Translations under genes and position numbers: made by a program
Notes under the pieces: model-generated
Told to the model about the DNA's origin: nothing
What the model saw: the letters and a program-made list of their open reading frames with translations, nothing else
Database searches by the model: none
DNA from: Nannochloropsis salina CCMP1776
Lineage: Eukaryota > Sar > Eustigmatophyceae > Eustigmatales > Monodopsidaceae
Reading direction: 5' to 3'
DNA: 64,000 bases
Assembly: GCA_004565275.1 (NCBI GenBank)
Contig: SDOX01000001.1
Location: forward strand, 682,001-746,000
In this document: positions 1 through 64,000 of the stretch, piece after piece
How the letters are laid out: every line of letters starts with the position of its first letter
Numbering within the stretch: the stretch's first letter is position 1

Positions 1-113
1 GTAAGTCTCTCCAGTGGCGTCAAGATCTCCCCTCCTCAGGGGAGATAGGAATCATCGCCCCAACCAGAATTTCCTCTCCCCTAGTATGCAACGCTGCCTT
101 GTTCGGCACCATT

Positions 114-3100
114 ATGGAGTCAAGTTATTGCTGCGACGTACTGCAAAAGTTTCCTCTTGCCCCGGCTTATCCCGTGGCTGGCATGTCTCTTCTCCAGCCT
201 ACCCCCCCCCCCTCCTTGGGGACATATAAGCGTGCCTATTTTTCATCCACTCCTTTAGCACTGGGAGGTACTCCCCCACATGCGCCAGAGGCCAATTTAG
301 ACGCTTTGGAGGTATTGAAAAAGCAAAAAAATGCCGTGAGCTCCTTGGCCTGGCTGCGAAGTATCGGAAACGCTCTAAGTCCCGAAGCGTATTACAAGGT
401 CTTGGAGATCAGTCGGGAGGCATGCGACGCACACAGCGCATTGGGGGTTCTAAGCCTTATGAAAAGCCAACGGCAACATCTGGACGAAAAAGCGTGCACC
501 ATCGCAATTGAAGTGTGTGCGCGGGCGGGGGATATAGACAACGCAGAGCGGGTATTGAGCGAGATGAAGGCTTCAGGTCTGAAATGCTCCCCAGTAAATT
601 ACCACTATATAATACATGCCTGTCGGCGTCAAAGAAATGGAACCAAGGCCTTACATATGCTGGATACCATGGCAATCGATGGCCTGGCGCCAGACCGTAA
701 GGCGTACATGCACGTGCTTGGGGCTTGTGGCGCCCAAAGTCTCATGTCTGAGGCAGAGAGGCTGCTGCACAGGATAACAAATGGAGACTTGAAAGGGAGC
801 GTTGACGTGGACCAAGAGCTCTGCTCTTCTCTAGTCGTGGGGGCCGCAGAGAATGGGCGCCGGAAGGGTTGGGCAGGAAGCTGGAGGGCCTGGGAGGTGG
901 TGAGGGAGCACAGGACCGGCTTGACAGCGATCGCATTCAAAGCCCTCCGAAGCTCTCTGACACGGACGGGGCAGTATGAGCGTCTTCTCGACCTATGTCG
1001 TGATCTGCAAGGTGCATTGGACTCGAGCGGGAGGTCCCAAGGACTCTCTACAGCCTCGCAGTCGGCCGAGGACGTGGCTACTACTGGCATCGAGGCTTGC
1101 CTCCAGCTGGAGGACCACGCCGAGCTGAATAAGTGCGTGCAGAAACGGTTAAGACAAGGCGCTTTTCACGCAAGCGTCTATCAAGAAGCTCTAAGTGCAT
1201 GGCTGGCCTTAGGCCGGTGGGACGAGATGCTTCGCCTCTATCGAGACGGACAGGAGGGCGAGGCCTGGGAGGACGACTACTTGCTCCTAAGCATCATGGC
1301 CACAGGAGCGGCGCGTCTATCTAACACACCCATGGAAGACTCCGTCCCCTTTTTGATGGATATGGAGCGTCGAGGGTGGATAGCGGGGATGTCGGAATCC
1401 CCTTCCTTGCCTGCGTCCTCCATTTCCCCCTTCGCGCGCTCCCTATTGGCACGGGATTGGAACACATCTCCGAGACAGAGGCAGACGGGCGAAAAGGTAG
1501 CAAGGGGCGGTAGTTTAAGACACGATTATGAGTCGAAGCCCGTCCATGTTATTGTGGCCTTGGAGATGCTCAGGCGCGCGGAGTCGAGGCGGTGGCGGGA
1601 GTCGCTGCAGGTGCTGAGGAGGCTGTGCGAGTGTGCCGGGCGGCTTGAGGCAAAGGGAGTTGGCGTATCGGCCTTGGAACGTGCCATGCCGGCCTTCGAG
1701 CGTGTGATCAGTGCTGCTGTCAAAGCTGGCAATTTAGAGGCTGCCAAAGATTTGTTAAAAGGTCTTGAGGCTCGCGGCGTGTGCCCGTCGCCGCGGTCCT
1801 ACAACGCGCTTCTGTACGAATACGCCCGGACTGGGCAGGTTTCCGATGCACAGACCTTGTTCGAGGCCATGTGTGCGGCGGGAAAGGGGAGGCACGAGGA
1901 CAATGCCGCAGGCGGTGCATTTCATGGTCCTGTGCCTAGTCGGGTGAACTACAACACTATGCTGCTGGTCTTGGCCAAGACGGGGGCCTTCGAGGACGCG
2001 AAAGCCTTGGTGCGAAGCATGACGCCGCCGAGGGCACCGGCGCCGGACATTGTCTCGTACAACACCGTCTTAGCGGCCGGGACCGCTGCGAGAGATCCGA
2101 AGGGAGCCCGAGATTTCTTCGAGGAGGAAATGGTCAAGAAAAGGAAAGTGCGTCCGGACGAAGTGACTTACATAACATTGCTGTCAGCCTGGCAAGCCAT
2201 GGCGCGGGGGTACGGCCGAAGCGAAGACGAGGAGTCGCATATCACGGGACACGTACCACATGCATCGCCAAGGCTTCAAAAAGACGTAGACTTTGATGAA
2301 GTGTGGCTGCAGACATTAGCCCTATTCAAGGACTTGGAGAACGCTGAGGGCGGGGCGCCGAATTTGATGGCTTTCAATATCATGATGGACATTGGCTGTA
2401 AAACTGGGCATGTCGATGACGCCCGCTCTCTTGTCCTGCCAGCCATGAAGCGGCACGCTTGCGAGCCGGACAGGGTAACGTATAATACCCTTGCGCAAGG
2501 TTATTTGCGAGGTCGGCGATATGAAGAGGCCTTGAAGATTTGTAGGGAGTCTCGGATGGGACCGTTTAACCTTGGCTGGGACAGCCACACGTACGGCGTG
2601 ATGCTCAAGGCCTTGGCAGGGCTCAAGAAGGACGACGAAATGAAGGGACTTTTTTGGGAAAGAATGAATACCTTGCGGGAAGGGAAAGGAAATGAAAGAG
2701 CGAGTCAGAGCACTGGACTTCCAGACAGCGACGGGAGGCATTTCCAGGACTCAAAGCGGTCGGGCATCCAGAAATTATTAGAGGAGATCCTTTCTGCCAT
2801 GGTTCATGTTGGGAGGGTAGGTGACGGCGTGCTATTGATAAGAGAGCTGGAGAACCAGATAAGCGGACGTCAAAAAAAGAACGCGCTCTACTTGCTTGGG
2901 GCGGACTCATTCGAGAGGTCCGTCCAATTTTGCAAGTCCGCGAGGGACCTGGAGGGCGCTCTGAGACTACTCGAGGAGTTGGAGCGACGGGGGGAGAGGC
3001 CCAGTGCGGCGGCGTACTTTGCTGTTATGAGGCTCTGCAGTATCAAACAAGCGTGGCAGACCGGCTTAGACGTCGTAGAGCACGTGGCTCAATGCCCTGA

Positions 3101-5084
3101 GTTGTCTCGAGCGATGGGCCGGGACCTGCATACGGCGCGTGTGAGCTTCTGTGCGCATTTAAATGACATCGCGGGCTGTCGTGTCGCCTTGCGCCAGATG
3201 CGAAAAGAGGGTTTCTTGCCCGACGAGAAAGTCTACGGGTGGGCCCTGAAGTGCGAGGCGACACGACCGCGCAACGTTGGGGGGGTTGGAGAACTTCTCG
3301 TCCAAGCAAAGGAAGATGGTGTAATGTTAACACCAGACGTGCTGAAAGCGCAAATGGCAACTTTGAGGCAGTCAGGAAATTGGCGGGGCGCTGTGCAACT
3401 ATTGGACCGCATGGTGGCGCTACGACAGCAGCAGCTACAGAAAGAAGGGCAGGACGGGCAAGCCTCGCAAAGGGTTGTCCGAGGCACCGATGCTGACTGT
3501 GGTCCCCAGATCTCTCAAGTCACTGAGATCAGCACCCACATCTTTAACGACGTGTTGGCAACACTGGCACAAGGTAAGGAATGGTATCAGATCCTCGAAT
3601 TGCAAGGGAACATGCTAGAGAAGCACGGCGTCGTCCCGGACAACGTAAGCTTTTTGTACCGACTCCAGGCCCTCAGCGAGACGAAAGACTGGAAACAAGC
3701 CCTGGCACTTCTTGATGAGATCAGGATAGGCGCCCACGGGCCCCACGTCTTCGCTCAAGACAGCATGTACACGGTAATTTTGTCCGGCGGCGCGCTCGAT
3801 AGGCAGCCCAAAGAAATCGAAGGCCTGGTCATGCGGTGGGAGGAAGACAGTCGTCCCTACACTCGGCACTTCTTGAACGCTCTGATTGGCGCGTACGGTC
3901 GTGGAGGACAACTTGCCAAGGCGGTGGACATTTTCCAAAAAATCCCCATCCATCTTAATGGGGCCGAACCCGACATTGTGGCCTTCAACGCCCTTCTGGT
4001 GGCTCAACGCCTGGCCGCGACGCCCTTGGACGAGGGGGCCCTTCCTCTGTACCGGGAGCTTCTGTCACGGGCACCGTCAGGTTTGGCGCCAGATGGCTGG
4101 ACATACACCTCCCTGATCGTTGCTTGTGAGGCGAAGGGGGCGTGGCCAGTGGCCATGTACTTGTACGACGACTCGGCTTTTACATTGCCCGGGGCAGGAG
4201 GCGCACCCGCCGCGGCGTCAAGGGCCTCTGAGGGGGAAGGGCTGGAGGACGTTGTCAATGATGCCCATTTCAAGGCGGTAGAGGACGTAAGAGACCTGGG
4301 GTGGAAGGACCCGAGTAGGACGGAAGTCCAATCAGTTCGGGAAAAGAGCGAGACGGAATTGTGGATGGGGGGCGACGTGACGGCGGGAGCCAAGGAGTAC
4401 CCAAGGGCTGGCGCCAGGGACGCCGAAGGCAACAGCGCGCGCTTTGAATCCCTCAAGACACTTATGTCTTGCTTGGAGAAGCTAAACATCGGTTTATTCG
4501 TCGAGAATTTGTACCGAGATGCGTATCAGCAAGGGGTCTTCAGCCCGTGGTCCCAAACGGAAGGCAATGGCCGGGTGATGGACTTGCACCATTTCTCATG
4601 TCCCTTGGCCACAGTAGCAATCAGGTATGCTTTGCTGGAATTCGAATCCGAGCAGCTTGAGCAACGGAGGCTTCCTTGGGGAAAAAGAAAGAAGAGCATG
4701 TCCCCTTGGGTGATCATTGTTGGCCAAGGGCTGAAAAGAAAGTCTGGGAGCGGCGCCTTGAAGAAAGAGGTCTTGCGCATTTTCGCGGGCCTGGACCCTC
4801 CCTTGCAAGCAGATGTGGATAAGAGAAACACGGGTCGCCTGATCGTACCGGCCAGCCGTATCAAGGCGTACACGACCGCCAGGATCGAGCGGGGGAAGCA
4901 TACCTGTGTAAGATCGACGGCGTCTCACGACGGAGGAGAGCAAGGAGACAGCTCGAAGAAAGCGCAGCGGACGTGGCGAGACATGTCCTCAAAGTTCGTG
5001 ACAGGCAGCCGGGGGGTTGACTTATCAGTACACACGCGAAGCACTCGGGGCACATACTCTGCTACACAAGATGTTAGGAAATGA
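114..5084 (+). CDS. Large PPR-SMR protein, organelle RNA-binding type
   Basis: A single open frame of about 1,656 codons. Helical-hairpin repeats of about 35 residues run through most of it, for example around VTYNTLAQGYLRG, PDIVSYNTVL and PDGWTYTSLI. This is the signature of pentatricopeptide repeat proteins, which bind organelle RNA. The C-terminal 120 or so residues form a small MutS-related domain: MDLHHFSCPLATVAIRYALLEF (from about nt 4573) matches the LDLHG-start motif, VGQG matches the TGxG loop, and NTGRLIVPAS is the typical domain end. PPR-SMR proteins of plants (such as GUN1 and pTAC2) act in plastid gene expression. The frame stays open to the window edge, so the start is uncertain. 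ATG 114 is the first in-frame ATG. ATG 86, in another frame, gives a much better Arg-rich targeting peptide and would join this frame if the 11-C run at 202-212 were one base shorter. Repeat identity is sure; the target organelle is not. Confidence 0.85.
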   Translation: MESSYCCDVLQKFPLAPAYPVAGMSLLQPTPPPSLGTYKRAYFSSTPLALGGTPPHAPEANLDALEVLKKQKNAVSSLAWLRSIGNALSPEAYYKVLEISREACDAHSALGVLSLMKSQRQHLDEKACTIAIEVCARAGDIDNAERVLSEMKASGLKCSPVNYHYIIHACRRQRNGTKALHMLDTMAIDGLAPDRKAYMHVLGACGAQSLMSEAERLLHRITNGDLKGSVDVDQELCSSLVVGAAENGRRKGWAGSWRAWEVVREHRTGLTAIAFKALRSSLTRTGQYERLLDLCRDLQGALDSSGRSQGLSTASQSAEDVATTGIEACLQLEDHAELNKCVQKRLRQGAFHASVYQEALSAWLALGRWDEMLRLYRDGQEGEAWEDDYLLLSIMATGAARLSNTPMEDSVPFLMDMERRGWIAGMSESPSLPASSISPFARSLLARDWNTSPRQRQTGEKVARGGSLRHDYESKPVHVIVALEMLRRAESRRWRESLQVLRRLCECAGRLEAKGVGVSALERAMPAFERVISAAVKAGNLEAAKDLLKGLEARGVCPSPRSYNALLYEYARTGQVSDAQTLFEAMCAAGKGRHEDNAAGGAFHGPVPSRVNYNTMLLVLAKTGAFEDAKALVRSMTPPRAPAPDIVSYNTVLAAGTAARDPKGARDFFEEEMVKKRKVRPDEVTYITLLSAWQAMARGYGRSEDEESHITGHVPHASPRLQKDVDFDEVWLQTLALFKDLENAEGGAPNLMAFNIMMDIGCKTGHVDDARSLVLPAMKRHACEPDRVTYNTLAQGYLRGRRYEEALKICRESRMGPFNLGWDSHTYGVMLKALAGLKKDDEMKGLFWERMNTLREGKGNERASQSTGLPDSDGRHFQDSKRSGIQKLLEEILSAMVHVGRVGDGVLLIRELENQISGRQKKNALYLLGADSFERSVQFCKSARDLEGALRLLEELERRGERPSAAAYFAVMRLCSIKQAWQTGLDVVEHVAQCPELSRAMGRDLHTARVSFCAHLNDIAGCRVALRQMRKEGFLPDEKVYGWALKCEATRPRNVGGVGELLVQAKEDGVMLTPDVLKAQMATLRQSGNWRGAVQLLDRMVALRQQQLQKEGQDGQASQRVVRGTDADCGPQISQVTEISTHIFNDVLATLAQGKEWYQILELQGNMLEKHGVVPDNVSFLYRLQALSETKDWKQALALLDEIRIGAHGPHVFAQDSMYTVILSGGALDRQPKEIEGLVMRWEEDSRPYTRHFLNALIGAYGRGGQLAKAVDIFQKIPIHLNGAEPDIVAFNALLVAQRLAATPLDEGALPLYRELLSRAPSGLAPDGWTYTSLIVACEAKGAWPVAMYLYDDSAFTLPGAGGAPAAASRASEGEGLEDVVNDAHFKAVEDVRDLGWKDPSRTEVQSVREKSETELWMGGDVTAGAKEYPRAGARDAEGNSARFESLKTLMSCLEKLNIGLFVENLYRDAYQQGVFSPWSQTEGNGRVMDLHHFSCPLATVAIRYALLEFESEQLEQRRLPWGKRKKSMSPWVIIVGQGLKRKSGSGALKKEVLRIFAGLDPPLQADVDKRNTGRLIVPASRIKAYTTARIERGKHTCVRSTASHDGGEQGDSSKKAQRTWRDMSSKFVTGSRGVDLSVHTRSTRGTYSATQDVRK

Positions 5085-5515
5085 GTGCGTTCATTACACA
5101 CAGAACAACTTGTCACCAAGCTGCTTTCAAGCGAGAGGACTCTTTATAGATTGCTGGCTGCATGTCACAAGGATCACTCCTGAAAGGCCACCACCCAACA
5201 TAGTGTGTACATATGATCCGGGATAAAACGGCGCAAATAATTCAAAGGCCTTCCGCGAGGGAAAAACCGTCACGAAGCTCGACCTACTGCAGTATCATAG
5301 TTTGCTTTTTTTTCAAAACTGCCAGCTTACAAGTTAATGCCAATTCGCAACTCCGCCCAACAATGCCCCATCGAATTCTGCCATCCCTTGATGAGCAACG
5401 CAGACGTATGTCGGAATTCCATCGTGTCCAAACATCCCATACATTCCCCGCGTCACGTCGTCTCTTTTCTTTCCGCAAAGATAATTTGGTCCAAGTTTTG
5501 TAGCAACGCATTTCT

Positions 5516-5607
5516 TACTGTCTCAAAAAATGGGTCCGCTTTGAGCAGTTCGGATGATCTGTACTGTCTCAAAAAATGGGCCCGCTTTGAGCGGTTCGGA
5601 TGATCTG
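5516..5607. repeat. Two-copy 46-bp tandem repeat
   Basis: Copy one is 5516-5561 and copy two 5562-5607. They abut exactly and differ at two positions (T/C and A/G), so 44 of 46 bases match. In the second copy the centre is the palindrome GGGCCC, flanked loosely by TCAAA and TTTGA, so each unit is itself a weak inverted repeat. It lies about 430 bp past the PPR-SMR stop. A recent tandem duplication is the simplest origin. Confidence 0.95.
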
Positions 5608-6530
5608 AAAGAAAGCAGAACCCACAACCACAAAAACGAAGAAACCCAAAAGTACAGGGCTCACGGGTGGAGCTTCTTCTCGCTTCTGTGAAATTTTATG
5701 ACAAAAGGAGTAGGAATGGTGAGGGTCCTTCAATGAGTCGCGGGCGTCAATACTTGGGCCGAAATCAATACGCTGAGGCATGCAGAGAACGAGCACGAAA
5801 GCTATGGGAATAGTAATAAAAAAGGAAAGCAGAAGACGTCGTTGCTATCAAAAATCGGCCTAAAGGAGCCCACAAAAATCAAGACCTCAGTTGTCGTGAT
5901 ACGAATCATAATTGCGCTCGCCTTCACACGCAAGTTGTGGAAAAGATGGAGAAGTAAACATGACTCCGATGACTTCGCCAATGACTTGGATTGAGGACGT
6001 ACCGCCGCCTTTCCAACAGGGACATTTCCTCGCTTGGTAACATTTTTATCAAACTTCTCTGAACGAAGACGGGTGGCACGGCTGGTGGCCTGCATAGAGC
6101 AATAGAAAGAAGTATTGTTGGGGTCAGATGAGGTTGCAGGTCGCGGCGTCGGTTCGCCTTCTTATCCTTGACCTCCACTGCTTGAAAAGAGCAAAAATCG
6201 TCTCACTTACCATGTTACAAAATGTGTACAAGGGCGAAGCCTGATCTGGAGCCTGTTGTGTAGCGAAGTGTAGCAGCGAGATTAGAGTCCAATGAGATGT
6301 ACATGACACTCAGATGGAGCATCATCATTATCGCGCGCATGGGCGTTCGAGTGCACAAGAATGGTATTTTGAAACCCGCGAAGGGCCTGTCAATTCGCAC
6401 CACACCCACCAAATCCATAGAGATGAAATAAGGAGGCAACTGGACCGGAAGTATGCACTTTTTGTCGTGTAGAGTCGTGTCAATGGAACTATTTTGAGCA
6501 ACGCCTGGATGTGAGGGGTGGCTCCGTGTG

Positions 6531-6655
6531 ATTTAAATTTGAAGGAAGGGGACCGTGACGTCACGCCCGATCGGATTGGGTTGATCGAAAGATTTATCCA
6601 AAGAAAAAATATTCGCAGTGCATGGGATGCGCACGTGATCTGATCAAATTTAAAT
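6531..6655. repeat. 12-bp inverted repeat flanking about 100 bp
   Basis: ATTTAAATTTGA at 6531-6542 is the exact reverse complement of TCAAATTTAAAT at 6644-6655. The arms are AT-only except for one pair, so chance is a serious alternative. No coding content lies between them. Confidence 0.45.
6555..6564. promoter_or_regulatory. Perfect TGACGTCA palindrome (bZIP-type site)
   Basis: GTGACGTCAC is a perfect 10-bp palindrome containing the CRE core. Ochrophyte aureochromes and other bZIP factors bind TGACGT. No adjacent gene is recognised, so its function is unknown; it could be chance. Confidence 0.25.
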
Positions 6656-8508
6656 TAAAGGCGCCGAATTTATACTCCTCGATGTTATTCTTACTGGATT
6701 TACTTTACCGCTGCGTCAGTCTGCAGGAATCATCCACCGCTTTGGAAGGACTGCTCTTGGGCAATTTTTTATGAAATGAAACATCACGTAGTGACCCGAA
6801 AGGTTGATGGACCTGGACTCGGAATGATTTCAGAATACAGTGAAATGAAAGCAGGAGCCATTTCTTTCACCTTAAAACGAATATCACTTATTACAGCTAT
6901 TGGAATGTGAAGAAGGGACGGTGAGGGGTGACCTTCTCTAGTGCATTGTCACGAAATTTCATCATCATATGTCAAAAAGAATCTGCGTCCGATTTTCGGT
7001 GACAAGACGGAAAACAATTGACCAAGACTAAAATTGTAATATTTCTTCTCTCACATTTTTACCTCCTGTTGCGATTCGAATGGAAAGCCTTAAATTTTAT
7101 GACGAGAGACGAGTAATCCCACAACACACGGATGCCAAGCAATGACTTGATCCTCGCCCATTACCAATGTCAACTAAAATTGCGGAATGGCATCAGCCAC
7201 AATTTGTCATGGGGAGCAAAGTCCATCCAGTGGTGTTAGATGATTTGTGACTGGTGTCATCCAACATCACTTTATAAAAAATGTTTTTAACTTCCACTTC
7301 ACGTTACCCTATATTTTTTCCCCAAAAGCCACACACGACATGAACACTTATGTTAGTGTATGTTGTTATTAAGGATAGAAATCCTTATGTTTGCGCCACA
7401 AAGGATGTCTATTCGAGTGGCGCCTTGCCGGTAGACACGGACACCGTCTTAACAGTCTCCTTTTTCCCTAGAGCGATCATGAATCTGCACAACTTCCTTT
7501 TCGTAGACAAGAACCAATACTGCAGCGGTTGATTATAACAGCTTTCAATCTCAATCTACTGCATTTTTAAAATAACGTGCTGTTTTCACAAGACAGCTAT
7601 ACTCATATCCGACCTGGGATTTTGCAGGGGGTCGGGCATGCTAGCTTCAAGAAGCTCGATCTTGCTATGGCCCGAGGGCTCAGGCAGATTGGGGCTGAAC
7701 ACACCTGCGTGCACAAAAGAAGAGGCAAGACGATGGAAATGGCTATTCAATTTCGTGGAGGCTGTGAAGAATCCCAGTTGTCAAGTCAGGGTTGCCTTGT
7801 GGACGCGAAGTATTGCTTTTTGGGAGACAATGATCAGCTGCTTTAAGTTTCCTTCGGCGGAATGAGCGGGAAAAGGCAAGGAGCGGGATGGTGCGTCGCA
7901 TGATTGCTGTCCGTGCCCCTGATAAAATATGCGGACATAAAAATATCACGTCGACGACACATGGTATAAAATGTGCCAGGTATATATCGTAAGTCGCGTG
8001 CGCGTCTGTATTGTCTTGGCTTTGAAATTAAAACGTCTTTTGAGGCTTGGGGATCAGGCGGCAGTAGCTTCGACGTTTTTCCGCCTCAGGTTGTTTGAAT
8101 TCTACTCCCGCCTTCAGATGGCGTGGGCAAAATCAGGCCGCACAATGCTCCGTGTCAAAATTTGGTACTTCTGAATGCTTGTGAAAATTCCTTAGCACAT
8201 TCATCTCGGGATTCTGAATTTTAAATTCGTATTTGATGCGTCATTTTAAGGCGCCTTTCATTATGCCTGGATGGAACAGAGCCAGGAGGCAACAATCAAG
8301 CATGTTGAAAGCAACAATGTCTTCAATAGTTATTGACAAAGTGCCGTTTGAATGTCAACATAATTGAAGATTTCCATGGGTGAAGACGGTGATTCTTAAC
8401 AACATAGATGACGTGTCCCCCCTTTCTCATAACGATCACTTCCGTTTCCCTCCCATCTCCCGCGCTCACAGTCGGCCTTCCACCACACCTCTTGTCTTTA
8501 TTTAAGAC

Positions 8509-9357
8509 ATGACTGTTGGAGCGTGCACACCTCCCGACCATATGCATATCGCAAGTGTCGCAGGCAATCTCACCGACAATGAAACATTAGAAGGAGGCTG
8601 TCCTGGCACATGCATGGCCCCCGCAAGGCAGACCCGAGAGGTTGTTGAGAGCGACACGCGTAGTTTCAGCACACCATCCTCCGCAACCATGAACAATCAG
8701 ACAACACCAAGTATGACATTAAATACTTATTCCTGTCCTGTAGAAGGCGGTAGTAACGATTACAAAGGAAAGAAGGACTCTATTGCTGCCGGTGGGAATG
8801 AACTTGCCTCTGGCAAAGTCCACGAAAAGGCTGCCCTAGAGACGGAAGATGAAGTAATTTGCCTCAATCTCTCCACGCTTCTACCCAAGAAATCGAAACA
8901 CGGACGGATCGGTGGCTCCCTGTACAGGGCTCTGCGGGATGCAGGGGTCGATGTGGCCGCTTTGGGGATCCCGCGGGGGCGGCCGCCACGCACCAAAGTT
9001 GGTCAGAAGCGACCGAAGCGCCCGACGCTGCTGAGTTTCATCAAGTCAGGGGCAGAATTACCGATGGTCCCCGGGGCCCCGCGCTTGCGCATCGTCAACA
9101 TGGACCTGATGGGAGATGGGGAGCAGGTGGTGGAAGCTGAGGAGCCGACAGTGTACGGACAGGGCCTAGGGTTGCGACAGGCAACCAACAAGCAGCGAGT
9201 GACGGGCCGGAGGCGTAGGAGCGATGTGGATAAGGAGGGCGTGGACAACAAGCGGCTGAGGGGGATGGGAATAAGGAGGGAGGAGCCCACCGACTTGGCA
9301 GCTGACGAGGCAGCTGCGACGGAACTCTTGCTTTTGCTGGGGGAGAACAATGTCTAA
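8509..9357 (+). CDS. Orphan basic, probably nuclear protein with AT-hook-like motif
   Basis: An intronless frame of 282 residues with an ATG a few bases after a TTTATTTAAG stretch. I do not recognise the family. Residues 1-110 are polar and low in predicted structure. A conserved-looking block follows at about 120-175, LSTLLPKKSKHGRIGGSLYR, then a glycine-proline turn, PRGRPPRTK, that resembles an AT-hook (GRP core). The remainder carries basic clusters (RRRRSD) compatible with nuclear import and an acidic, Leu-rich end. DNA binding and nuclear location are inference from the AT-hook-like and basic segments. The antisense frames over it are shorter and look like shadows. It converges with RFT1 downstream. 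Confidence 0.6.
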   Translation: MTVGACTPPDHMHIASVAGNLTDNETLEGGCPGTCMAPARQTREVVESDTRSFSTPSSATMNNQTTPSMTLNTYSCPVEGGSNDYKGKKDSIAAGGNELASGKVHEKAALETEDEVICLNLSTLLPKKSKHGRIGGSLYRALRDAGVDVAALGIPRGRPPRTKVGQKRPKRPTLLSFIKSGAELPMVPGAPRLRIVNMDLMGDGEQVVEAEEPTVYGQGLGLRQATNKQRVTGRRRRSDVDKEGVDNKRLRGMGIRREEPTDLAADEAAATELLLLLGENNV

Positions 9358-9856
9358 AGGCTCAAAAAGTAGCATTTCTGACCCATGACACGGTGCTAGC
9401 GGCGTTGTCATGGCAGGATAAATTGACAGATCGTGGTCTTGAGATTGTAGGAGGAGCGAGCGAGCGCGGCGCCGGGAAAAAAGATGCATATGGGAGCCCC
9501 TCGCGTACGCCCGCAGCAGCACAAGCTTGACAGGCTGTGAATAGCGATATTCGACTAGGGTACAGATATAGCTGTGGACGAGATGTTCCACGCCGTGTGC
9601 CTGCCACCCTAGAGCGAGTTTCTTCACAAGCATACACTGTCCGCTTTAGGATTGAAAGGGTTGCACAGCCCGCCAAAATATAGAGATAGAAGTGTAGCAT
9701 GCATTTTTGCCTGAACAGGCAGGGGTACGAGTAGGATCACTGCTCCAGCTAAAGAAAAAATCGACCGACATACAAATTATGCACTGGAAGCAAGCATTGA
9801 GTCTTTGCTCACACAAGGTGCAATTCTGTGTATATTATGCCGCTCGTTGAACAGCC
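9358..9856. other. Convergent 3' region
   Basis: About 500 bp between the stop of the orphan basic protein and the stop of RFT1 on the other strand. A 112-codon minus-strand frame is present but has no recognisable content. Probably the two 3' untranslated regions. Confidence 0.5.
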
Positions 9857-11958
9857 TCACGCCCCCTTCTTGCCATCCAACCCCGATTTCGCTTTTGATC
9901 CAGCTTCCTCCCTCCTGCCTGTCGCCAATCTCCGTATACTTTTCAAATCCTCAAAAAACTCGTGTTCTGTCCATAATATAGATACTATTACTCCTATAAA
10001 AACCATCCCGCCGAACACCACATGCTTCAAAACAGGCTCCACTTCATCTATTGACACCAACGCCTTATCTGAAGCATAGGTCGCAGCAAAGGCGGCCACA
10101 AATGACGCGAGCACTACTGGGTGGGGAAACATGTCTGGTTGTTTTTCTCTAGTCGAAAGCATCGTGGACGAGACATGCCCCTCCCCTCCGTCCTGCTTCC
10201 GCGTCGACACGACGCCGTCGAAATAGGCCCTTACATAGTGTAAACTGAACAAGATTCGCACCAGCATCCCCGCACAATTTGCCAAAACCAACCCGACCGT
10301 TCCGTGCCATCGAATAAAAGGGAATGTCAGGCCGGCAAAAACCGCGAACGAGACGGCTGCCAAGGCACCCAAACGCACCACATCCCGTTGTGTGGCCACG
10401 GCGTACACAAAGGCCTCCGTCATCCCGTTCACTGCGAGAAAGAGCACGTACAGGCAGTACCAGGAGAGGACCTCGCCGCTGCCCTCGGCCCCTACGCCTA
10501 CCCCTGTCTCCCACCGCCTCCCGGGGAGGAGAAGTCGGAGGAGGACGCGCGTGTAGTTGAAGCCGAAGCAGGCAAAGACGAGGCCCACGAGGATGACGGT
10601 TTTGACCAAGGCGCCGACGAGGACCTTTAGCGTGGCCTGCGAAGCGGCAGACTCTCCCGGCTCTGCCCCCCTTCCCCGTCGATGATCCGTAGTCACAGAA
10701 GTTTCCATTTTATTCTTTTTCTTATCATCGGCTGCTTCGGCCGCGTCCTCCCCCACGACCCCACCATTCCCTGCGGCCAACCTGGCGAACATGAGCCGCC
10801 CGCTCTCTTCTAAGGGTTGGAACAGCAACCTAGCGGCCAAAGAGCCGTAATTCTGCGCCAAGGCATAGAGACCTTGCGAGTAATGCGAGCTGCCAATGGA
10901 GAGAACGATTTTGTCGCCTTGGGTGAGCAGGTGCTTGAAGAAAGACTGCCCCGTCAGCGCGAAAGCGAGCGCCAAGTGTGACGGCTCCACCCAAAGTGCG
11001 GAGGAGGAAGAAGGGGGTCTAGGGAGCAGGTGGGAGAGGGCAAGGAGGCGTAGCGGCGTTTGGGTGGTTTGATTGGTGGATGCGGTATCCATAGCTGCCT
11101 CCTTTGATGCTCCCGGAATTCCTGTTTGACCTCCCCCCTTCAGACTCACGTAGATGAGGTAGCCCCAATAAACGAGGATCAAAACAACAGAGTATCCGAC
11201 CTGGGCGAAACCGAAGGCTAAAAGCGCTTTTTCAGATGGTAGCACCCAAACAAGCAGCGCAAACGTTATGATCGAGCGGATAAATGTCGCCAGTCCCTCC
11301 GACGCCGATCGAAGCGTTGTCAGGAGACATCCCTGGCAGACTAGATAAGCAGGCTCACTCAGGCTTTCTAAAGAGGCTGCTAGGCAAAACAGAAGCCCAG
11401 TTTGCCGTAGTACATCTGCGTTTTGTCCCTTACCACCGATGTCTTCGTTGTGGGTAGAGGGTAAGAAGGCCAAAGAAAGCAGGGACACCAAAGGTCCCAG
11501 TAAGACAGGCACCCAGCTTAAGTTTACGAATTGACGAAATTCACACGTGTCGGACGATAATCCAACAAGAGTGGTTCGACCCAACGTCAACCGGAAACCC
11601 TCACGGGAGAGAAAAAGCGCCGTATTTAAGAGCAGGTCAAGAGGCACGGAGGCGAGCCCAAACACAGCGGGATCCACGTGACGGAGTAAAAGTTGATTTA
11701 ATACAAAATTGACTCCGCGCTGCAAGACCATCACGACCACCAATCCTGTACCTCCTCGCACGGCAGCACCTACAACCTTTTCGGTGGAAAGAGGTACAGT
11801 TGAATAGACTTGGGCGATGGCCTGTCGTCGGCCTCAAAAGTGAGCGATACTTCCTTCCCACTGAACATACTCACCGCTTCATGGGAAGCCCTGCTGCGGC
11901 CTGTAGTGTTATCAGCCCCATTTCCATCGCTTCTCCGCCTTGAACACGCCCTCGTCAT
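9857..11958 (-). CDS. RFT1: RFT1-family protein (ER lipid-linked oligosaccharide pathway)
   Basis: Two exons on the minus strand, 11958-11875 and 11821-9857, with a 53-bp intron (GTGAGT...CAG). The phase is kept, giving 682 residues. RFT1 is an ER membrane protein needed for use of Man5GlcNAc2-PP-dolichol in N-glycosylation; whether it is itself the flippase is debated. The conserved first helix region VNFVLNQLLLRHVDP and the block FLSREGFRLTL are diagnostic, followed by about 10-12 hydrophobic helices. The large frame alone begins at a GTG with no upstream ATG, and the short first exon (starting MTRACSRRR) supplies a start. The middle contains a charged insertion (about KKKNKMETSV) between helices. 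The neighbouring minus-strand gene starts about 1.7 kb upstream. Confidence 0.85.
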
Positions 11959-12182
11959 GTCTAAAATGAGAAGGCGTGTGAATGGGCTGTTGGAATGGGA
12001 TGTGGTAGGGAAGCTCGGGAGGGGAGCAAGCGAGGGGTCGTATTGCATCACGGCGACCGACGGATAACCTCCTCCCTGCCAAAGACCATTCCTTTGCTTC
12101 TTTTTTTATTCCCTTTCGAACAGAATATATGCCAGTATGTACGATTTAATTTGAAACAATTTTTACAAAATTATTTCCTGCA

Positions 12183-13666
12183 TCACTTGGCAAACATTGA
12201 GTTCAGGTAATTCAGGCGCTTCTCGAAAAATGCTAACGGGGATAAGACACGCTCCACTATCAAGGGAATTTTGCCCGGATAAACAGTTTTTTGTACATAG
12301 TATCCTCCTATCGTCAGTCCAACTTGTAATACAGCATATGGCAGGTGATTTGCCATTGGATTCCACCCATCATGAGCCTGAATCCAAGGATCGCATATCT
12401 CAGTGATTGCATCAGTTAACCAGGCAGCGCCCAAAGCAGCGGAGGAAATGCGCAAGCTGACCTTTGGCAGCACAGTATTTACAATGAGAAGACCTTGAAT
12501 AGCTCCCAAAATCTGAAAGGACAACTTTATAAATCGACGAGTCTCTGGCGGAAGGATGCGGGCAAGTTCTTTGGAGTGCCACCGGCTCATCAACGTCGCG
12601 CATACACAACTCAAGTTGTTTGCAATAATACCACCCAAGTCGAAAGCAAGAGACAGTTTGCAGACAGTCATGCTGCTGGAAGACGCGAAACATGCAAGTG
12701 CGCCAGTATATAGACCCTTTCCTGCCTCCCGGAGTCTTGTTAAGTCGATGGCTGCTCCCAGGGCCGCGACCGAATCCAGGGCCTGATTAAGGCACCAGGC
12801 CTCGTACTCCAAGCGCTTCTTGTCAATTTGCGCCCGCCGTATAATTTCCATCGCCTCCATCCGACTCAGATATCCGTCTTCAAGTTTGCTTTGAGACTCC
12901 TTGATGAGAAAGTGAACGCTTTTCAGCTCGTAGGAGACGGCCTTCAAGAGCTCGCCAGGTCGCACAACCTTACTGACTTCGCTCTTCACCACCTCGCGGG
13001 CGGCACTGTAGCTTCTGACAAGCTCCTGCACCGCATTATGGAAAGCAGGCCATCCAGTGACACGCATGGTATGGAAAACGACGGCACACCGCGCGTAATG
13101 GGCCCCAAATAGGCACATAGTACCACCGGCCAAGGCCTTGGCGGCGGTTGAGACAAAGGGCTTGCACTGCCCCCAACATCTGCACACGCATTGCTCGACT
13201 TTGTCAAGTGCAAGGTCCTCCTGGGAGACAATTCCGAACACATGATTTTTTTGCGTACTAAATGAGACCAATTGCTGGAAGGTGGTAGAGCTTGAATTGG
13301 TAGCGTCCCCTGTGGCATTCGAGAAGCGCTGCCAAACAGTCGAGCGCTCCAAAGCCCTGCCTTCGTGCTCGTGGTGTTTGCCCCATAGATGGAAAGCCAG
13401 GCGGTGATTAGAAGCTCGACGATAATTTGATGCTGAGTATTTTGCGTCACGGATAAGTGATGAACGTGGTTTGAGTGTGGCGGCTGTGGGGAAAAGGTGG
13501 TGGAACGAGCGGGGATATGAGTTGTCGCAGGAGGCACTTTATCCCATGAGATAGACTTACCCTGTAATCTCGCGTCACCCCATCGCCCTGCATGACTTTG
13601 GAGCCAGCTTGAACCTAAGGCAGCAACAAAGAACCACTGGTACAGCCAGTGCGACCGTGGGGCCAT
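12183..13666 (-). CDS. Orphan multi-helix protein with signal peptide
   Basis: Two exons, 13666-13561 and 13432-12183, joined over a 128-bp intron with a strong GTAAGT donor and CAG acceptor. The join restores frame and gives 451 residues. Exon 1 encodes a clear signal peptide (MAPRSHWLYQWFFVAALGSS, cleavage likely after SHA). The mature part has an amphipathic region, then several hydrophobic segments in the C-terminal half (near GALACFASSSSMTVCKLSLA, the segment after RRFIKLSFQILG, and PYAVLQVGLTIGGYY). I do not recognise the family. Entry into the secretory pathway, with ER or plastid-membrane residence, is inference. The plastid Phe motif is not obvious at the cleavage point. The start codon lies just after a 14-base G/C run (13675-13688), so an upstream ATG through that run is less trustworthy. 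Confidence 0.65.
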
Positions 13667-14013
13667 GCGTACTTGGGGGGGGGGGGGGCAAACCCTGAAA
13701 CGGGGATGGAAGGCCATTTTATGACATGAAAGATACGTTGTGCGGATCAAAAACAGTTCAAAAAAATGTGGACGCCATTTATTGCAATTTTTTTAAAAGA
13801 ATCCATCCGATACCTTTCTTTTTACCGATTTGGCCTCCAAAGCAACAAGCGGTCGAGTACTTGCTGTTCGTCCGGTTGAACCGAGCGGACTTGAGTTAGC
13901 GATTCATCCCTTCGCGTCTTTTGGGCCAAACATGCACGCGCTTAGGACTCACGAAGCGCATGTATTCGGTATGCACATCCATCCAAACACATTTAATTAC
14001 AGGTCACAGACGA
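13667..14013. other. Divergent promoter region
   Basis: About 350 bp between the start of the minus-strand orphan and the plus-strand GT14-like gene. It holds the 14-base G run. A TTAATTACAG acceptor-like sequence just before the GT14 start suggests a 5' UTR intron. No gene is seen. Confidence 0.45.
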
Positions 14014-15369
14014 ATGGCTAGTTTCAGAGACCAACTCGCTGGGTTTAAGGGTCTGAGGGCGTCCCTGGAGAAGAAGGAACAAAAAGACGCAGCAATGGAG
14101 CGCAAGAATGAGGCTGCGAGATTGGCCAGCTTAAGACTTGGGCAGCGTCTTGTTAAAGCGGGTAGGGTAATTCGTAACAGTATTTTGCTGAAACGCAGTG
14201 AGGCGAGTGGAGGCTGCATAAAGAACCGCAGGATGGGGCTTCTCATCCTGATCATTGATTGCCTCCCGTTCGAGCCCCTGTGGCGCGAATGGATGCAACG
14301 ACAAAATGGAGCGACAGAAGTCAAAGTCTGGATACATGCCAAGCACCCGGACAAAGTGACTTCTCCGTGGGTATTAGAGAAGCTCATACCCAGATCCTTT
14401 TGTCCTGCGTGGGGCTCGGTTGATATTACACGTGCCGAGTTGGAGCTTTTGCGGGTCGCTGTGGAAGATGCGTCCGATATACAGCTCTTTCTCTTCGCAT
14501 CTGAGTCGTGCATCCCCATTCAGCCCCTCGAAACGGCCGTGAAATCCCTCTTCCCCGTGGAAACTTCCGGGACGTCCTCAAGACCACAAAGCTGGCTCCA
14601 TTTTACAGACAAGCCCAATAACGGCTATTCGAACCAACAGCAATTTGAGCCGCTCGTGAAAGCAGGACTTCCGTCTACTTGCATCTGGAAGGCGGATCAA
14701 TGGGTGGCTTTAACACGACCCCACGCAGAAGCAGTCTTGGCGTTGCCCAAGGCCTTCGGTGAAGACTTGTGGCCGATGTTCAGAGCGGCGTCGGCCTCGG
14801 ACGAGATGTACTTCCCTACTTGCCTGGCGCTGCTTGGCGAGATAGGTCCAAGCGGGCCGAAAGTCGTCACGGAAGACGCGGCATCTTCGTGCTTGGGAAG
14901 CGTGGATGGATCGAAGAAAGAAGGAGGGCTTGAGAAAGAGAGCACCCTGACGAAGAGCACTACAGGCACCGGCCTCGGAATAGTGGAGAGCATGCCTCCT
15001 AGAGCGGCGGAGGGTCTTATCAACGCGGGAGGGAAAGCACAGCAGCCCGTGATCAGACGACGACTAACGTACTGTTGCTGGGGAGATTCGCCGAAAAGCC
15101 CCGAGACCTACGAGGGGCTTCCCTCCCGCGTCTTGGAGCGAGGGATAAGGGAGGGCAGTCTGTTGGGGAGAAAGTTCAAGGCTGGGACTGTGAAACTCGA
15201 GGAGTGGCTGGCGCACATGAGGGCAATGGAGGGGAAGGGAGATGAAGGATTTTATGTGCAGGGCGTGGGGGAGGACAGTGGCACCGCGGGCCAGGACGCG
15301 GTGGGACGACAGGCGAAGAAGAGGCGAAGGGAGGAGGGAGGCCCCACAGGTCCGCGGGGGGATCCATGA
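14014..15369 (+). CDS. Core-2/I-branching-like glycosyltransferase (GT14/DUF266)
   Basis: The 451-residue frame is taken from ATG 14014 (MASFRDQLAG), because upstream codons are not conserved-looking. Three landmarks of the GT14/DUF266 fold appear in order: LFLFASESCIP at about 158-168, KADQWVALTRPHAEAV at 226-241, and DEMYFPT at 263-269. The last carries the acidic residue that is catalytic in core-2 GlcNAc transferases. The family adds sugars to glycans in the Golgi; the acceptor here is unknown. An N-terminal basic helix (residues 1-60) precedes a hydrophobic strand at 74-82 (MGLLILIID), but no clear membrane anchor is visible, which is unusual for a Golgi enzyme. An unseen 5' exon could supply one. 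The C-terminal 120 residues are charged and low complexity, ending in basic KKRRRE. Confidence 0.75.
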   Translation: MASFRDQLAGFKGLRASLEKKEQKDAAMERKNEAARLASLRLGQRLVKAGRVIRNSILLKRSEASGGCIKNRRMGLLILIIDCLPFEPLWREWMQRQNGATEVKVWIHAKHPDKVTSPWVLEKLIPRSFCPAWGSVDITRAELELLRVAVEDASDIQLFLFASESCIPIQPLETAVKSLFPVETSGTSSRPQSWLHFTDKPNNGYSNQQQFEPLVKAGLPSTCIWKADQWVALTRPHAEAVLALPKAFGEDLWPMFRAASASDEMYFPTCLALLGEIGPSGPKVVTEDAASSCLGSVDGSKKEGGLEKESTLTKSTTGTGLGIVESMPPRAAEGLINAGGKAQQPVIRRRLTYCCWGDSPKSPETYEGLPSRVLERGIREGSLLGRKFKAGTVKLEEWLAHMRAMEGKGDEGFYVQGVGEDSGTAGQDAVGRQAKKRRREEGGPTGPRGDP

Positions 15370-15672
15370 TAATCTGGGCAGAAAGTCGTTAAGAGAGGCT
15401 TTGCGTCCAGTCTGGGTTCCTTTCCGATCGTTCGCGGGCACGTCCACGTCGTGTGCGCTCGTTCCTGTCCTCGACCTGCGGCCCAACCCTCACAATCTCG
15501 CCCAGGAGAACATGCCTTTCGGTCGAAATCAAGCCTCTCAACACCGATGTGAACATGTATTCCTTTTTTTTGGCGCACCCGTATTGCTCCAGTAGCTTTG
15601 CGCAGCAACCCTACCTAAAATACACGGCGATCAAGCCTTGCCAAACCCAGAGTCCTCCCTCTCTCCCCCCCG
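15370..15672. other. Convergent 3' region
   Basis: About 300 bp between stops of the GT14-like gene and the alpha/beta hydrolase. No coding feature is recognised. Confidence 0.5.
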
Positions 15673-16758
15673 TCATCCCAAGTGCGCAAGAAGGGGGGGC
15701 ATCATCTCCTCGATGTTCCGTTGCACCTCCAAGGGGTCCACATGGCCGCAGTCGTCCAGGACCAGCAGCTTCGCCTTGGCCGGCCCTCCCAGCAAATCGA
15801 TAACGCGCGAGGCGTGCATGAACGGCGTGATGACGTCCCTGTCGCCCCATATCACGAGCACGCTCCCGTCCTCCCTGGTTCTCGCCACGGATTCGTAGGC
15901 CCACACTAGGTCGTTCAAAGGGAAATTCCGCAGCGTCGAGAGGAGCGCGGGGAAGAAGGCTGGGTTCACCTGACTCTGCCGGCGCAACACGCGGCTCATG
16001 GTAGCGAAGGTCGGCTGGAAAGCGGGGTCGTCCGGATAGGCATGACCTTTGCGGGCATACGTCCGGAGCGAAACAGGACCCAAAATCGGCATGAAGATGT
16101 CCCCGAAGAAGGGGAGCTTCCCAAGCTTGGCGGTCCACGGCACGTTGACGGGCAGACCGGCGGGCGCCAGGAGGGCGAGTCGCCGCACGCGCTCCGGATG
16201 CAAGTGCGTGAAATGCACGGCGATGGCCCCCCCCATCGAGGTCCCGAATATATCGACAGGCCCCGGGCCAAGGACTGGCTGGAGGGCGAAAAGCAGCTCC
16301 GTTAACTGCCCAGAAAAGAGCTCGACATCGCAGGGGAAGGCGGCGTCGCTGTAGCCGCGGCCGTACAAGTCAAAAGCCAAAACCCGACGGCCTCCTTGAG
16401 AGACGAGGGTGTCCGCCACGTCGTTCCAGATGATACAGCCCAAGGAGAAGCCATGGATCAAGACAACGGGGGGAAGGTCCGATGGCGTGGTCGGCTCCCG
16501 GAGGACGTAGTGGACGCGGCCTTTGGAGAGGGTGACGAATTGACCGCCGGCTTCCTGGAGGAACTCCTCGCCGACGACCACACGCGGGAAGGAGCGAGGG
16601 GGATATCGGGAAAGGGAGACCGTTCCGCTGAGGAGGACGGCCAAGGCGCCCACAACAAGGGCACAGGTACTAAGCAGAGACCCTCGAGCTTGTCGGCCGG
16701 GCTTCTTCACGGGACTGTCGTCGCTGCCGGTGCCGCCAGTGGGAGCGCCTGTCATCAT
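15673..16758 (-). CDS. Membrane-anchored alpha/beta hydrolase
   Basis: Starting at ATG 16758 (MMTGAPTGGT) the protein has 361 residues; the frame also extends to an ATG at 16953 with 65 more low-complexity residues. One hydrophobic segment at about 27-48 (LLSTCALVVGALAVLLSG) looks like a signal anchor. The catalytic domain shows the oxyanion motif HGF at 102-104, the nucleophile elbow GTSMGG with Ser174, the acid in WGDRD (about 306-308) and His339 in DDCGH. These make a complete alpha/beta hydrolase triad. The overall pattern is that of the small-molecule hydrolase/esterase group (MhpC/BphD-like) rather than a triacylglycerol lipase; the substrate cannot be told. The anchor places it at a membrane, probably ER or plastid envelope (inference). 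Confidence 0.8.
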   Translation of the reverse strand: MMTGAPTGGTGSDDSPVKKPGRQARGSLLSTCALVVGALAVLLSGTVSLSRYPPRSFPRVVVGEEFLQEAGGQFVTLSKGRVHYVLREPTTPSDLPPVVLIHGFSLGCIIWNDVADTLVSQGGRRVLAFDLYGRGYSDAAFPCDVELFSGQLTELLFALQPVLGPGPVDIFGTSMGGAIAVHFTHLHPERVRRLALLAPAGLPVNVPWTAKLGKLPFFGDIFMPILGPVSLRTYARKGHAYPDDPAFQPTFATMSRVLRRQSQVNPAFFPALLSTLRNFPLNDLVWAYESVARTREDGSVLVIWGDRDVITPFMHASRVIDLLGGPAKAKLLVLDDCGHVDPLEVQRNIEEMMPPLLAHLG

Positions 16759-17447
16759 GGCAGAAGGTAAAAGGGGTGCAGCGGTGTGCGTCAAATGATG
16801 TTCCGATGGGAGAGAGGGAGACAAGCTCCAGGTTGAGGAGACGGTGACTGCAGATAGGACGTCAACGACAGAAGCGGACAAACGGGGTAATTGCTCGTGC
16901 ATTCCTCGCGTCGATAGATGCTTGCAAGTTTTACGTGCCCAAAAGTTGTGCATAGAACCTTTTTACTACCTTTCGCGAGTTCGAATTACCTACATGTCTT
17001 TCGACATGACTTAATTAAGTGCTTATCCCTCAAGTTCACCACTCCTAGACACCTCCCAAGTCTCGCATTTAGAGCCTTTTTCTCATTTTTTCATTAAATT
17101 ATTCTGTCTTGTCTGGCATCTTGTTGTTGAAACGAAAAATGAAGACAAGCAGCACTTACCCCGTTGTCCGCTGCCCATGTCTTGGTTAAGAAACGTTTTC
17201 AGGATACTAGTATTCCAGTGGCAGCAAACTGTTCCTTGCCTCTTTACCTGTGCCCTATTTTAAAAAAAAGAAAATTCAAGACAAGGCGCAATCAAATCCA
17301 CATTCCAACCCTAAACCGCCCACCTGTTGCCCTCTTGCCGTGGTTTTGCTCAGATCTCGATGGCCCTGGGTGGGACTCGCCATCTCGCTGCGATCATTCT
17401 CACCTCCCCCCTACTATCCATTTTTTCCGCCCCCGACAGAAAGAGCC
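16759..17447. other. Upstream region of hydrolase
   Basis: Holds the alternative N-terminal extension of the hydrolase (to 16953) and about 500 bp of AT-richer DNA without a recognisable gene. Confidence 0.45.
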
Positions 17448-17711
17448 ATGGACACTGGCGGACCCGTCCACGTGCTGCCCATTCGCCTTGCAATCGCTCT
17501 AACACATGTCTTCAGCGTTATTTGTGTGCTCTCGTGGCTTTATTACAGTGTTGATGTCGTGTTGATATATGGCGCGGCGGCACCGTCGTTCAAGTTGCCC
17601 TTGTATGTTGAGATGCGATTACGCCTCCCGTCCGTGCTACAGGACCAGGGCACGAAATTTATTCAGGCTGCTTTAAGCGCTATTTCGCCGTGCGGTCGTA
17701 ACGTGGGATAA
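17448..17711 (+). CDS. Possible small membrane protein (87 residues)
   Basis: An ATG in excellent start context (GAGCCATGG) opens an 87-residue frame with one hydrophobic stretch, about 13-42 (IRLAIALTHVFSVICVLSWL onward), followed by a short polar tail. I do not recognise it. It could be a genuine single-pass small protein, the first exon of a longer gene, or chance in the leader of the SLC4 gene 170 bp downstream. Support is only the start context and hydrophobicity. Confidence 0.3.
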   Translation: MDTGGPVHVLPIRLAIALTHVFSVICVLSWLYYSVDVVLIYGAAAPSFKLPLYVEMRLRLPSVLQDQGTKFIQAALSAISPCGRNVG

Positions 17712-17880
17712 GATGCCTACCGGTGGATGACGCATCGAATGGTTTGGTTCCCAAGCCACGTCTTCCGACCCCTTGCGCACAGTGCATGTGGAGTGCTCCG
17801 TTTCCATGCAGAATGAAGTTCTTGCCGGCTGTTCATGTGTTCCCCACACCCTTGTCATATCCTAGACACAGAAAACGCCA

Positions 17881-19692
17881 ATGGCACCCTCTATGCAGGT
17901 GCCAACACCCAAAATGGTCCTCCTCCTTGTCCTTGCCCTCATCCTCATGGCGAATACCCATGTCTTCGCCTTCGTCACCCCGGCCTCCCGCTCCCTGAAG
18001 GCCCCAACCAATGCCCTGCGTTTCACATGCTCCCCAGCCATTCCCGTACGCGCGCCTGTGTTCAAACCTAGCCGTGTATACAAGCTACGTCCCGCCTGCT
18101 CAGCGGCCGTGCCTGCCGCCTCCGACGTGCCTGTTCCCCCCATGTCCCCGTCCACCGACTCCTCGTCCCAGGAAGATACGTCCAAGTCCCAGAAGATATT
18201 GGAGCGACCGTTCAAAGGCATCGTGGAAGACGTCCGTCGCAAGGCCCCCCACTACCTGTCCGACTTCAAGGACGGCGCGAACGTGAAGGGGGTGGCGGCT
18301 ACCTTCTTCCTGTTCTTCGCCTGTTTGGCCCCCGCCGTCGCCTTCGGAGGCCTGATGGGCAAGCTCACGGAGGGAAACATCGGGACCATGGAGATGCTCC
18401 TGGCCACCGCCTCCAACGGCATTGCCTACGCGCTTTTCTCCGGGCAGCCCCTCACTATCATCGGCAGCACCGGCCCCGTCTTGGCCTTCACGCTCGTGCT
18501 CTACCGGACCGCTCAGAACCTTGCGCTGCCTTTCCTCCCCCTCTATTCCTGGGTGGGCATCTGGACGTCCCTCATCCTCTTCCTCTCCTCTGTCACCAGC
18601 CTCTCCAATTTGGTCAACTACTTCACACGCTTCACCGACGAGATCTTCTCCCTCCTCATCTCCCTCATCTTCCTGTACGAAGCAGTCAAGGACCTCTCCT
18701 CCTTTTTCATCAACCCCTCCGTTGGCTTCGCCAAGGCCCTCCTCTCCCTCGTCATCGCGGTTACCACCTTCAACACCAGCATCACGCTCGCAGGCCTTCG
18801 ACGCGGGAAGGTCTTTACCAAGCGCGTCCGCGACGTCATCGCGGATTTTGCCCCCACCATCGGTGTCCTGGCCGGGTGTTTCCTCACCGCCCTTGCCAAG
18901 GCCAAGAAGGCCGAGGCATTGCCGACGCTGTTGATTCCCGATTCTTTCTCCACCTCCCTTGGCCGGCCCTGGCTTGTGAATATTTTCGCGTTGCCTATAT
19001 GGGCCCGGTGGGCAGCTTTCATCCCCGCGCTCATGTCCTCTGTCCTGCTCTTCATGGATCAAAATATCACGGTCCGCTTGGTGAATTCTCCCTCGCACAA
19101 GATCAAGAAGGGGTACGGCTTGCACTTGGACATGTTCGTCGTCTCCATCCTGACCTTTATCAATTCCTTGTTTGGTCTCCCGTGGTTAGTGGCCGCCACA
19201 GTCAGGTCCTTGAACCACGTCCGGGCGTGTGCGCGCTTTAAGAGCACTGAAGACGGCGAGGTGGTGATCGAGAGCATGCAGGAGAACCGGCTCACGGGCC
19301 TTGCCATCCACTCATTGATCGGGGTAGCCATTCTCGGGTTCCGTCCTCTCCTTGGGCAGGTACCCCTGGCGGTTTTGATGGGACTCTTCCTCTACTTGGG
19401 AAAGAGCTCTTTGGCTGGTAATCAAATGTGGGAGCGGTTGAAATTGCTCATTACTGATCCTGCGCAACGTCCGAAAGCGGCGTGGGCGCAAAAGGTACCT
19501 TTTAAAGTCAGCGCTGCGTTCACAGGATTGCAGTTTGCCTGTCTCGGAGGGATGTGGGCCCTTAAGTCCTCTCCGATTGGTGTCTTATTTCCCTTACTGA
19601 TCGCTGCGCTTGCTCCTATCCGCGTTGCAATCGAGAAGCTTGGATGGTTCGACAAAAAAGATTTGGAGATCTTAGACTCGGAAGATGACTAA
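17881..19692 (+). CDS. SLC4-family bicarbonate/anion transporter with plastid-type leader
   Basis: An intronless frame of 603 residues. Residues about 12-33 (MVLLLVLALILMANTHVFAF) are a signal peptide ending in VFA-FVTP, the Phe-containing cleavage motif of secondary red plastid leaders. A basic Ser/Pro-rich transit-like segment follows to about residue 95. The rest has the SLC4 (band 3/BOR1) membrane domain with about 12-14 helices. Conserved pieces include FLFFACLAPAVAFGG, GQPLTIIGSTGP, the SLSNLVNYFTRFTDEIF block, LFMDQNIT, and HLDMFVVSILTFINSLFGLP before the last helices. The large cytosolic N-domain of animal SLC4 proteins is absent, as in BOR1-like members. SLC4 proteins move bicarbonate, carbonate or borate. 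With a plastid leader, a role in inorganic-carbon supply to the chloroplast is a reasonable inference, but transport substrate and membrane are unproven. Confidence 0.85.
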   Translation: MAPSMQVPTPKMVLLLVLALILMANTHVFAFVTPASRSLKAPTNALRFTCSPAIPVRAPVFKPSRVYKLRPACSAAVPAASDVPVPPMSPSTDSSSQEDTSKSQKILERPFKGIVEDVRRKAPHYLSDFKDGANVKGVAATFFLFFACLAPAVAFGGLMGKLTEGNIGTMEMLLATASNGIAYALFSGQPLTIIGSTGPVLAFTLVLYRTAQNLALPFLPLYSWVGIWTSLILFLSSVTSLSNLVNYFTRFTDEIFSLLISLIFLYEAVKDLSSFFINPSVGFAKALLSLVIAVTTFNTSITLAGLRRGKVFTKRVRDVIADFAPTIGVLAGCFLTALAKAKKAEALPTLLIPDSFSTSLGRPWLVNIFALPIWARWAAFIPALMSSVLLFMDQNITVRLVNSPSHKIKKGYGLHLDMFVVSILTFINSLFGLPWLVAATVRSLNHVRACARFKSTEDGEVVIESMQENRLTGLAIHSLIGVAILGFRPLLGQVPLAVLMGLFLYLGKSSLAGNQMWERLKLLITDPAQRPKAAWAQKVPFKVSAAFTGLQFACLGGMWALKSSPIGVLFPLLIAALAPIRVAIEKLGWFDKKDLEILDSEDD

Positions 19693-20329
19693 GTTGGCGA
19701 ATCAATCTGCGCTAAATCACATGAATGCCGGATTATGCTATAATATGCTGACGATGTGAATTTACGGGAAGACCAAGTGTAAGGGATATGATGAGACAGC
19801 GGTTACAAAGGAGATGTGGCTTTAAATGTTGACCATGAAAGAAATATGCGCATGGCCGGCTCTTACTGAAGGAACATGAGGAAGGAGATTTCCCAGGAAG
19901 AGCACCCTCACCTTGTCCTTGAAGCACTTCACCACAAGAAGTGGATTGAGCTCGCATGTCGCAGCCGCCCCCTACTTTTTCTGTTTTACGCCGCATCGAA
20001 AAGAATCGGGTTAAAACGTAACGGCTTGGTGCGGAAATCCCCGAGGAATTAGCAAGACGCCGGAGGTTCCGTTTGGTAGCCATTCCTGTTTTCCGGCTTC
20101 GGATTCATGCGAGATTTGGATATCCACTGAACAGTCTGCAGAGTTCTTTTATTGCGCCTTGAACATTCTGGAGAGCTATGCCAAACATATGTGGGAGATT
20201 CCTGTTTGTGGTCATTCGGATGATTTGATAAAACACTCGATACCCTTCCCTCCCCGAAATCGCAGAAACCATTAGATGCACCGCATCTAGTAAGGCACCC
20301 GACCTCGCCCAGTAGCAAGAAAATCATAC
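19693..20329. other. Intergenic, no gene seen
   Basis: About 640 bp between SLC4 and the ankyrin gene. Minus-strand frames of 92 and 116 codons occur but show no family resemblance or repeats. Confidence 0.5.
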
Positions 20330-21172
20330 ATGTTAAAAGCTTTAAACGATGCCGTAACTGCCGGCAGTGTGCATAAGGTCTCCTGCCTGTTGCGTGCCCA
20401 TCCCTTGCTTGTCTCCACGCGGATGCATGAGGGAGGATGGACTCCGCTGCTCCTCGCTAGTTACTATGACCAACCTGAGGTCGTGGAACTCATCCTCAAC
20501 CGCGCTGGTGTTGGTGTAGATGACGTCGACCAAGATATTTTTCGTCGAACCTCGTTACACTGGCTTGCTGCGCATGGCCACCCGTTGCTGATTTTAAAGA
20601 TGGTAAAACAGCACGGGGCCTCTGTTGACATACGCGATGCCGAGCAAAACACGCCCCTGCACCGCGCATGCAAAGCAAATCAAGCCCTGACCGTTGCCAT
20701 GCTTTTGATGCTGGGTGCTGATCCCTTGGCCCGCACCGAGGAAGGAGACCTTCCATCAGACGTGACTGAGTCGGGCATGACCCGGTCGTGCATGCGCCTC
20801 TGGCAAACATCCTGCCTGCGATTGTCGTCTTTTAAACAAGGACGTACCCAGGAAGCCTGCAACGATTATACGACCAAGGGTATTCAGGATGCGAGTGAGA
20901 AAAAAGTTGGAGAAAATCCTTTCAATTCCTTCGCTTTGGCTGAGACCAATTGTAGGGAGAAGGAACAGGGATTGTTTCAGTGTCGGTCTGAATCGCTCGG
21001 CACCAGATCCACAGAAAGTGTGCTGTCGTGGGAAGATGATGGTGCAGGGGGATCAGAAGCTCCTTCGCTGGAAGAGGAGGATGAAGCTTCAACTTTGCTT
21101 TCGAGAGCTCAGGTCTTGTCGGATTGGGGCAAGAGGGAAACACCCTTTTGGAAAAGAGGCTTGAGCACGTGA
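20330..21172 (+). CDS. Ankyrin-repeat protein
   Basis: An intronless frame of 280 residues. About four ankyrin repeats fill residues 1-140: GGWTPLLLASYYDQPEVVEL, RRTSLHWLAAHGHPLLILKM, NTPLHRACKANQALTVAMLL and flanking partial units, with the TPLH turn clear in the third. Residues 140-280 are Ser/Glu-rich and probably disordered, ending in basic GKRETPFWKRG. Ankyrin repeats are protein-binding scaffolds, so no specific function follows. There is no signal peptide or membrane segment, so it is probably cytosolic or nuclear. Confidence 0.8.
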   Translation: MLKALNDAVTAGSVHKVSCLLRAHPLLVSTRMHEGGWTPLLLASYYDQPEVVELILNRAGVGVDDVDQDIFRRTSLHWLAAHGHPLLILKMVKQHGASVDIRDAEQNTPLHRACKANQALTVAMLLMLGADPLARTEEGDLPSDVTESGMTRSCMRLWQTSCLRLSSFKQGRTQEACNDYTTKGIQDASEKKVGENPFNSFALAETNCREKEQGLFQCRSESLGTRSTESVLSWEDDGAGGSEAPSLEEEDEASTLLSRAQVLSDWGKRETPFWKRGLST

Positions 21173-21790
21173 GTAATCACGCACGAAAAGTATAAGAAGG
21201 GAAAAGAAAAAGCACCGAAAACATTGCTGTACATTACTCTCAAACACGACATGGAGGCAGCAGGCTTACTTCGAGAAGTCACTGTCATTTCTTTGCTTTA
21301 CCTTGTTTATTTTGCTGTCTCTACAAGCATCAAGATGCCTTGCGATGTGCAGAGTGTGATTGGAGCGGCACTTTCATCTGGGACTGCTTATTGACTTTCA
21401 ATGTCCTTTCGCGACCCTCACATATTTTCTACCTTAGGATTGGCTTCCTGCTCTACTTTTAGGTCCGGAGCGCCCCCCCCACCGGCCCCTTCCCCAGACA
21501 AGCCCATCACTGTTTGAATCCTTGCTATCATCCCCGTACAATTGTCGAGTTCGTCCGAATCACCACGTCGACGCCACAACTTCCATGTGACGTTCACGAC
21601 TTTCCCACGTTTTTCGCGCTACTCAGTCTCACGACCGCCATCTTTTCCACTATTCCGCCTCACTTCCCTTTCCCGACAGTCATGCAAGTATCACAATACC
21701 GTTGACGGCCTCCACGAAATTGAGAAAATGAAACTTCCCCTCACCCAACTCCGCCGCTTTCTCCCATACCCCTTGGCCGCTTCCGTCTCT
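21173..21790. other. Convergent 3' region
   Basis: About 620 bp between the stops of the ankyrin gene and HisHF. A long plus-strand frame begins here and runs antisense through HisHF; it is judged a shadow. Nothing else is seen. Confidence 0.5.
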
Positions 21791-24396
21791 CTACATCGGC
21801 CCCGGCGATGCCATCGCCAGCCTGACAGGTATGCCCACTTCCTTCAGATGCCTCTTGACTGCATCAATTTCCACCTCCCGCCTGTGGAAAATCCCAGCCG
21901 CCAGCGCCGCTTCCACACCGGTCTTATTGAATACCTCCGAGAAGTGTTGGGGCTTACCGGCGCCGCTGCTGGCTATGACAGGGATCGTCACCGCCGCCCG
22001 CACTGCCCGGACGAGCACCAGATCGAACCCGCGACATTGCCCGTCCATATCCACACAGTTCAACAGTATCTCCCCCGCTCCCAATTCTTGACATGCATGC
22101 GCCAGGCGTACCGCATCGATGGGCCGTCCCTCCCTCCCTCCTTTGATGGTTGCTTGATACCAGCACCACGTCTCGCCGTTCGGTCCGCTGGGCTCCGAGA
22201 GTTCCAAAGGCGTGTGGCCCGCCGGGCAGGCCTCGGGCCCGGGGAGATAGACACGACGGGGGTCGATGCTCACCACCACCGCTTGCCTCCCGTACCTGGT
22301 CGAGATCTGTTCGATGGCAGACGTGCCCGTCTTTTCCCCGCGTTGTATCATTTCTTCGGCCGCCGTTACCGCGTCGCTTCCTATGCTCACCTTGTCCGCC
22401 CCCGCTCGAAAATAACGGGCCGCCACCTCCAAGGCCGACCACGCCCGCCCTCCCTCCTTCCCTCCCTCCCCTTTGCTCGGCTCCACGTACCCCCGGATCC
22501 CTCCCCCCACCGTCAAAGGGACAAAGACCTGCTCCGAGGCCTGCTCCAGGACTTGCAGCATCGGCAAGTCGTCGAGGACCCCCTGTCTAAAACTGGTGAT
22601 GTTCAAGAAGGTGATCTCGTCCGCCCCTTCGTCGTAGTACCGCCTCGCCAAAGCCACCGGCTTCCCCAAATTCCGGACCGCGCCCCGTCCCCCTCCCGCC
22701 CCTCCCCCGCCCCTGCCACTGCCGCCTCCCTCACGTCGTACTGGTCCCCTTTGGTCACCACCAGGTCCCCCTCGTCGTTGCTTCGCACGTCCAGGCAGGC
22801 AATCACGCGCTTGCTCACACGGGTCTCGGCGATGGGCCGCCAGAGACCATCGCTCGCGTCTACCTCCATGCTCTCGAAACTGACGGTGGGAAGGGGGGAA
22901 AGAGGCGGGGGGGAGATGAGTGCCGAGCTTGAAAGGCAGCGCCTCCATGCCCCCCCTTTCCTTGTCCCTCCACTCTTTCCGCCCGGTTGCATGACCCTCG
23001 CAGTCCTGCCTCCCCCACCGTTGACATCTTTTTCCAACCCCCCCTCCCGTTATGGCCCCTCCCTGTCACTCACTTCTCCAAGAAGGTCCGAAGGATCCGG
23101 AGGCCGGTCGACCCGCTCTTCTCCGGGTGGAATTGGGTGGCTAGGACCCGACCTTGGTGCACAGAGGAGATAAAATTAGTCCCGTAGGTAGTAAGCGTCA
23201 AGGCCCAAGGGGCCGCTTCAGGGGAAGGGATGGCGCGGTAGGAGTGTACGAAGTAGACAAGCTCCTGGGGTCGGATCGCTTGGATGAGCTTGGTGTGCTT
23301 CTGCATTAGGAGGCCGTTCCAGCCAATGTGGGGCACCGAGAGGGGGGCGGAAGAATCGAAGCCTTTGATGGTGCCTTTGATGATGCCCAGACCCTGGGTG
23401 GAAAGGACGACGGGAGAAAGCGAGGACGAGAAACAAGGAGGGGGGGGAGGATGAAAATCGAGTCGCCCCACCCACACGTCACCAGCCCCGAGACTCCCCT
23501 CCATCCGCATCGGCCCCTCTAGCGCGCTCTCTCCCTTTCCCTCCATCGCTCCCACCCTACCGCGACACCCGGACACTCCTCGCTGGCCTCAAACAGGGTC
23601 TGCATGCCCAGACAGATCCCGAAGTACGGCCGGTCGGCCAGGATATAGTCCCGCAGGGGCTGGGTAAAGCCGCGCGTCTCCAACACCTGCCAGAGACAGT
23701 TGGGAAGAGCGAGGAGGTCAAGCTTTGTGTCGCATGAACTTGGCTGCCTGCGCCCGAATGCCAGACCCTGTCTCATACGCGGACAGCAAGTTCCTCCCTC
23801 CGTCCTTGCCTACTTCGACCCCTTCCACTCTCTCACCTCCATGGCGCTCCCGAAGCTGCCCACCCCTGGGAAAACTATCACCTCCGCGGAATCGATCTCC
23901 TCAGGCCTGCATGGAAAACATGAAAAGATGCTCAATGCGCGCAGTGGGACCAAAAGATGGATGCATGGAGGGAGAACTCACGTGTTGATGTCGCGAACCT
24001 GGTAACCCAGCGCTACGATCGCGTTCCTGTTAGGGCCGTCGAAAGCGAGTGAGAAAAGCCAAGGTGCAAGAGAGAGCATAGGTGGGGACGGTCCTTCATA
24101 AAGCAGCATTGGGGCATCAGGAGACCCTGGAAGCCCCGGGCTCTCCTCCCACAGTGAAATCAATCTCTATTGCAAGCCTAAAGGGCGATTGCGTATCCGC
24201 CCCCGTTTTCCACTAGAAGATAGCGCCAGCTCATGATTTAGGTGAGAGGGACGTCAAACAAGTACCTGACACTTCGCACGTTGCCTGCCCCGTAGTCGAG
24301 GAGAGAGACCAGGGGCCGCCGTGGGGAACCGGGCATGGTGAGAGACGTGGTCGAAGAGGGGGCGGTAGGGGCAGAGACTTCCGGCGCTGACGCCAT
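21791..24396 (-). CDS. HIS7: Imidazole glycerol phosphate synthase, fused HisH-HisF
   Basis: Six exons on the minus strand: 24396-24266, 24026-23982, 23906-23837, 23686-23561, 23393-23074 and 22879-21791. All have GT-AG junctions and matching phase. The enzyme makes imidazole glycerol phosphate and AICAR in histidine synthesis. The N-terminal glutaminase shows [26 protein letters not shown], the nucleophile in GICLGMQ, and the His/Glu pair in QFHPEKSG. The C-terminal cyclase barrel shows [44 protein letters not shown] and [10 protein letters not shown]. This bifunctional fusion is the fungal/plant arrangement. Within exon 6 the frame changes by one base between QYDVR and VRNLGKP, inside a G-rich tract (plus-strand C-rich, about 22683-22735). 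No intron of suitable phase and length is visible, so a missing G in the assembly is likely. The start ([10 protein letters not shown]) lacks an obvious plastid leader. Confidence 0.9.
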
Positions 24397-25792
24397 AACT
24401 GCCTGTACATTGGATAAGAGACCTGTGTGAGGACGGCTTCATTGCTGCTGTGTCCACAGGACTGTCGTGTTGGAGTATGTCGCCTATGATACGGACATAA
24501 CATCGCTTTTTCCGCGAAAGCCAGGATAGGCACAGGTCACAAGTTTACCACTACTTTTGTCATGCGCTCCATAAAACAGTACACAGTTGATGGGTGGTCG
24601 AGTGCATGAGCCATGAAATGCATCCAATCATGCTTTGTTACGTTGGCGTGATGGATGTCGCTCATCCAGTCATCAGTCTAGCACGGGCTGATGTCCTCCC
24701 CGCGGAAAATTTCCACTTTTGTGCCCATTGAGTTAATTCATAAGCATTCAAAACATGCAGTTACTTGACTATTGGTCGGCTGCATGGATGTGGCATTTCC
24801 CTGCGGTCGTAGTGTACATTTTTGCGGCAAATGTCTGTCCGCAAGTTTGCCTGAACACCTCGTTTTTGTTGGGCGAGCGTATGGCACATAGTATGTCGCA
24901 ATTTAATCGAACGGTGGCGCAGCAAGAAACCCTGCTGCTTCCGGAGAAAAATGAACCGCACATTTATCTGTGCCATTGCTTCATGATAGACAGCCTTTAC
25001 GGCAATCATAAACGCTGCACATGCCTCACACATCTCTCGCGCAACGTAATCGTGCTCGCTTTTAAACTGAGTTGTTGTGACCTTGCCTTACGCCGACTCA
25101 AAACGGATTATTGTTTAATTTTTGCGTGATACAGAATGTAAAAGGGAACCAAATCTATGAAATTTCGTTCTATATGTATCAAGAGGTGGCAAAATGTAAA
25201 GAAGCAATGCTTACCGTATTGAAGAAAATCTCACGATACAAAAGCATTTGCTTGGCTGGTGGAGGACAACCGATCCGCTATGTATGACGTCGCACTTCTT
25301 AGGGCATGAAGACATCAAATGCGCCAACCACCCCAGAATTAAAATGTGTTTGGCACTGTATATTTTGTAATTATTGCGTACTTATAATGCTACTATTTTA
25401 TTATGCGTCGAAGAAAAAAAAAGGAGGGTCAATAAGCGAATGCAAACCAGTTCGTATCCCACATGCTCAAATTTTGTCCTTTCTAGGTCATTCTCTTTAC
25501 CTTATTCCGCCTTAGAAACCTTAATGAAATTTGGAACCAAAGACTACTTTTGAGGAAGATGGGAAGTGTGCTTTTCCCGCGAAAATGAAGGACGCATCAT
25601 TATTGACACACCAATGAAACAATATATCTTCCATTTGCCCGTTTAAATAAAGGCGACATCACATCGCTCTTCATCTCCCATGTCGCCTATCATGATCATG
25701 CATATTCTCTCCCAAAGGAATACATGAGTAAATGAGGCCGCTTCACTCCCTCACACTCTCCATCTCGTCAGTCCTCTTTCTCGAGGCGGCAC
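24397..25792. other. Gene-poor interval
   Basis: About 1.4 kb between the HisHF start and the stop of the reductase gene. A 124-codon plus-strand frame (24755-25129) contains a hydrophobic stretch but matches nothing I know and is overlapped by an equally long antisense frame. The 25.1-25.7 kb part is AT-rich. An upstream HisHF exon encoding a transit peptide could lie in the first 200 bp. Confidence 0.45.
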
Positions 25793-27690
25793 CTAGAGGG
25801 TCACGATAACGTCCTCCGTGTACCCGCTCTTCGTTAAGTAATCCACCACCTTGGCCGTAAAATATTCGGGACCGGCCACCAGCACCAGGGTCTCTTTGGA
25901 AGGTGGGGGAATAGAGGCGCGGAACTGCGGGTTGTGTCCCAAATCGCCCATGAAAAGGTCACGCTCTGCCACTGTGTACACGTCTAGTTTGCTAGGAGGC
26001 GGGGGAAAAGAGGCAAGAGAGGGAGACAGAGCGAAGGGGGTGGATGGTGGGCCAATGAACCGTGAAAAGAAAAGCGCGACGACGGCAGAAGGGAGGAAAG
26101 ACGGGATGGCAATGGAGAAGAAATTGATCAATGGCATAGAGGGTGTCACCTGTTGTATCTGTAAAACAAGTCCTGCAGGTCATTTTGAAGGATGTACTGG
26201 TCCTGCCGTTCATTGACCCACACGACGTTGGCAAAGTCGACCGAATAGCCCCCCGCGGAGGGGAGCAGGGCGTTGAGGAATTGCAAGGCAGGGACAATGC
26301 CGAGCTTGGAAACAATGATCAAAAGCTTGTGGATGGGTCCGGGGTGACGGTTCGTCAGCCGCGCGCCCGGAGTGGCCTGAGAAAGGAGGATGGAGAACGC
26401 GTGGAGGGACGTGAGAAAGCGGTAGGAGAGGGTTGGGAGGAAAAGGGGATCTAAGCGGGCTCGGCGCACCCACCTGGATGGATTCCCCGATGGCCAGTGT
26501 GCCCAATATCTTCACGCTCGGGTCCTCCGGATTGTTCTTCTCCGCCACCACCTCCAGCACGCCCCGCTCCCCCGGGGCGGAGGAAGGGACGAAGGCGGCG
26601 CGCATGACCCTGTCCTCTGGGGTGTTCCCGATGAGGATGACAGACTGACCCAAATCCAGGTCCATCACGTGCATGGGCCGCGGAAAAGCAAATTTGTAGC
26701 GAAGAAATGACCCGCCGATGTTGCTGCGCTCTTGTAGGGTGAGAGGGATGGGGTAGGCGGTGGATGGGAGGACGTCCACTTCGGGGGGAAAGAGGGTCAG
26801 CCAGCGCCGGCGCAGGGCCGCAGAGAGCCGCTCCAGGTGCCCTTTCAGCAACCTAAAGGCACAAGAAAGAGGGCACAGGACAAAATGAGGGAGAAGAAAG
26901 AGAAAGGGGTGATTGAATAGGCGCGATACCTACACAAGAGAGCGCCGGCTCGCGCGCCTCCCTGCCCTCACAGAGGGGGACCTGCCCGCCCTCTGCGAGC
27001 CTCGTGTCCTCCTCCCACACTACCTCCGGCCTCCGGCAACAAATTCCCCAGCCCTACGCACCGTAAGCGATACACGAGTCTCTCGTACACGTCCCAGTGG
27101 CGCCGCTCGCAGAAATCCCGTACACGAGCATTGAGCAGGCCCCACCCGGGGGTCTTGGCCACAAGGAGCAAGGCGAGGGCAAGCCCCATGGCCGTCCATA
27201 CAAATTGGGGCACTTTTCCCGCTGTACGAGCCAGCCTTTTGTGTAAAACGGGCTTGTCAAGGCTCACTGATAACCCGGCACCCAAAGGCACATGTTTGGG
27301 AGCAGCCAAGGCGATGCTGCTCCTAGCATGGCCGGTTCTACCCCTCCATATCTCCAAGCCACCAGTGAGAGGTCGACGGATCGAGTCCAGCAAGGGGTTG
27401 AGGCCACCTTGCCGCCCATGATCTTTTTGGAGGCGGAGAGGTTGAAAGGCCAGAGGAACTCCTCTCTTATGTCCATGCGCCGTCTCAAGGATGACGTTGA
27501 TGATCACGAATACGACAATGTACGCCGTCTGCAGCATTCTTCGCGGATGCGGCCTTGATATCCATCCTTTCATCACATCCATATTCCTGGACTGCCTTAG
27601 TGGTGGGTTGTCCCACTGCTGCTGCTGCTGTCCTCCCAACAACCATCCTCCCTCACGTGTTGAAACCCGTGGCGGAGGGCCAACCTCCAT
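25793..27690 (-). CDS. Membrane-anchored FAD/NAD(P)-binding oxidoreductase (cytochrome-b5-reductase-like)
   Basis: Four exons: 27690-27062, 26852-26474, 26376-26150 and 25991-25793. All junctions are GT-AG and phases agree, giving 477 residues from the first ATG. Two hydrophobic segments lie in exon 1: a leader near MLQTAYIVVFVIINVILETA (an ATG at 27537 would begin there) and a second near VWTAMGLALALLLVAK. The catalytic half resembles the ferredoxin-reductase fold. A FAD-domain barrel contains FLRYKFAFPRP and the nearby LGQSVILIGN. The nucleotide domain has VSKLGIVPALQFL in place of the glycine-rich GxGxxP loop and ends with LVLVAGPEYFTAKVV, like the CGPP segment. The first glycine-rich loop is therefore atypical (SKLGIVP). 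It probably passes electrons from NAD(P)H to a membrane acceptor; the acceptor and compartment are unknown. Confidence 0.7.
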
Positions 27691-28206
27691 CTCTAATCCA
27701 CGTCACAAAGGGGAGAGCGTAATGGAACGTTCGTGACCAGGCAAAATGCAGTCGACAATTCCTCCCTCCGCGCCCCCTCCCGACCGCAGGATGTTGTGTG
27801 ATTGCTGCCTTGAACGGACTTCACCTAAACGATCACGCGAGAAAGCGGCGCAGGGAAGGCCCACCACCCTGTACGCGTGGATGGAAGCATTTCAAAAAAA
27901 TCACGATTAAACCAACCAGGGAGTAATCCATGCAATGGACATGGAGGGATATAGGATGTGGCGTCGTTCCAGGCATAAGTAGTGCTATCGCGAGCGTAAG
28001 GGAAATGCGGTAGGACCGCCAGGTCAAAGTGGCGCGAACGTCAACCGTGCCAAACAAATCGAGCCGTTCATGCCCTGCTCCCAGCCCGCCGACAATATGT
28101 CACTTTGTTTGCCATTGCTCTGCGACTCTTTCTGTCCTTTAAACCTTTTGCAGAGTTGTCCTTACAAAATTCTACCTGAGCCACTCTCTTGGTCGCCCCT
28201 GCGCTT
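27691..28206. other. Intergenic, no gene seen
   Basis: About 500 bp between the reductase start and the glucosidase II beta stop, both on the minus strand. It contains the reductase promoter; no frame over about 115 codons is convincing. Confidence 0.5.
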
Positions 28207-30042
28207 TCAGAATTCATCGTGCTTTATTCTGTCTACGTTCTCGCCACTCAGCTCATCCTCTGGCAACTTGATGCCTAAGTTCCTCAGTCTCTCTTCTGCT
28301 TGGGCCAATGCTGCCTCAGTACATGCCAACGGAGTCATCAATACAAAGTCGTATACACAGACAGTTGGCTCCGACACTTCCACCAACTGCTCCTCCAGTC
28401 CACACCACAACTGAACGACGGCACTCCGCTTCGGACCATTCCAGCACTGCTGCCCTTCCGAGAAAAACATGACGGGCCCCGCTCCTTCAGCTACCCCTTG
28501 TCCATTTTCCCGCTTGATCCACCCTGCCCATTTCCCCACCAATACGTGGTCTTGCTTGACCTCGTGAAACGGGCACACTTTGTAGTCAAAAGTCTTTTCA
28601 GACTTCTCGAAGCACGTATCTCGCCATGTCACATACACTTTCTCGTCCCCCTCCTCCGCACTGTATCCTGGGTATTCCATCCGCTCTCGGAGCTCCTCCA
28701 CTCGCCCAACCTCCTCCTCACACTGCCCCTCTAGTTGATTTACGGCGAACCGAAGGAGGGCCGCCTCCAATCGCTCTGGTGCATCGGCGATCGTCTCGGG
28801 ACGCGCCAGGGCCAGCGCCAGTACTGGGCCCTGCGTGATAGCATCCAGGGCCCATTCAAGCTTACCCTTCAATCCAGTGGAAAGGGCCGTTTCAAAGGTC
28901 TCCACCTTCCCCTCCAGCCCCCGGTCAAAGCCCTGCTGCACATGCCTTTTTTTGTCACCGCTCGTCAGCTTGCCCAGCGCCTCCCACAGCTCATTCTGAC
29001 AAAGGCGAAGAGCCCAAGAGATCATGTAGAAAGGGCCTAGGACGAGGGCACCGAGGGCTTGCAGATTAAGCTCCAGGACCTCCGCGGGCTCCCAAGCCGC
29101 CAGCGCCGTTTTCAGGGTGGAAGCCGCCTGGGCGGTGGCGGAGGCGGCCATGTCGCTGTCCAAATATGCTTGGAGCGAGAGGGAGCGTCTTCCATCGGTG
29201 GCAATGGTAGCGCGCATCGCGTGCAAGAGCGGGTCCTCCTCGGCCTCCAAGGCCGGCAAGGAGACCCGGACGCGGTTGAGGACCCCAGCGCCCTCCGAAG
29301 GAACGCCTTCAAGGTCCTCATCTTCGTCTGCCAACTCCGCGTCCATGTCGTTTGAGTCCTCTCCCCCCTCTACGGATGGTTCTGTCTCGCTCTCGGGCAT
29401 TTCCGGGGCCGCAACGGACTCTTCCTCCTCCCCATCTCGCTCCCCTTGGTCGAGGCTTTGCCCCGTCCTGCCGACGCTCCTCCTTCGCTTCTCTCGAAGC
29501 CACCAAAAGTTCTCCCAACCTTCTTTCCTCTCTTCTATCGCCCTCAACTTCCGCAACTTTGTCAACAACGATCGATGCGCAGACACGGAGGCTTCGATTT
29601 TATTCATTTCCACTTGCCAACCCCCCAGTATCGCCCGTGCCTCCGCCATGGCAGCATCCCGCCTCTCCTTTCCCACCGTGACATCTTCGTACCATTGGAA
29701 AGCATCGTTCAAATACTCTTCCTGCAAACTTTCACACGTGTTTGGACACGTCCCTGGGGCCTCATCGCTTCCATCGCAGCAGTCGCAAATCGTGTCCCCC
29801 ACCTGGGATGCCGGCAGCAAATGCGGCTCGCCCGTCACCGAAGCATTGCACGCAAATGTCGACACACGCTTCACCATCGAGCAAGCACTGGTTTTCGGCT
29901 CGTCGCAGCCATTGACCAGGTCGTCGCAGTAGTTGTCGTTGTGCAGAGCCGCGGGTACGGGACAAGGTTCCCGGTCGGCTGCGAAGGGTGACAAGGTCAC
30001 AAAGGACGTGACGATGACCGAAAGAAGCCGACGCATGATCAT
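28207..30042 (-). CDS. PRKCSH: Glucosidase II beta subunit (PRKCSH-like), ER lumen
   Basis: An intronless frame of 611 residues. It is the non-catalytic subunit that recruits glucosidase II to mannose-6-type arms of N-glycans during glycoprotein quality control. A signal peptide (MIMRRLLSVIVTSFVTLSPF) is followed by two cysteine-rich LDL-A-like modules (HNDNYCDDLVNGCDEP and GDTICDCCDGSDEAPGTC). A helical segment, a Glu/Asp-rich stretch at about 200-260, a second helical region and a C-terminal MRH lectin domain complete it. The MRH domain shows YKVCPFHEVKQ, CWNGPKRSAVVQLWCG and PTVCVYDFVLMTPLAC. The last four residues are HDEF, a variant of the HDEL/KDEL retrieval signal. It shares a short upstream interval with the divergent FCP1-like gene. 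Confidence 0.92.
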   Translation of the reverse strand: MIMRRLLSVIVTSFVTLSPFAADREPCPVPAALHNDNYCDDLVNGCDEPKTSACSMVKRVSTFACNASVTGEPHLLPASQVGDTICDCCDGSDEAPGTCPNTCESLQEEYLNDAFQWYEDVTVGKERRDAAMAEARAILGGWQVEMNKIEASVSAHRSLLTKLRKLRAIEERKEGWENFWWLREKRRRSVGRTGQSLDQGERDGEEEESVAAPEMPESETEPSVEGGEDSNDMDAELADEDEDLEGVPSEGAGVLNRVRVSLPALEAEEDPLLHAMRATIATDGRRSLSLQAYLDSDMAASATAQAASTLKTALAAWEPAEVLELNLQALGALVLGPFYMISWALRLCQNELWEALGKLTSGDKKRHVQQGFDRGLEGKVETFETALSTGLKGKLEWALDAITQGPVLALALARPETIADAPERLEAALLRFAVNQLEGQCEEEVGRVEELRERMEYPGYSAEEGDEKVYVTWRDTCFEKSEKTFDYKVCPFHEVKQDHVLVGKWAGWIKRENGQGVAEGAGPVMFFSEGQQCWNGPKRSAVVQLWCGLEEQLVEVSEPTVCVYDFVLMTPLACTEAALAQAEERLRNLGIKLPEDELSGENVDRIKHDEF

Positions 30043-30359
30043 GGTGCTCCCACACCCGTCTGTGTGTTAATGTTGAGGGGGAAAAGCCAGCGTAATGAGA
30101 TGCGACCCAAAGAGGGTTGGGGGGCATTTCGGGTATTGTTCCATTCCGGCGAAGAACACGATGATGCCATCTCCTTGATCATTGAGGCTTTTGTTCGATC
30201 TGTCGTCGATGGAAAAAATGTCCCTGGAAAATGCCAAAACCCATTAAAATGCTTCAGTCCTGCATGCCAGAACATACTGGATCATGGCTGCTCGTCTCGC
30301 AGCACCTTTACTCACACTCTTCCCTCCCCGTTCGCACCGCCAAGGTCGTGGCCCGCGCC
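30043..30359. promoter_or_regulatory. Putative bidirectional promoter (glucosidase II beta / FCP1-like)
   Basis: Only about 320 bp separate two divergent start codons (30042 minus, 30360 plus). No TATA-like or other element stands out, so this is inferred from geometry. Confidence 0.35.
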
Positions 30360-32429
30360 ATGGCCATACGCCGTCCGCGACCTGCGGCAACATCCCTCAA
30401 CGGCACCCAGGGGGTCGGCACCTGCGACAATGGAAATGGTGGCACGAGGGCTTATGATACCGATACGTTGGAGCTTGATTTAGAAGGGCAGGGTTTGCGC
30501 CCGTTGACCGTGTCCTGGGGACGCCGGCAAGGAGACCGCGTCAAGGTCGGCGCCGAGCTGGCGCAGGTCATATGTGAACGGCTTGACGGCGGTGGGAAGG
30601 TGGTGCGAAGGCTGAAAGCCCAACATACAGGTCGATTGGAGGAGGTGGTAGTCCCGGATCTGAGCGGCTTGCGTCGCCCGGGCACGGACGTGGGGAGGGA
30701 GGGCCCGGAGGCCAAGGAGCCGGAGGAAAGGCCGTTACCCCCGCCGAGACTGGTGTTGGGCAAGCTTCGTTACTGCACGCACCCTGTCTTACAGAGCGGA
30801 CGCATGTGCGCGGTGTGTGGGGAGGTCCTGTCGGAGGGAACGGGGCAGGCCCAGGAGGCCACCAGGGTCTTTGTCCAAGGCGGGTACCACGTCTCCGTGT
30901 CCCGGACGGAGGCTGCCTTTCTGCACCGAAGCATGGCACAGAAGCTCCGACGTGCGCGGAAACTGAACCTGATCCTCGACATCGACCTGACCCTGCTCCA
31001 CGCCACCATCGATCCGAGGGCCGAGCGCCTGGACCACCAAAAACTGGAAGTGCATGCCTTTGACATCTTCAATCAAGGTCGGATCCTCCGTCACTGGTGC
31101 TGCCTGCGTCCCCACCTCCGCACATTCCTCTCCCAGGCCCACGCCCTGTACGTCCTGACCATCTACACCCACGGTCGCCGCGACTATGCCCACCAGGTCG
31201 CCCGCCTCCTCGACCCGGACCGTACCCTCTTCGAAGATCGGATCGTCAGTCGGGACGACTGCCCCGACCTCCACGGGCAAAAATCCTTGCAGCGACTTTT
31301 TCCCGGGGGCATTGAGATGGCCTTGATCTTGGACGACAGCCCCCAAGTCTGGCAAGGCGAGCAGTCCCGCCACCTTCTCCCCGTCCTTCCCTTCAAGTTC
31401 TACACAGAGTTTGAGGAAGTCAACCGGGTCGCGGGGCTTGCCCCGGCCCCTGTCCTGGGCTCCAGCGCCGTCCCTCCCTCCCGACCTCTGTCGCCCCCTC
31501 CCTCTTCCCCTCCTACTACCACTCACTCGTCACCGGCTCCCTCGGGGGTTTCCGGGAAAGAAACGGACGCGGAGGCGGATCGGAAGGAGGAAAAGACGCC
31601 ACCGGTGCCACCCACTGTGTTTGGAGACCCCCGGGAGGACACGCAGCTCGAACATACCTGGCGAGCCTTGGAAGCTGTACATGCACTCTACTACCCGGGG
31701 GGGGGCAAGCCAGACACAGAAGAGGGAGACGGAGGAGCGGGAAGAAGTATCATACAGGACAGGGGGCCCGCGTCGGGGAATGACGAGCTGTCGGTGAAGG
31801 CAGGGAAGGAGGGCGAGGGAGAGGAAGCAGACGAGGATCAGGGCGTGCGCCCCCCCCAAAACGTGGCTGGGTGCCTGAGCTTCGTGCGGCGACAAGTCCT
31901 GGCGGGTGTCACCATCTTGTTCAGCGGCGTCCTACCACGGAATGTAGACCCCCGGCGGAGTGACTTGGGATACATGGCCCTTTCCCTAGGGGCACGCATT
32001 GTCGAGGACTTTAGCCCCACGGTCACCCACCTGGTCGCAGAGAATGCCAGCACAGAGAAAGTCTTCCGGGCCAGGCGACAAGGCGGTGTGTGGATAGTGG
32101 CCCGCACGTGGTTGCAGCTGTCGTTTCTCCACTGCGACCGAAAGGATGAAGCGGGCCACGTGCTGCCAGGATGTATGTCGACGGTCGTGCCAAGTGGGAA
32201 AAAGGGCGTCAAGGAGACGCTGCCAGTCTCTGGGGGGGACGGGTGCGAGCCGAGTGGTGAGCCACAGGAAGCCAAAGAGCAGAGGTTCGACAACAAGAGC
32301 GACGAGGACAACGAAAGAATGAGTAAACGTCAGAAAGGTGCAGCGGAAAAAATGGAACATGCTGATGGAGATGGGGAGGATTCTACCGCGGAGGACCTCG
32401 TTGCGGCGCTTGAGGACGAACTAGGATGA
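30360..32429 (+). CDS. FCP1: FCP1-type RNA polymerase II CTD phosphatase
   Basis: The frame is 732 residues from an ATG at 30231; ATG 30360 (MAIRRPRPAA) is preferred, giving 689. The N-terminal part has a lipoyl/biotinyl-like beta region. A Cys pair (CTHPVLQSGRMCAVCG) probably binds zinc, as in FCP1. The catalytic HAD-like motif LILDIDLTLLHAT has Asp207 and Asp209 (DxDxT class; here DIDLT), and the second motif is ILDDSPQVW. A Pro/Ser and acidic linker leads to a BRCT domain (AGVTILFSGVLPRN to VWIVARTWLQLSF). The tail is acidic and basic, ending EDLVAALEDELG, like the RAP74-contact tail of FCP1. It removes phosphate from the polymerase II C-terminal domain in the nucleus. The 3' end is duplicated downstream. 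Confidence 0.88.
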   Translation: MAIRRPRPAATSLNGTQGVGTCDNGNGGTRAYDTDTLELDLEGQGLRPLTVSWGRRQGDRVKVGAELAQVICERLDGGGKVVRRLKAQHTGRLEEVVVPDLSGLRRPGTDVGREGPEAKEPEERPLPPPRLVLGKLRYCTHPVLQSGRMCAVCGEVLSEGTGQAQEATRVFVQGGYHVSVSRTEAAFLHRSMAQKLRRARKLNLILDIDLTLLHATIDPRAERLDHQKLEVHAFDIFNQGRILRHWCCLRPHLRTFLSQAHALYVLTIYTHGRRDYAHQVARLLDPDRTLFEDRIVSRDDCPDLHGQKSLQRLFPGGIEMALILDDSPQVWQGEQSRHLLPVLPFKFYTEFEEVNRVAGLAPAPVLGSSAVPPSRPLSPPPSSPPTTTHSSPAPSGVSGKETDAEADRKEEKTPPVPPTVFGDPREDTQLEHTWRALEAVHALYYPGGGKPDTEEGDGGAGRSIIQDRGPASGNDELSVKAGKEGEGEEADEDQGVRPPQNVAGCLSFVRRQVLAGVTILFSGVLPRNVDPRRSDLGYMALSLGARIVEDFSPTVTHLVAENASTEKVFRARRQGGVWIVARTWLQLSFLHCDRKDEAGHVLPGCMSTVVPSGKKGVKETLPVSGGDGCEPSGEPQEAKEQRFDNKSDEDNERMSKRQKGAAEKMEHADGDGEDSTAEDLVAALEDELG

Positions 32430-32674
32430 TTGAAAAATCGAAAAGTGACTTGAATATAGAAAGAGACTCAATCGAATATGCATCTTATTTTTTTTCCCGT
32501 ACGTCTGATGAGGAGGAGAAGGAGATGCAACGGCGGACGGACTCCCCCGGAGGATCTCGTTGTGGCATTTAAGGACGAACTAGAACGACTGCAAATTAAA
32601 GAAAATACTGGAATGTAGAAAATACATTTCGAAATCGATCGGATATACATTAAATTGTTTTTCCGTACATCTGC
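32386..32674. repeat. Diverged tandem duplication of the FCP1 3' end
   Basis: Segment 32386-32510 (last codons plus 3' UTR) and segment 32545-32674 align along their length: GGAGGACCTCGTTG against GGAGGATCTCGTTG, then GAGGACGAACTAG against AAGGACGAACTAG, and near the end TTTTTCCCGTACGTCTG against GTTTTTCCGTACATCTG. By eye roughly 70 percent of bases match. The downstream copy would encode EDLVVAFKDELERL where the gene ends EDLVAALEDELG. Confidence 0.8.
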
Positions 32675-33044
32675 CAGTGAAAGGTTTTGTGGAAGTTGCA
32701 ACTGGGGGGAGAGAGGAGGTTTTGTAGTGAAATGTCGTCCCTAAGCAGTTCACGCTCTGATTGCTTCATGCGTGTATGACACATATTTGGAGGCCGCACG
32801 GCTTCACTTAATTTTTCAGCGTCAATTTCTTACAGTTTGCGTTGACAGGCTAATTTTCCTCCGTTGCCTGTATACGCTTGCCCCATGTTTTTATCCTCCT
32901 AGGCAACATCGCCGCCTCGGACGTATGCTGTGGCATGTACACAGAGTTATCACCTCATCTGTCCTCGCTTCAGTACAGAATGCCTTTTATAGGGACTTGG
33001 GTTTGATATGAAGGGAATCAGCGGTCCGACAACAGGAGGAAGGG

Positions 33045-35408
33045 ATGGGTAAAATTAGCCATGGAACCGCCGAGAAAGAGGATGCGGCCGGACCGCTCCT
33101 GGCCATAATCTACAGTGATTTTGACAATACTATTGGGCCCACGATCCGCTGTCAGACGCCCGACGGGTGCGTTCTCTCATATTTCTAGCCTTTTCCTAGT
33201 CCGCACGTGTTACGCCACTTACCCACTTGATGTCCTTTTTGTGTCCGTACAGCTTCCTTTCTCAAGAGGTCTTCGATAGCATCTCAGACTATGTGATCAC
33301 AGGACGGCAACTGTATGGAAAGACCGTCGCTGTGACGGTTTCTGACCTGCAAATAGTTGGATTCCCCTTGTGCATTGAGAACGAAAAGGTGCGTGAAGTG
33401 TATTGGTCGAGATGGAGTTGGAACTTCTTTGGGCCATGCCGGTGTGACACGTGACGCCCTCTCATGGAAGCTCAGCAGCCATAAAGCCGACTTCTTGCAA
33501 TGATTGCCATGTTTCTCTCTGTGTCCTCCGTGACATGTATTCATATGATTCACGCCTTCCGTCGACGGCTCCCCTCCTCTTGGTACAGTATCCCCGTAAC
33601 ACCTTCCTCTTCAACGTCTGCTTTGTTCTGGATGCCCGGAGCGACCCCGCTCCTTACGAGCCCATCCTCCGCAAGGTGGCTCTGACTCTTTATAGCCTAG
33701 AGGAAGACAGGGAGTTCATCTCCAGGCCCGAGACAAGATGGCAGCTACACCGCATGCTGCACCGGATCCTGGAGGATTTGAACGCCCGCAAGGAGTGTCT
33801 TCTCATATTGGACGATGCGAACTTGTTGTCTCTGAAGCTGGTTCACGTCGTGCAGGTAGGTAAAATGAGCTGCGGTGCTGAGAAGGGGGCAAAGGGCCCG
33901 TCTGAAGGATTGTATCTTTTATCGGGTGGCCCGCCCTCGTTTCGCTCTTTTTTTGCCATTCACCGTCGCCTTCTCTGGCCCTCTGTGCTGCGCTGATCCC
34001 TTTTATCTTGCGTCTCCTTCTTCTATTTCCATCGAAAGGAGCCTCCTGTCGTGGGCGATCACCAAGTGCCGGTCTTCCTGCGCGATGCGGCGGTCCTCAA
34101 GAACCTAGATTGGGATTTGGCCTTGCGTCAAATTATCCCCCACATCGATGGGATCAAGTATGCGAAGAGGCTGGCAATGGACGCGGAGGTGAGGGAGGGC
34201 GAGGGGCAGGGATAGAAGAGGGACGAAATGAGCGGGGTGGACGCGAACCGTCAATAATGTCCGAGAAGAATGGAGCGAAGCAGGCGAAGTGGAAAGGAGT
34301 GAGCTGACGAGATGGGTTGAAAGAGGTTCTGTGAAGCGATGACGGAGCATGTCAAAAGGGCTCATGTGGGACAGATGGGCCTGTGAACGACCCATAGATA
34401 TAATGCGCAGATCTATCGTCATATTTATCGATGCAATGCGGTTACTTGTTTTGAGCGCATTCTTACTTGTTGACGGCTAATAACTTAATCCGACTGCCTA
34501 CCTCCCCCTAGATGGACGTGGATTGTGTCAAGGCCGCCTTGCGGACCCTGGTCCACTACGACTTCATCGCGCTGGTGGATATATTCAAATTCTCTAACGT
34601 CTACGTGATAAGTGGTACGGAGGCCACAGCCTTCCGCGAGTTCGTGGACAGCCCCGCCATGCTTGAGGAATGTAGGAAGTTTGTCTGCTATCCTCCAGCA
34701 TGCCCGTCATCACAGGCCCTTCAACCTTGTGCTCCCACGAGCGCCCCGGTTATGACTAGCCATGGCACTGATTCTCCGACCAGTGCATCCCAATCAGTCG
34801 TGGAGGACAGGATGGGTGCGGGCGAGAGAATGACAGGAGGGGCACGGCCTGAAAAAGAGGACGAAGCCTCACCCCTCTTGACAAGTGATGAAGACTTGAT
34901 AAATTTGTACAGGGCTTTCGGACCTCACCTAACACTGGCAGACATTATCAGTGCGCGTAAACAGAAAATGCGTGCGGTGGACGCCCGTAGACTTGTGACT
35001 TTCGGTGTCGTCTATGGTTTCTTAAGACGTGTGCATCGATATCCAGTTTATCTGCCGGCGTCAAAGGAATCGAACCAGCCGCCTGGATCGATCAGAAATG
35101 GACAATGCGTGCAAGATGGGACATTGGGGAGTTGGGGAGGGGGAAAAAATGGAACAAAATTGATATCGCAAAGGTCCTCCATCTCTCATAAAGAGGATGC
35201 TGGCAAGACCGTGAACAACAAGTCGAATGAACATCAGCAGCGCTCGACTCAAAAATACCCATTGTCGTTGGTGAAACAGGTTCAGTCCGTTTTTGATGGG
35301 ACGCGAACGTTGGATGAGGCATGCGTAAAGTTTATGAGGCCTTTTGAGGAGCTGAAGGACATCGCCCTCAGTTCCGAGGGAGGGGAGGTTGTAATTCTGT
35401 ATAAGTAA
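33045..35408 (+). CDS. NPRL2: NPRL2, GATOR1 subunit regulating TORC1
   Basis: Five exons: 33045-33166, 33253-33388, 33589-33855, 34039-34188 and 34512-35408. All junctions are GT-AG with consistent phase, giving 523 residues. The order of conserved blocks follows human NPRL2: IIYSDFDNTIGPTI, FLSQEVFDSISDYVI, VGFPLCIEN, FLFNVCFVLDA, PPVVGDHQVPVF, WDLALRQIIPHIDG, and YDFIALVDIFKFSNVYV, ending with the DARRLVTFGVVYGFLRRVHR block. GATOR1 is the GAP for Rag GTPases that represses TORC1 when amino acids are scarce. The protein is longer than the human one because of a Ser/Thr-rich insertion after VCYPPACPSS (about residue 280) and a C-terminal extension of about 120 residues rich in Ser, Asn and Lys. 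Those parts are probably disordered. Confidence 0.9.
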
Positions 35409-35877
35409 CCCTAAGAGACTGTAGGAATTGGCATCCAAAACGAATGACCTGGAAACCTTGTGTTGACCCTAAGACCTACTCTTCGAGATTCTTTTTTTGA
35501 GGCGCGTGCTTTGTGGTTTCGTTAAGCGCGGACCAGTTGCCTCTTGTTCCCGCTCGCCACGGGTTGCGCGGAAGGCCGGTGCGAGAAACAGCAACGGGCT
35601 TTCTGGCCTCAGCATTTCATGACCTCTAGCTTTTGGTAGAGAGACAGTCGCGTGCACTCTTCGCCTTCACACTTGTCTTCACTGTATGCATCTCTGAAAG
35701 GAAGGTTTCTCTCTCAACAGCTGTCAGTGTGGTAATCGCTTTGACAACAAGTGCTGTGACGCGCTCCATAACTCGACCTGCCGACGGATGATAACCCCAC
35801 GTACTCTAATCAAGTCGAAGTGATGCCTTACATTTTCTCATGCACTGCCCCCCCTTTGCCTTTCAAGCACGACCAGG
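35409..35877. other. Intergenic, no gene seen
   Basis: About 470 bp between NPRL2 and the uL10-like gene. No recognisable coding or RNA feature. Confidence 0.5.
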
Positions 35878-36429
35878 ATGAAACAGCTTCAGACACTTGT
35901 GCGGCAAGGGCGAAAAGTTCTTGCCAACATGTATCTGCGTGAGATCCTGACGACGCGAGACACGTGCTTCTTCTTCCAACCGCCATCAATGAACTCTGAG
36001 ACCGTGCTGCAGATGAAACAAAAATTCCGCGCTCAGACAGGCCTTACCTGGCGATCTTTCTCGCCTGCTGTGTCTCAGCACTATCTGAAAGACAGCCCTT
36101 ACAAGGCATTAATTCGACTTCTGCAAGGACCCATGATTGTGGCGTACCCGGAAGAGATTGGGGACCGTGCCATTCCTACTCGTGCAGTCCTTGGACTTGC
36201 AAAAGAATTCAATTTAGGTATACTCGGAGCCAAATGGCAAAATAACTTTCTATCAGCGGCAGATCTGAAAGAACTGAAAGCAGAGGGTGTGTACAGGGGG
36301 GAGGTTCTGGGATTGTTCGCAACCTATCAGCGAGAAGTAGTCCAAGCCCTTAATATGCACCACGAGAAAGAGAGTGGAATACAAACGAAGGTGGAAGAGG
36401 GAGGAGGTGGAAACAGGGGGGCAGATTGA
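35878..36429 (+). CDS. Probable mitochondrial ribosomal protein uL10 (L10)
   Basis: An intronless frame of 183 residues. The pattern is that of bacterial-type L10: an N-terminal basic helix, a strand (DTCFFFQPPSMNSET), a helix that would contact rRNA (VLQMKQKFRAQTGLTW), then SPYKALIRLLQGPMIVAYPE, matching the L.GP..v... signature. A second helix-strand unit follows (ILGAKWQNNFLSAADLKELK). L10 forms the base of the ribosomal stalk and anchors L7/L12. The N-terminus (MKQLQTLVRQGRKVLANMYL) is amphipathic and Arg/Lys-rich, which fits mitochondrial import. Residue identity to L10 is low, so this is a fold-level assignment. A plastid version is usually plastome-encoded or has a signal peptide, which is absent here. 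Confidence 0.5.
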   Translation: MKQLQTLVRQGRKVLANMYLREILTTRDTCFFFQPPSMNSETVLQMKQKFRAQTGLTWRSFSPAVSQHYLKDSPYKALIRLLQGPMIVAYPEEIGDRAIPTRAVLGLAKEFNLGILGAKWQNNFLSAADLKELKAEGVYRGEVLGLFATYQREVVQALNMHHEKESGIQTKVEEGGGGNRGAD

Positions 36430-37850
36430 AATGCATCCTTGCCTAAATAAATATTTCATGAACTAGATAAACCTTATGGCGAGTCTTTGCAGAAATCAAA
36501 CGCCGCATCTTTAGCTCGCAGCATTTTAGTTCAACATTGTTTGTTATCTATGCCTAATCCCCTGCACTTTAGTAAACTGTAAATGCTCTCATGTTTTTCG
36601 CCCCTACCGCGTCTAAGGTGTGATGAGCGTGACGGGGGCCTTGTGACAACACACGGAGGGAACGGTTATCTGTGGTCGAAAGCGCGAGAAATAGAGACGG
36701 ATTGTGACAATGCCGACTTTGCGACACGGAATACTGGCAAACATCACCATGGGCTAGCAGGCCTGACTGATGTCCAATATCATGGCAACTATCATTTCAG
36801 TAGCCTCCCCTTAGGACAACATGTAAGCAAAGGTGACTTGGTTGCTCGGTATAAGATTTTGGAAAAGGCAGTCACAGCAGTAATAAATGGCGAATGATGT
36901 ACTGGTGAAGGAAGAGTGTTCAGCATCCGTCATGTGCTGCGATGTCATCTTTTGGATGGTCTTGATGTTTTCATTGAGGTGGCTACGTTTTGGAATGCCA
37001 TTGCAACGGACTTCGTGTCTGATAGAATACATCTAAAAGCTGTAAGCGTGCAGTATAATGTTATATTTCCATAGCCTAGGATGACACCAGTGGTCCGCTC
37101 TCATTCCATCACTACAGTTTAGGAACTGAAGGAGATGAATTTATAATATAGAAAATAATCAGCTATCAAGCAACAGGTCTTTTTGGTATGATGCATGTAC
37201 ACATATATTAAAAAGAGGATAGGTGAGGGTAAGGGGTGGAAATATCGAACCAAGAGCCTCTGTCTGTACTACACAAGTCAGACAACAATTACTTCCGGTG
37301 TGTCTCAGTGAGTTGATACCGCGCCCCTTATAGGCTGTCTGGGGAAAGCCATCAGTCTCCTATGTCGCAAATGTAGCAAACACTTGAAAGTGAATTCTAT
37401 ACAACAATGAGAGCACCAAAAAATTCAACGCGGAATATATCTTGTGCGAAAGGGTACAGGCTAAAGGGGTCTTACAGTGTCCCGACCTCGGGGGGATTTC
37501 CTTCCGGCGACGCTCGGTCTTTTCCGGTTGTGTTTTTTGTTCTAGAAGGGAAGCATGGACTTTCACGTTCTAGACTGTCGTGTTGTCCGCTTCACATGAG
37601 ATCATATTATTTCCAAGTAGCTGTTCTCTTATTTTTTGTTCTCAAATGATGTTTTCCCAGGCTTTCACGCCCCGTAACATTCCATGAGAAACAAAGAAAA
37701 CAAGGCTCATTCAACATCAACCTCCTGCCGTTGTACATGTCCTTTGCATAACTTCTGCAATATCTGATCTTGTTCAGATACATCTCCGCTCCACACCAAT
37801 GCTGACAATATCACATCTGCCCTATTGCAGGAAAGAAACCACAAGTCAAC
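36430..37850. other. Gene-poor interval upstream of HSP20
   Basis: About 1.4 kb. A 104-codon plus-strand frame at 36583-36897 shows no family resemblance. The 37.0-37.3 kb part is AT-rich. A tRNA-like T-loop near 37250 did not fold. An acceptor-like CTATTGCAG just before the HSP20 start suggests a 5' UTR intron. Confidence 0.45.
37539..37548. promoter_or_regulatory. Possible heat-shock element upstream of HSP20
   Basis: GTTCTAGAAG contains nTTCnnGAAn, the core inverted pair bound by heat-shock factor, about 300 bp before the HSP20 ATG. A degenerate second pair (CGTTCTAGAC) follows near 37567. Position fits; function is inference. Confidence 0.35.
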
Positions 37851-38477
37851 ATGATGCGCCAATCTTGCCGCTCACTTGGCCATGCTGGCCGCGCAGTTAC
37901 ATCTGCTTATTCTTATCGAACGACTCAGCCTGCTCTTCCGGTACGCTGTCTCAGCAGTCGAGCCACACGTTCCGTAGCTCCGCGGGGCAGTGGGAACAGG
38001 CATGGACAGGTTGTGTCTCGTGGACCTGGCGGCCCTCCATGGGCCAATTTAGGTCGAATTTTTGATGACATGGGCATGGAGGTGTTCAATGACCCTTTCT
38101 TTCGCCCCTTCTTTGCTCGTGGCCCGGGAGGGGCAATGGATGCGGCCGAGGTTGCTATGGGCTTAGACATTGCAGAGACGGAGAAGGAGTATATTGTAAA
38201 GGCAGAACTACCAGGAGTGAAAAAAGAAGATGTGAAAGTTACCTTCCATGACGGAGTTCTCAATATCTCCGCGGAGCGTAAGCAGGAAGCAGCCGGCGAG
38301 GATGAGCATCATCGTCAACATTATTCTGACTTTTCGTACGGCAAGGTGTCCCGCTCTTTACGCGTGCCAGACGCGGCCGAGAAGAATCATGTAGACGCTA
38401 ATTTGGAGGACGGAGTGCTTACAGTAAAGGTTAAAAAGGGGGAGGATTCGAAGCCTCAGGATATCCCTATTAAGTGA
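37851..38477 (+). CDS. Mitochondrial-type small heat-shock protein (HSP20)
   Basis: An intronless frame of 208 residues. The first 60 residues are Arg/Ser-rich without acidic residues (MMRQSCRSLGHAGRAVTSAY), a good mitochondrial presequence. The alpha-crystallin domain spans about 100-195, with VKAELPGVKKEDVKVTF, GVLNISAERKQE, YGKVSRSLRVPDAA and the A-x-x-x-n-GVL segment ANLEDGVLTVKV. The C-terminal IPI motif (QDIPIK) that links dimers into oligomers is present. Small HSPs hold unfolding proteins without ATP. The two hydrophobic-plus-basic features argue for the mitochondrial matrix rather than the cytosol; plastid location is less likely as there is no signal peptide. A possible heat-shock element lies upstream. 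Confidence 0.9.
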   Translation: MMRQSCRSLGHAGRAVTSAYSYRTTQPALPVRCLSSRATRSVAPRGSGNRHGQVVSRGPGGPPWANLGRIFDDMGMEVFNDPFFRPFFARGPGGAMDAAEVAMGLDIAETEKEYIVKAELPGVKKEDVKVTFHDGVLNISAERKQEAAGEDEHHRQHYSDFSYGKVSRSLRVPDAAEKNHVDANLEDGVLTVKVKKGEDSKPQDIPIK

Positions 38478-39054
38478 AGTTGAAATACGAAGAATTTGAA
38501 GACCGCAAAGACGATGCTTTGGAGTTACATAAACAAAACGCAGAGAAAGAGTGCGATGTCACGTGGAAAAAGGCGGCCACTGCAATACCGCTTATTGTCA
38601 ACGAGCAAAGGGCCTTCACACAGGAAAAAATCGTAGAATAGTAAAGCTGATTATCAATACTTGATTAACTAACAAGGATTGCGGAGAAACAATTGAAGGG
38701 TGTGGTGCAGGCGAAGGCAGAAAATGTGCGCTTGATATTGTAAGCCGAACCGTATGTAGGAGATTGGGAATATTGAGTTCGTATCACTAACAAAATGTTG
38801 AGTTTTTTCCACGAAGAAGAATTTAAAAAAAATTAATTTGGTATCCAAACGAAATAAATTCGGACAGTATGCAGCTTTTTTGGATTTTCTTTCGTGCTTG
38901 CGGCCTGAATGTATGTACATTTGTGTGAAGATCCTCCTCTCCCCCTTGTTGCTCCACGCCAACGTGCCTCGCTTGCTCACTCCCCCTTCACAATTTTAAC
39001 AACTGCGCCAATGTGTCACATTTTCCATGCCTTGCGTTTGGCGAAGATTCAGTC
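38478..39054. other. Convergent 3' region
   Basis: About 580 bp between the HSP20 and PIG-B stops. AT-rich around 38.8 kb. No gene seen. Confidence 0.5.
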
Positions 39055-41406
39055 CTAGTGATCGGATGCCCCGAATCCAGAGAGACAAGGTAATGTGCGC
39101 ACGCTATGATTCAGGCCAAAAACAACAATGCTATCTTCATGGCGAGGACTATCCATATCCCCTCGAAAGGAGGAATGGAACAACGATGCTTTAATTTCGT
39201 ACCCTTTATGGATGATGAGATATGAATCGAGTTCCCTCGCGGCTGAGCCAAATGTAACGATGTAGTCGGGAAGCGAAGGGGAAGAGATCGGGGGCGATAA
39301 GGAATCTGCCTCCCGCTCTGTGCGACATTCGTCGCCGTCGTCGCTTTTAGCATTTACATATGGACTGATACCTCTTGAGGCGCCGTTAATGACGTTAGAA
39401 TACCGCTCCATGGCGTACCCTAGGGGGTCGATGAGGAATGCTTCGGTTGGGTTCGGCCTAGGCGTGTTGGGGCGGAGCACTGGCGGGCAGTCCAGATGCC
39501 TGAGGAGGAGTCGAGGAGGGGGAACGATTGATGTCGAGGGGGTTGAAGCGGAGAAGATGGAGGGGGGAAGTAGGAACGTTGGGAAAAGGTAAGAAGAAAG
39601 GCCAAGGAAGGAGGAAGGGGCAACATTATCTGCGCAGATGGGAGAGCTTGACGACATAAAGTAGGCCGGGACGTGTAGGTGGGTAGTCCACGGCGTTGCA
39701 TGGCAAGGCATGAGAAAGTCTATCACCACTTCGGGACGGCCCCTTCCGCCCCCTGCTCCTCCTCCTTCTCCCTCACTTCCCTCGTGCTGCCCCGTCTCCC
39801 TCGTCGCTCCCCGCCCCATCCCTTTGGCGTCCTCCGCCAAGAGGCTGGAGAGGAATTGCATGACGTCTATCGGCCCTCTTTGGTGGATCCGGGAAAAATA
39901 AAAGGCCATCGGTGCGTGAGTGGTGGCGAGGAAGAGGATAGATAAAAGGAAGAACCGTGGTTTCCTTCCCCCCCTCCATGTCCGGGGAGCGGCGCTGATT
40001 TTGGTCTCCGCCACACTGCAAGACCGGGCAACAATTTCATGTCGGGGAAACATCACCTGCTCGGAAATGACTACGCCAGCTAGAACGTGGGCAAAAGGTA
40101 GGACGGGAAGGAGGAAGCGGAACTCCTTGTGAGGGGAGAGGGAGAGGCCGAGAGGATAGGTGAGGACGACCAAGGCGAGCAGGCACAAGGCTGTAGGACG
40201 AAAGTCGACTACGGAAAAGGGTGACCACACGGAGAAACGGTTTCGGGAGAGGGCGCGGCGAAGGCCGAGGAGGACAAACGGTAGTTGGGTGGTAAGGACA
40301 GTGAGGGCGCCGAGGGTAAAGTACCAGTGAAAGGGGTGGGACCCGTATTGGACAGCAACGCCGGCCACCAAGTTGATCCGCAAAAAATTGACGGGTGTGA
40401 AGACCCACTCCCATTGCGGTACAGTCGATACAGTGGGATGGGCGCCAGGGCCTGCGTTTCTGGCCTGGTCGAGGAGGGACACACGGTTGTAGCAGTAGGA
40501 GTCCAGCAGGGTGCTAACGAGCATGACCAGAGCAGTCCAAAACAGTACCACCCGGAGCAAGTACTGAGGAATATCGTACAGCCGAGTACAAGAGAGTCTC
40601 CAAAAACCCAGAGGAACCCAGGCGAAAAGAGCGGTGGGGCGAACCATGATGGAGACGGTGCCCAGCACTATGGACAAGGGTTCTGTCATCCCCACGCGGG
40701 ACGGAGGCAGATACCGGAGAGATTTCTGATTTCCTCCTTCGATACTTTCCGCTCTTTCGACAAGCGCTACCCAGTGGTACACAGCGGGGACGAGAAGTGC
40801 CATTTCCAAAGAGGAAGAAAAAGTGCGCACACCGGCATACCACATGAACCAGTTGGAACACTGACAAAACAGGGCACAACGGGCAATTGTCTCGGCCCTT
40901 GCGATTGCATCGTCTCCATCACCACTCCCTTGCATCATGACACGCTTTGCTAGCCAGTACACATGCAAATCCGTGCTGGCCGTGAGGAAAGCTTGGACAA
41001 CCATGGAGGGTCCGTAGGCCACTGCCCCGCGCGACGCTAGGTTGGTAACTTTTAGCAGGGCGTAGAAGACCGCAAAGAGCAACGGATGGATGAACGAACG
41101 GATGCGTTCTGATTCCCATTCCCATGTCCTAGTTGTGGGCGGAGGAGAGTGAAGATTAACTCTAGTGGCAGTGCCGTATTAATGAGAATGGGCCCTCACC
41201 CAAACTGGCATGCGCATGGCAAGCAAGCCCATACATACTTACAGCAATCCAGATCCGAAGACTAGCTTGTGCGCCACTTCGGGACCTTGCCAGTATTCGT
41301 CCGGATTGAAGTAGGTCTTGACGGTCCAAGCATTTAAAACTCGATACGCAAAAAGGGCTAGGAATAGCAAGAACGAAGCCACGCCTGGGGAGTTCAACTT
41401 TGACAT
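39055..41406 (-). CDS. PIGB: GPI mannosyltransferase 3 (PIG-B/Gpi10), GT22
   Basis: Two exons, 41406-41243 and 41128-39055, joined over a 114-bp intron (GTAAGT...TAG), give 745 residues. The join recreates GLLTWEWESERIRSFIHPLL, a hallmark of the family. The enzyme adds the third mannose to the GPI core in the ER lumen. The first luminal loop carries NPDEYWQ with Asp36/Glu37, the catalytic acidic pair of GT22 enzymes. The HKEFRF motif appears in LSPHKEFRFLLPVLP. About ten hydrophobic segments are visible. The C-terminal region VIDFLMPCHATPWTTHLH also matches PIG-B. Compared with human PIG-B (554 residues) it is longer, through Ser/Pro-rich luminal insertions at about 530-590 and a Glu/Asp stretch. 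The start is taken at the first in-frame ATG (MSKLNSPGVA); upstream codons lack an ATG. Confidence 0.92.
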
Positions 41407-41705
41407 ATCGGGGCTGATGAGCTGTGTCCTCGCAATAAGGGAGTTAAACGAAGAAAATTCATCCACTCTCCATCCCTGTACCAAGCAAACGAAGAAATTA
41501 GAAAGTCGTCATTATTCGCGGTGAAGAAGATGTTCGGGAAAAAAAACACGATGTGACACGAAGACCAAGTTCGAGGGATGCCTCGCGGAAACAGGGGCGT
41601 CGGGAGGGGAGGTTACCAAGGGTGTTGTCGCAATATTGTGCTTTCTGCTTTAAGATGGTACTCATAACACAGTAGTTTCCTTGCCTCTATTTCCTTTTGC
41701 ATCTG

Positions 41706-42768
41706 TTATTGGATCTTGCCCTCTTTCCTCGTCCTGCTCTCAAAATTTATTATTGGACGCTCGGGCGCGGTCTCGCTGACGGTAAGAGTGAGCAGCTTGC
41801 CCGAGCTTGTCTCGTGGACAAGTAAGGGCAAATCTCCATAATCGTACTCCATTAAAAAACCACGGGCATGGCCGGAAGGAGCGTGAAGGATCCCAAATTG
41901 GTCGCTCTGCAGTAAGAGGATTGGCCCTGGTAAGCCTTGTCCTCTGCGCCACTCCATGGCATGGGCTAGCTGCACCACAGCATCGATAGTTGTGCCGTAT
42001 TCTAGCCCTTTTTTTTGCCAGGCTACCACTTGAATGCCATCCGCAAATCGAACTCCTGCCGCATAACGGATGGGATGCAGCTCGTCTTTGTCGTCTCTGC
42101 ATGCGAGAGAGGGAGGTAAAACGTTTTTGGTGTGCTTAAGCCTCTTTACGCCTCCAGAAGAAAATTGAAACGCACCTTGCCGTCGAATCAAGCACTTCAC
42201 GGTATAATTTCTCCTGAGGCCCACCATTCTGTGGGATTTCAATTCCTTTCGCGACAAAAGCTTCACCAGTTATCACCAATGTATTTCGATCAGTGTGTCG
42301 ATACAAGGATGCGTAGGGGTAAAGTGCACCAAGCGTCAGGCATCGGACATCTGTTGTAACGGCATTGGCCACAAGAATGCGCAGGTCATCTCCAGCCATA
42401 CTACTTAAAAACTCTTTGCATAGGATGCCCGGGAATAGGGCTTCGTGGGTCTGATCACTGACCACGTAAAGGCGCAGGAGCGTCACGGGGGGAGGCACGT
42501 GTCGGAGAGCTGCCAAGGCTGCACGCTCCGCACAAATGCTTCCACTGATCATGCAAGGCTCAGAGTTTGTCCCACAAACATGGTTGATGTCCCCTTGACC
42601 GTTTTTGTAGACGATGACTGCAACTACTCGAAAATGCGACTGGTAAGGCGGAATAAGCTTGGTGCGGTACTTATTGATCACTTTTAGCATATGGCAGGCT
42701 TCCGCTGCAATAGCGCCGTCTCCCTCTTCCTCGTTAAGATGGATCTTAAAGTCCGGTAGCGTTACCAT
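41706..42768 (-). CDS. Tandem cytidine-deaminase-fold protein
   Basis: Two exons, 42768-42176 and 42096-41706, over a 79-bp intron (GTGCGT...CAG) give 327 residues from MVTLPDFKIH. Two domains resemble the cytidine deaminase fold. The first shows the catalytic ICAERAALAAL motif (Cys zinc ligand, proton-shuttle Glu) preceded by NSEPCMISGS. The usual PCGxC is PGILC, so one of the three expected zinc cysteines is replaced by Gly. The second domain (YAAGVRFADGIQVVAWQKKG, LEYGTTIDAVVQLAHAM) lacks zinc ligands and may only dimerise, as in the E. coli Cdd C-terminal half. Cytidine deaminases convert cytidine to uridine in pyrimidine salvage. Because of the altered ligand, activity on the usual substrate is uncertain. 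It shares a 303-bp upstream region with the S1 protein. Confidence 0.65.
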
Positions 42769-43071
42769 TCTTTTTTCTTTGTGTGATTGTCGTGTAGGGG
42801 GTTGGACAAGTCGGTGCTGTAAGGAGATCGTATGATACTGGAGCGGAACGGCTTCAACGGCTCGATGCGGGCGACACATATACGCACAAACATTTCTATA
42901 ATATTATTCTTTCTCTTGCACTTACATGGAGGTTTTACATTTGTGCATCAATCATCTCATTTTCAGGATTGAAGGCTGTCGTATATTACCATCGGAGCTC
43001 AACAGGAACCACGGTTCTTGCCAGGGTGGGTTTCGGGTCTGAGGGAGACGACGGGAGGTTAGCTTTTAGAA
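42769..43071. promoter_or_regulatory. Putative bidirectional promoter (deaminase-like / S1 protein)
   Basis: About 300 bp between two divergent ATGs. AT-rich near 42.9 kb (ATAATATTATTC). No defined element recognised. Confidence 0.35.
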
Positions 43072-44445
43072 ATGCATCCCAGAATGATAAGAGTTGCAAT
43101 GTTTTTGGCGGCTGCGACCGTTAACTACGGGGATGCATTTGTCTATCAGTCAGCAAGGACATTGAGCATGCGCATACCATACGAAACACCGTGGCGGCGT
43201 CACACGAAAGTACCCGTGGCCAGACCTGGGGTCCACGCTCTATCTTCCCTACGCGTCAATCAACATCTTTCCGGCTCTGTCATCAGCTTGTACGAAGGAA
43301 CGGGGCACCGCAAGCTTTTCGTTGATGTTGGGGTCACGCGTACGGACGCGCGTGGCAGGCACTTTCCAGTCTTTGGGATGGTTCGGCTGCAAGGACCGTA
43401 TCAAAACAAGACGTACACGTATGGTCAGCAGGTGCAGGACCTGTACGTGCGGGCAGTCTTTCCAGAACCCGCACGCTTGTTCCTCAGTCTGACGCCTGTT
43501 TACAAACGGCCAGTCTCAGACGGGGCGGGAGAGCCATTGCCTGTGCATCGATTGCAAGATTTGAAGGTAGGGATGCCACTCTTAAACGCAACAGTGGTAA
43601 GTGTCACAGACAACTACTGCTTCCTCGACGCCGGGGTCGTTCGGGGCCAAACAGAGGCGGAGCATGTAAAAATGATGCATGATGGAGGCAAGGGTGGCGA
43701 GAAAGGGACGCCGCGTCGGAGATTGAGGCATCCCAAGCCCCGACCTTTGATAGGCCGGCTCTACAGGGGCGATTTGCTCGAGCAATACGCCCTGACCGAC
43801 AAGTTCAGGACCGCCACCACCAAGGCGATCCTGACCCCTGGAATGTCGCTGCCAGTGTATGTGAAAGGCGTACATCTCGACTCCTGGCAGTACAGCTTGA
43901 CCGTGGACCCGGGCATGACGGAGGAGAAGGCGGCGGCGCTCAAGGAGGAGAGGAAGGCGCAACTGAAGGCCCAAGCGTCCAAGCAGCCTGTGGACGCTCT
44001 ATTGATAGGGGAGTCGCGCAAGGGTGTGATAACAAAAATACTTCCCGGAGGGGTAAAGGTGGGGATTGGTGTGAAAATCACGGGATTCGTCCCGCTAGAC
44101 TCAGTATCCGAGGCCTATGGGGAAGAGATCAAGGACTTGAGCCGCGTCCTCGTGGTAGGGGGGAGGTTGCAGGTAGAGGTAGATGAAGTATCCGACGACG
44201 GAGAAAGAATCGATTTGCGTTGCTTGGAAGTATTTCCCCAGGTGGTGTCGACGAAAAAAACAGTTGGCAAGGCGGGAAAGGCCGAGCAGGCATCGGGTAG
44301 ACGGAAAGAGTCAGTCGGTAAAGGCGCAAAGAAGGGCGAACAAAAACGGATATCCAATCCTTCGTATGATGATGACAATGACGATGATGACTACGGGGAT
44401 GACGAGGATGACTACGATCGGCTTGGGTACGACGACGAGTGGTAA
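43072..44445 (+). CDS. Plastid-targeted S1 RNA-binding-domain protein
   Basis: An intronless frame of 457 residues. The N-terminus (MIRVAMFLAAATVNYGDAF) is a signal peptide ending in GDA-FVYQS, the Phe motif of ochrophyte plastid leaders, followed by a basic transit-like stretch. At least two, probably three, S1-type OB folds follow. The first is at about 60-140 (GSVISLYEGTG, KLFVDVGV). A second begins near MPLLNATVVSV and reads CFLDAGVVRGQ. The third is the clearest: GESRKGVITKILPGGVKVGI, then VKITGFVPLDSVSE and VGGRLQVEVDEV. The tail is Lys-rich, then a 30-residue Asp-rich end (DDDNDDDDYGDDEDD). Proteins with serial S1 domains bind RNA in ribosome, RNA-decay or RNA-processing complexes. This one may serve plastid translation or RNA metabolism (inference). 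Confidence 0.75.
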   Translation: MHPRMIRVAMFLAAATVNYGDAFVYQSARTLSMRIPYETPWRRHTKVPVARPGVHALSSLRVNQHLSGSVISLYEGTGHRKLFVDVGVTRTDARGRHFPVFGMVRLQGPYQNKTYTYGQQVQDLYVRAVFPEPARLFLSLTPVYKRPVSDGAGEPLPVHRLQDLKVGMPLLNATVVSVTDNYCFLDAGVVRGQTEAEHVKMMHDGGKGGEKGTPRRRLRHPKPRPLIGRLYRGDLLEQYALTDKFRTATTKAILTPGMSLPVYVKGVHLDSWQYSLTVDPGMTEEKAAALKEERKAQLKAQASKQPVDALLIGESRKGVITKILPGGVKVGIGVKITGFVPLDSVSEAYGEEIKDLSRVLVVGGRLQVEVDEVSDDGERIDLRCLEVFPQVVSTKKTVGKAGKAEQASGRRKESVGKGAKKGEQKRISNPSYDDDNDDDDYGDDEDDYDRLGYDDEW

Positions 44446-45162
44446 GGGAGGCGAGGTGAGGCAAGGAAGGACAAGCTACAAACATTTCATACACTACCAT
44501 GAGGAAGACAAAGCGTGAAATCAAAGGGGGGCTAGAAAATTAAAATCAAAGTATACGTGTGACTGAAGGACTTGAGAGATGCTCTCTCTACTCGTCGAGG
44601 CAGCGCGAGCCTCCTTCGCGGTAGCACAGAAAGCCCTCTGGCCAGGTATTGAACACCGCGAGCCTGGTTCTACGCGACCTTCTCTCTGTAAAAATCGCCA
44701 TATCTTTTTACGGAAGCCACCGTAGGGATGGAAGCTAGAAAAGGAGGGAAAAAGCATGGAGGCGAAGGCACGAGCGTGCGGATAGGGTGGCGGTCCGACA
44801 ACATGCATAGTCCTTGCTTACAAAATATCTTTGCGCGGACACTAAGACTCACCAACGAAAGTGATACGCCTACTTCGTCCCACCCGGTCCAGGAATTTTA
44901 CACGAGACAAAAGGAATACAATGATCTAGGAAGCCTCCGTGCTTACGTTCCTAGCGCTACGATCCCTCGCTCTTGCATACTTCACACTTTCCAGCGAGTA
45001 CTCATAGTATTCAACCTGGGGAGAGGATTTCAAGGGGCCGTGTCTCCGGGTGCTTTCCACAGTAGTGTATTCATTGTATTACTTCCCTCCAAAGTATCAT
45101 CACTGCTTAGCCCTTCTGCTTCACCTACACTTGTGTAGTCGACAGGCTGGACACCAAGCAGA
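44446..45162. other. Intergenic, no gene seen
   Basis: About 720 bp between the S1 protein and GT90. Frames of 95 codons (minus) and 136 codons (plus, 44728-45138) overlap each other and show no recognisable family. Confidence 0.45.
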
Positions 45163-47163
45163 ATGCGGCCCATGGCCGTGGGCCGAAACAAACGGGTGCC
45201 GATTTACCAAGCATTTCAATTAACGAATGGCAAGATGAGGGAGAAGCTTGTCATCTGCTTTATCGTAGTGGGATTTGTGTTCATTATGCAACAGGTGCTA
45301 ACAAAGGTGAGAGATTTTATGTGCCATCGGGCTTCCCCGCGCGTGAATTCGCCTCCCTTCATGAAGCGGTATTTGATTTTTTTCGGTACGAAAAAGACGC
45401 AGGTGATTTCAGTTTCTTCTTCCGCAAAAGATAAAACTGGTAGCGTTACTCTTCAAAGCTCAAATGAAGAAACGAGGCCATTACATGCAACTTATGGGGA
45501 GGATGAGAAAGTGGCGGCGGTAGAGATGCCCTTATTGAAAACTGGGCCGGATCCCAGCCTTCTGCCACCACGGGCAGACCAAGATTTGCGTTCACCCGAT
45601 CAGCCATGGCCTAAGCCTTTATCCTTAGCGGAGACATCGTTTTGGTTGAATTTACTGGGCAATTACACTGAGGCCGCGCCTGCAAGAAAACTGAGGATGG
45701 CGTCAGACGGGTAAGTGAATGAGACTGCGCTTGAACACTAAGTGCTCGAGTTTCCATGATTCGAGAGCCTACGACAGATAAGAAACATAATCGTGCTACA
45801 ACATCTCTGTCTCCCATGTGACGCTATCTTCTCGATTTCATGCCCAGGGCGGTGCCCGAGCCAATCAACATTAAGCAATGGGTGGGACAAGGAAAATGCA
45901 AGCACGCAAGCATGTATCTGGGCCTCATTCTGGATAGATTGCGACCATGGAGTCAGGGAGGGATTACACAAAGCGTGATAGACGAAGCGGTTTGCATTGG
46001 GAAAAAACGCAGTGACTTCGCCTCTCTCTCGTATCAAATATTGGATGGTGAAGTGTATGCCAGGGCTGAGGGCGACACTTTGAACATCGGCGAATATGCG
46101 AGGCTTATTCTGGACGTGCTTCAGGTCTTAAAGATACCGGACATGGAGTTTGGGGTTTTCAGTGGTCGCGATCTGCCGGTTATGCTACGGCATGAAGTAC
46201 ATCCTATCTTCGCTTACGCCAGCGCCGAGGCCTTCAGCGAGATGCTGTTGCCTTGTCCCTGGTACGTCTTGCCGGCAGCCGAAGAGGTAGATGCACGGTC
46301 ACCATCGTGGAGGCCAGATGGCCTGGAGGACTTCCGAAAAAGGCCAGGAAAGTACGTCAAGGGGCCAAGGAAAAGTGGGGGAGGAGTCTCGAGGATCATG
46401 GTTATGCCCAGCCGATCGATTTCGTAGAAGATTGTAGGAGGAAAGTGCCGTGCCAGGAGTTCTTTCTTATTTTCGCCACAACCACAGGATTTTTTGGCGC
46501 GGAAGCCCCAATGATTTTGTGCCCTATGAGCCCGCAACCCTGAGATTTGCACCCCGCATGAAACTGGTCGAGGCAAGCCATCAATGTCCCGACCTTTTGG
46601 ATGCCCACGTCAGCTCCTCCCTGTCGCTTTTAGCCTTGTTGCCTGCCGAAGAAGAGTGCAAGCTCTATCTTCGCTGGAACGTGTCGACTCCAGCAGGTAT
46701 CTTGGCCGCGGAGGGATGCTCGAAAGAAACTGTCGATGAGTACCGCAGGCAGCATGAATCCGACAGGAGGACGAGTGGCGAGGCCCAGCAAGAGAGCCGA
46801 TACGCCCTCAACATAGATGGAACTGGCTTTTCGGAGAGATACGCCTCCCAACTGTTAAACAATCAACTGGTGTTCAAGGTGGACACTCCTTTTTTTAATT
46901 TCTACAGCCGTTTTTTCTTGCCTTACGAGCATTACGTTCCGGTCAGGTACGATCTATCAGATTTGAAAGACAAGATTTTATGGGCAAACGAAAATATTGA
47001 AGAAGCCCATCGGATCATGTCGCAAGGGGCCAGAAGAGCTCATGCAATATTCCACCCGAACGAGGTCATGTGCTACACAGGCCTTGCTTTGGCTGCCTTT
47101 GGGCGACTTTTGGCCTATGACATCCCTAAGAGGCCAAGGGAGGGTTACGACCAGTACTTGTAA
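45163..47163 (+). CDS. GT90/CAP10-type glycosyltransferase, type II membrane protein
   Basis: Modelled as three exons: 45163-45710, 45848-46286 and 46438-47163, 570 residues. The first junction (GTAAGT donor, phase 2) is firm. The second is less so: GAG|GTAGAT with TTGTAG|GAGG keeps phase 0, but a GTACGT donor at 46352 is also present and would need a different acceptor. An N-terminal hydrophobic segment (LVICFIVVGFVFIMQQVL) is a signal anchor. The catalytic half has HRIFWRGSPND, the CAP10 arginine/serine motif, then NIDGTGFSERYASQLL, LVFKVDTPFFNFYS and YEHYVPVRYDLSDLK, all standard in GT90. Family members include O-glucosyl/xylosyltransferases (POGLUT) and fungal CAP10. The substrate is unknown; ER or Golgi lumen is expected. 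Confidence 0.82.
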
Positions 47164-47530
47164 ATACGCAATTGCAAGAGAAGGCGGCTTTGAAAGAACC
47201 ATATGAAAAAAAGTATAAAAAGTGAGGAGCAAACCAACTCTCAACCAGTCTCTGCTTTGCATAGCATCATCTGTGGAGGCGTGGTAAAGAAGCAATGTAT
47301 ACATTTCCACTGAAAACCAACTTGTCCTTGCGTTTAGACGACGATATAGATACATACTGCGGCACTATATGTGTGTATATTCTTCATGTAGAGCGCGATT
47401 TCTTAGAAATCAATATTTCCTGCCTCATTCAGTAAAAATATGCTGTAAAGCTTTTTCTTTAAATGAGAATAATTTCCCCTTCACAGATGTAAGATATAGA
47501 ACATGTCTGTAAATCTTCGGTTCCTGTTCA
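47164..47530. other. Convergent 3' region
   Basis: About 370 bp between the GT90 and CorA stops. AT-rich; no gene seen. Confidence 0.5.
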
Positions 47531-50500
47531 CTACAAATAGGACAGATGCCTCCTGAAGAAGTACCAAGACACGGAGAAGAGCGTCGCGGCCATACACCAG
47601 AAGAAAAGGTAGCCCCGCGGCCAAAGAAGCTCAGGCATGGTTGGTTCTCCCTCCTTGTTCATGAAATTCATCTGTTTCGTATCGAGGACGACAGAGATTT
47701 GGTGTGTTAGTCTCGAGACAAAATCTCTGTGTGACTGCCCCCTCAATGCCTCCCCCAACGTACCCCGTACACGCCCGTCAGAAACTGAAGCGGCACGAAC
47801 ATTGTCGTGACGACTGTGAGCGTGTACAGCACCTCGTTGGTGCGCTGGTCCTACGTTTGGAGGGAAATGTGTGCAACTTGTGAGTTCAGGAAGTCATAGG
47901 GGAGAAAGCAGCCAACAAAGGCCGGGTCAATGGTACGATCGATTGCACGCCTAAGCCCAGGGCGACCTGACGAGTCCCAAGCACAGCCCTCCCTTTTCCC
48001 TTCCCCCCCTCCCCCCCCCCCCGACTGTTACCCTCAAACTCTTGAATTCCTCCTTGGTCGAGTCGCACATCTCGATGCAGCCGCCTATCTCCTCCAGCCC
48101 TCGAACCACGTGATCGAGGACATCTTCCAGGTACACTTTCATGTCCTGTCCAATCTGCTCGTCGTCCATCAGATGCCGCACCACCGCGGTCATGGGCCGG
48201 ATACGGCGTTGCAGGCGTTGCAGCTCGCTTTTCATCCCGAGCACGAGACGCATGTGTTCCTGCAGGGGTCGAACGAGAAACGTAGACGAGAATTTGAGGA
48301 ACCGTGAGGGCACTGACGTCCTCGCACCTTCCTAAAATCCGGTCGTGAACCCCGGTATGTGTCCGGAGCACCCAAGACGTGGAAGTCGCACCGCAACACG
48401 GCGTGGTCGGGGCCACCTACGAGGTCTCACCTCCCTCGTCTTTCCCTTACCTTCTTGAAAGTGCTCTCGTTGCGATGTAGCTGAGCCTGAAAGAGCCGAA
48501 CCCGGGTCCGGTATGCCTGGGCGATGGGGATGAGGAAATCCACCACCTCGTCCAGGATCCGGTACAGCAAATGCTTGCTGTTGCCCTGCCGCAAGGTAGA
48601 GTAGTCGACCTTCAACGCCGTCACCAGTCTCTCAAAAATGTGGCCATGGGAGAAGGAGGAATTGGCGCCGCCGACGCCGCTGTAGGGGGACGTCGATCCG
48701 CTCTCTTGTCCGTCCCACCCGTAGCGGACATGGTGCTCATAGTGGGAAGCCGCCATGGAGTCGTCCTTGATCAGCCCGTCCTCCCCACTGTCGAGGTCAC
48801 TGGCTTCACGACCGCCTCCGCGACGAAAGCGTAAGCCATGGGTGCTCGCAGAGCCCCCCACGAAGGAGGAGTTCCCCCCTTTGGCCATGGATGCCGATGA
48901 TTCGGTCCGGCTGCCCATGCCTTTCCATTCCTCCCCAGCCCCTTTCTTCCCCCCCGGGCCTTCCTCGCCTTGAAGCATCTCGTCCGTCTCGCTGTTGAAT
49001 GTCTCCCATTTTCCGTGCAGGGAGATCAAAGTGTCGTACGAAGGAGCGCCCGCCATGAAAATGCACAGCTTGCTCCACTCCACCCGGAAGTGAAAGTCGG
49101 ACCACGACTCTTTCCCTTTGTGGCGGCGATCGTTCGGCGAGGCCTGCCCCGAGCCCTGAAGCCCCCCGCGCTCCCTCTGACCCGTGGCCCCATGCGCCAA
49201 GAGAGCAGCCGCTTCGGCCGTGGATTTGATGATACTCGAGTAGCGGCGTCGCTGCTGGCGAAGGGTTTTCAAGGCCTGAAAAGCCCCGAGGGACAGGAGG
49301 GAGGGGACGGGAGAGGGGGTGGAAGAGAAAAGGAGAAAAGGTCGGAAAGAACGCTTTGGAGGCCAGAGCAGCTCCACGGGTGCAGGAAAATAAAGAACTT
49401 TTCTCCCTTCACCGTCCCCTCACGTACCTCCCGGCTCTCCCGCGTCAGCCTAAAGAAGGGCATGACAATGAAATAGTGGCAGCCGTACTTGTTCACCTTG
49501 GGCTGTTGATCCTCCAGTTTCAGTGCGTCCTCCACGCAGAGAGGGTGCAGGCTGTACTTAATCGCGAAACGGAGGATGGTAAGGCGATCCAAGCCTTCCA
49601 AGTGCAGCCAGCGCATCATGAAATCCTTCGGGTCTCGATGCGTAGTGAAGAAAGCGTAGGTGTCCGCGACGGGAATTTCGGCAGAGTACGTCTTCTCGTT
49701 GTAGTCCAAAGAGGAGAATTTGACCACTTCCATCCGCCCCTGGCCGGTGGAGTTCTTCCTCCCCCCGTTCTCGCCTTCCTCGTCCTCGTCCACCAGGAAA
49801 TAGGCCGGACATGTCGTCCCATAATCGGGGTAAAGCGCAGGGGTAATCCGCCCGTCCGAAAACCCCCCAACCGCGATACTCAATTCGCTGCCAACGTGGA
49901 GACCGCGGCTTTCGTCCCCAACACCCGCTCCTGAATGCAATTTGGGAGCCGATCCAGCAAGGGTGGACAGACCGTTTTTGATTACTTCCTCCACCCCCTC
50001 TGCAGGGAGGCCCTCTGCTCCCCCTCCCTGTTCAGTGGTCGGCGCCATTTCACCTGCTGCCCGACTAAACGGAAGAGGACTGCGGCTTTGCGTGAACCTC
50101 CCATGTTCCCCCCTCTCCTCTATCCGGTCTTTGGTCGCCAGCTGTCCTTGTCGCATGGCCATGGGAGGAAGGAAGAGCAACTCCATCTTCAGGCGTTGCA
50201 CGATCCGCTTGAAAGCCGCAAAGGTGATCCGATTCTCATCTTTTCTCCCCCCTCTCCCTTTCCGCGCACTCAATTGTCCACTGGTCACACCGCGCCTGCC
50301 CCCCGCTAGCTCAGGACCAAGCCCTTCCCCTTCTTCCTCGCTCTCTGCCCCTCCGGCCCCCTCTCTGTTGGTCGTGATCTTCTCACAGGTCTCCCACAGC
50401 AACTCAAACTCACGCGTGCCTTCCAAATTGGTAAATCCCTGTTGAGCCAGGCCTTGCAGCAATTCAGGCTTGCTCAGACGTCCATCGAAGTCCCTACCAG

Positions 50501-50863
50501 TGCCCGATGACACGAAGAGGAAGGGAGTGAAAGATCATCAGCCAGGCATTTCGGAGGGGTACGGACGCCCCCAAGGCCGCCTGAACCTACAGCTTTGGCT
50601 CTCTCCCCCGATCATTTTCTCCATACGCTTAACCCTCTCCATTTCCTCGATACGTACCTGTCAAAGGCGTCATATAAGTTTCGGAGCCGGCCGTCCGTCA
50701 CATCGATCACTTCCTGCACGTCTGGGGAGTAGACGTCAATTGGCAGCCCATGTTGCGCGATCGTGGACCACACGGACGCATCCAGCCCATCGAGTTGATC
50801 CACCGAGAAAATCTGCGTTGACGTGTTGCGTAAAGCAAGTGGGGGCTGCATACAGTAAGACAT
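47531..50863 (-). CDS. CorA-type Mg2+ channel with N-terminal EF-hand
   Basis: Six exons: 50863-50658, 50493-49428, 49275-48451, 48259-48032, 47850-47764 and 47671-47531. Every junction is GT-AG and phases agree, giving 850 residues. Residues 68-79 are DRDFDGRLSKPE, a textbook EF-hand loop (acidic at 1, 3 and 5, Gly at 6, Glu at 12) split by the first intron. A partner hand, interrupted by a Glu/Gly-rich insertion, ends ENRITFAAFKRIV. The CorA cytosolic domain includes LHPLCVEDALKLEDQQPKVN; the long stalk helix includes VYLEDVLDHVVRGLEEI. TM1 is LTVVTTMFVPLQFLTGVY and the selectivity motif Gly-Met-Asn lies at 804-806, split by the last intron. TM2 is YLFFWCMAATLFSVSWYFF. A large Ser/Gly-rich insertion (about 520-650) sits inside the cytosolic domain. 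No leader peptide is obvious, so the membrane is unknown. Confidence 0.88.
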
Positions 50864-52400
50864 TGGTCCCGCCGAGACTATGGAGAAATGCTTGGATCAG
50901 CAGCTTGCTTAAACTTTTGAGAGCGTAGCGCGAATGAGTCTGCGCGGCCTGGCACGCAGTGACTAGGGAGGTTTCTGAACCCTTCGAGATGTGAAGCACT
51001 GCAAGCGCTGGTCAAAAGGTCTGTGCATCAAGGCCGCGACACTGACGGGACGGACTCGGGAGGGACTGTCATGGGGTATAGGATGGGAGGCATGAGTGAA
51101 TATTCTCAGTCGCTGTTAGATGCCTCAATAGCTCACGCGCACCACTCAGCAAGGCCGCAACAGCAATTCAGAGTACCCTCCTGTGTCTGCAACGACGTGA
51201 ACCGCCACGTCTGCGGGATAGGCAGCATGAAATCAAGGCCATGAAAAGCCCTGCGTGTCGCCCATCCAAACGTGAGTCTGGCGAGCCCTTAACGCGAAAT
51301 ACCGCACCCGAGTCCGAGTTGAAAAGGCCAAGGACTGCGTGCAAAGTTTCCAAGATCACCTCTCTTACCGGGGTGTTGTATGTGAAACACATGGCTCTAT
51401 GCGCACAGCCTATCGATCGGTGGACGTGGAGATTTGCATGTGTTGTTGCTTGGCACTCAGAGTCCTCTCCCTTTTACCGTAGTCGTCCTGGCCGTTAAGC
51501 GTTCAAGCCCAAAATCCAGTTTTTTTTGCAATAAAATTGACCGAAACGTTATGCAGAAGAAAAATAGCTTTTTATGACACAGTGCAAGTCTGGCAGCGCG
51601 CTCCAAGAGAATGAAGACGCACTTCGCCGTGAGATCAAATGATGCAATCTGAAAGCTCCCCTCAAACAAAAAGAAAGTGGGTGCGAGTGATCCAGGATCT
51701 ATGCTTACAAATGTACATATGTGCAATACAGGAAATCCATTTCCCACAAGAAGAGGCTGTTGTCTAAAAGGGAATTTCCCCTTGCAATCTAAAAAATTTA
51801 GAGTGGATGAATCTTATTTCAATGAAATCAACTACTCATTATCAAATGAATGTGGGCATAACATCTGCTTCTGCACAAATATGTACTGTACGTAGCGGCA
51901 GTAAGGTTACCTATGCGTCGCCACCTTTTGTTCATATTTTCCCGGGTATGTACAAGTGATGTCTAAGCACGCCAAATCTTTCGGACGTTTTACATGCCTA
52001 TCTCCTGATTGCCGTCGCTGCGCAAAATCGCCCAGCTTCTCCAGATTAGTTCCTTCGTGTCACATCGTGTATTTTCTAGAGAGGGAGGCTGAATGCTTCA
52101 ATTCTCTTGCCGTTCATGTCCCCATTTATCGTCTTCCACTACTTCTTACATCGTGCTTTACCCTTTTTTCGGACTATTGACTGCTCAATGATACTTTCGG
52201 AGTTGCTCTCATCGCGAAAACTGCAACCTGCACATGAATTACACTAATTCTGTTCTATTTACCTCATTGCGAACTAAGTCACCTCGACGACACCGAAGTT
52301 TTCCCGCGATCTACGCGGAATGACGGTACGGCTGGGCTCTCTGAGCATCGCCTTGATCTTCTCATTTCGTCCATAGTGCCGATACGCATGTCCCACCCGC
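50864..52400. other. Gene-poor interval
   Basis: About 1.5 kb between the CorA start and the next minus-strand stop. Several 70-96-codon frames on both strands overlap each other without family resemblance. AT-rich from 51.5 to 52.2 kb. An upstream CorA exon could lie here. Confidence 0.45.
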
Positions 52401-54645
52401 TCAATCCAAGGTGAAGAAGGCGTCCATCCCATCCAGTCTTTTCATTCCTGTTCCCGGACTACTGTTGAATCCAAAGTAATTGACCGCTACCATGGGCAGC
52501 AGCGCATAAGGATGCCGCCGAACAATCGCCGTCACCACCCCTACGTCCACGACGGCCTGCGCCCAGGTCCAAGCGGCGAAAGACTCGCTCTCCTCCACGT
52601 ACGTGTTTTGCTTGAGCCAATTCCGCAAGCCATAAGTCCCGTACCCGGCATTAAGCATGACTGCGCCGATACCATTGACCGAGTAGGCAATCACAGGAGG
52701 GACGAGAGGGAAAGAGGCGGCGGAGCGCATGACCCCGTACAGCCCTCCCACGACCAGGCAGGCCATGGAAGAGGTGTAGCACCGCATGGCGTAGACGGAG
52801 CGCAAGCGTGCAAAGGGTCGACCCAAGGTGCCCTCTTCGCGGCCCGCCACCGATTCCACCGCGTCTGCGATCGCGCAGTCAGTCAGATGGGAGGGTAGGA
52901 GGAGGGAAGAGCTGGAAAGGAAGGAGGGCGTGTCTTGGCCCAGGCAGCGGTCCACTGCCGAAGCCTCTCGCCTCGTCGTCCACGGCGTCGCGCACTTCTT
53001 AACGGCGCTTTCCTCCGCGCTTCCATCGCTCAGAACTCCCCTCTCCACCCCTACCGACGGTAGACTACGCCTCTCCTTCACCTCCTGCTCTTTGACGGTC
53101 CAGTAGCGATCCAGGACGTTGTGAACCGCCTCCACCGCGTGCACGAAGGCCGATGCGTTCCTCCCCTCCGCCTGGGCCAAGGGCACCAAGCCTGCCAGCA
53201 CGTCCCGCTCCAGCAGCAAGGTCTCGCATGCCTTGGCGTCCTTTGAGATGCTCCCGAGGAAACGTGCCACCTCCGCCTCCACCTCTCGCATGCGCCGCCG
53301 CACTTGGTCGTCCACGCGCCCGGGAAAAAATTTGGCGTAAATGGACATGCGATGATCCTCGAACAGACCCGCCGCGTTGCCCACGTGCTCGTCGCAGAGG
53401 TCGAGCAGCCGCAGCATGAGGCTGGCCTTGTGGACCAGGGAAGGGGTGATCAAGGGCAGTACGTCGTCGGGCCGGGCCCCTAGGACGGGGTCGTGTCCTC
53501 CCGACACTCCGAGTAAGACGACAGCCTCCTGTCGTGGACGCATGGGATGGAGAATGAAGGTGACTTTACACAAATGTTTGGCAAAAGAAATTCTAAAGAA
53601 TAAAAGTTTAGAGTGCTGCAAAGCATTGGCAGCAGTTCTGTATCTGTGTCCTGACATGAGTGCAGGCGCCTAGTAAGAACACAGCTCCCCGCTCGATCCG
53701 CTGCAACTCCATCTGCCGCCAATGACCGACCCTCCTTCTTTTGTTCCCCTTCCTTACCTTGTTGACAACGCCCTCCACCAGGTTGTTCAGGGTCTCCAAG
53801 AGGGTGACAAACACCTCGGCAGAGGCGTTCCCTGCGGAGTGCCCAAAGCCCTGAAAGCGGCCGCCCTCCACCAACATCTCCTCCTCCAGCATGTCGACCA
53901 GTCCTTGTACAATGACAGGCCGGGCAGCCACCATGCGAGCCACGTGCGCGTTCCTAACCAGTCGGTTCACCACGTAGGCAGCACACAGTCGGACGGTGGG
54001 GTCCTCGCTCTGCAGCCCCTCTTCCAGCTTGCTCAGAACGCCTAGGCGGACGAGCTTGGGTTTGATATCAAAAGACGGAAAGAGGGCGACGGTATTGTCC
54101 ACGCCGTGAAGCAGGCTGGACCAAACAAAGTAGACGAGACCCAGGGACGACTGGGTAGGGGCCAAGGCCATGAGGCCTCGCCAGTCCACCAAGGCTGCCA
54201 GAGGAGATAGATCCAAACGCGGTCCGTCTGTGCTGATTTCCAGGTATTTGAACATGGAGAAAAGCCCCAATATTTGCGAGCGGGTTCCCCCGGCTTCTTC
54301 ATTGTACCCCGCAGCCGCCACCAAGTCCCCATTCGCGTGCTTTTGGTAGAAAAAAGAGGACCAGCACAGCGTGCCGAGGAGGAAGGGAGGAATCATGAGA
54401 TGGCCCACCGTGCGGATGCCGGAAGATTCGTAGGTGCCATGTGGACGGATGTGGGAAGGAAAACGGTTATGCCGTCGAGCTGCTTGAGGAAGCAAGGTAG
54501 AGGGTGGGGGGCAGCCCGGGGCGTCGAAGTGGTAGGACCTCTTTCTTCCTGCCCGGCTGGCTCTTGGGACGACGCGGGCGACGAGATCGGGGAGCGCACG
54601 ACATGTGGATTGTCGAGAGTATCTTGCCAGACCGTAGCGCAGCAT
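52401..54645 (-). CDS. Armadillo-like membrane protein with mitochondrial-type presequence
   Basis: Two exons, 54645-53758 and 53528-52401, joined in phase 0 over a 229-bp intron (GTAAGG...CAG), give 671 residues. The start MLRYGLARYSRQSTCRALPD, rich in Arg and Ser with no acidic residue before position 20, looks like a mitochondrial presequence. A hydrophobic segment occurs near GHLMIPPFLLGTLCWSSFFY. Residues about 170-330 resemble armadillo/HEAT helices (LVRLGVLSKLEEGLQ, PTVRLCAAYVVNRLVRN, VFVTLLETLNNLVEG). The C-terminal part has two or three hydrophobic helices (MACLVVGGLYGVM, LVPPVIAYSVNGIG, AVVDVGVVTAIV). I do not recognise the full architecture. A role as a membrane-bound scaffold is only inference. 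The longer frame upstream begins at TTG, so the ATG at 54645 is chosen. Confidence 0.65.
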
Positions 54646-55284
54646 TTCGGGGACTTTTTTTCCCTTTGTCAAGGACGAAGGAGGGAAAACCCCTAACGCA
54701 CCCGCGAAGGAGACGGGACTAAAAAATGCGTCGAAGGTGGGAAGGCCGTGGTAGCCAAGGGCCAAGAAAACTCAATAGCTGTGGCGCTGTTAATTTTCTT
54801 GCTCTGCTATGATCCTCCTCCTCCTCCTATTTTTAAAAAATGTATGGTTGTCGTGTGAGGATGCCCGCGGACTGGTGAAAATGGGCTGACCGAGCTTTTG
54901 CCTGAAGCGCGGGGAGGAAAGGTTTGTGCGTATTCCTAGTTTAGCTGACAGGAGAGGCGGTCAGAAATTTCATATCCGATTACGCCGCCCCGAACTGCCT
55001 TTTTCCATGCCTCGAGCCGTGAGAGGTGTGTCATAGGAGCTCTGAGGGTTTTTTCTCCCAGGTATACGCTAGGGGCCACGCCAGCGCCGTGTGATCGATC
55101 TGATAGTGCCCGGCGTTTTGATCAGCGACGTGGTAGGGCTGGAAGCATGGGCCGAGATAGTGTCCCAGGGTATATGGGCCGCTTCCTCTAATACGTCTGG
55201 CGCGTACTACCTCTTTCTACAGAAGCACACATACCCCGTGATGCCGTCCATGAGCATTGGAGAAGAAAGATTTGCGATTCTCAT
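54646..55284. other. Divergent upstream region
   Basis: About 640 bp between the armadillo-like start and the TLDc start. A 75-codon frame at 55091-55318 ends in a CTTTCTACAG acceptor-like site and may be a 5' UTR exon of the TLDc gene. Nothing else is seen. Confidence 0.4.
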
Positions 55285-57052
55285 ATGGACAGCCTACACA
55301 ATGTTGGGGGGGCAATGAACTTTCGACCCGAGCAACACCAGACGGACGAGCACGCGGATGGACAGATGCGCATCCCGCCACTACCCTCGTGCGCCGACGC
55401 CAGTCCCGCAAGACACCTGTCTTTTTCCTCTGTTTCACCTCGTACGACTACAACTTTATCGATATCATCTCCCGCTTTGTTTGCACCTGGCCACCAAAGC
55501 GAGATTCTTAACAAAAAAGATGTAGAAGAGGTAGGTTCGGGGATCGGAAGAAGGGCGGCTCCAAAGACAACGTAAACCTGCAAGCAACATATTGACGTGC
55601 TTGTTGAAACAACCTTATTTAATGTAAGTATCCCAAACATACACTTTTGAAACCTGTAATGCACACAGCTGGACTCTCTATTGCCGACCATGTACCAAGG
55701 CTACTCTTGGAATCTACGGTTTTCGTAAGTAACTCGGGGGGCAGATGCAAGGTTCAGCAGAGCGTGTGAGTGTTCTTCTACCCTCCTCAGACAAAGATTA
55801 TGTGGTTGTCTCGTTTGTATACACTCGCTACGGGTCAAAGCTTGACTTTTAACCCTATCCCTCCACACTGCTTGTCGATCCTCTCTCACTTCTTTCTCCA
55901 TTTTGTTGCCTTAGTCTCGACAAGGACGGTTCCAGCTTTCAGACCTTCTACCGACAAGTCAAGTCCGTGAGCCCCACGATCCTTGTCATACGATCCAAGG
56001 AGAACGAGGTGTGTAACGTGGGGCTGAAGTGAACTGCGTGTATGGAGTAAAAAGGGCTAGCAGCCACGTCATCCCAGATGTTTGTTTGTGGGTCTCTGAG
56101 CGTCCGCTGGGTCTAGACGGAATCACAGGGTGTGGTCTTTGCCCATGTATGTCTTTTGCTCTTAAATCTCTTCTTCCGCCAGGTGTTTGGGGGTTTCACG
56201 ACGACGCCCTGGGCCGTCCACACCACTGCCGCAGGGCCGCTCTACTACGGCACAGGCGAGAGTTTTCTGTACAAGGTACGGCCATCTCATCGAAGCCAAG
56301 GAAGCAGTCTCAGTATATCCGAGAACGGGATTTTCAACGCAGAGGATGAGGAAGAGGACCTGAAAAGACCGGGGGAGAATGAAAAGTCGAGCACACGGAG
56401 GAAAATGATTCAGTTTTTCCCATGGACACGGGAAAATACGTACTACATGCTGAGCACGGAAAACAGCTTAGGAATGGGTGGAGGAGGGTGAGTAAGCTTT
56501 CGAGCGGCTTGTGTTGTAGTCATAGCTTGATTGTGAACCAGTAATAGCAATCTCTCTCATTTGAGTTTTTTCTGAATGCTCCCATCTAATTTCTCTGAAA
56601 TCCTGGCATTTTTCCCTCGTTTGACTTCATTCATCATCGCACCTGACTCTGAAGTCCTTCCCTCCCTCTCACACGCCTTGCACCCTAGTGGAGAATTCGG
56701 CCTCTTCATAGGGGATAACTTTCTATTTGGGAGCAGCGGGGAAAGCGAAACATTTTACAACGCCCCCCTCGCCCGCCACAAGACATTTGAAATCCTTTCT
56801 TTTGAATGCTGGTCCCTGGAGCACCCCATGATCTGCCCCTCGACACTTCACCCGTCGTCCTCCTCTGCTTTAACTCACTCCTCTTCCACCTCCTTCTCAC
56901 TTTCCCCTCCCATCGCACGCCACGGAAACTCCCGCTCTCTCGGGTCGGACCAGGAGATCTTTTCGCTCGTCTCTCCCCATAAATCCGTCTACGAAATATT
57001 CGAGAGCGATAGCGGGGGCCGGGAGAGATATCAGCATGGGAAGGAATGCTAA
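55285..57052 (+). CDS. TLDc-domain protein (OXR1/TLDC family)
   Basis: Five exons: 55285-55530, 55669-55724, 55915-56008, 56183-56487 and 56689-57052. All junctions are GT-AG and phases agree (354 residues). The TLDc domain starts at about residue 70 with SEILNKKDVEELDSLLPTMY, then YSWNLRFSLDKDGSSFQTFY, PTILVIRSKENEVFGGFTTT and GTGESFLYK. It continues with ENTYYMLSTENSLGMGGGG, FGLFIGDNFLFG and HKTFEILSFECWSLE near 295. TLDc proteins such as OXR1 and NCOA7 protect against oxidative stress and can bind V-ATPase. Two low-complexity insertions interrupt the domain (after FLYKVRPSHRS, Glu-rich; and after SLEHPMICPS, Ser-rich). The first 60 residues are polar and Ser/Thr-rich. The start is the first ATG of the first exon; a further upstream exon is possible. 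Confidence 0.85.
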
Positions 57053-58030
57053 GGAGAGTCCAAAAGCCCGGACAATGATCAAGCAAAATGATAAAGTGGT
57101 GTACATAAGGATAGTTCCTGGACTTTTGACTTCACAGCAAACAAATAAAGCAGATTAAATGCACGACAAAGAATCACCGTGAACAACCATGCGTCCAAGA
57201 TGTTGAGTGTGCGTATGTACACATGCGGCAAAATGGGGCACAGGGGCCCCTATATAAGGCAATGTTTGAAAGACGCCAGTAATAACTTCGTTTCAAAAAC
57301 TCCGGTGTTAATGGATATTTACCGGTATAAAATGAATATATACCTGTGTGATGCGCCGCGCGGAGGCATCCTTTCATTTTATTTTCGAGCCGCGAGTGCG
57401 CTTGGACACGGCATGCCCATCGTCGATTCTACCACCATCACCTTCGACAATTTAAATGTTGATGAACTTCTGAAAACTCAGAGGTATCATCTGGACCCAT
57501 CAAATCACGCCTGGTGCACATCCTAATCGCATCGGCGTGGTGGGGCCGTGTGTGATGTCACGGCCTAGACGATGGGAGTGACGTCACTGCCGCTTGCTCT
57601 TCATGCTTTTTTATGTGAGTATGCCGCGTGAAAAAAAGACTACCCGTGCGTGTGGGCTCTTCGTCTTGTTGCTTTTGACACACAAAATTTTAAGTGTGTA
57701 GCTAACGAAAGTAGTGTCAAAAGAGGCGCATCACACTTTCCCGTCGCTGACTCGTCGCCTTACGCATGTTTTCGTAAGTGATGCACTTCTATCAGATTAT
57801 CCAAAACGTGCGACATGACTCAACGTATGACTCAGTCTTACTAAATTTATGCGTTGCCTTCGATATTTTCCGGATCGTCCACAGCTGTGTGTACGGCTTA
57901 CCCGCTTCCCGTGCACCTGCGCGCAGCCTCCTTTCTTGCCCCACCCGCTGATGGAAGTGCGATACAGTGCATGCCTCAGCATGACTGACTATTCCACCTC
58001 TTGTTTTGTAAACAGGAAGCAACCATCCCC
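57053..58030. other. Upstream region of PRXL2-like gene
   Basis: About 980 bp. A 115-codon frame at 57179-57526 has no family resemblance. Contains two TGACGTCA-type palindromes. TTGTAAACAG just before the next ATG suggests a 5' UTR intron. Confidence 0.45.
57552..57587. promoter_or_regulatory. Pair of TGACGTCA-type (bZIP/aureochrome-like) sites
   Basis: GTGATGTCAC at 57552-57561 (one mismatch from palindrome) and GTGACGTCAC at 57578-57587 (perfect), 26 bp apart, about 450 bp upstream of the PRXL2-like ATG. Aureochromes, the blue-light bZIP receptors of ochrophytes, recognise TGACGT. Binding here is inference. Confidence 0.35.
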
Positions 58031-58753
58031 ATGCCCGTTCGACTTTTCACGAAAACTCATTTGACCCAGTTTTTGGCCGTCGGTACCCTTCTGTCCGGCA
58101 CGACTTTGGTAGGAGTCAGAGCCTTTGCTTCGCCCGCCGGCCACCCGACAACCACCAGGATGAGCGCGAGCACCACGGGCAGACCGTCTACGTCAACATC
58201 CACGGCTTCCACGCTCTTTCCCATCCCTCTCCGAAAAGTAACTGGGGAAGCCGCGGCCTTGGGAGGGGCTATTCGGGCGGAAAACTTGATCAAACCGGAT
58301 GGCGCAGTTATTTTTGTGGTCCGCCGTCCTGGCTGCATTTTATGCCGGGAGGAAGCCATGGATTTGAGCACGCAACTTGCTCCTCGTCTGAAAAGCATCA
58401 AAAAACAGCCCAAACTCATGGCTGTGGTTGCGGAGACTACGAGCGTGGACGGCTTTCTAGAAGCTTTCAAGGGTTTCGACACTTACTTGGACGAGGAACG
58501 CAGCTTTCAGAAGTTCCTCGGCGACCGGTGGCTGGGCCTGAAAGGGATGTTCTACCCGTCCGTGTGGAAGAACGGCTCGCGCGCTCAGAAAAGATACCCG
58601 GGCCTGGAAGGTGATTTGAAGGGGGAGGGCCGGCGCTTGGGTGGCTTGGTGGTGGTGGACGGGCAAGGAGAGGTTGTGTACCAGTACAATGAAAAGGTGT
58701 TTGGGGACCACGCGCCTTTGGAAGAGGTGTATAGTGCCGCCTCTAAGTTGTAA
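58031..58753 (+). CDS. PRXL2/FAM213-like peroxiredoxin-fold protein, plastid-targeted
   Basis: From ATG 58031 (MPVRLFTKTH) the protein has 240 residues. A signal peptide with core FLAVGTLLSGTTLVGV ends in RAFASPA, the Phe-containing plastid motif of ochrophytes, followed by a Ser/Thr-rich transit-like stretch. The redox domain contains VRRPGCILCREEA, the CxxC signature of the PRXL2A/FAM213 group of AhpC/TSA-like thioredoxin-fold proteins. It continues with a VVAETTSVDGF strand and the RRLGGLVVVDGQGEVVYQYN hairpin typical of the family's C-terminal half. Such proteins act as thiol antioxidants or regulators. Stromal location is inference from the leader. Ten further in-frame codons upstream, starting MFCKQE, spoil the leader and probably are not translated. 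Confidence 0.82.
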   Translation: MPVRLFTKTHLTQFLAVGTLLSGTTLVGVRAFASPAGHPTTTRMSASTTGRPSTSTSTASTLFPIPLRKVTGEAAALGGAIRAENLIKPDGAVIFVVRRPGCILCREEAMDLSTQLAPRLKSIKKQPKLMAVVAETTSVDGFLEAFKGFDTYLDEERSFQKFLGDRWLGLKGMFYPSVWKNGSRAQKRYPGLEGDLKGEGRRLGGLVVVDGQGEVVYQYNEKVFGDHAPLEEVYSAASKL

Positions 58754-59283
58754 GAAATCTGAAATTGCGTTGAAGAGGTGCAGAGAAGAGGTGCTTAATG
58801 GATGCCGTGTATACAGTGGACCAGGAGAAAGGAATGGGGACCAGCAAGCTTGTTCGTGAGGAATGCGTCGGGGTAAGATAAATATAGAAATGCAAGGGAG
58901 AATGTCCACGTTCACTAAAAATGTTCGCAAACGCCATGCCCCGACAAGAGGCAGTTTGGGAGGAGGAAGAGAAATGTTCCTAGGCACGCAAAGAAGGCTT
59001 TCGTATATCTCGCAATCGACGGTGCGATGCTGTTACTTTGGGGGGCTTTGATCTCCCGTGCGTTCGCTGTGACTTTTGCATCGGATTGAATGGCGACTTG
59101 TGTTTGTTCGACCGTCTTCACTTTCTCGCACATGTCCAAATTTATATTTACTGGCCTGCCCGTAACGGGCGTCACGCCAAAGAGACCGCCCACCCCCGGG
59201 ATAACGCCCTCCTCCTTCGGCCCACAGTCCCCTCAAGGCGCCATCCATGCATTGATTGCCGGATCCTTACAGTTCAGTGCAGT
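58754..59283. other. Convergent 3' region
   Basis: About 530 bp between the PRXL2-like and SUN stops. No gene recognised; a plus-strand 334-codon frame starting at 59090 runs antisense to SUN and is judged a shadow. Confidence 0.5.
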
Positions 59284-62024
59284 TCACACGATCTCTTCCA
59301 GCGTCTTCCCTTCCGCCGCGGAGGTCGCCCCCTCCACCACTTCCTCCTCATGTCCCTCTGTCCTCATCCTCCCTCCATTCTCTGCATCCTCGATCCCTTC
59401 GACCATCGAAAGCACCTCCTGTGCGTCTTTCCGCTCTTCCTCCCTGGCAGCCATCACCTCACTCTCTTCCCCCTCCGCGCCCGCTGTCTCCCAAGCCGTC
59501 CCTCCCTCCCTGTCGTCCTCCCCCTCCACTGACCCGTCAGGGTCCCCTCCGTCCCTGCCACTCTCCCCCTGCCCGTCTCCCATCGCTGTTCCCTGCTTTT
59601 CCTCCACCACCGCTTGTTCCGCCTCCTTCTCCACGCTCTCGGTGTCCTCGCGCTCCTCCCCCCCCCCCTCTTCCCTGCCCATCACCACCGCCTCCCTCTC
59701 TCCCACCACCTCCCCGTGTACTCTGAAACGATACAAGCACGTGTACTCCGCAAAGCCCCAATTGCTAAGCACCTCCAATGTCACCGCTCGCACCCCTTCG
59801 CCCCCCCCCCCAGGTCCAAGGGGAATGTTTGCACCGGGCGGGGTCCCTGCGTCTCGTACGTCAGATACTCTTGACTGTGTAGGACCATGGGGCTTTCAGC
59901 AGCCTGGCCCACCTTCCGCCCGAGCACACGGAACCGTTGCGGGGCCGTTGAAGGCAGCTGGGAGATTTCGGGGGGAATGTGCTCGAGCGACACCGAAAAC
60001 GGCCGAACCGCCTGTAGAAGCTGCACCGTCACCTGCCCCTTACTCCCTGCCATGGGCCAACATTGCCCGGGTCGCTTGTGCCCAGCGCGGATGACCAGGT
60101 CGCGGGTGCCAATCTCCGCCTTGAAGCCCCAGGCGTGGAAGGTGTCTGTGCTCAGAAGCTGTCCGGGAGGGGTGTAGGTGGCCGAGGAGAGGGAGGGAAG
60201 GACCTTCCCGCCCGCGGAAGCCGCGGCGTAGTCAACCAATCCCACGGCGTCGGCTTCGTACAGACGGACGGTCCTCTCCACCAGGGAGGCGACAGATTCT
60301 GGCGCACAGACCTCTTCCCCTGCCTGGTCCTGCAGCGCCTGGCCCTCCGAGAGCGTTTCCCGGACCCATCGCTTGACATCCTCTGCGGTGACGCCCGCCA
60401 AGACAGCCGAACCGGCCGCCTCCTCTCCTCCACTCGCCTTCTCTGCCTCTATCGCCATGCCAGAACGAGCTTCCTGCACCATTTCAAAACTCCGTTGCAC
60501 GGCTGCCGCGAGCGTCGCCTGCCCGTTCCTCAGGGACTCGAGCTCTCCTTCCAAACGCTCCACCACTTCGGACTGCCCCTCGAAGCCTCCCTCCTTCACG
60601 TCCGCTTTCGCCGCCGCAATTGCTGCCGCTGCATCGGCAGCGGTGCTTTCAATGGTGTCCAGAATCTTTCGTGCCTCCTGCATCCTCGACTCCACTTCCG
60701 CTTTATGCGCGGTCAGGAGACGATTCGACTCCAGGGTGGCGGCTATGATGCCCTTCCACTCCGACAGCTGCGTACTCACGCTTAAAGAGGCGGTCTGGAC
60801 GGCCTCCACGGTCTCTTTTGGGAGGGAGTCCTCCGGGCTGCGGGCAAGGTCACTGACTGCCTGCAGGGACCTCTGCAAGCCCTCCATTTCCAGCTGGGAC
60901 TGTGACACCAAACGAGCCAGCTCTTCCCGCGCCTCCGTCACCTGACTGAGCAGAGATTTCACCTCATCCTCTGCCGCGACTTTATGCGGTCCCCAGGCCT
61001 CTTTTTCCGCCTGCAACTTCGTCTGCTCGTCTTTCATGTCTTGGACGCGTGACCCCAGGGAGGCGGTCGTCTCGCGCGCTTGGAGGAGGAGCTTTTCCGT
61101 CTCCTCGACTTGAAGTCCGCGTAGTGCCGAGGTCAAATCGTCCATCCCCCGGGCTGTCGAGTCCTCCAACGCACTCACGTCCAGGGACAAGGCCGCGACC
61201 TTCTGTTCCAGGACGGACGTCTCGTGCGCCTCGTGGCGCATGCGTGCCTCCAATGCCTCCGTCTTTTCTTGGACTGCCTCCAAATTGTGCACTACCTGCG
61301 CTTTAATAGCCTCATAGTCCGCCATCAGGCCCTCCAGTTCATGCACACGTTCATTATGCTGCTCGGCTTGTTGAGATTCAAGATTTGTTTTTAGCTCTTG
61401 AAGGTCTCGAAGCATCCTAAGTGTGTCTTCCTGACCCGAACCGGCAACACTTTCGGCTTCCCCTTTTACGTCAGAATACATGTCTTGGTCTTTCCTCAAA
61501 CTCTCCATTAGTTGTGTCAGATTTAAATAGCCCTCCTTCAGGTACTTCGTTGTTTCGTTGTACGTCTCCAAGCGCTCTTCGACAAAGCGTTCTACCATAC
61601 TTTGCACGGCAGGATCAGCCATCCAATCGAAAGGCAATTTTCCCACATCCAATCCTTTTCCCACCGAATATCCATTGCCATCAGAGAGCGCGAGCCCGCA
61701 TGTACTTAAAGAATTGGTTATGTCGCCATTTAATACCCCAGGAAACATGAGGTAGGCCAGCATGCTGAAAACTGCGAAAACAAATAATGTGCCCAAAACA
61801 TGACTGGCCTTGATTTTTTCACCCTCCATCTCCTCTAGTGCAAACAGCGGCGCATCACGACCCGCTTCGCTCCCAGATGTTTCATCACCTTGCTGCATCA
61901 AGCCCAAATCGTATGCACCCGAGTCTCGAGCCCTGAGACCAAGGCGACGAGGAGAGGGTGTCGGTGTGCTGTCAACGCTGCTCCTGACACTGGGGCTGTT
62001 GCGTCGTCTGGCCGACATTGTCAC
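59284..62024 (-). CDS. SUN-domain nuclear-envelope protein (frame change at a G run)
   Basis: The protein starts MTMSARRRNS. A nucleoplasmic basic N-terminus of about 75 residues is followed by one transmembrane segment (HVLGTLFVFAVFSMLAYLMF). Then come some 450 residues of coiled coil and the SUN domain: VDYAAASAGGKVLP, FHAWGFKAEIGTRDLVIRA and VSLEHIPPEIS, then SNWGFAEYTCLYRFRVHGEV. SUN proteins bind KASH partners to link the nucleus to the cytoskeleton. The first frame runs from 62024 to 59781. The conserved AVTLEVLSNWG block lies in another frame, and the switch falls at an 11-base C run (plus strand, 59801-59811). One more base there would keep the SUN fold in frame, ending at 59284 after an acidic tail. 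I read this as one gene with a probable run-length error. Confidence 0.85.
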
Positions 62025-62648
62025 CCTATGCTTGTGTCCCCAATCGTGTTTGAATGGATAGGTCAGAGTCAGTTATGACTGGAAATTCCTGCTTCTTTAG
62101 GCGAGTCTTGAAGCTCTCCCGACCAGAAAAATCAAAAGAAAGCGAGCCCGGATGACGATGGAGAGGGAGGCCATGTGATGGAATAGGTCCCTTCGGTTGG
62201 CGAGGGCTGATGACGGCCGAGACGGAGGCGATATGATGGAATACGACCTTTCCATTGAGCCATCGTGCCCACCACAATTCGTCGCGAGCATCGAAGGGAA
62301 CCAGGCACTCGAACGCGACCATCGAATACGCCGGCAGCATATACACAGGTCAGCGTGAAGGGAGGATAGAGTCAATGTGTGATTGTTTTGGCTATATGGC
62401 AGAACCTGGATGAACCTGAGGCTCGTCAGCCCTTGAACGTCACTGGAGACCTACGGGTAGAGAGTCAGACCCTTGTACCATTTCTGAATATAGCCGTTCC
62501 GACCAGTTTTCATTCAATACCAACCTTTATTTCCTTCGTTTGATTATATCAACGTACTTTATACGCCATGAGCAGGATACTAGTTTTTTGCAGGATTGTC
62601 GCTGCTAGGATCGGCTTTCTCTACACCTTTCTTCAAAGAAAGTTCACG
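62025..62648. promoter_or_regulatory. Shared upstream region of SUN and BuGZ genes
   Basis: About 620 bp between divergent start codons. It may include 5' UTR introns (CTTTCTTCAAAG acceptor-like just before the BuGZ ATG). No defined element recognised. Confidence 0.35.
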
Positions 62649-63857
62649 ATGGGTAAGAAAAAGTCAGCCACCAAACGGGAGGAAGCGCCCGACATATGGT
62701 GCTACTACTGCGATCGCGCCTTTGATGACGAGGCTACCCTTCTCCTCCATCAGAAGAACAAGCATTTCAAGTGTCAACTGTGTCCTCGCAAGCTTACTTC
62801 GGCAAGTGGAATGGTAATTCATGTGACACAGGTACACAAAGAAACGCTAAAAAAAATACCCGGTGCGAAGGAAGGAAGGGATTCTGTGGATGTAGAAGTC
62901 TTCGGGATGCAGGGTATTCCCATGGAATGCCTCATGGAACGCGCCGCCAAGAAACAGAGGACAGGAGGGGATTCAGGGGCCTCTCACGGAGATGCTAACG
63001 GTGGAGGAATGCCGGGCTTGCCGCCCGGCATGGGCCCAGGGATGGGTATGGGAGCAGGCTTTCCTCCCGGAATGGGAGGTCCTCCGGGACCCAATGGTAT
63101 GTACGGACAGATGCCCAATTTCCCACCGCAGCAAGGAGGAGTCTATGGCGGGTACGGCATGGGGGGTTTCCCGCCCAGGCCGATGTCAGGCCCGCCGGGC
63201 ATGTTCCCTCCAGCAGGCAGGATGATGATGCCCCACCAAGGGGGAATGCCTCCGGGCATGTATCCCTTTCCCCCGGGCCAGCAAGCCCCTCAGGGATTCC
63301 CGAGGGGCCCGCCGGGAATGCCGCCCCTCCCTGCCTTGGGATCGGCCCCCTTGGGGCCGGGCGGGTACGTTCCTGGGCAGTATCAGCAACAGCAACATAC
63401 AACGCAGGAGCCGCGTCACCCCCACCAAGCACCACAACCGTCCCAGCCTGGGCAATCCTCACCATCGCAACCTCATCATCAGCAACACCCGCAGCATTAT
63501 CAACCCCAGCAGCCGCAACCATACCAACAAGGCATGCCTCCCATGCCTCCCGGGCAAGTTCCTCCCCGTCCAGGAGTCTTTCCCCCGGGCCCACCCCCTG
63601 GTCTGCCCCCAGGCGCCCCCCCTCGGCCCCTCTTCCCTGTTGCTGGCTTCGCGCCCGCCCCTCCTGCGACCAGCTCCCCTACGGTCTCGGCTGCCCCCTC
63701 CGGGACACAACATCCAGCAACCGAAGCGACGGCAGCGGCCACCAAGGAGATGAAGTTGGTGTACGCAGAGGAGTCAGAGTCCATGGAAGAACGGCGGGCC
63801 AAGCTTCCCAAGTATTTCTACGATGAAAAGGTCGTTCTTGCGGGCAGTGGGTCTTAA
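62649..63857 (+). CDS. ZNF207: BuGZ/ZNF207-like zinc-finger protein
   Basis: Starting at ATG 62649 (MGKKKSATKR) the protein has 402 residues; the frame also extends to 62568. Two C2H2 fingers lie in the first 60 residues: CYYCDRAFDDEATLLLHQKN then CQLCPRKLTSASGMVIHVTQ. They are followed by KETLKKIPGA and the EVFGMQGIPME motif, which is the ZNF207 pattern in exact order. A Gly/Pro/Met-rich low-complexity region (about 63000-63340) and a Gln/His/Pro-rich one (about 63370-63540) fill the middle. Near the C-terminus SMEERRAKLPKY matches the GLEBS motif that binds Bub3. BuGZ helps load Bub3 at kinetochores, and its low-complexity part phase-separates on spindles. The intronless frame ends about 140 bp from the window edge. 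Confidence 0.9.
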   Translation: MGKKKSATKREEAPDIWCYYCDRAFDDEATLLLHQKNKHFKCQLCPRKLTSASGMVIHVTQVHKETLKKIPGAKEGRDSVDVEVFGMQGIPMECLMERAAKKQRTGGDSGASHGDANGGGMPGLPPGMGPGMGMGAGFPPGMGGPPGPNGMYGQMPNFPPQQGGVYGGYGMGGFPPRPMSGPPGMFPPAGRMMMPHQGGMPPGMYPFPPGQQAPQGFPRGPPGMPPLPALGSAPLGPGGYVPGQYQQQQHTTQEPRHPHQAPQPSQPGQSSPSQPHHQQHPQHYQPQQPQPYQQGMPPMPPGQVPPRPGVFPPGPPPGLPPGAPPRPLFPVAGFAPAPPATSSPTVSAAPSGTQHPATEATAAATKEMKLVYAEESESMEERRAKLPKYFYDEKVVLAGSGS

Positions 63858-64000
63858 GAGCGACGACTTGAAGCGAGCGGAAAGGGTTGATGTCAGAGGG
63901 CTTGCGGGAGATTTGCGCAGGGGAAGAATGATTTTTTCCGCTCAATAGCAGCTGTTCTTTTCTAGAAAGTCGCAATTTTGTCTCAGGCTTTGCTTCACCT

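Follow-up and report, generated by a model that had tools for sequence, protein, structure and literature searches.

A gene in a 64,000-nucleotide stretch of the Nannochloropsis salina CCMP1776 genome (hereafter the window) encodes a CorA-type channel with a pair of EF-hands at its N-terminus. This fusion is real and conserved: two paralogues share it, as do many dinoflagellate proteins, and the GMN motif and the Mg2+-sensing residues of CorA are kept. It marks a family rather than a one-off fusion, and the family is broader than was thought in the sequence-only reading that first described the gene. As judged from sequence, we put about even chances on the protein being a CorA-type Mg2+ channel in which Ca2+ binding by EF-hand 1 tunes Mg2+ entry. 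Ca2+ signals may, in such algae, adjust Mg2+ uptake.

Results

Gene model and exon layout

The gene occupies positions 47531-50863 of the window on the minus strand. Its six exons, spliced from genomic DNA, predict a protein of 850 residues in which the EF-hand pair is followed by a linker and then by the CorA domain with GMN. All five introns are GT-AG and a single open frame runs throughout; the coordinates and parts originally given for the gene are correct. Exon 1 (50658-50863) encodes an N-terminal helix region and the first helix of EF-hand 1. Exon 2 (49428-50493) supplies the remainder of EF-hand 1, EF-hand 2, the linker and the beginning of the CorA soluble domain, which continues with an insert into exon 3 (48451-49275), where the long stalk helix begins. 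The stalk helices extend through exon 4 (48032-48259). Exon 5 (47764-47850) carries the first transmembrane helix (residues 781-801, 47835-47773) and the G of GMN (47766-47764), and exon 6 (47531-47671) carries the MN (47671-47666), the second transmembrane helix (47611-47555) and the C-terminus. The orthologue P0001 is co-linear with the window protein over 92% of the query. Its N-terminus differs, and the start codon is therefore the least certain part of the gene model.

On the plus strand, Pfam Glyco_transf_90 (cutoff 24) is matched by two frames, 45822-46427 at 28.1 bits and 46438-47163 at 78.4 bits. They are probably one intron-containing gene, whose end lies a little short of the CorA gene's 3' end, the two genes standing tail to tail. 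Upstream of the CorA gene is a 422-residue minus-strand open frame (52401-53669) with no Pfam match at E<=0.05.

The channel part is a CorA

Pfam CorA (PF01544) matches the window protein at E 3.4e-45 and 155 bits (cutoff 27), with its best stretch at residues 644-845. There are two C-terminal hydrophobic stretches, at 781 and 825, and GMN (residues 804-806) comes after the first, with intron 5 lying between G and M. The full CorA domain with a GMN motif that was read from the raw sequence is thus borne out. By alignment, the inter-subunit Mg2+ site residues of Thermotoga maritima CorA are also kept: E390-D391 (49527-49532, minus strand) correspond to E88-D89, and D745 (48124-48122, in exon 4) to D253. 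D89, D253 and E88 belong to Mg2+ sites of the T. maritima channel and are proposed sensors, according to the available text of PMC10632456; M1-site mutants of that channel still crystallised closed, as the accessible part of PMC8865849 has it. Across the EF-bearing alignment rows, with gaps counted, GMN is present in 94/105 and Asp at the D253 position in 97/105 (four gaps in that column). The predicted model of P0001 stops at the first transmembrane helix; its best Foldseek match is 8tmc_C, a structure of T. maritima CorA (E 1.4e-11, TM-score by target 0.72). Profile, GMN and helices, soluble-domain fold (from the P0001 model) and Mg2+ site residues all place the protein in the CorA (2-TM-GxN) class.

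Searching solved structures with a threshold of E 10 returned 21 rows, 14 of which are CorA, ZntB or CmaX channels. An MRS2-type channel is not supported, as these 14 channel rows comprise the CorA/divalent/magnesium transporter set, ZntB or CmaX. A location in the plastid or vacuole membrane had also been suggested. The N-terminus has no hydrophobic stretch, since hydropathy over 19-residue spans that begin within the first 100 residues peaks at 0.68, and a plastid or vacuole address is therefore without sequence support.

The EF-hand module belongs to the channel gene

EF-hand 1 (residues 53-85) spans 50445-50707 on the minus strand, in the pieces 50707-50658 and 50493-50445. Its loop, DRDFDGRLSKPE, covers residues 68-79 (50662-50658 and 50493-50463) and is split by intron 1 inside codon 69. 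The ligand set is complete: the loop has the 12 residues, the oxygen ligands at positions 1, 3 and 5 and the Glu/Asp at 12 of the EF-hand superfamily, and positions 1, 3, 5, 6 and 12 all fit. To call this hand canonical, as was done at the outset, is apt for the ligand positions but goes too far otherwise. Position 4 is Phe, which departs from the PROSITE EF-hand pattern (no match in the window protein), and Pfam stays under its gathering cutoffs (EF-hand_6 17.2 bits, cutoff 25; EF-hand_5 15.5 bits, cutoff 25.9). The profile search proposed for the spliced protein therefore recovers CorA decisively and the EF-hand only below cutoff. EF-hand 2 (residues 86-176, 50172-50444, minus strand) is degenerate, without ligands, and its loop is interrupted by a low-complexity insert of about 47 residues (107-153, 50381-50241). 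That a second, interrupted hand is real, as had been proposed, agrees with the helices of the P0001 model and with the equivalent hand of P0128, which is complete (DSDDDNQVDREE).

An EF motif alone is no proof, because roughly 1% of shuffles contain one like it: among 20,000 shuffles of the window protein, 191 had a ligand-complete loop whose position 6 is Gly and 1,697 a looser form. It is conservation that settles the question. EF-hand 1 is identical between the window protein and P0001 at 33/33 residues, against 47/116 aligned linker residues; the C-terminal part of CorA is identical at 157/167, and EF-hand 1 matches P0004 at 31/33. The predicted model of P0001 has a helix-loop-helix at EF-hand 1 and helices at EF-hand 2, and a Foldseek search started from the EF model found no match at E<=10. 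Six of the seven non-channel rows among the solved structures are presumably EF-hand Ca2+-binding proteins; their alignments, all inside residues 45-122, have E 0.3-2.1, and none is significant taken singly.

The shuffles and the sub-threshold Pfam scores would also suit a chance motif or an exon misjoined from another gene. We find this explanation hardly credible, since the relatives and paralogues rule it out. At the site corresponding to the exon-1/exon-2 join, P0001, P0004 and P0136 are contiguous and show the same order of modules. At least 11 EF-bearing rows among the matches listed carry mmetsp transcript names, dinoflagellate proteins among them, and in those rows both modules therefore lie on one transcript-derived protein. 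Two paralogues on another contig share the layout. This is one fusion gene, as first supposed, and not two. In P0003 and P0130 the intron is entered at this join, as in the window's own frame.

A family with complete and broken loops

A single-sequence database search yielded 5 proteins, a core-profile search 162 at E<=1e-5 (120 of them listed) and a second profile 25, with about 8,000 candidates scored in each protein database search. The collected set holds 148 proteins, 145 from databases and three from the window's genome. Our own EF-module profile detects the module in 105/148, and the concern that no other CorA might carry an EF-hand can be set aside. This profile was built from the same proteins and its E-values are not independent; the independent check is Pfam on 63 relatives, which at E<=0.001 finds CorA in 63/63, EF-hand_7 in 20, EF-hand_6 in 17 and EF-hand_1 in 10. 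Curated cutoffs are exceeded by P0128 for EF-hand_1 (33.4, cutoff 25.4) and, for EF-hand_7 (cutoff 30), by P0011 (36.9), P0049 (31.1) and P0051 (30.9). The module covers at least 60/79 profile positions in 103 of the 105 proteins and is partial in P0002 and in the best stretch of P0128. The 43 proteins without it are bacterial-type CorAs, fragments, P0088, P0092 and P0097 (which are truncated inside the module) and a few longer eukaryote-like proteins, P0119 among them.

The named eukaryotic relatives among the matches listed are dinoflagellates; class Dinophyceae was checked for three named species, and for other rows the term is extended by the tree. A search of other organisms for the same architecture, suggested with ochrophytes in mind, thus succeeded in many dinoflagellate proteins and gave no other named ochrophyte among the matches listed, with about 8,000 candidates scored per search. 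Individual relatives vary. P0086 and P0090 have the reverse pattern, with EF-hand 2 ligand-complete (DENDDGHLQF[VD]E) and EF-hand 1 incomplete, and P0090 adds a WW domain (42.4 bits, cutoff 26.9). SAM-like matches fall below cutoff in P0051 (23.4, cutoff 27) and P0018 (15.8, cutoff 20.5). P0119 of Symbiodinium microadriaticum (599 aa) belongs to this CorA group, and a profile scan did not find the EF module in it; perhaps it is a family member that lacks EF-hands, or its gene model is faulty.

The window's assembly (26.5 Mb, 103 contigs) has at least six CorA matches, which we read as at least five loci. Two of these lie head to head on contig C15, both with the EF-hand/CorA layout of the window gene. 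C15m (exons 1001563-1000826 and 1000593-998968) has GMN and the loop DRDKTGNLSRPQ, and has therefore lost Glu 12. In C15p (L008; span 1001874-1004742, exons 1001874-1002149, 1002584-1004420 and 1004612-1004742) the loop is lost; GTN replaces GMN and Gly occupies the D253-equivalent position. The ligand-complete loop is gone from both. A six-frame profile scan found no EF module in the fetched stretches of the C46 and C29 CorA loci, so the module is present in three of the five CorA loci so counted.

Glu at position 12 of an EF loop generally favours Ca2+ over Mg2+. Loop 1 is ligand-complete in 37/98 complete rows, and Glu stands at position 12 in 37/37 of these loops, which favours the Ca2+ reading. 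Loop 2 is ligand-complete in 3/105, and both loops are complete in P0128 (DDNNSGVLTLNE and DSDDDNQVDREE), which has CorA as well. A general Ca2+ role is weakened because a ligand-complete loop exists in only 39/105 members and in neither paralogue. For the window protein itself, the unusual Phe at loop position 4, a second hand without ligands and the sub-cutoff Pfam scores also count against Ca2+ tuning.

The broken loops could mean that the EF-hand pair is mainly structural or docking, serving pentamer assembly or a partner protein, with metal binding incidental and lost in most members. The helices are kept in the 66/105 members that lack any ligand-complete loop, and the additional modules of some relatives (WW in P0090, SAM-like below cutoff in P0051 and P0018) would fit such a role. 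We regard this explanation as unlikely, if a serious competitor: P0001 and P0136 keep loop 1 of the window protein in full, P0004 keeps it with one S/T change, and the recurrence of complete loops in over a third of the complete rows is not expected from drift alone.

A site that is occupied need not hold Ca2+. At the Mg2+ levels of the cytosol, EF-hands are able to bind this ion, and EF-hand 1 could be filled by Mg2+ as an additional sensor, reinforcing the feedback that Mg2+ is known to have on CorA. The channel is of the Mg2+ type with its own sensor residues retained, and a Mg2+ sensor has been built on centrin 3, as the accessible text of PMC3846734 describes. The invariant Glu at position 12 speaks for Ca2+ instead, and we judge a Mg2+-filled EF-hand to be quite improbable, more so than a structural or docking role.

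Origin of the fusion

We built a tree by quick search from the CorA pore region alone, using 63 chosen rows; P0096 and P0101 were left out on account of their coverage. On this tree, 36 rows of the EF-hand/CorA family part from 27 EF-less bacterial-type CorAs at a branch with SH-aLRT 99. Of the 36, 35 carry the module in whole or in part, and the other, P0125, is a fragment missing its N-terminus. P0128 adjoins the window group (SH-aLRT 89) on a long branch; because P0128, C15m and C15p all have long branches, their exact positions are unsure.

The nearest loci comprise the best 80 of at least 552 prokaryotic loci and 1 viral locus, and the EF module is found in 0/81; the top profile match, at E 0.38, is a 37-residue frame. 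On this count we reject the idea that the fused form came from a prokaryote or a virus. The sequences are compatible with, and do not prove, a single fusion in eukaryotes, on a tree that lacks EF-less eukaryotic CorAs. Tentatively, one could envision an old family of Ca2+-gated Mg2+ channels that arose when an EF-hand pair was fused once to a bacterial-type CorA. Such a fusion would have provided a direct line from Ca2+ to Mg2+ entry, common at the least to dinoflagellates, the lineage of this alga and that of P0128, and later duplicates would have lost Ca2+ sensing. This history seems to us possible rather than probable.

Discussion

Mg2+ itself is known to exert feedback on CorA channels. 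The simplest reading of the fused protein is that this feedback would be retained and an EF-hand input added on the channel's soluble side. The EF-hand pair and the CorA soluble domain would share one side of the membrane; on a rise in Ca2+, EF-hand 1 would bind the ion, and its movement could switch the soluble domain from a closed to an open state or back. Ca2+ would in this way tune Mg2+ entry, in addition to the feedback from Mg2+, in a direction, opening or closing, that cannot be read from sequence. In the predicted model of P0001 the linker (residues 159-260) is long and disordered, with pLDDT under 50, and, so modelled, does not fix the EF-hand relative to the channel.

If Ca2+ does tune this channel, the protein is a direct physical link from Ca2+ signalling to Mg2+ balance in algae. 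Family members with complete and with broken loops are natural comparisons, and one small algal genome holds both kinds.

The databases already contain EF-hand/CorA proteins, under automatic names only. We found no description of the architecture in the accessible open-access literature, in line with the original remark that no CorA with an EF-hand had been described. In the available text of three papers the terms occur apart or in other senses: in a foraminifer paper 'CorA' stands solely inside the word coral (PMC10284544), an Andalucia paper mentions CorA and EF-hands separately (PMC7050145), and a human MRS2 paper uses 'EF-hand' once, about other proteins (PMC9909464). As far as could be seen, the architecture is visible in databases and apparently undescribed within the open-access literature.

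Among known systems, T. maritima CorA (PDB 2bbj, 2iub, 3jcf and the 8tm series) shares with the window protein the soluble-domain fold, two C-terminal transmembrane helices, GMN and the E88/D89/D253 equivalents. It has no EF-hand, and the window protein adds the EF-hand pair, the long linker and inserts. The dinoflagellate proteins, such as P0006 of Zooxanthella nutricula (UniRef 'EF-hand domain-containing protein') and P0011, share the two-module order; they differ in that some have an N-terminal extension and SAM-like matches and many EF loops are incomplete. P0128, which stands for 39 member sequences, has the EF-hand pair, the CorA soluble domain and the first transmembrane helix in common with the window protein. 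Unlike the window protein, it is ligand-complete in both loops, and the listed protein stops before GMN.

Mitochondrial MRS2, of the wider CorA superfamily, is likewise a Mg2+ channel of the GMN type whose soluble domain senses metal (accessible text of PMC9909464 and PMC10632456), but it is absent from the solved-structure matches up to E 10. Its N-terminal domain bound Ca2+ only at about 1 mM, and the available text of PMC9909464 mentions no EF-hand in it. Closest in the way it works is the mitochondrial ATP-Mg/Pi carrier (APC/SCaMC), whose transport depends on Ca2+ through a Ca2+-binding EF-hand domain fused ahead of the transporter, as given in the accessible portion of PMC6283063. The carrier has an unrelated fold and substrate and four EF-hands, and its regulation by Ca2+ is experimentally known. 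It thereby offers a precedent for the logic of a Ca2+-tuned channel such as we propose for the window protein.
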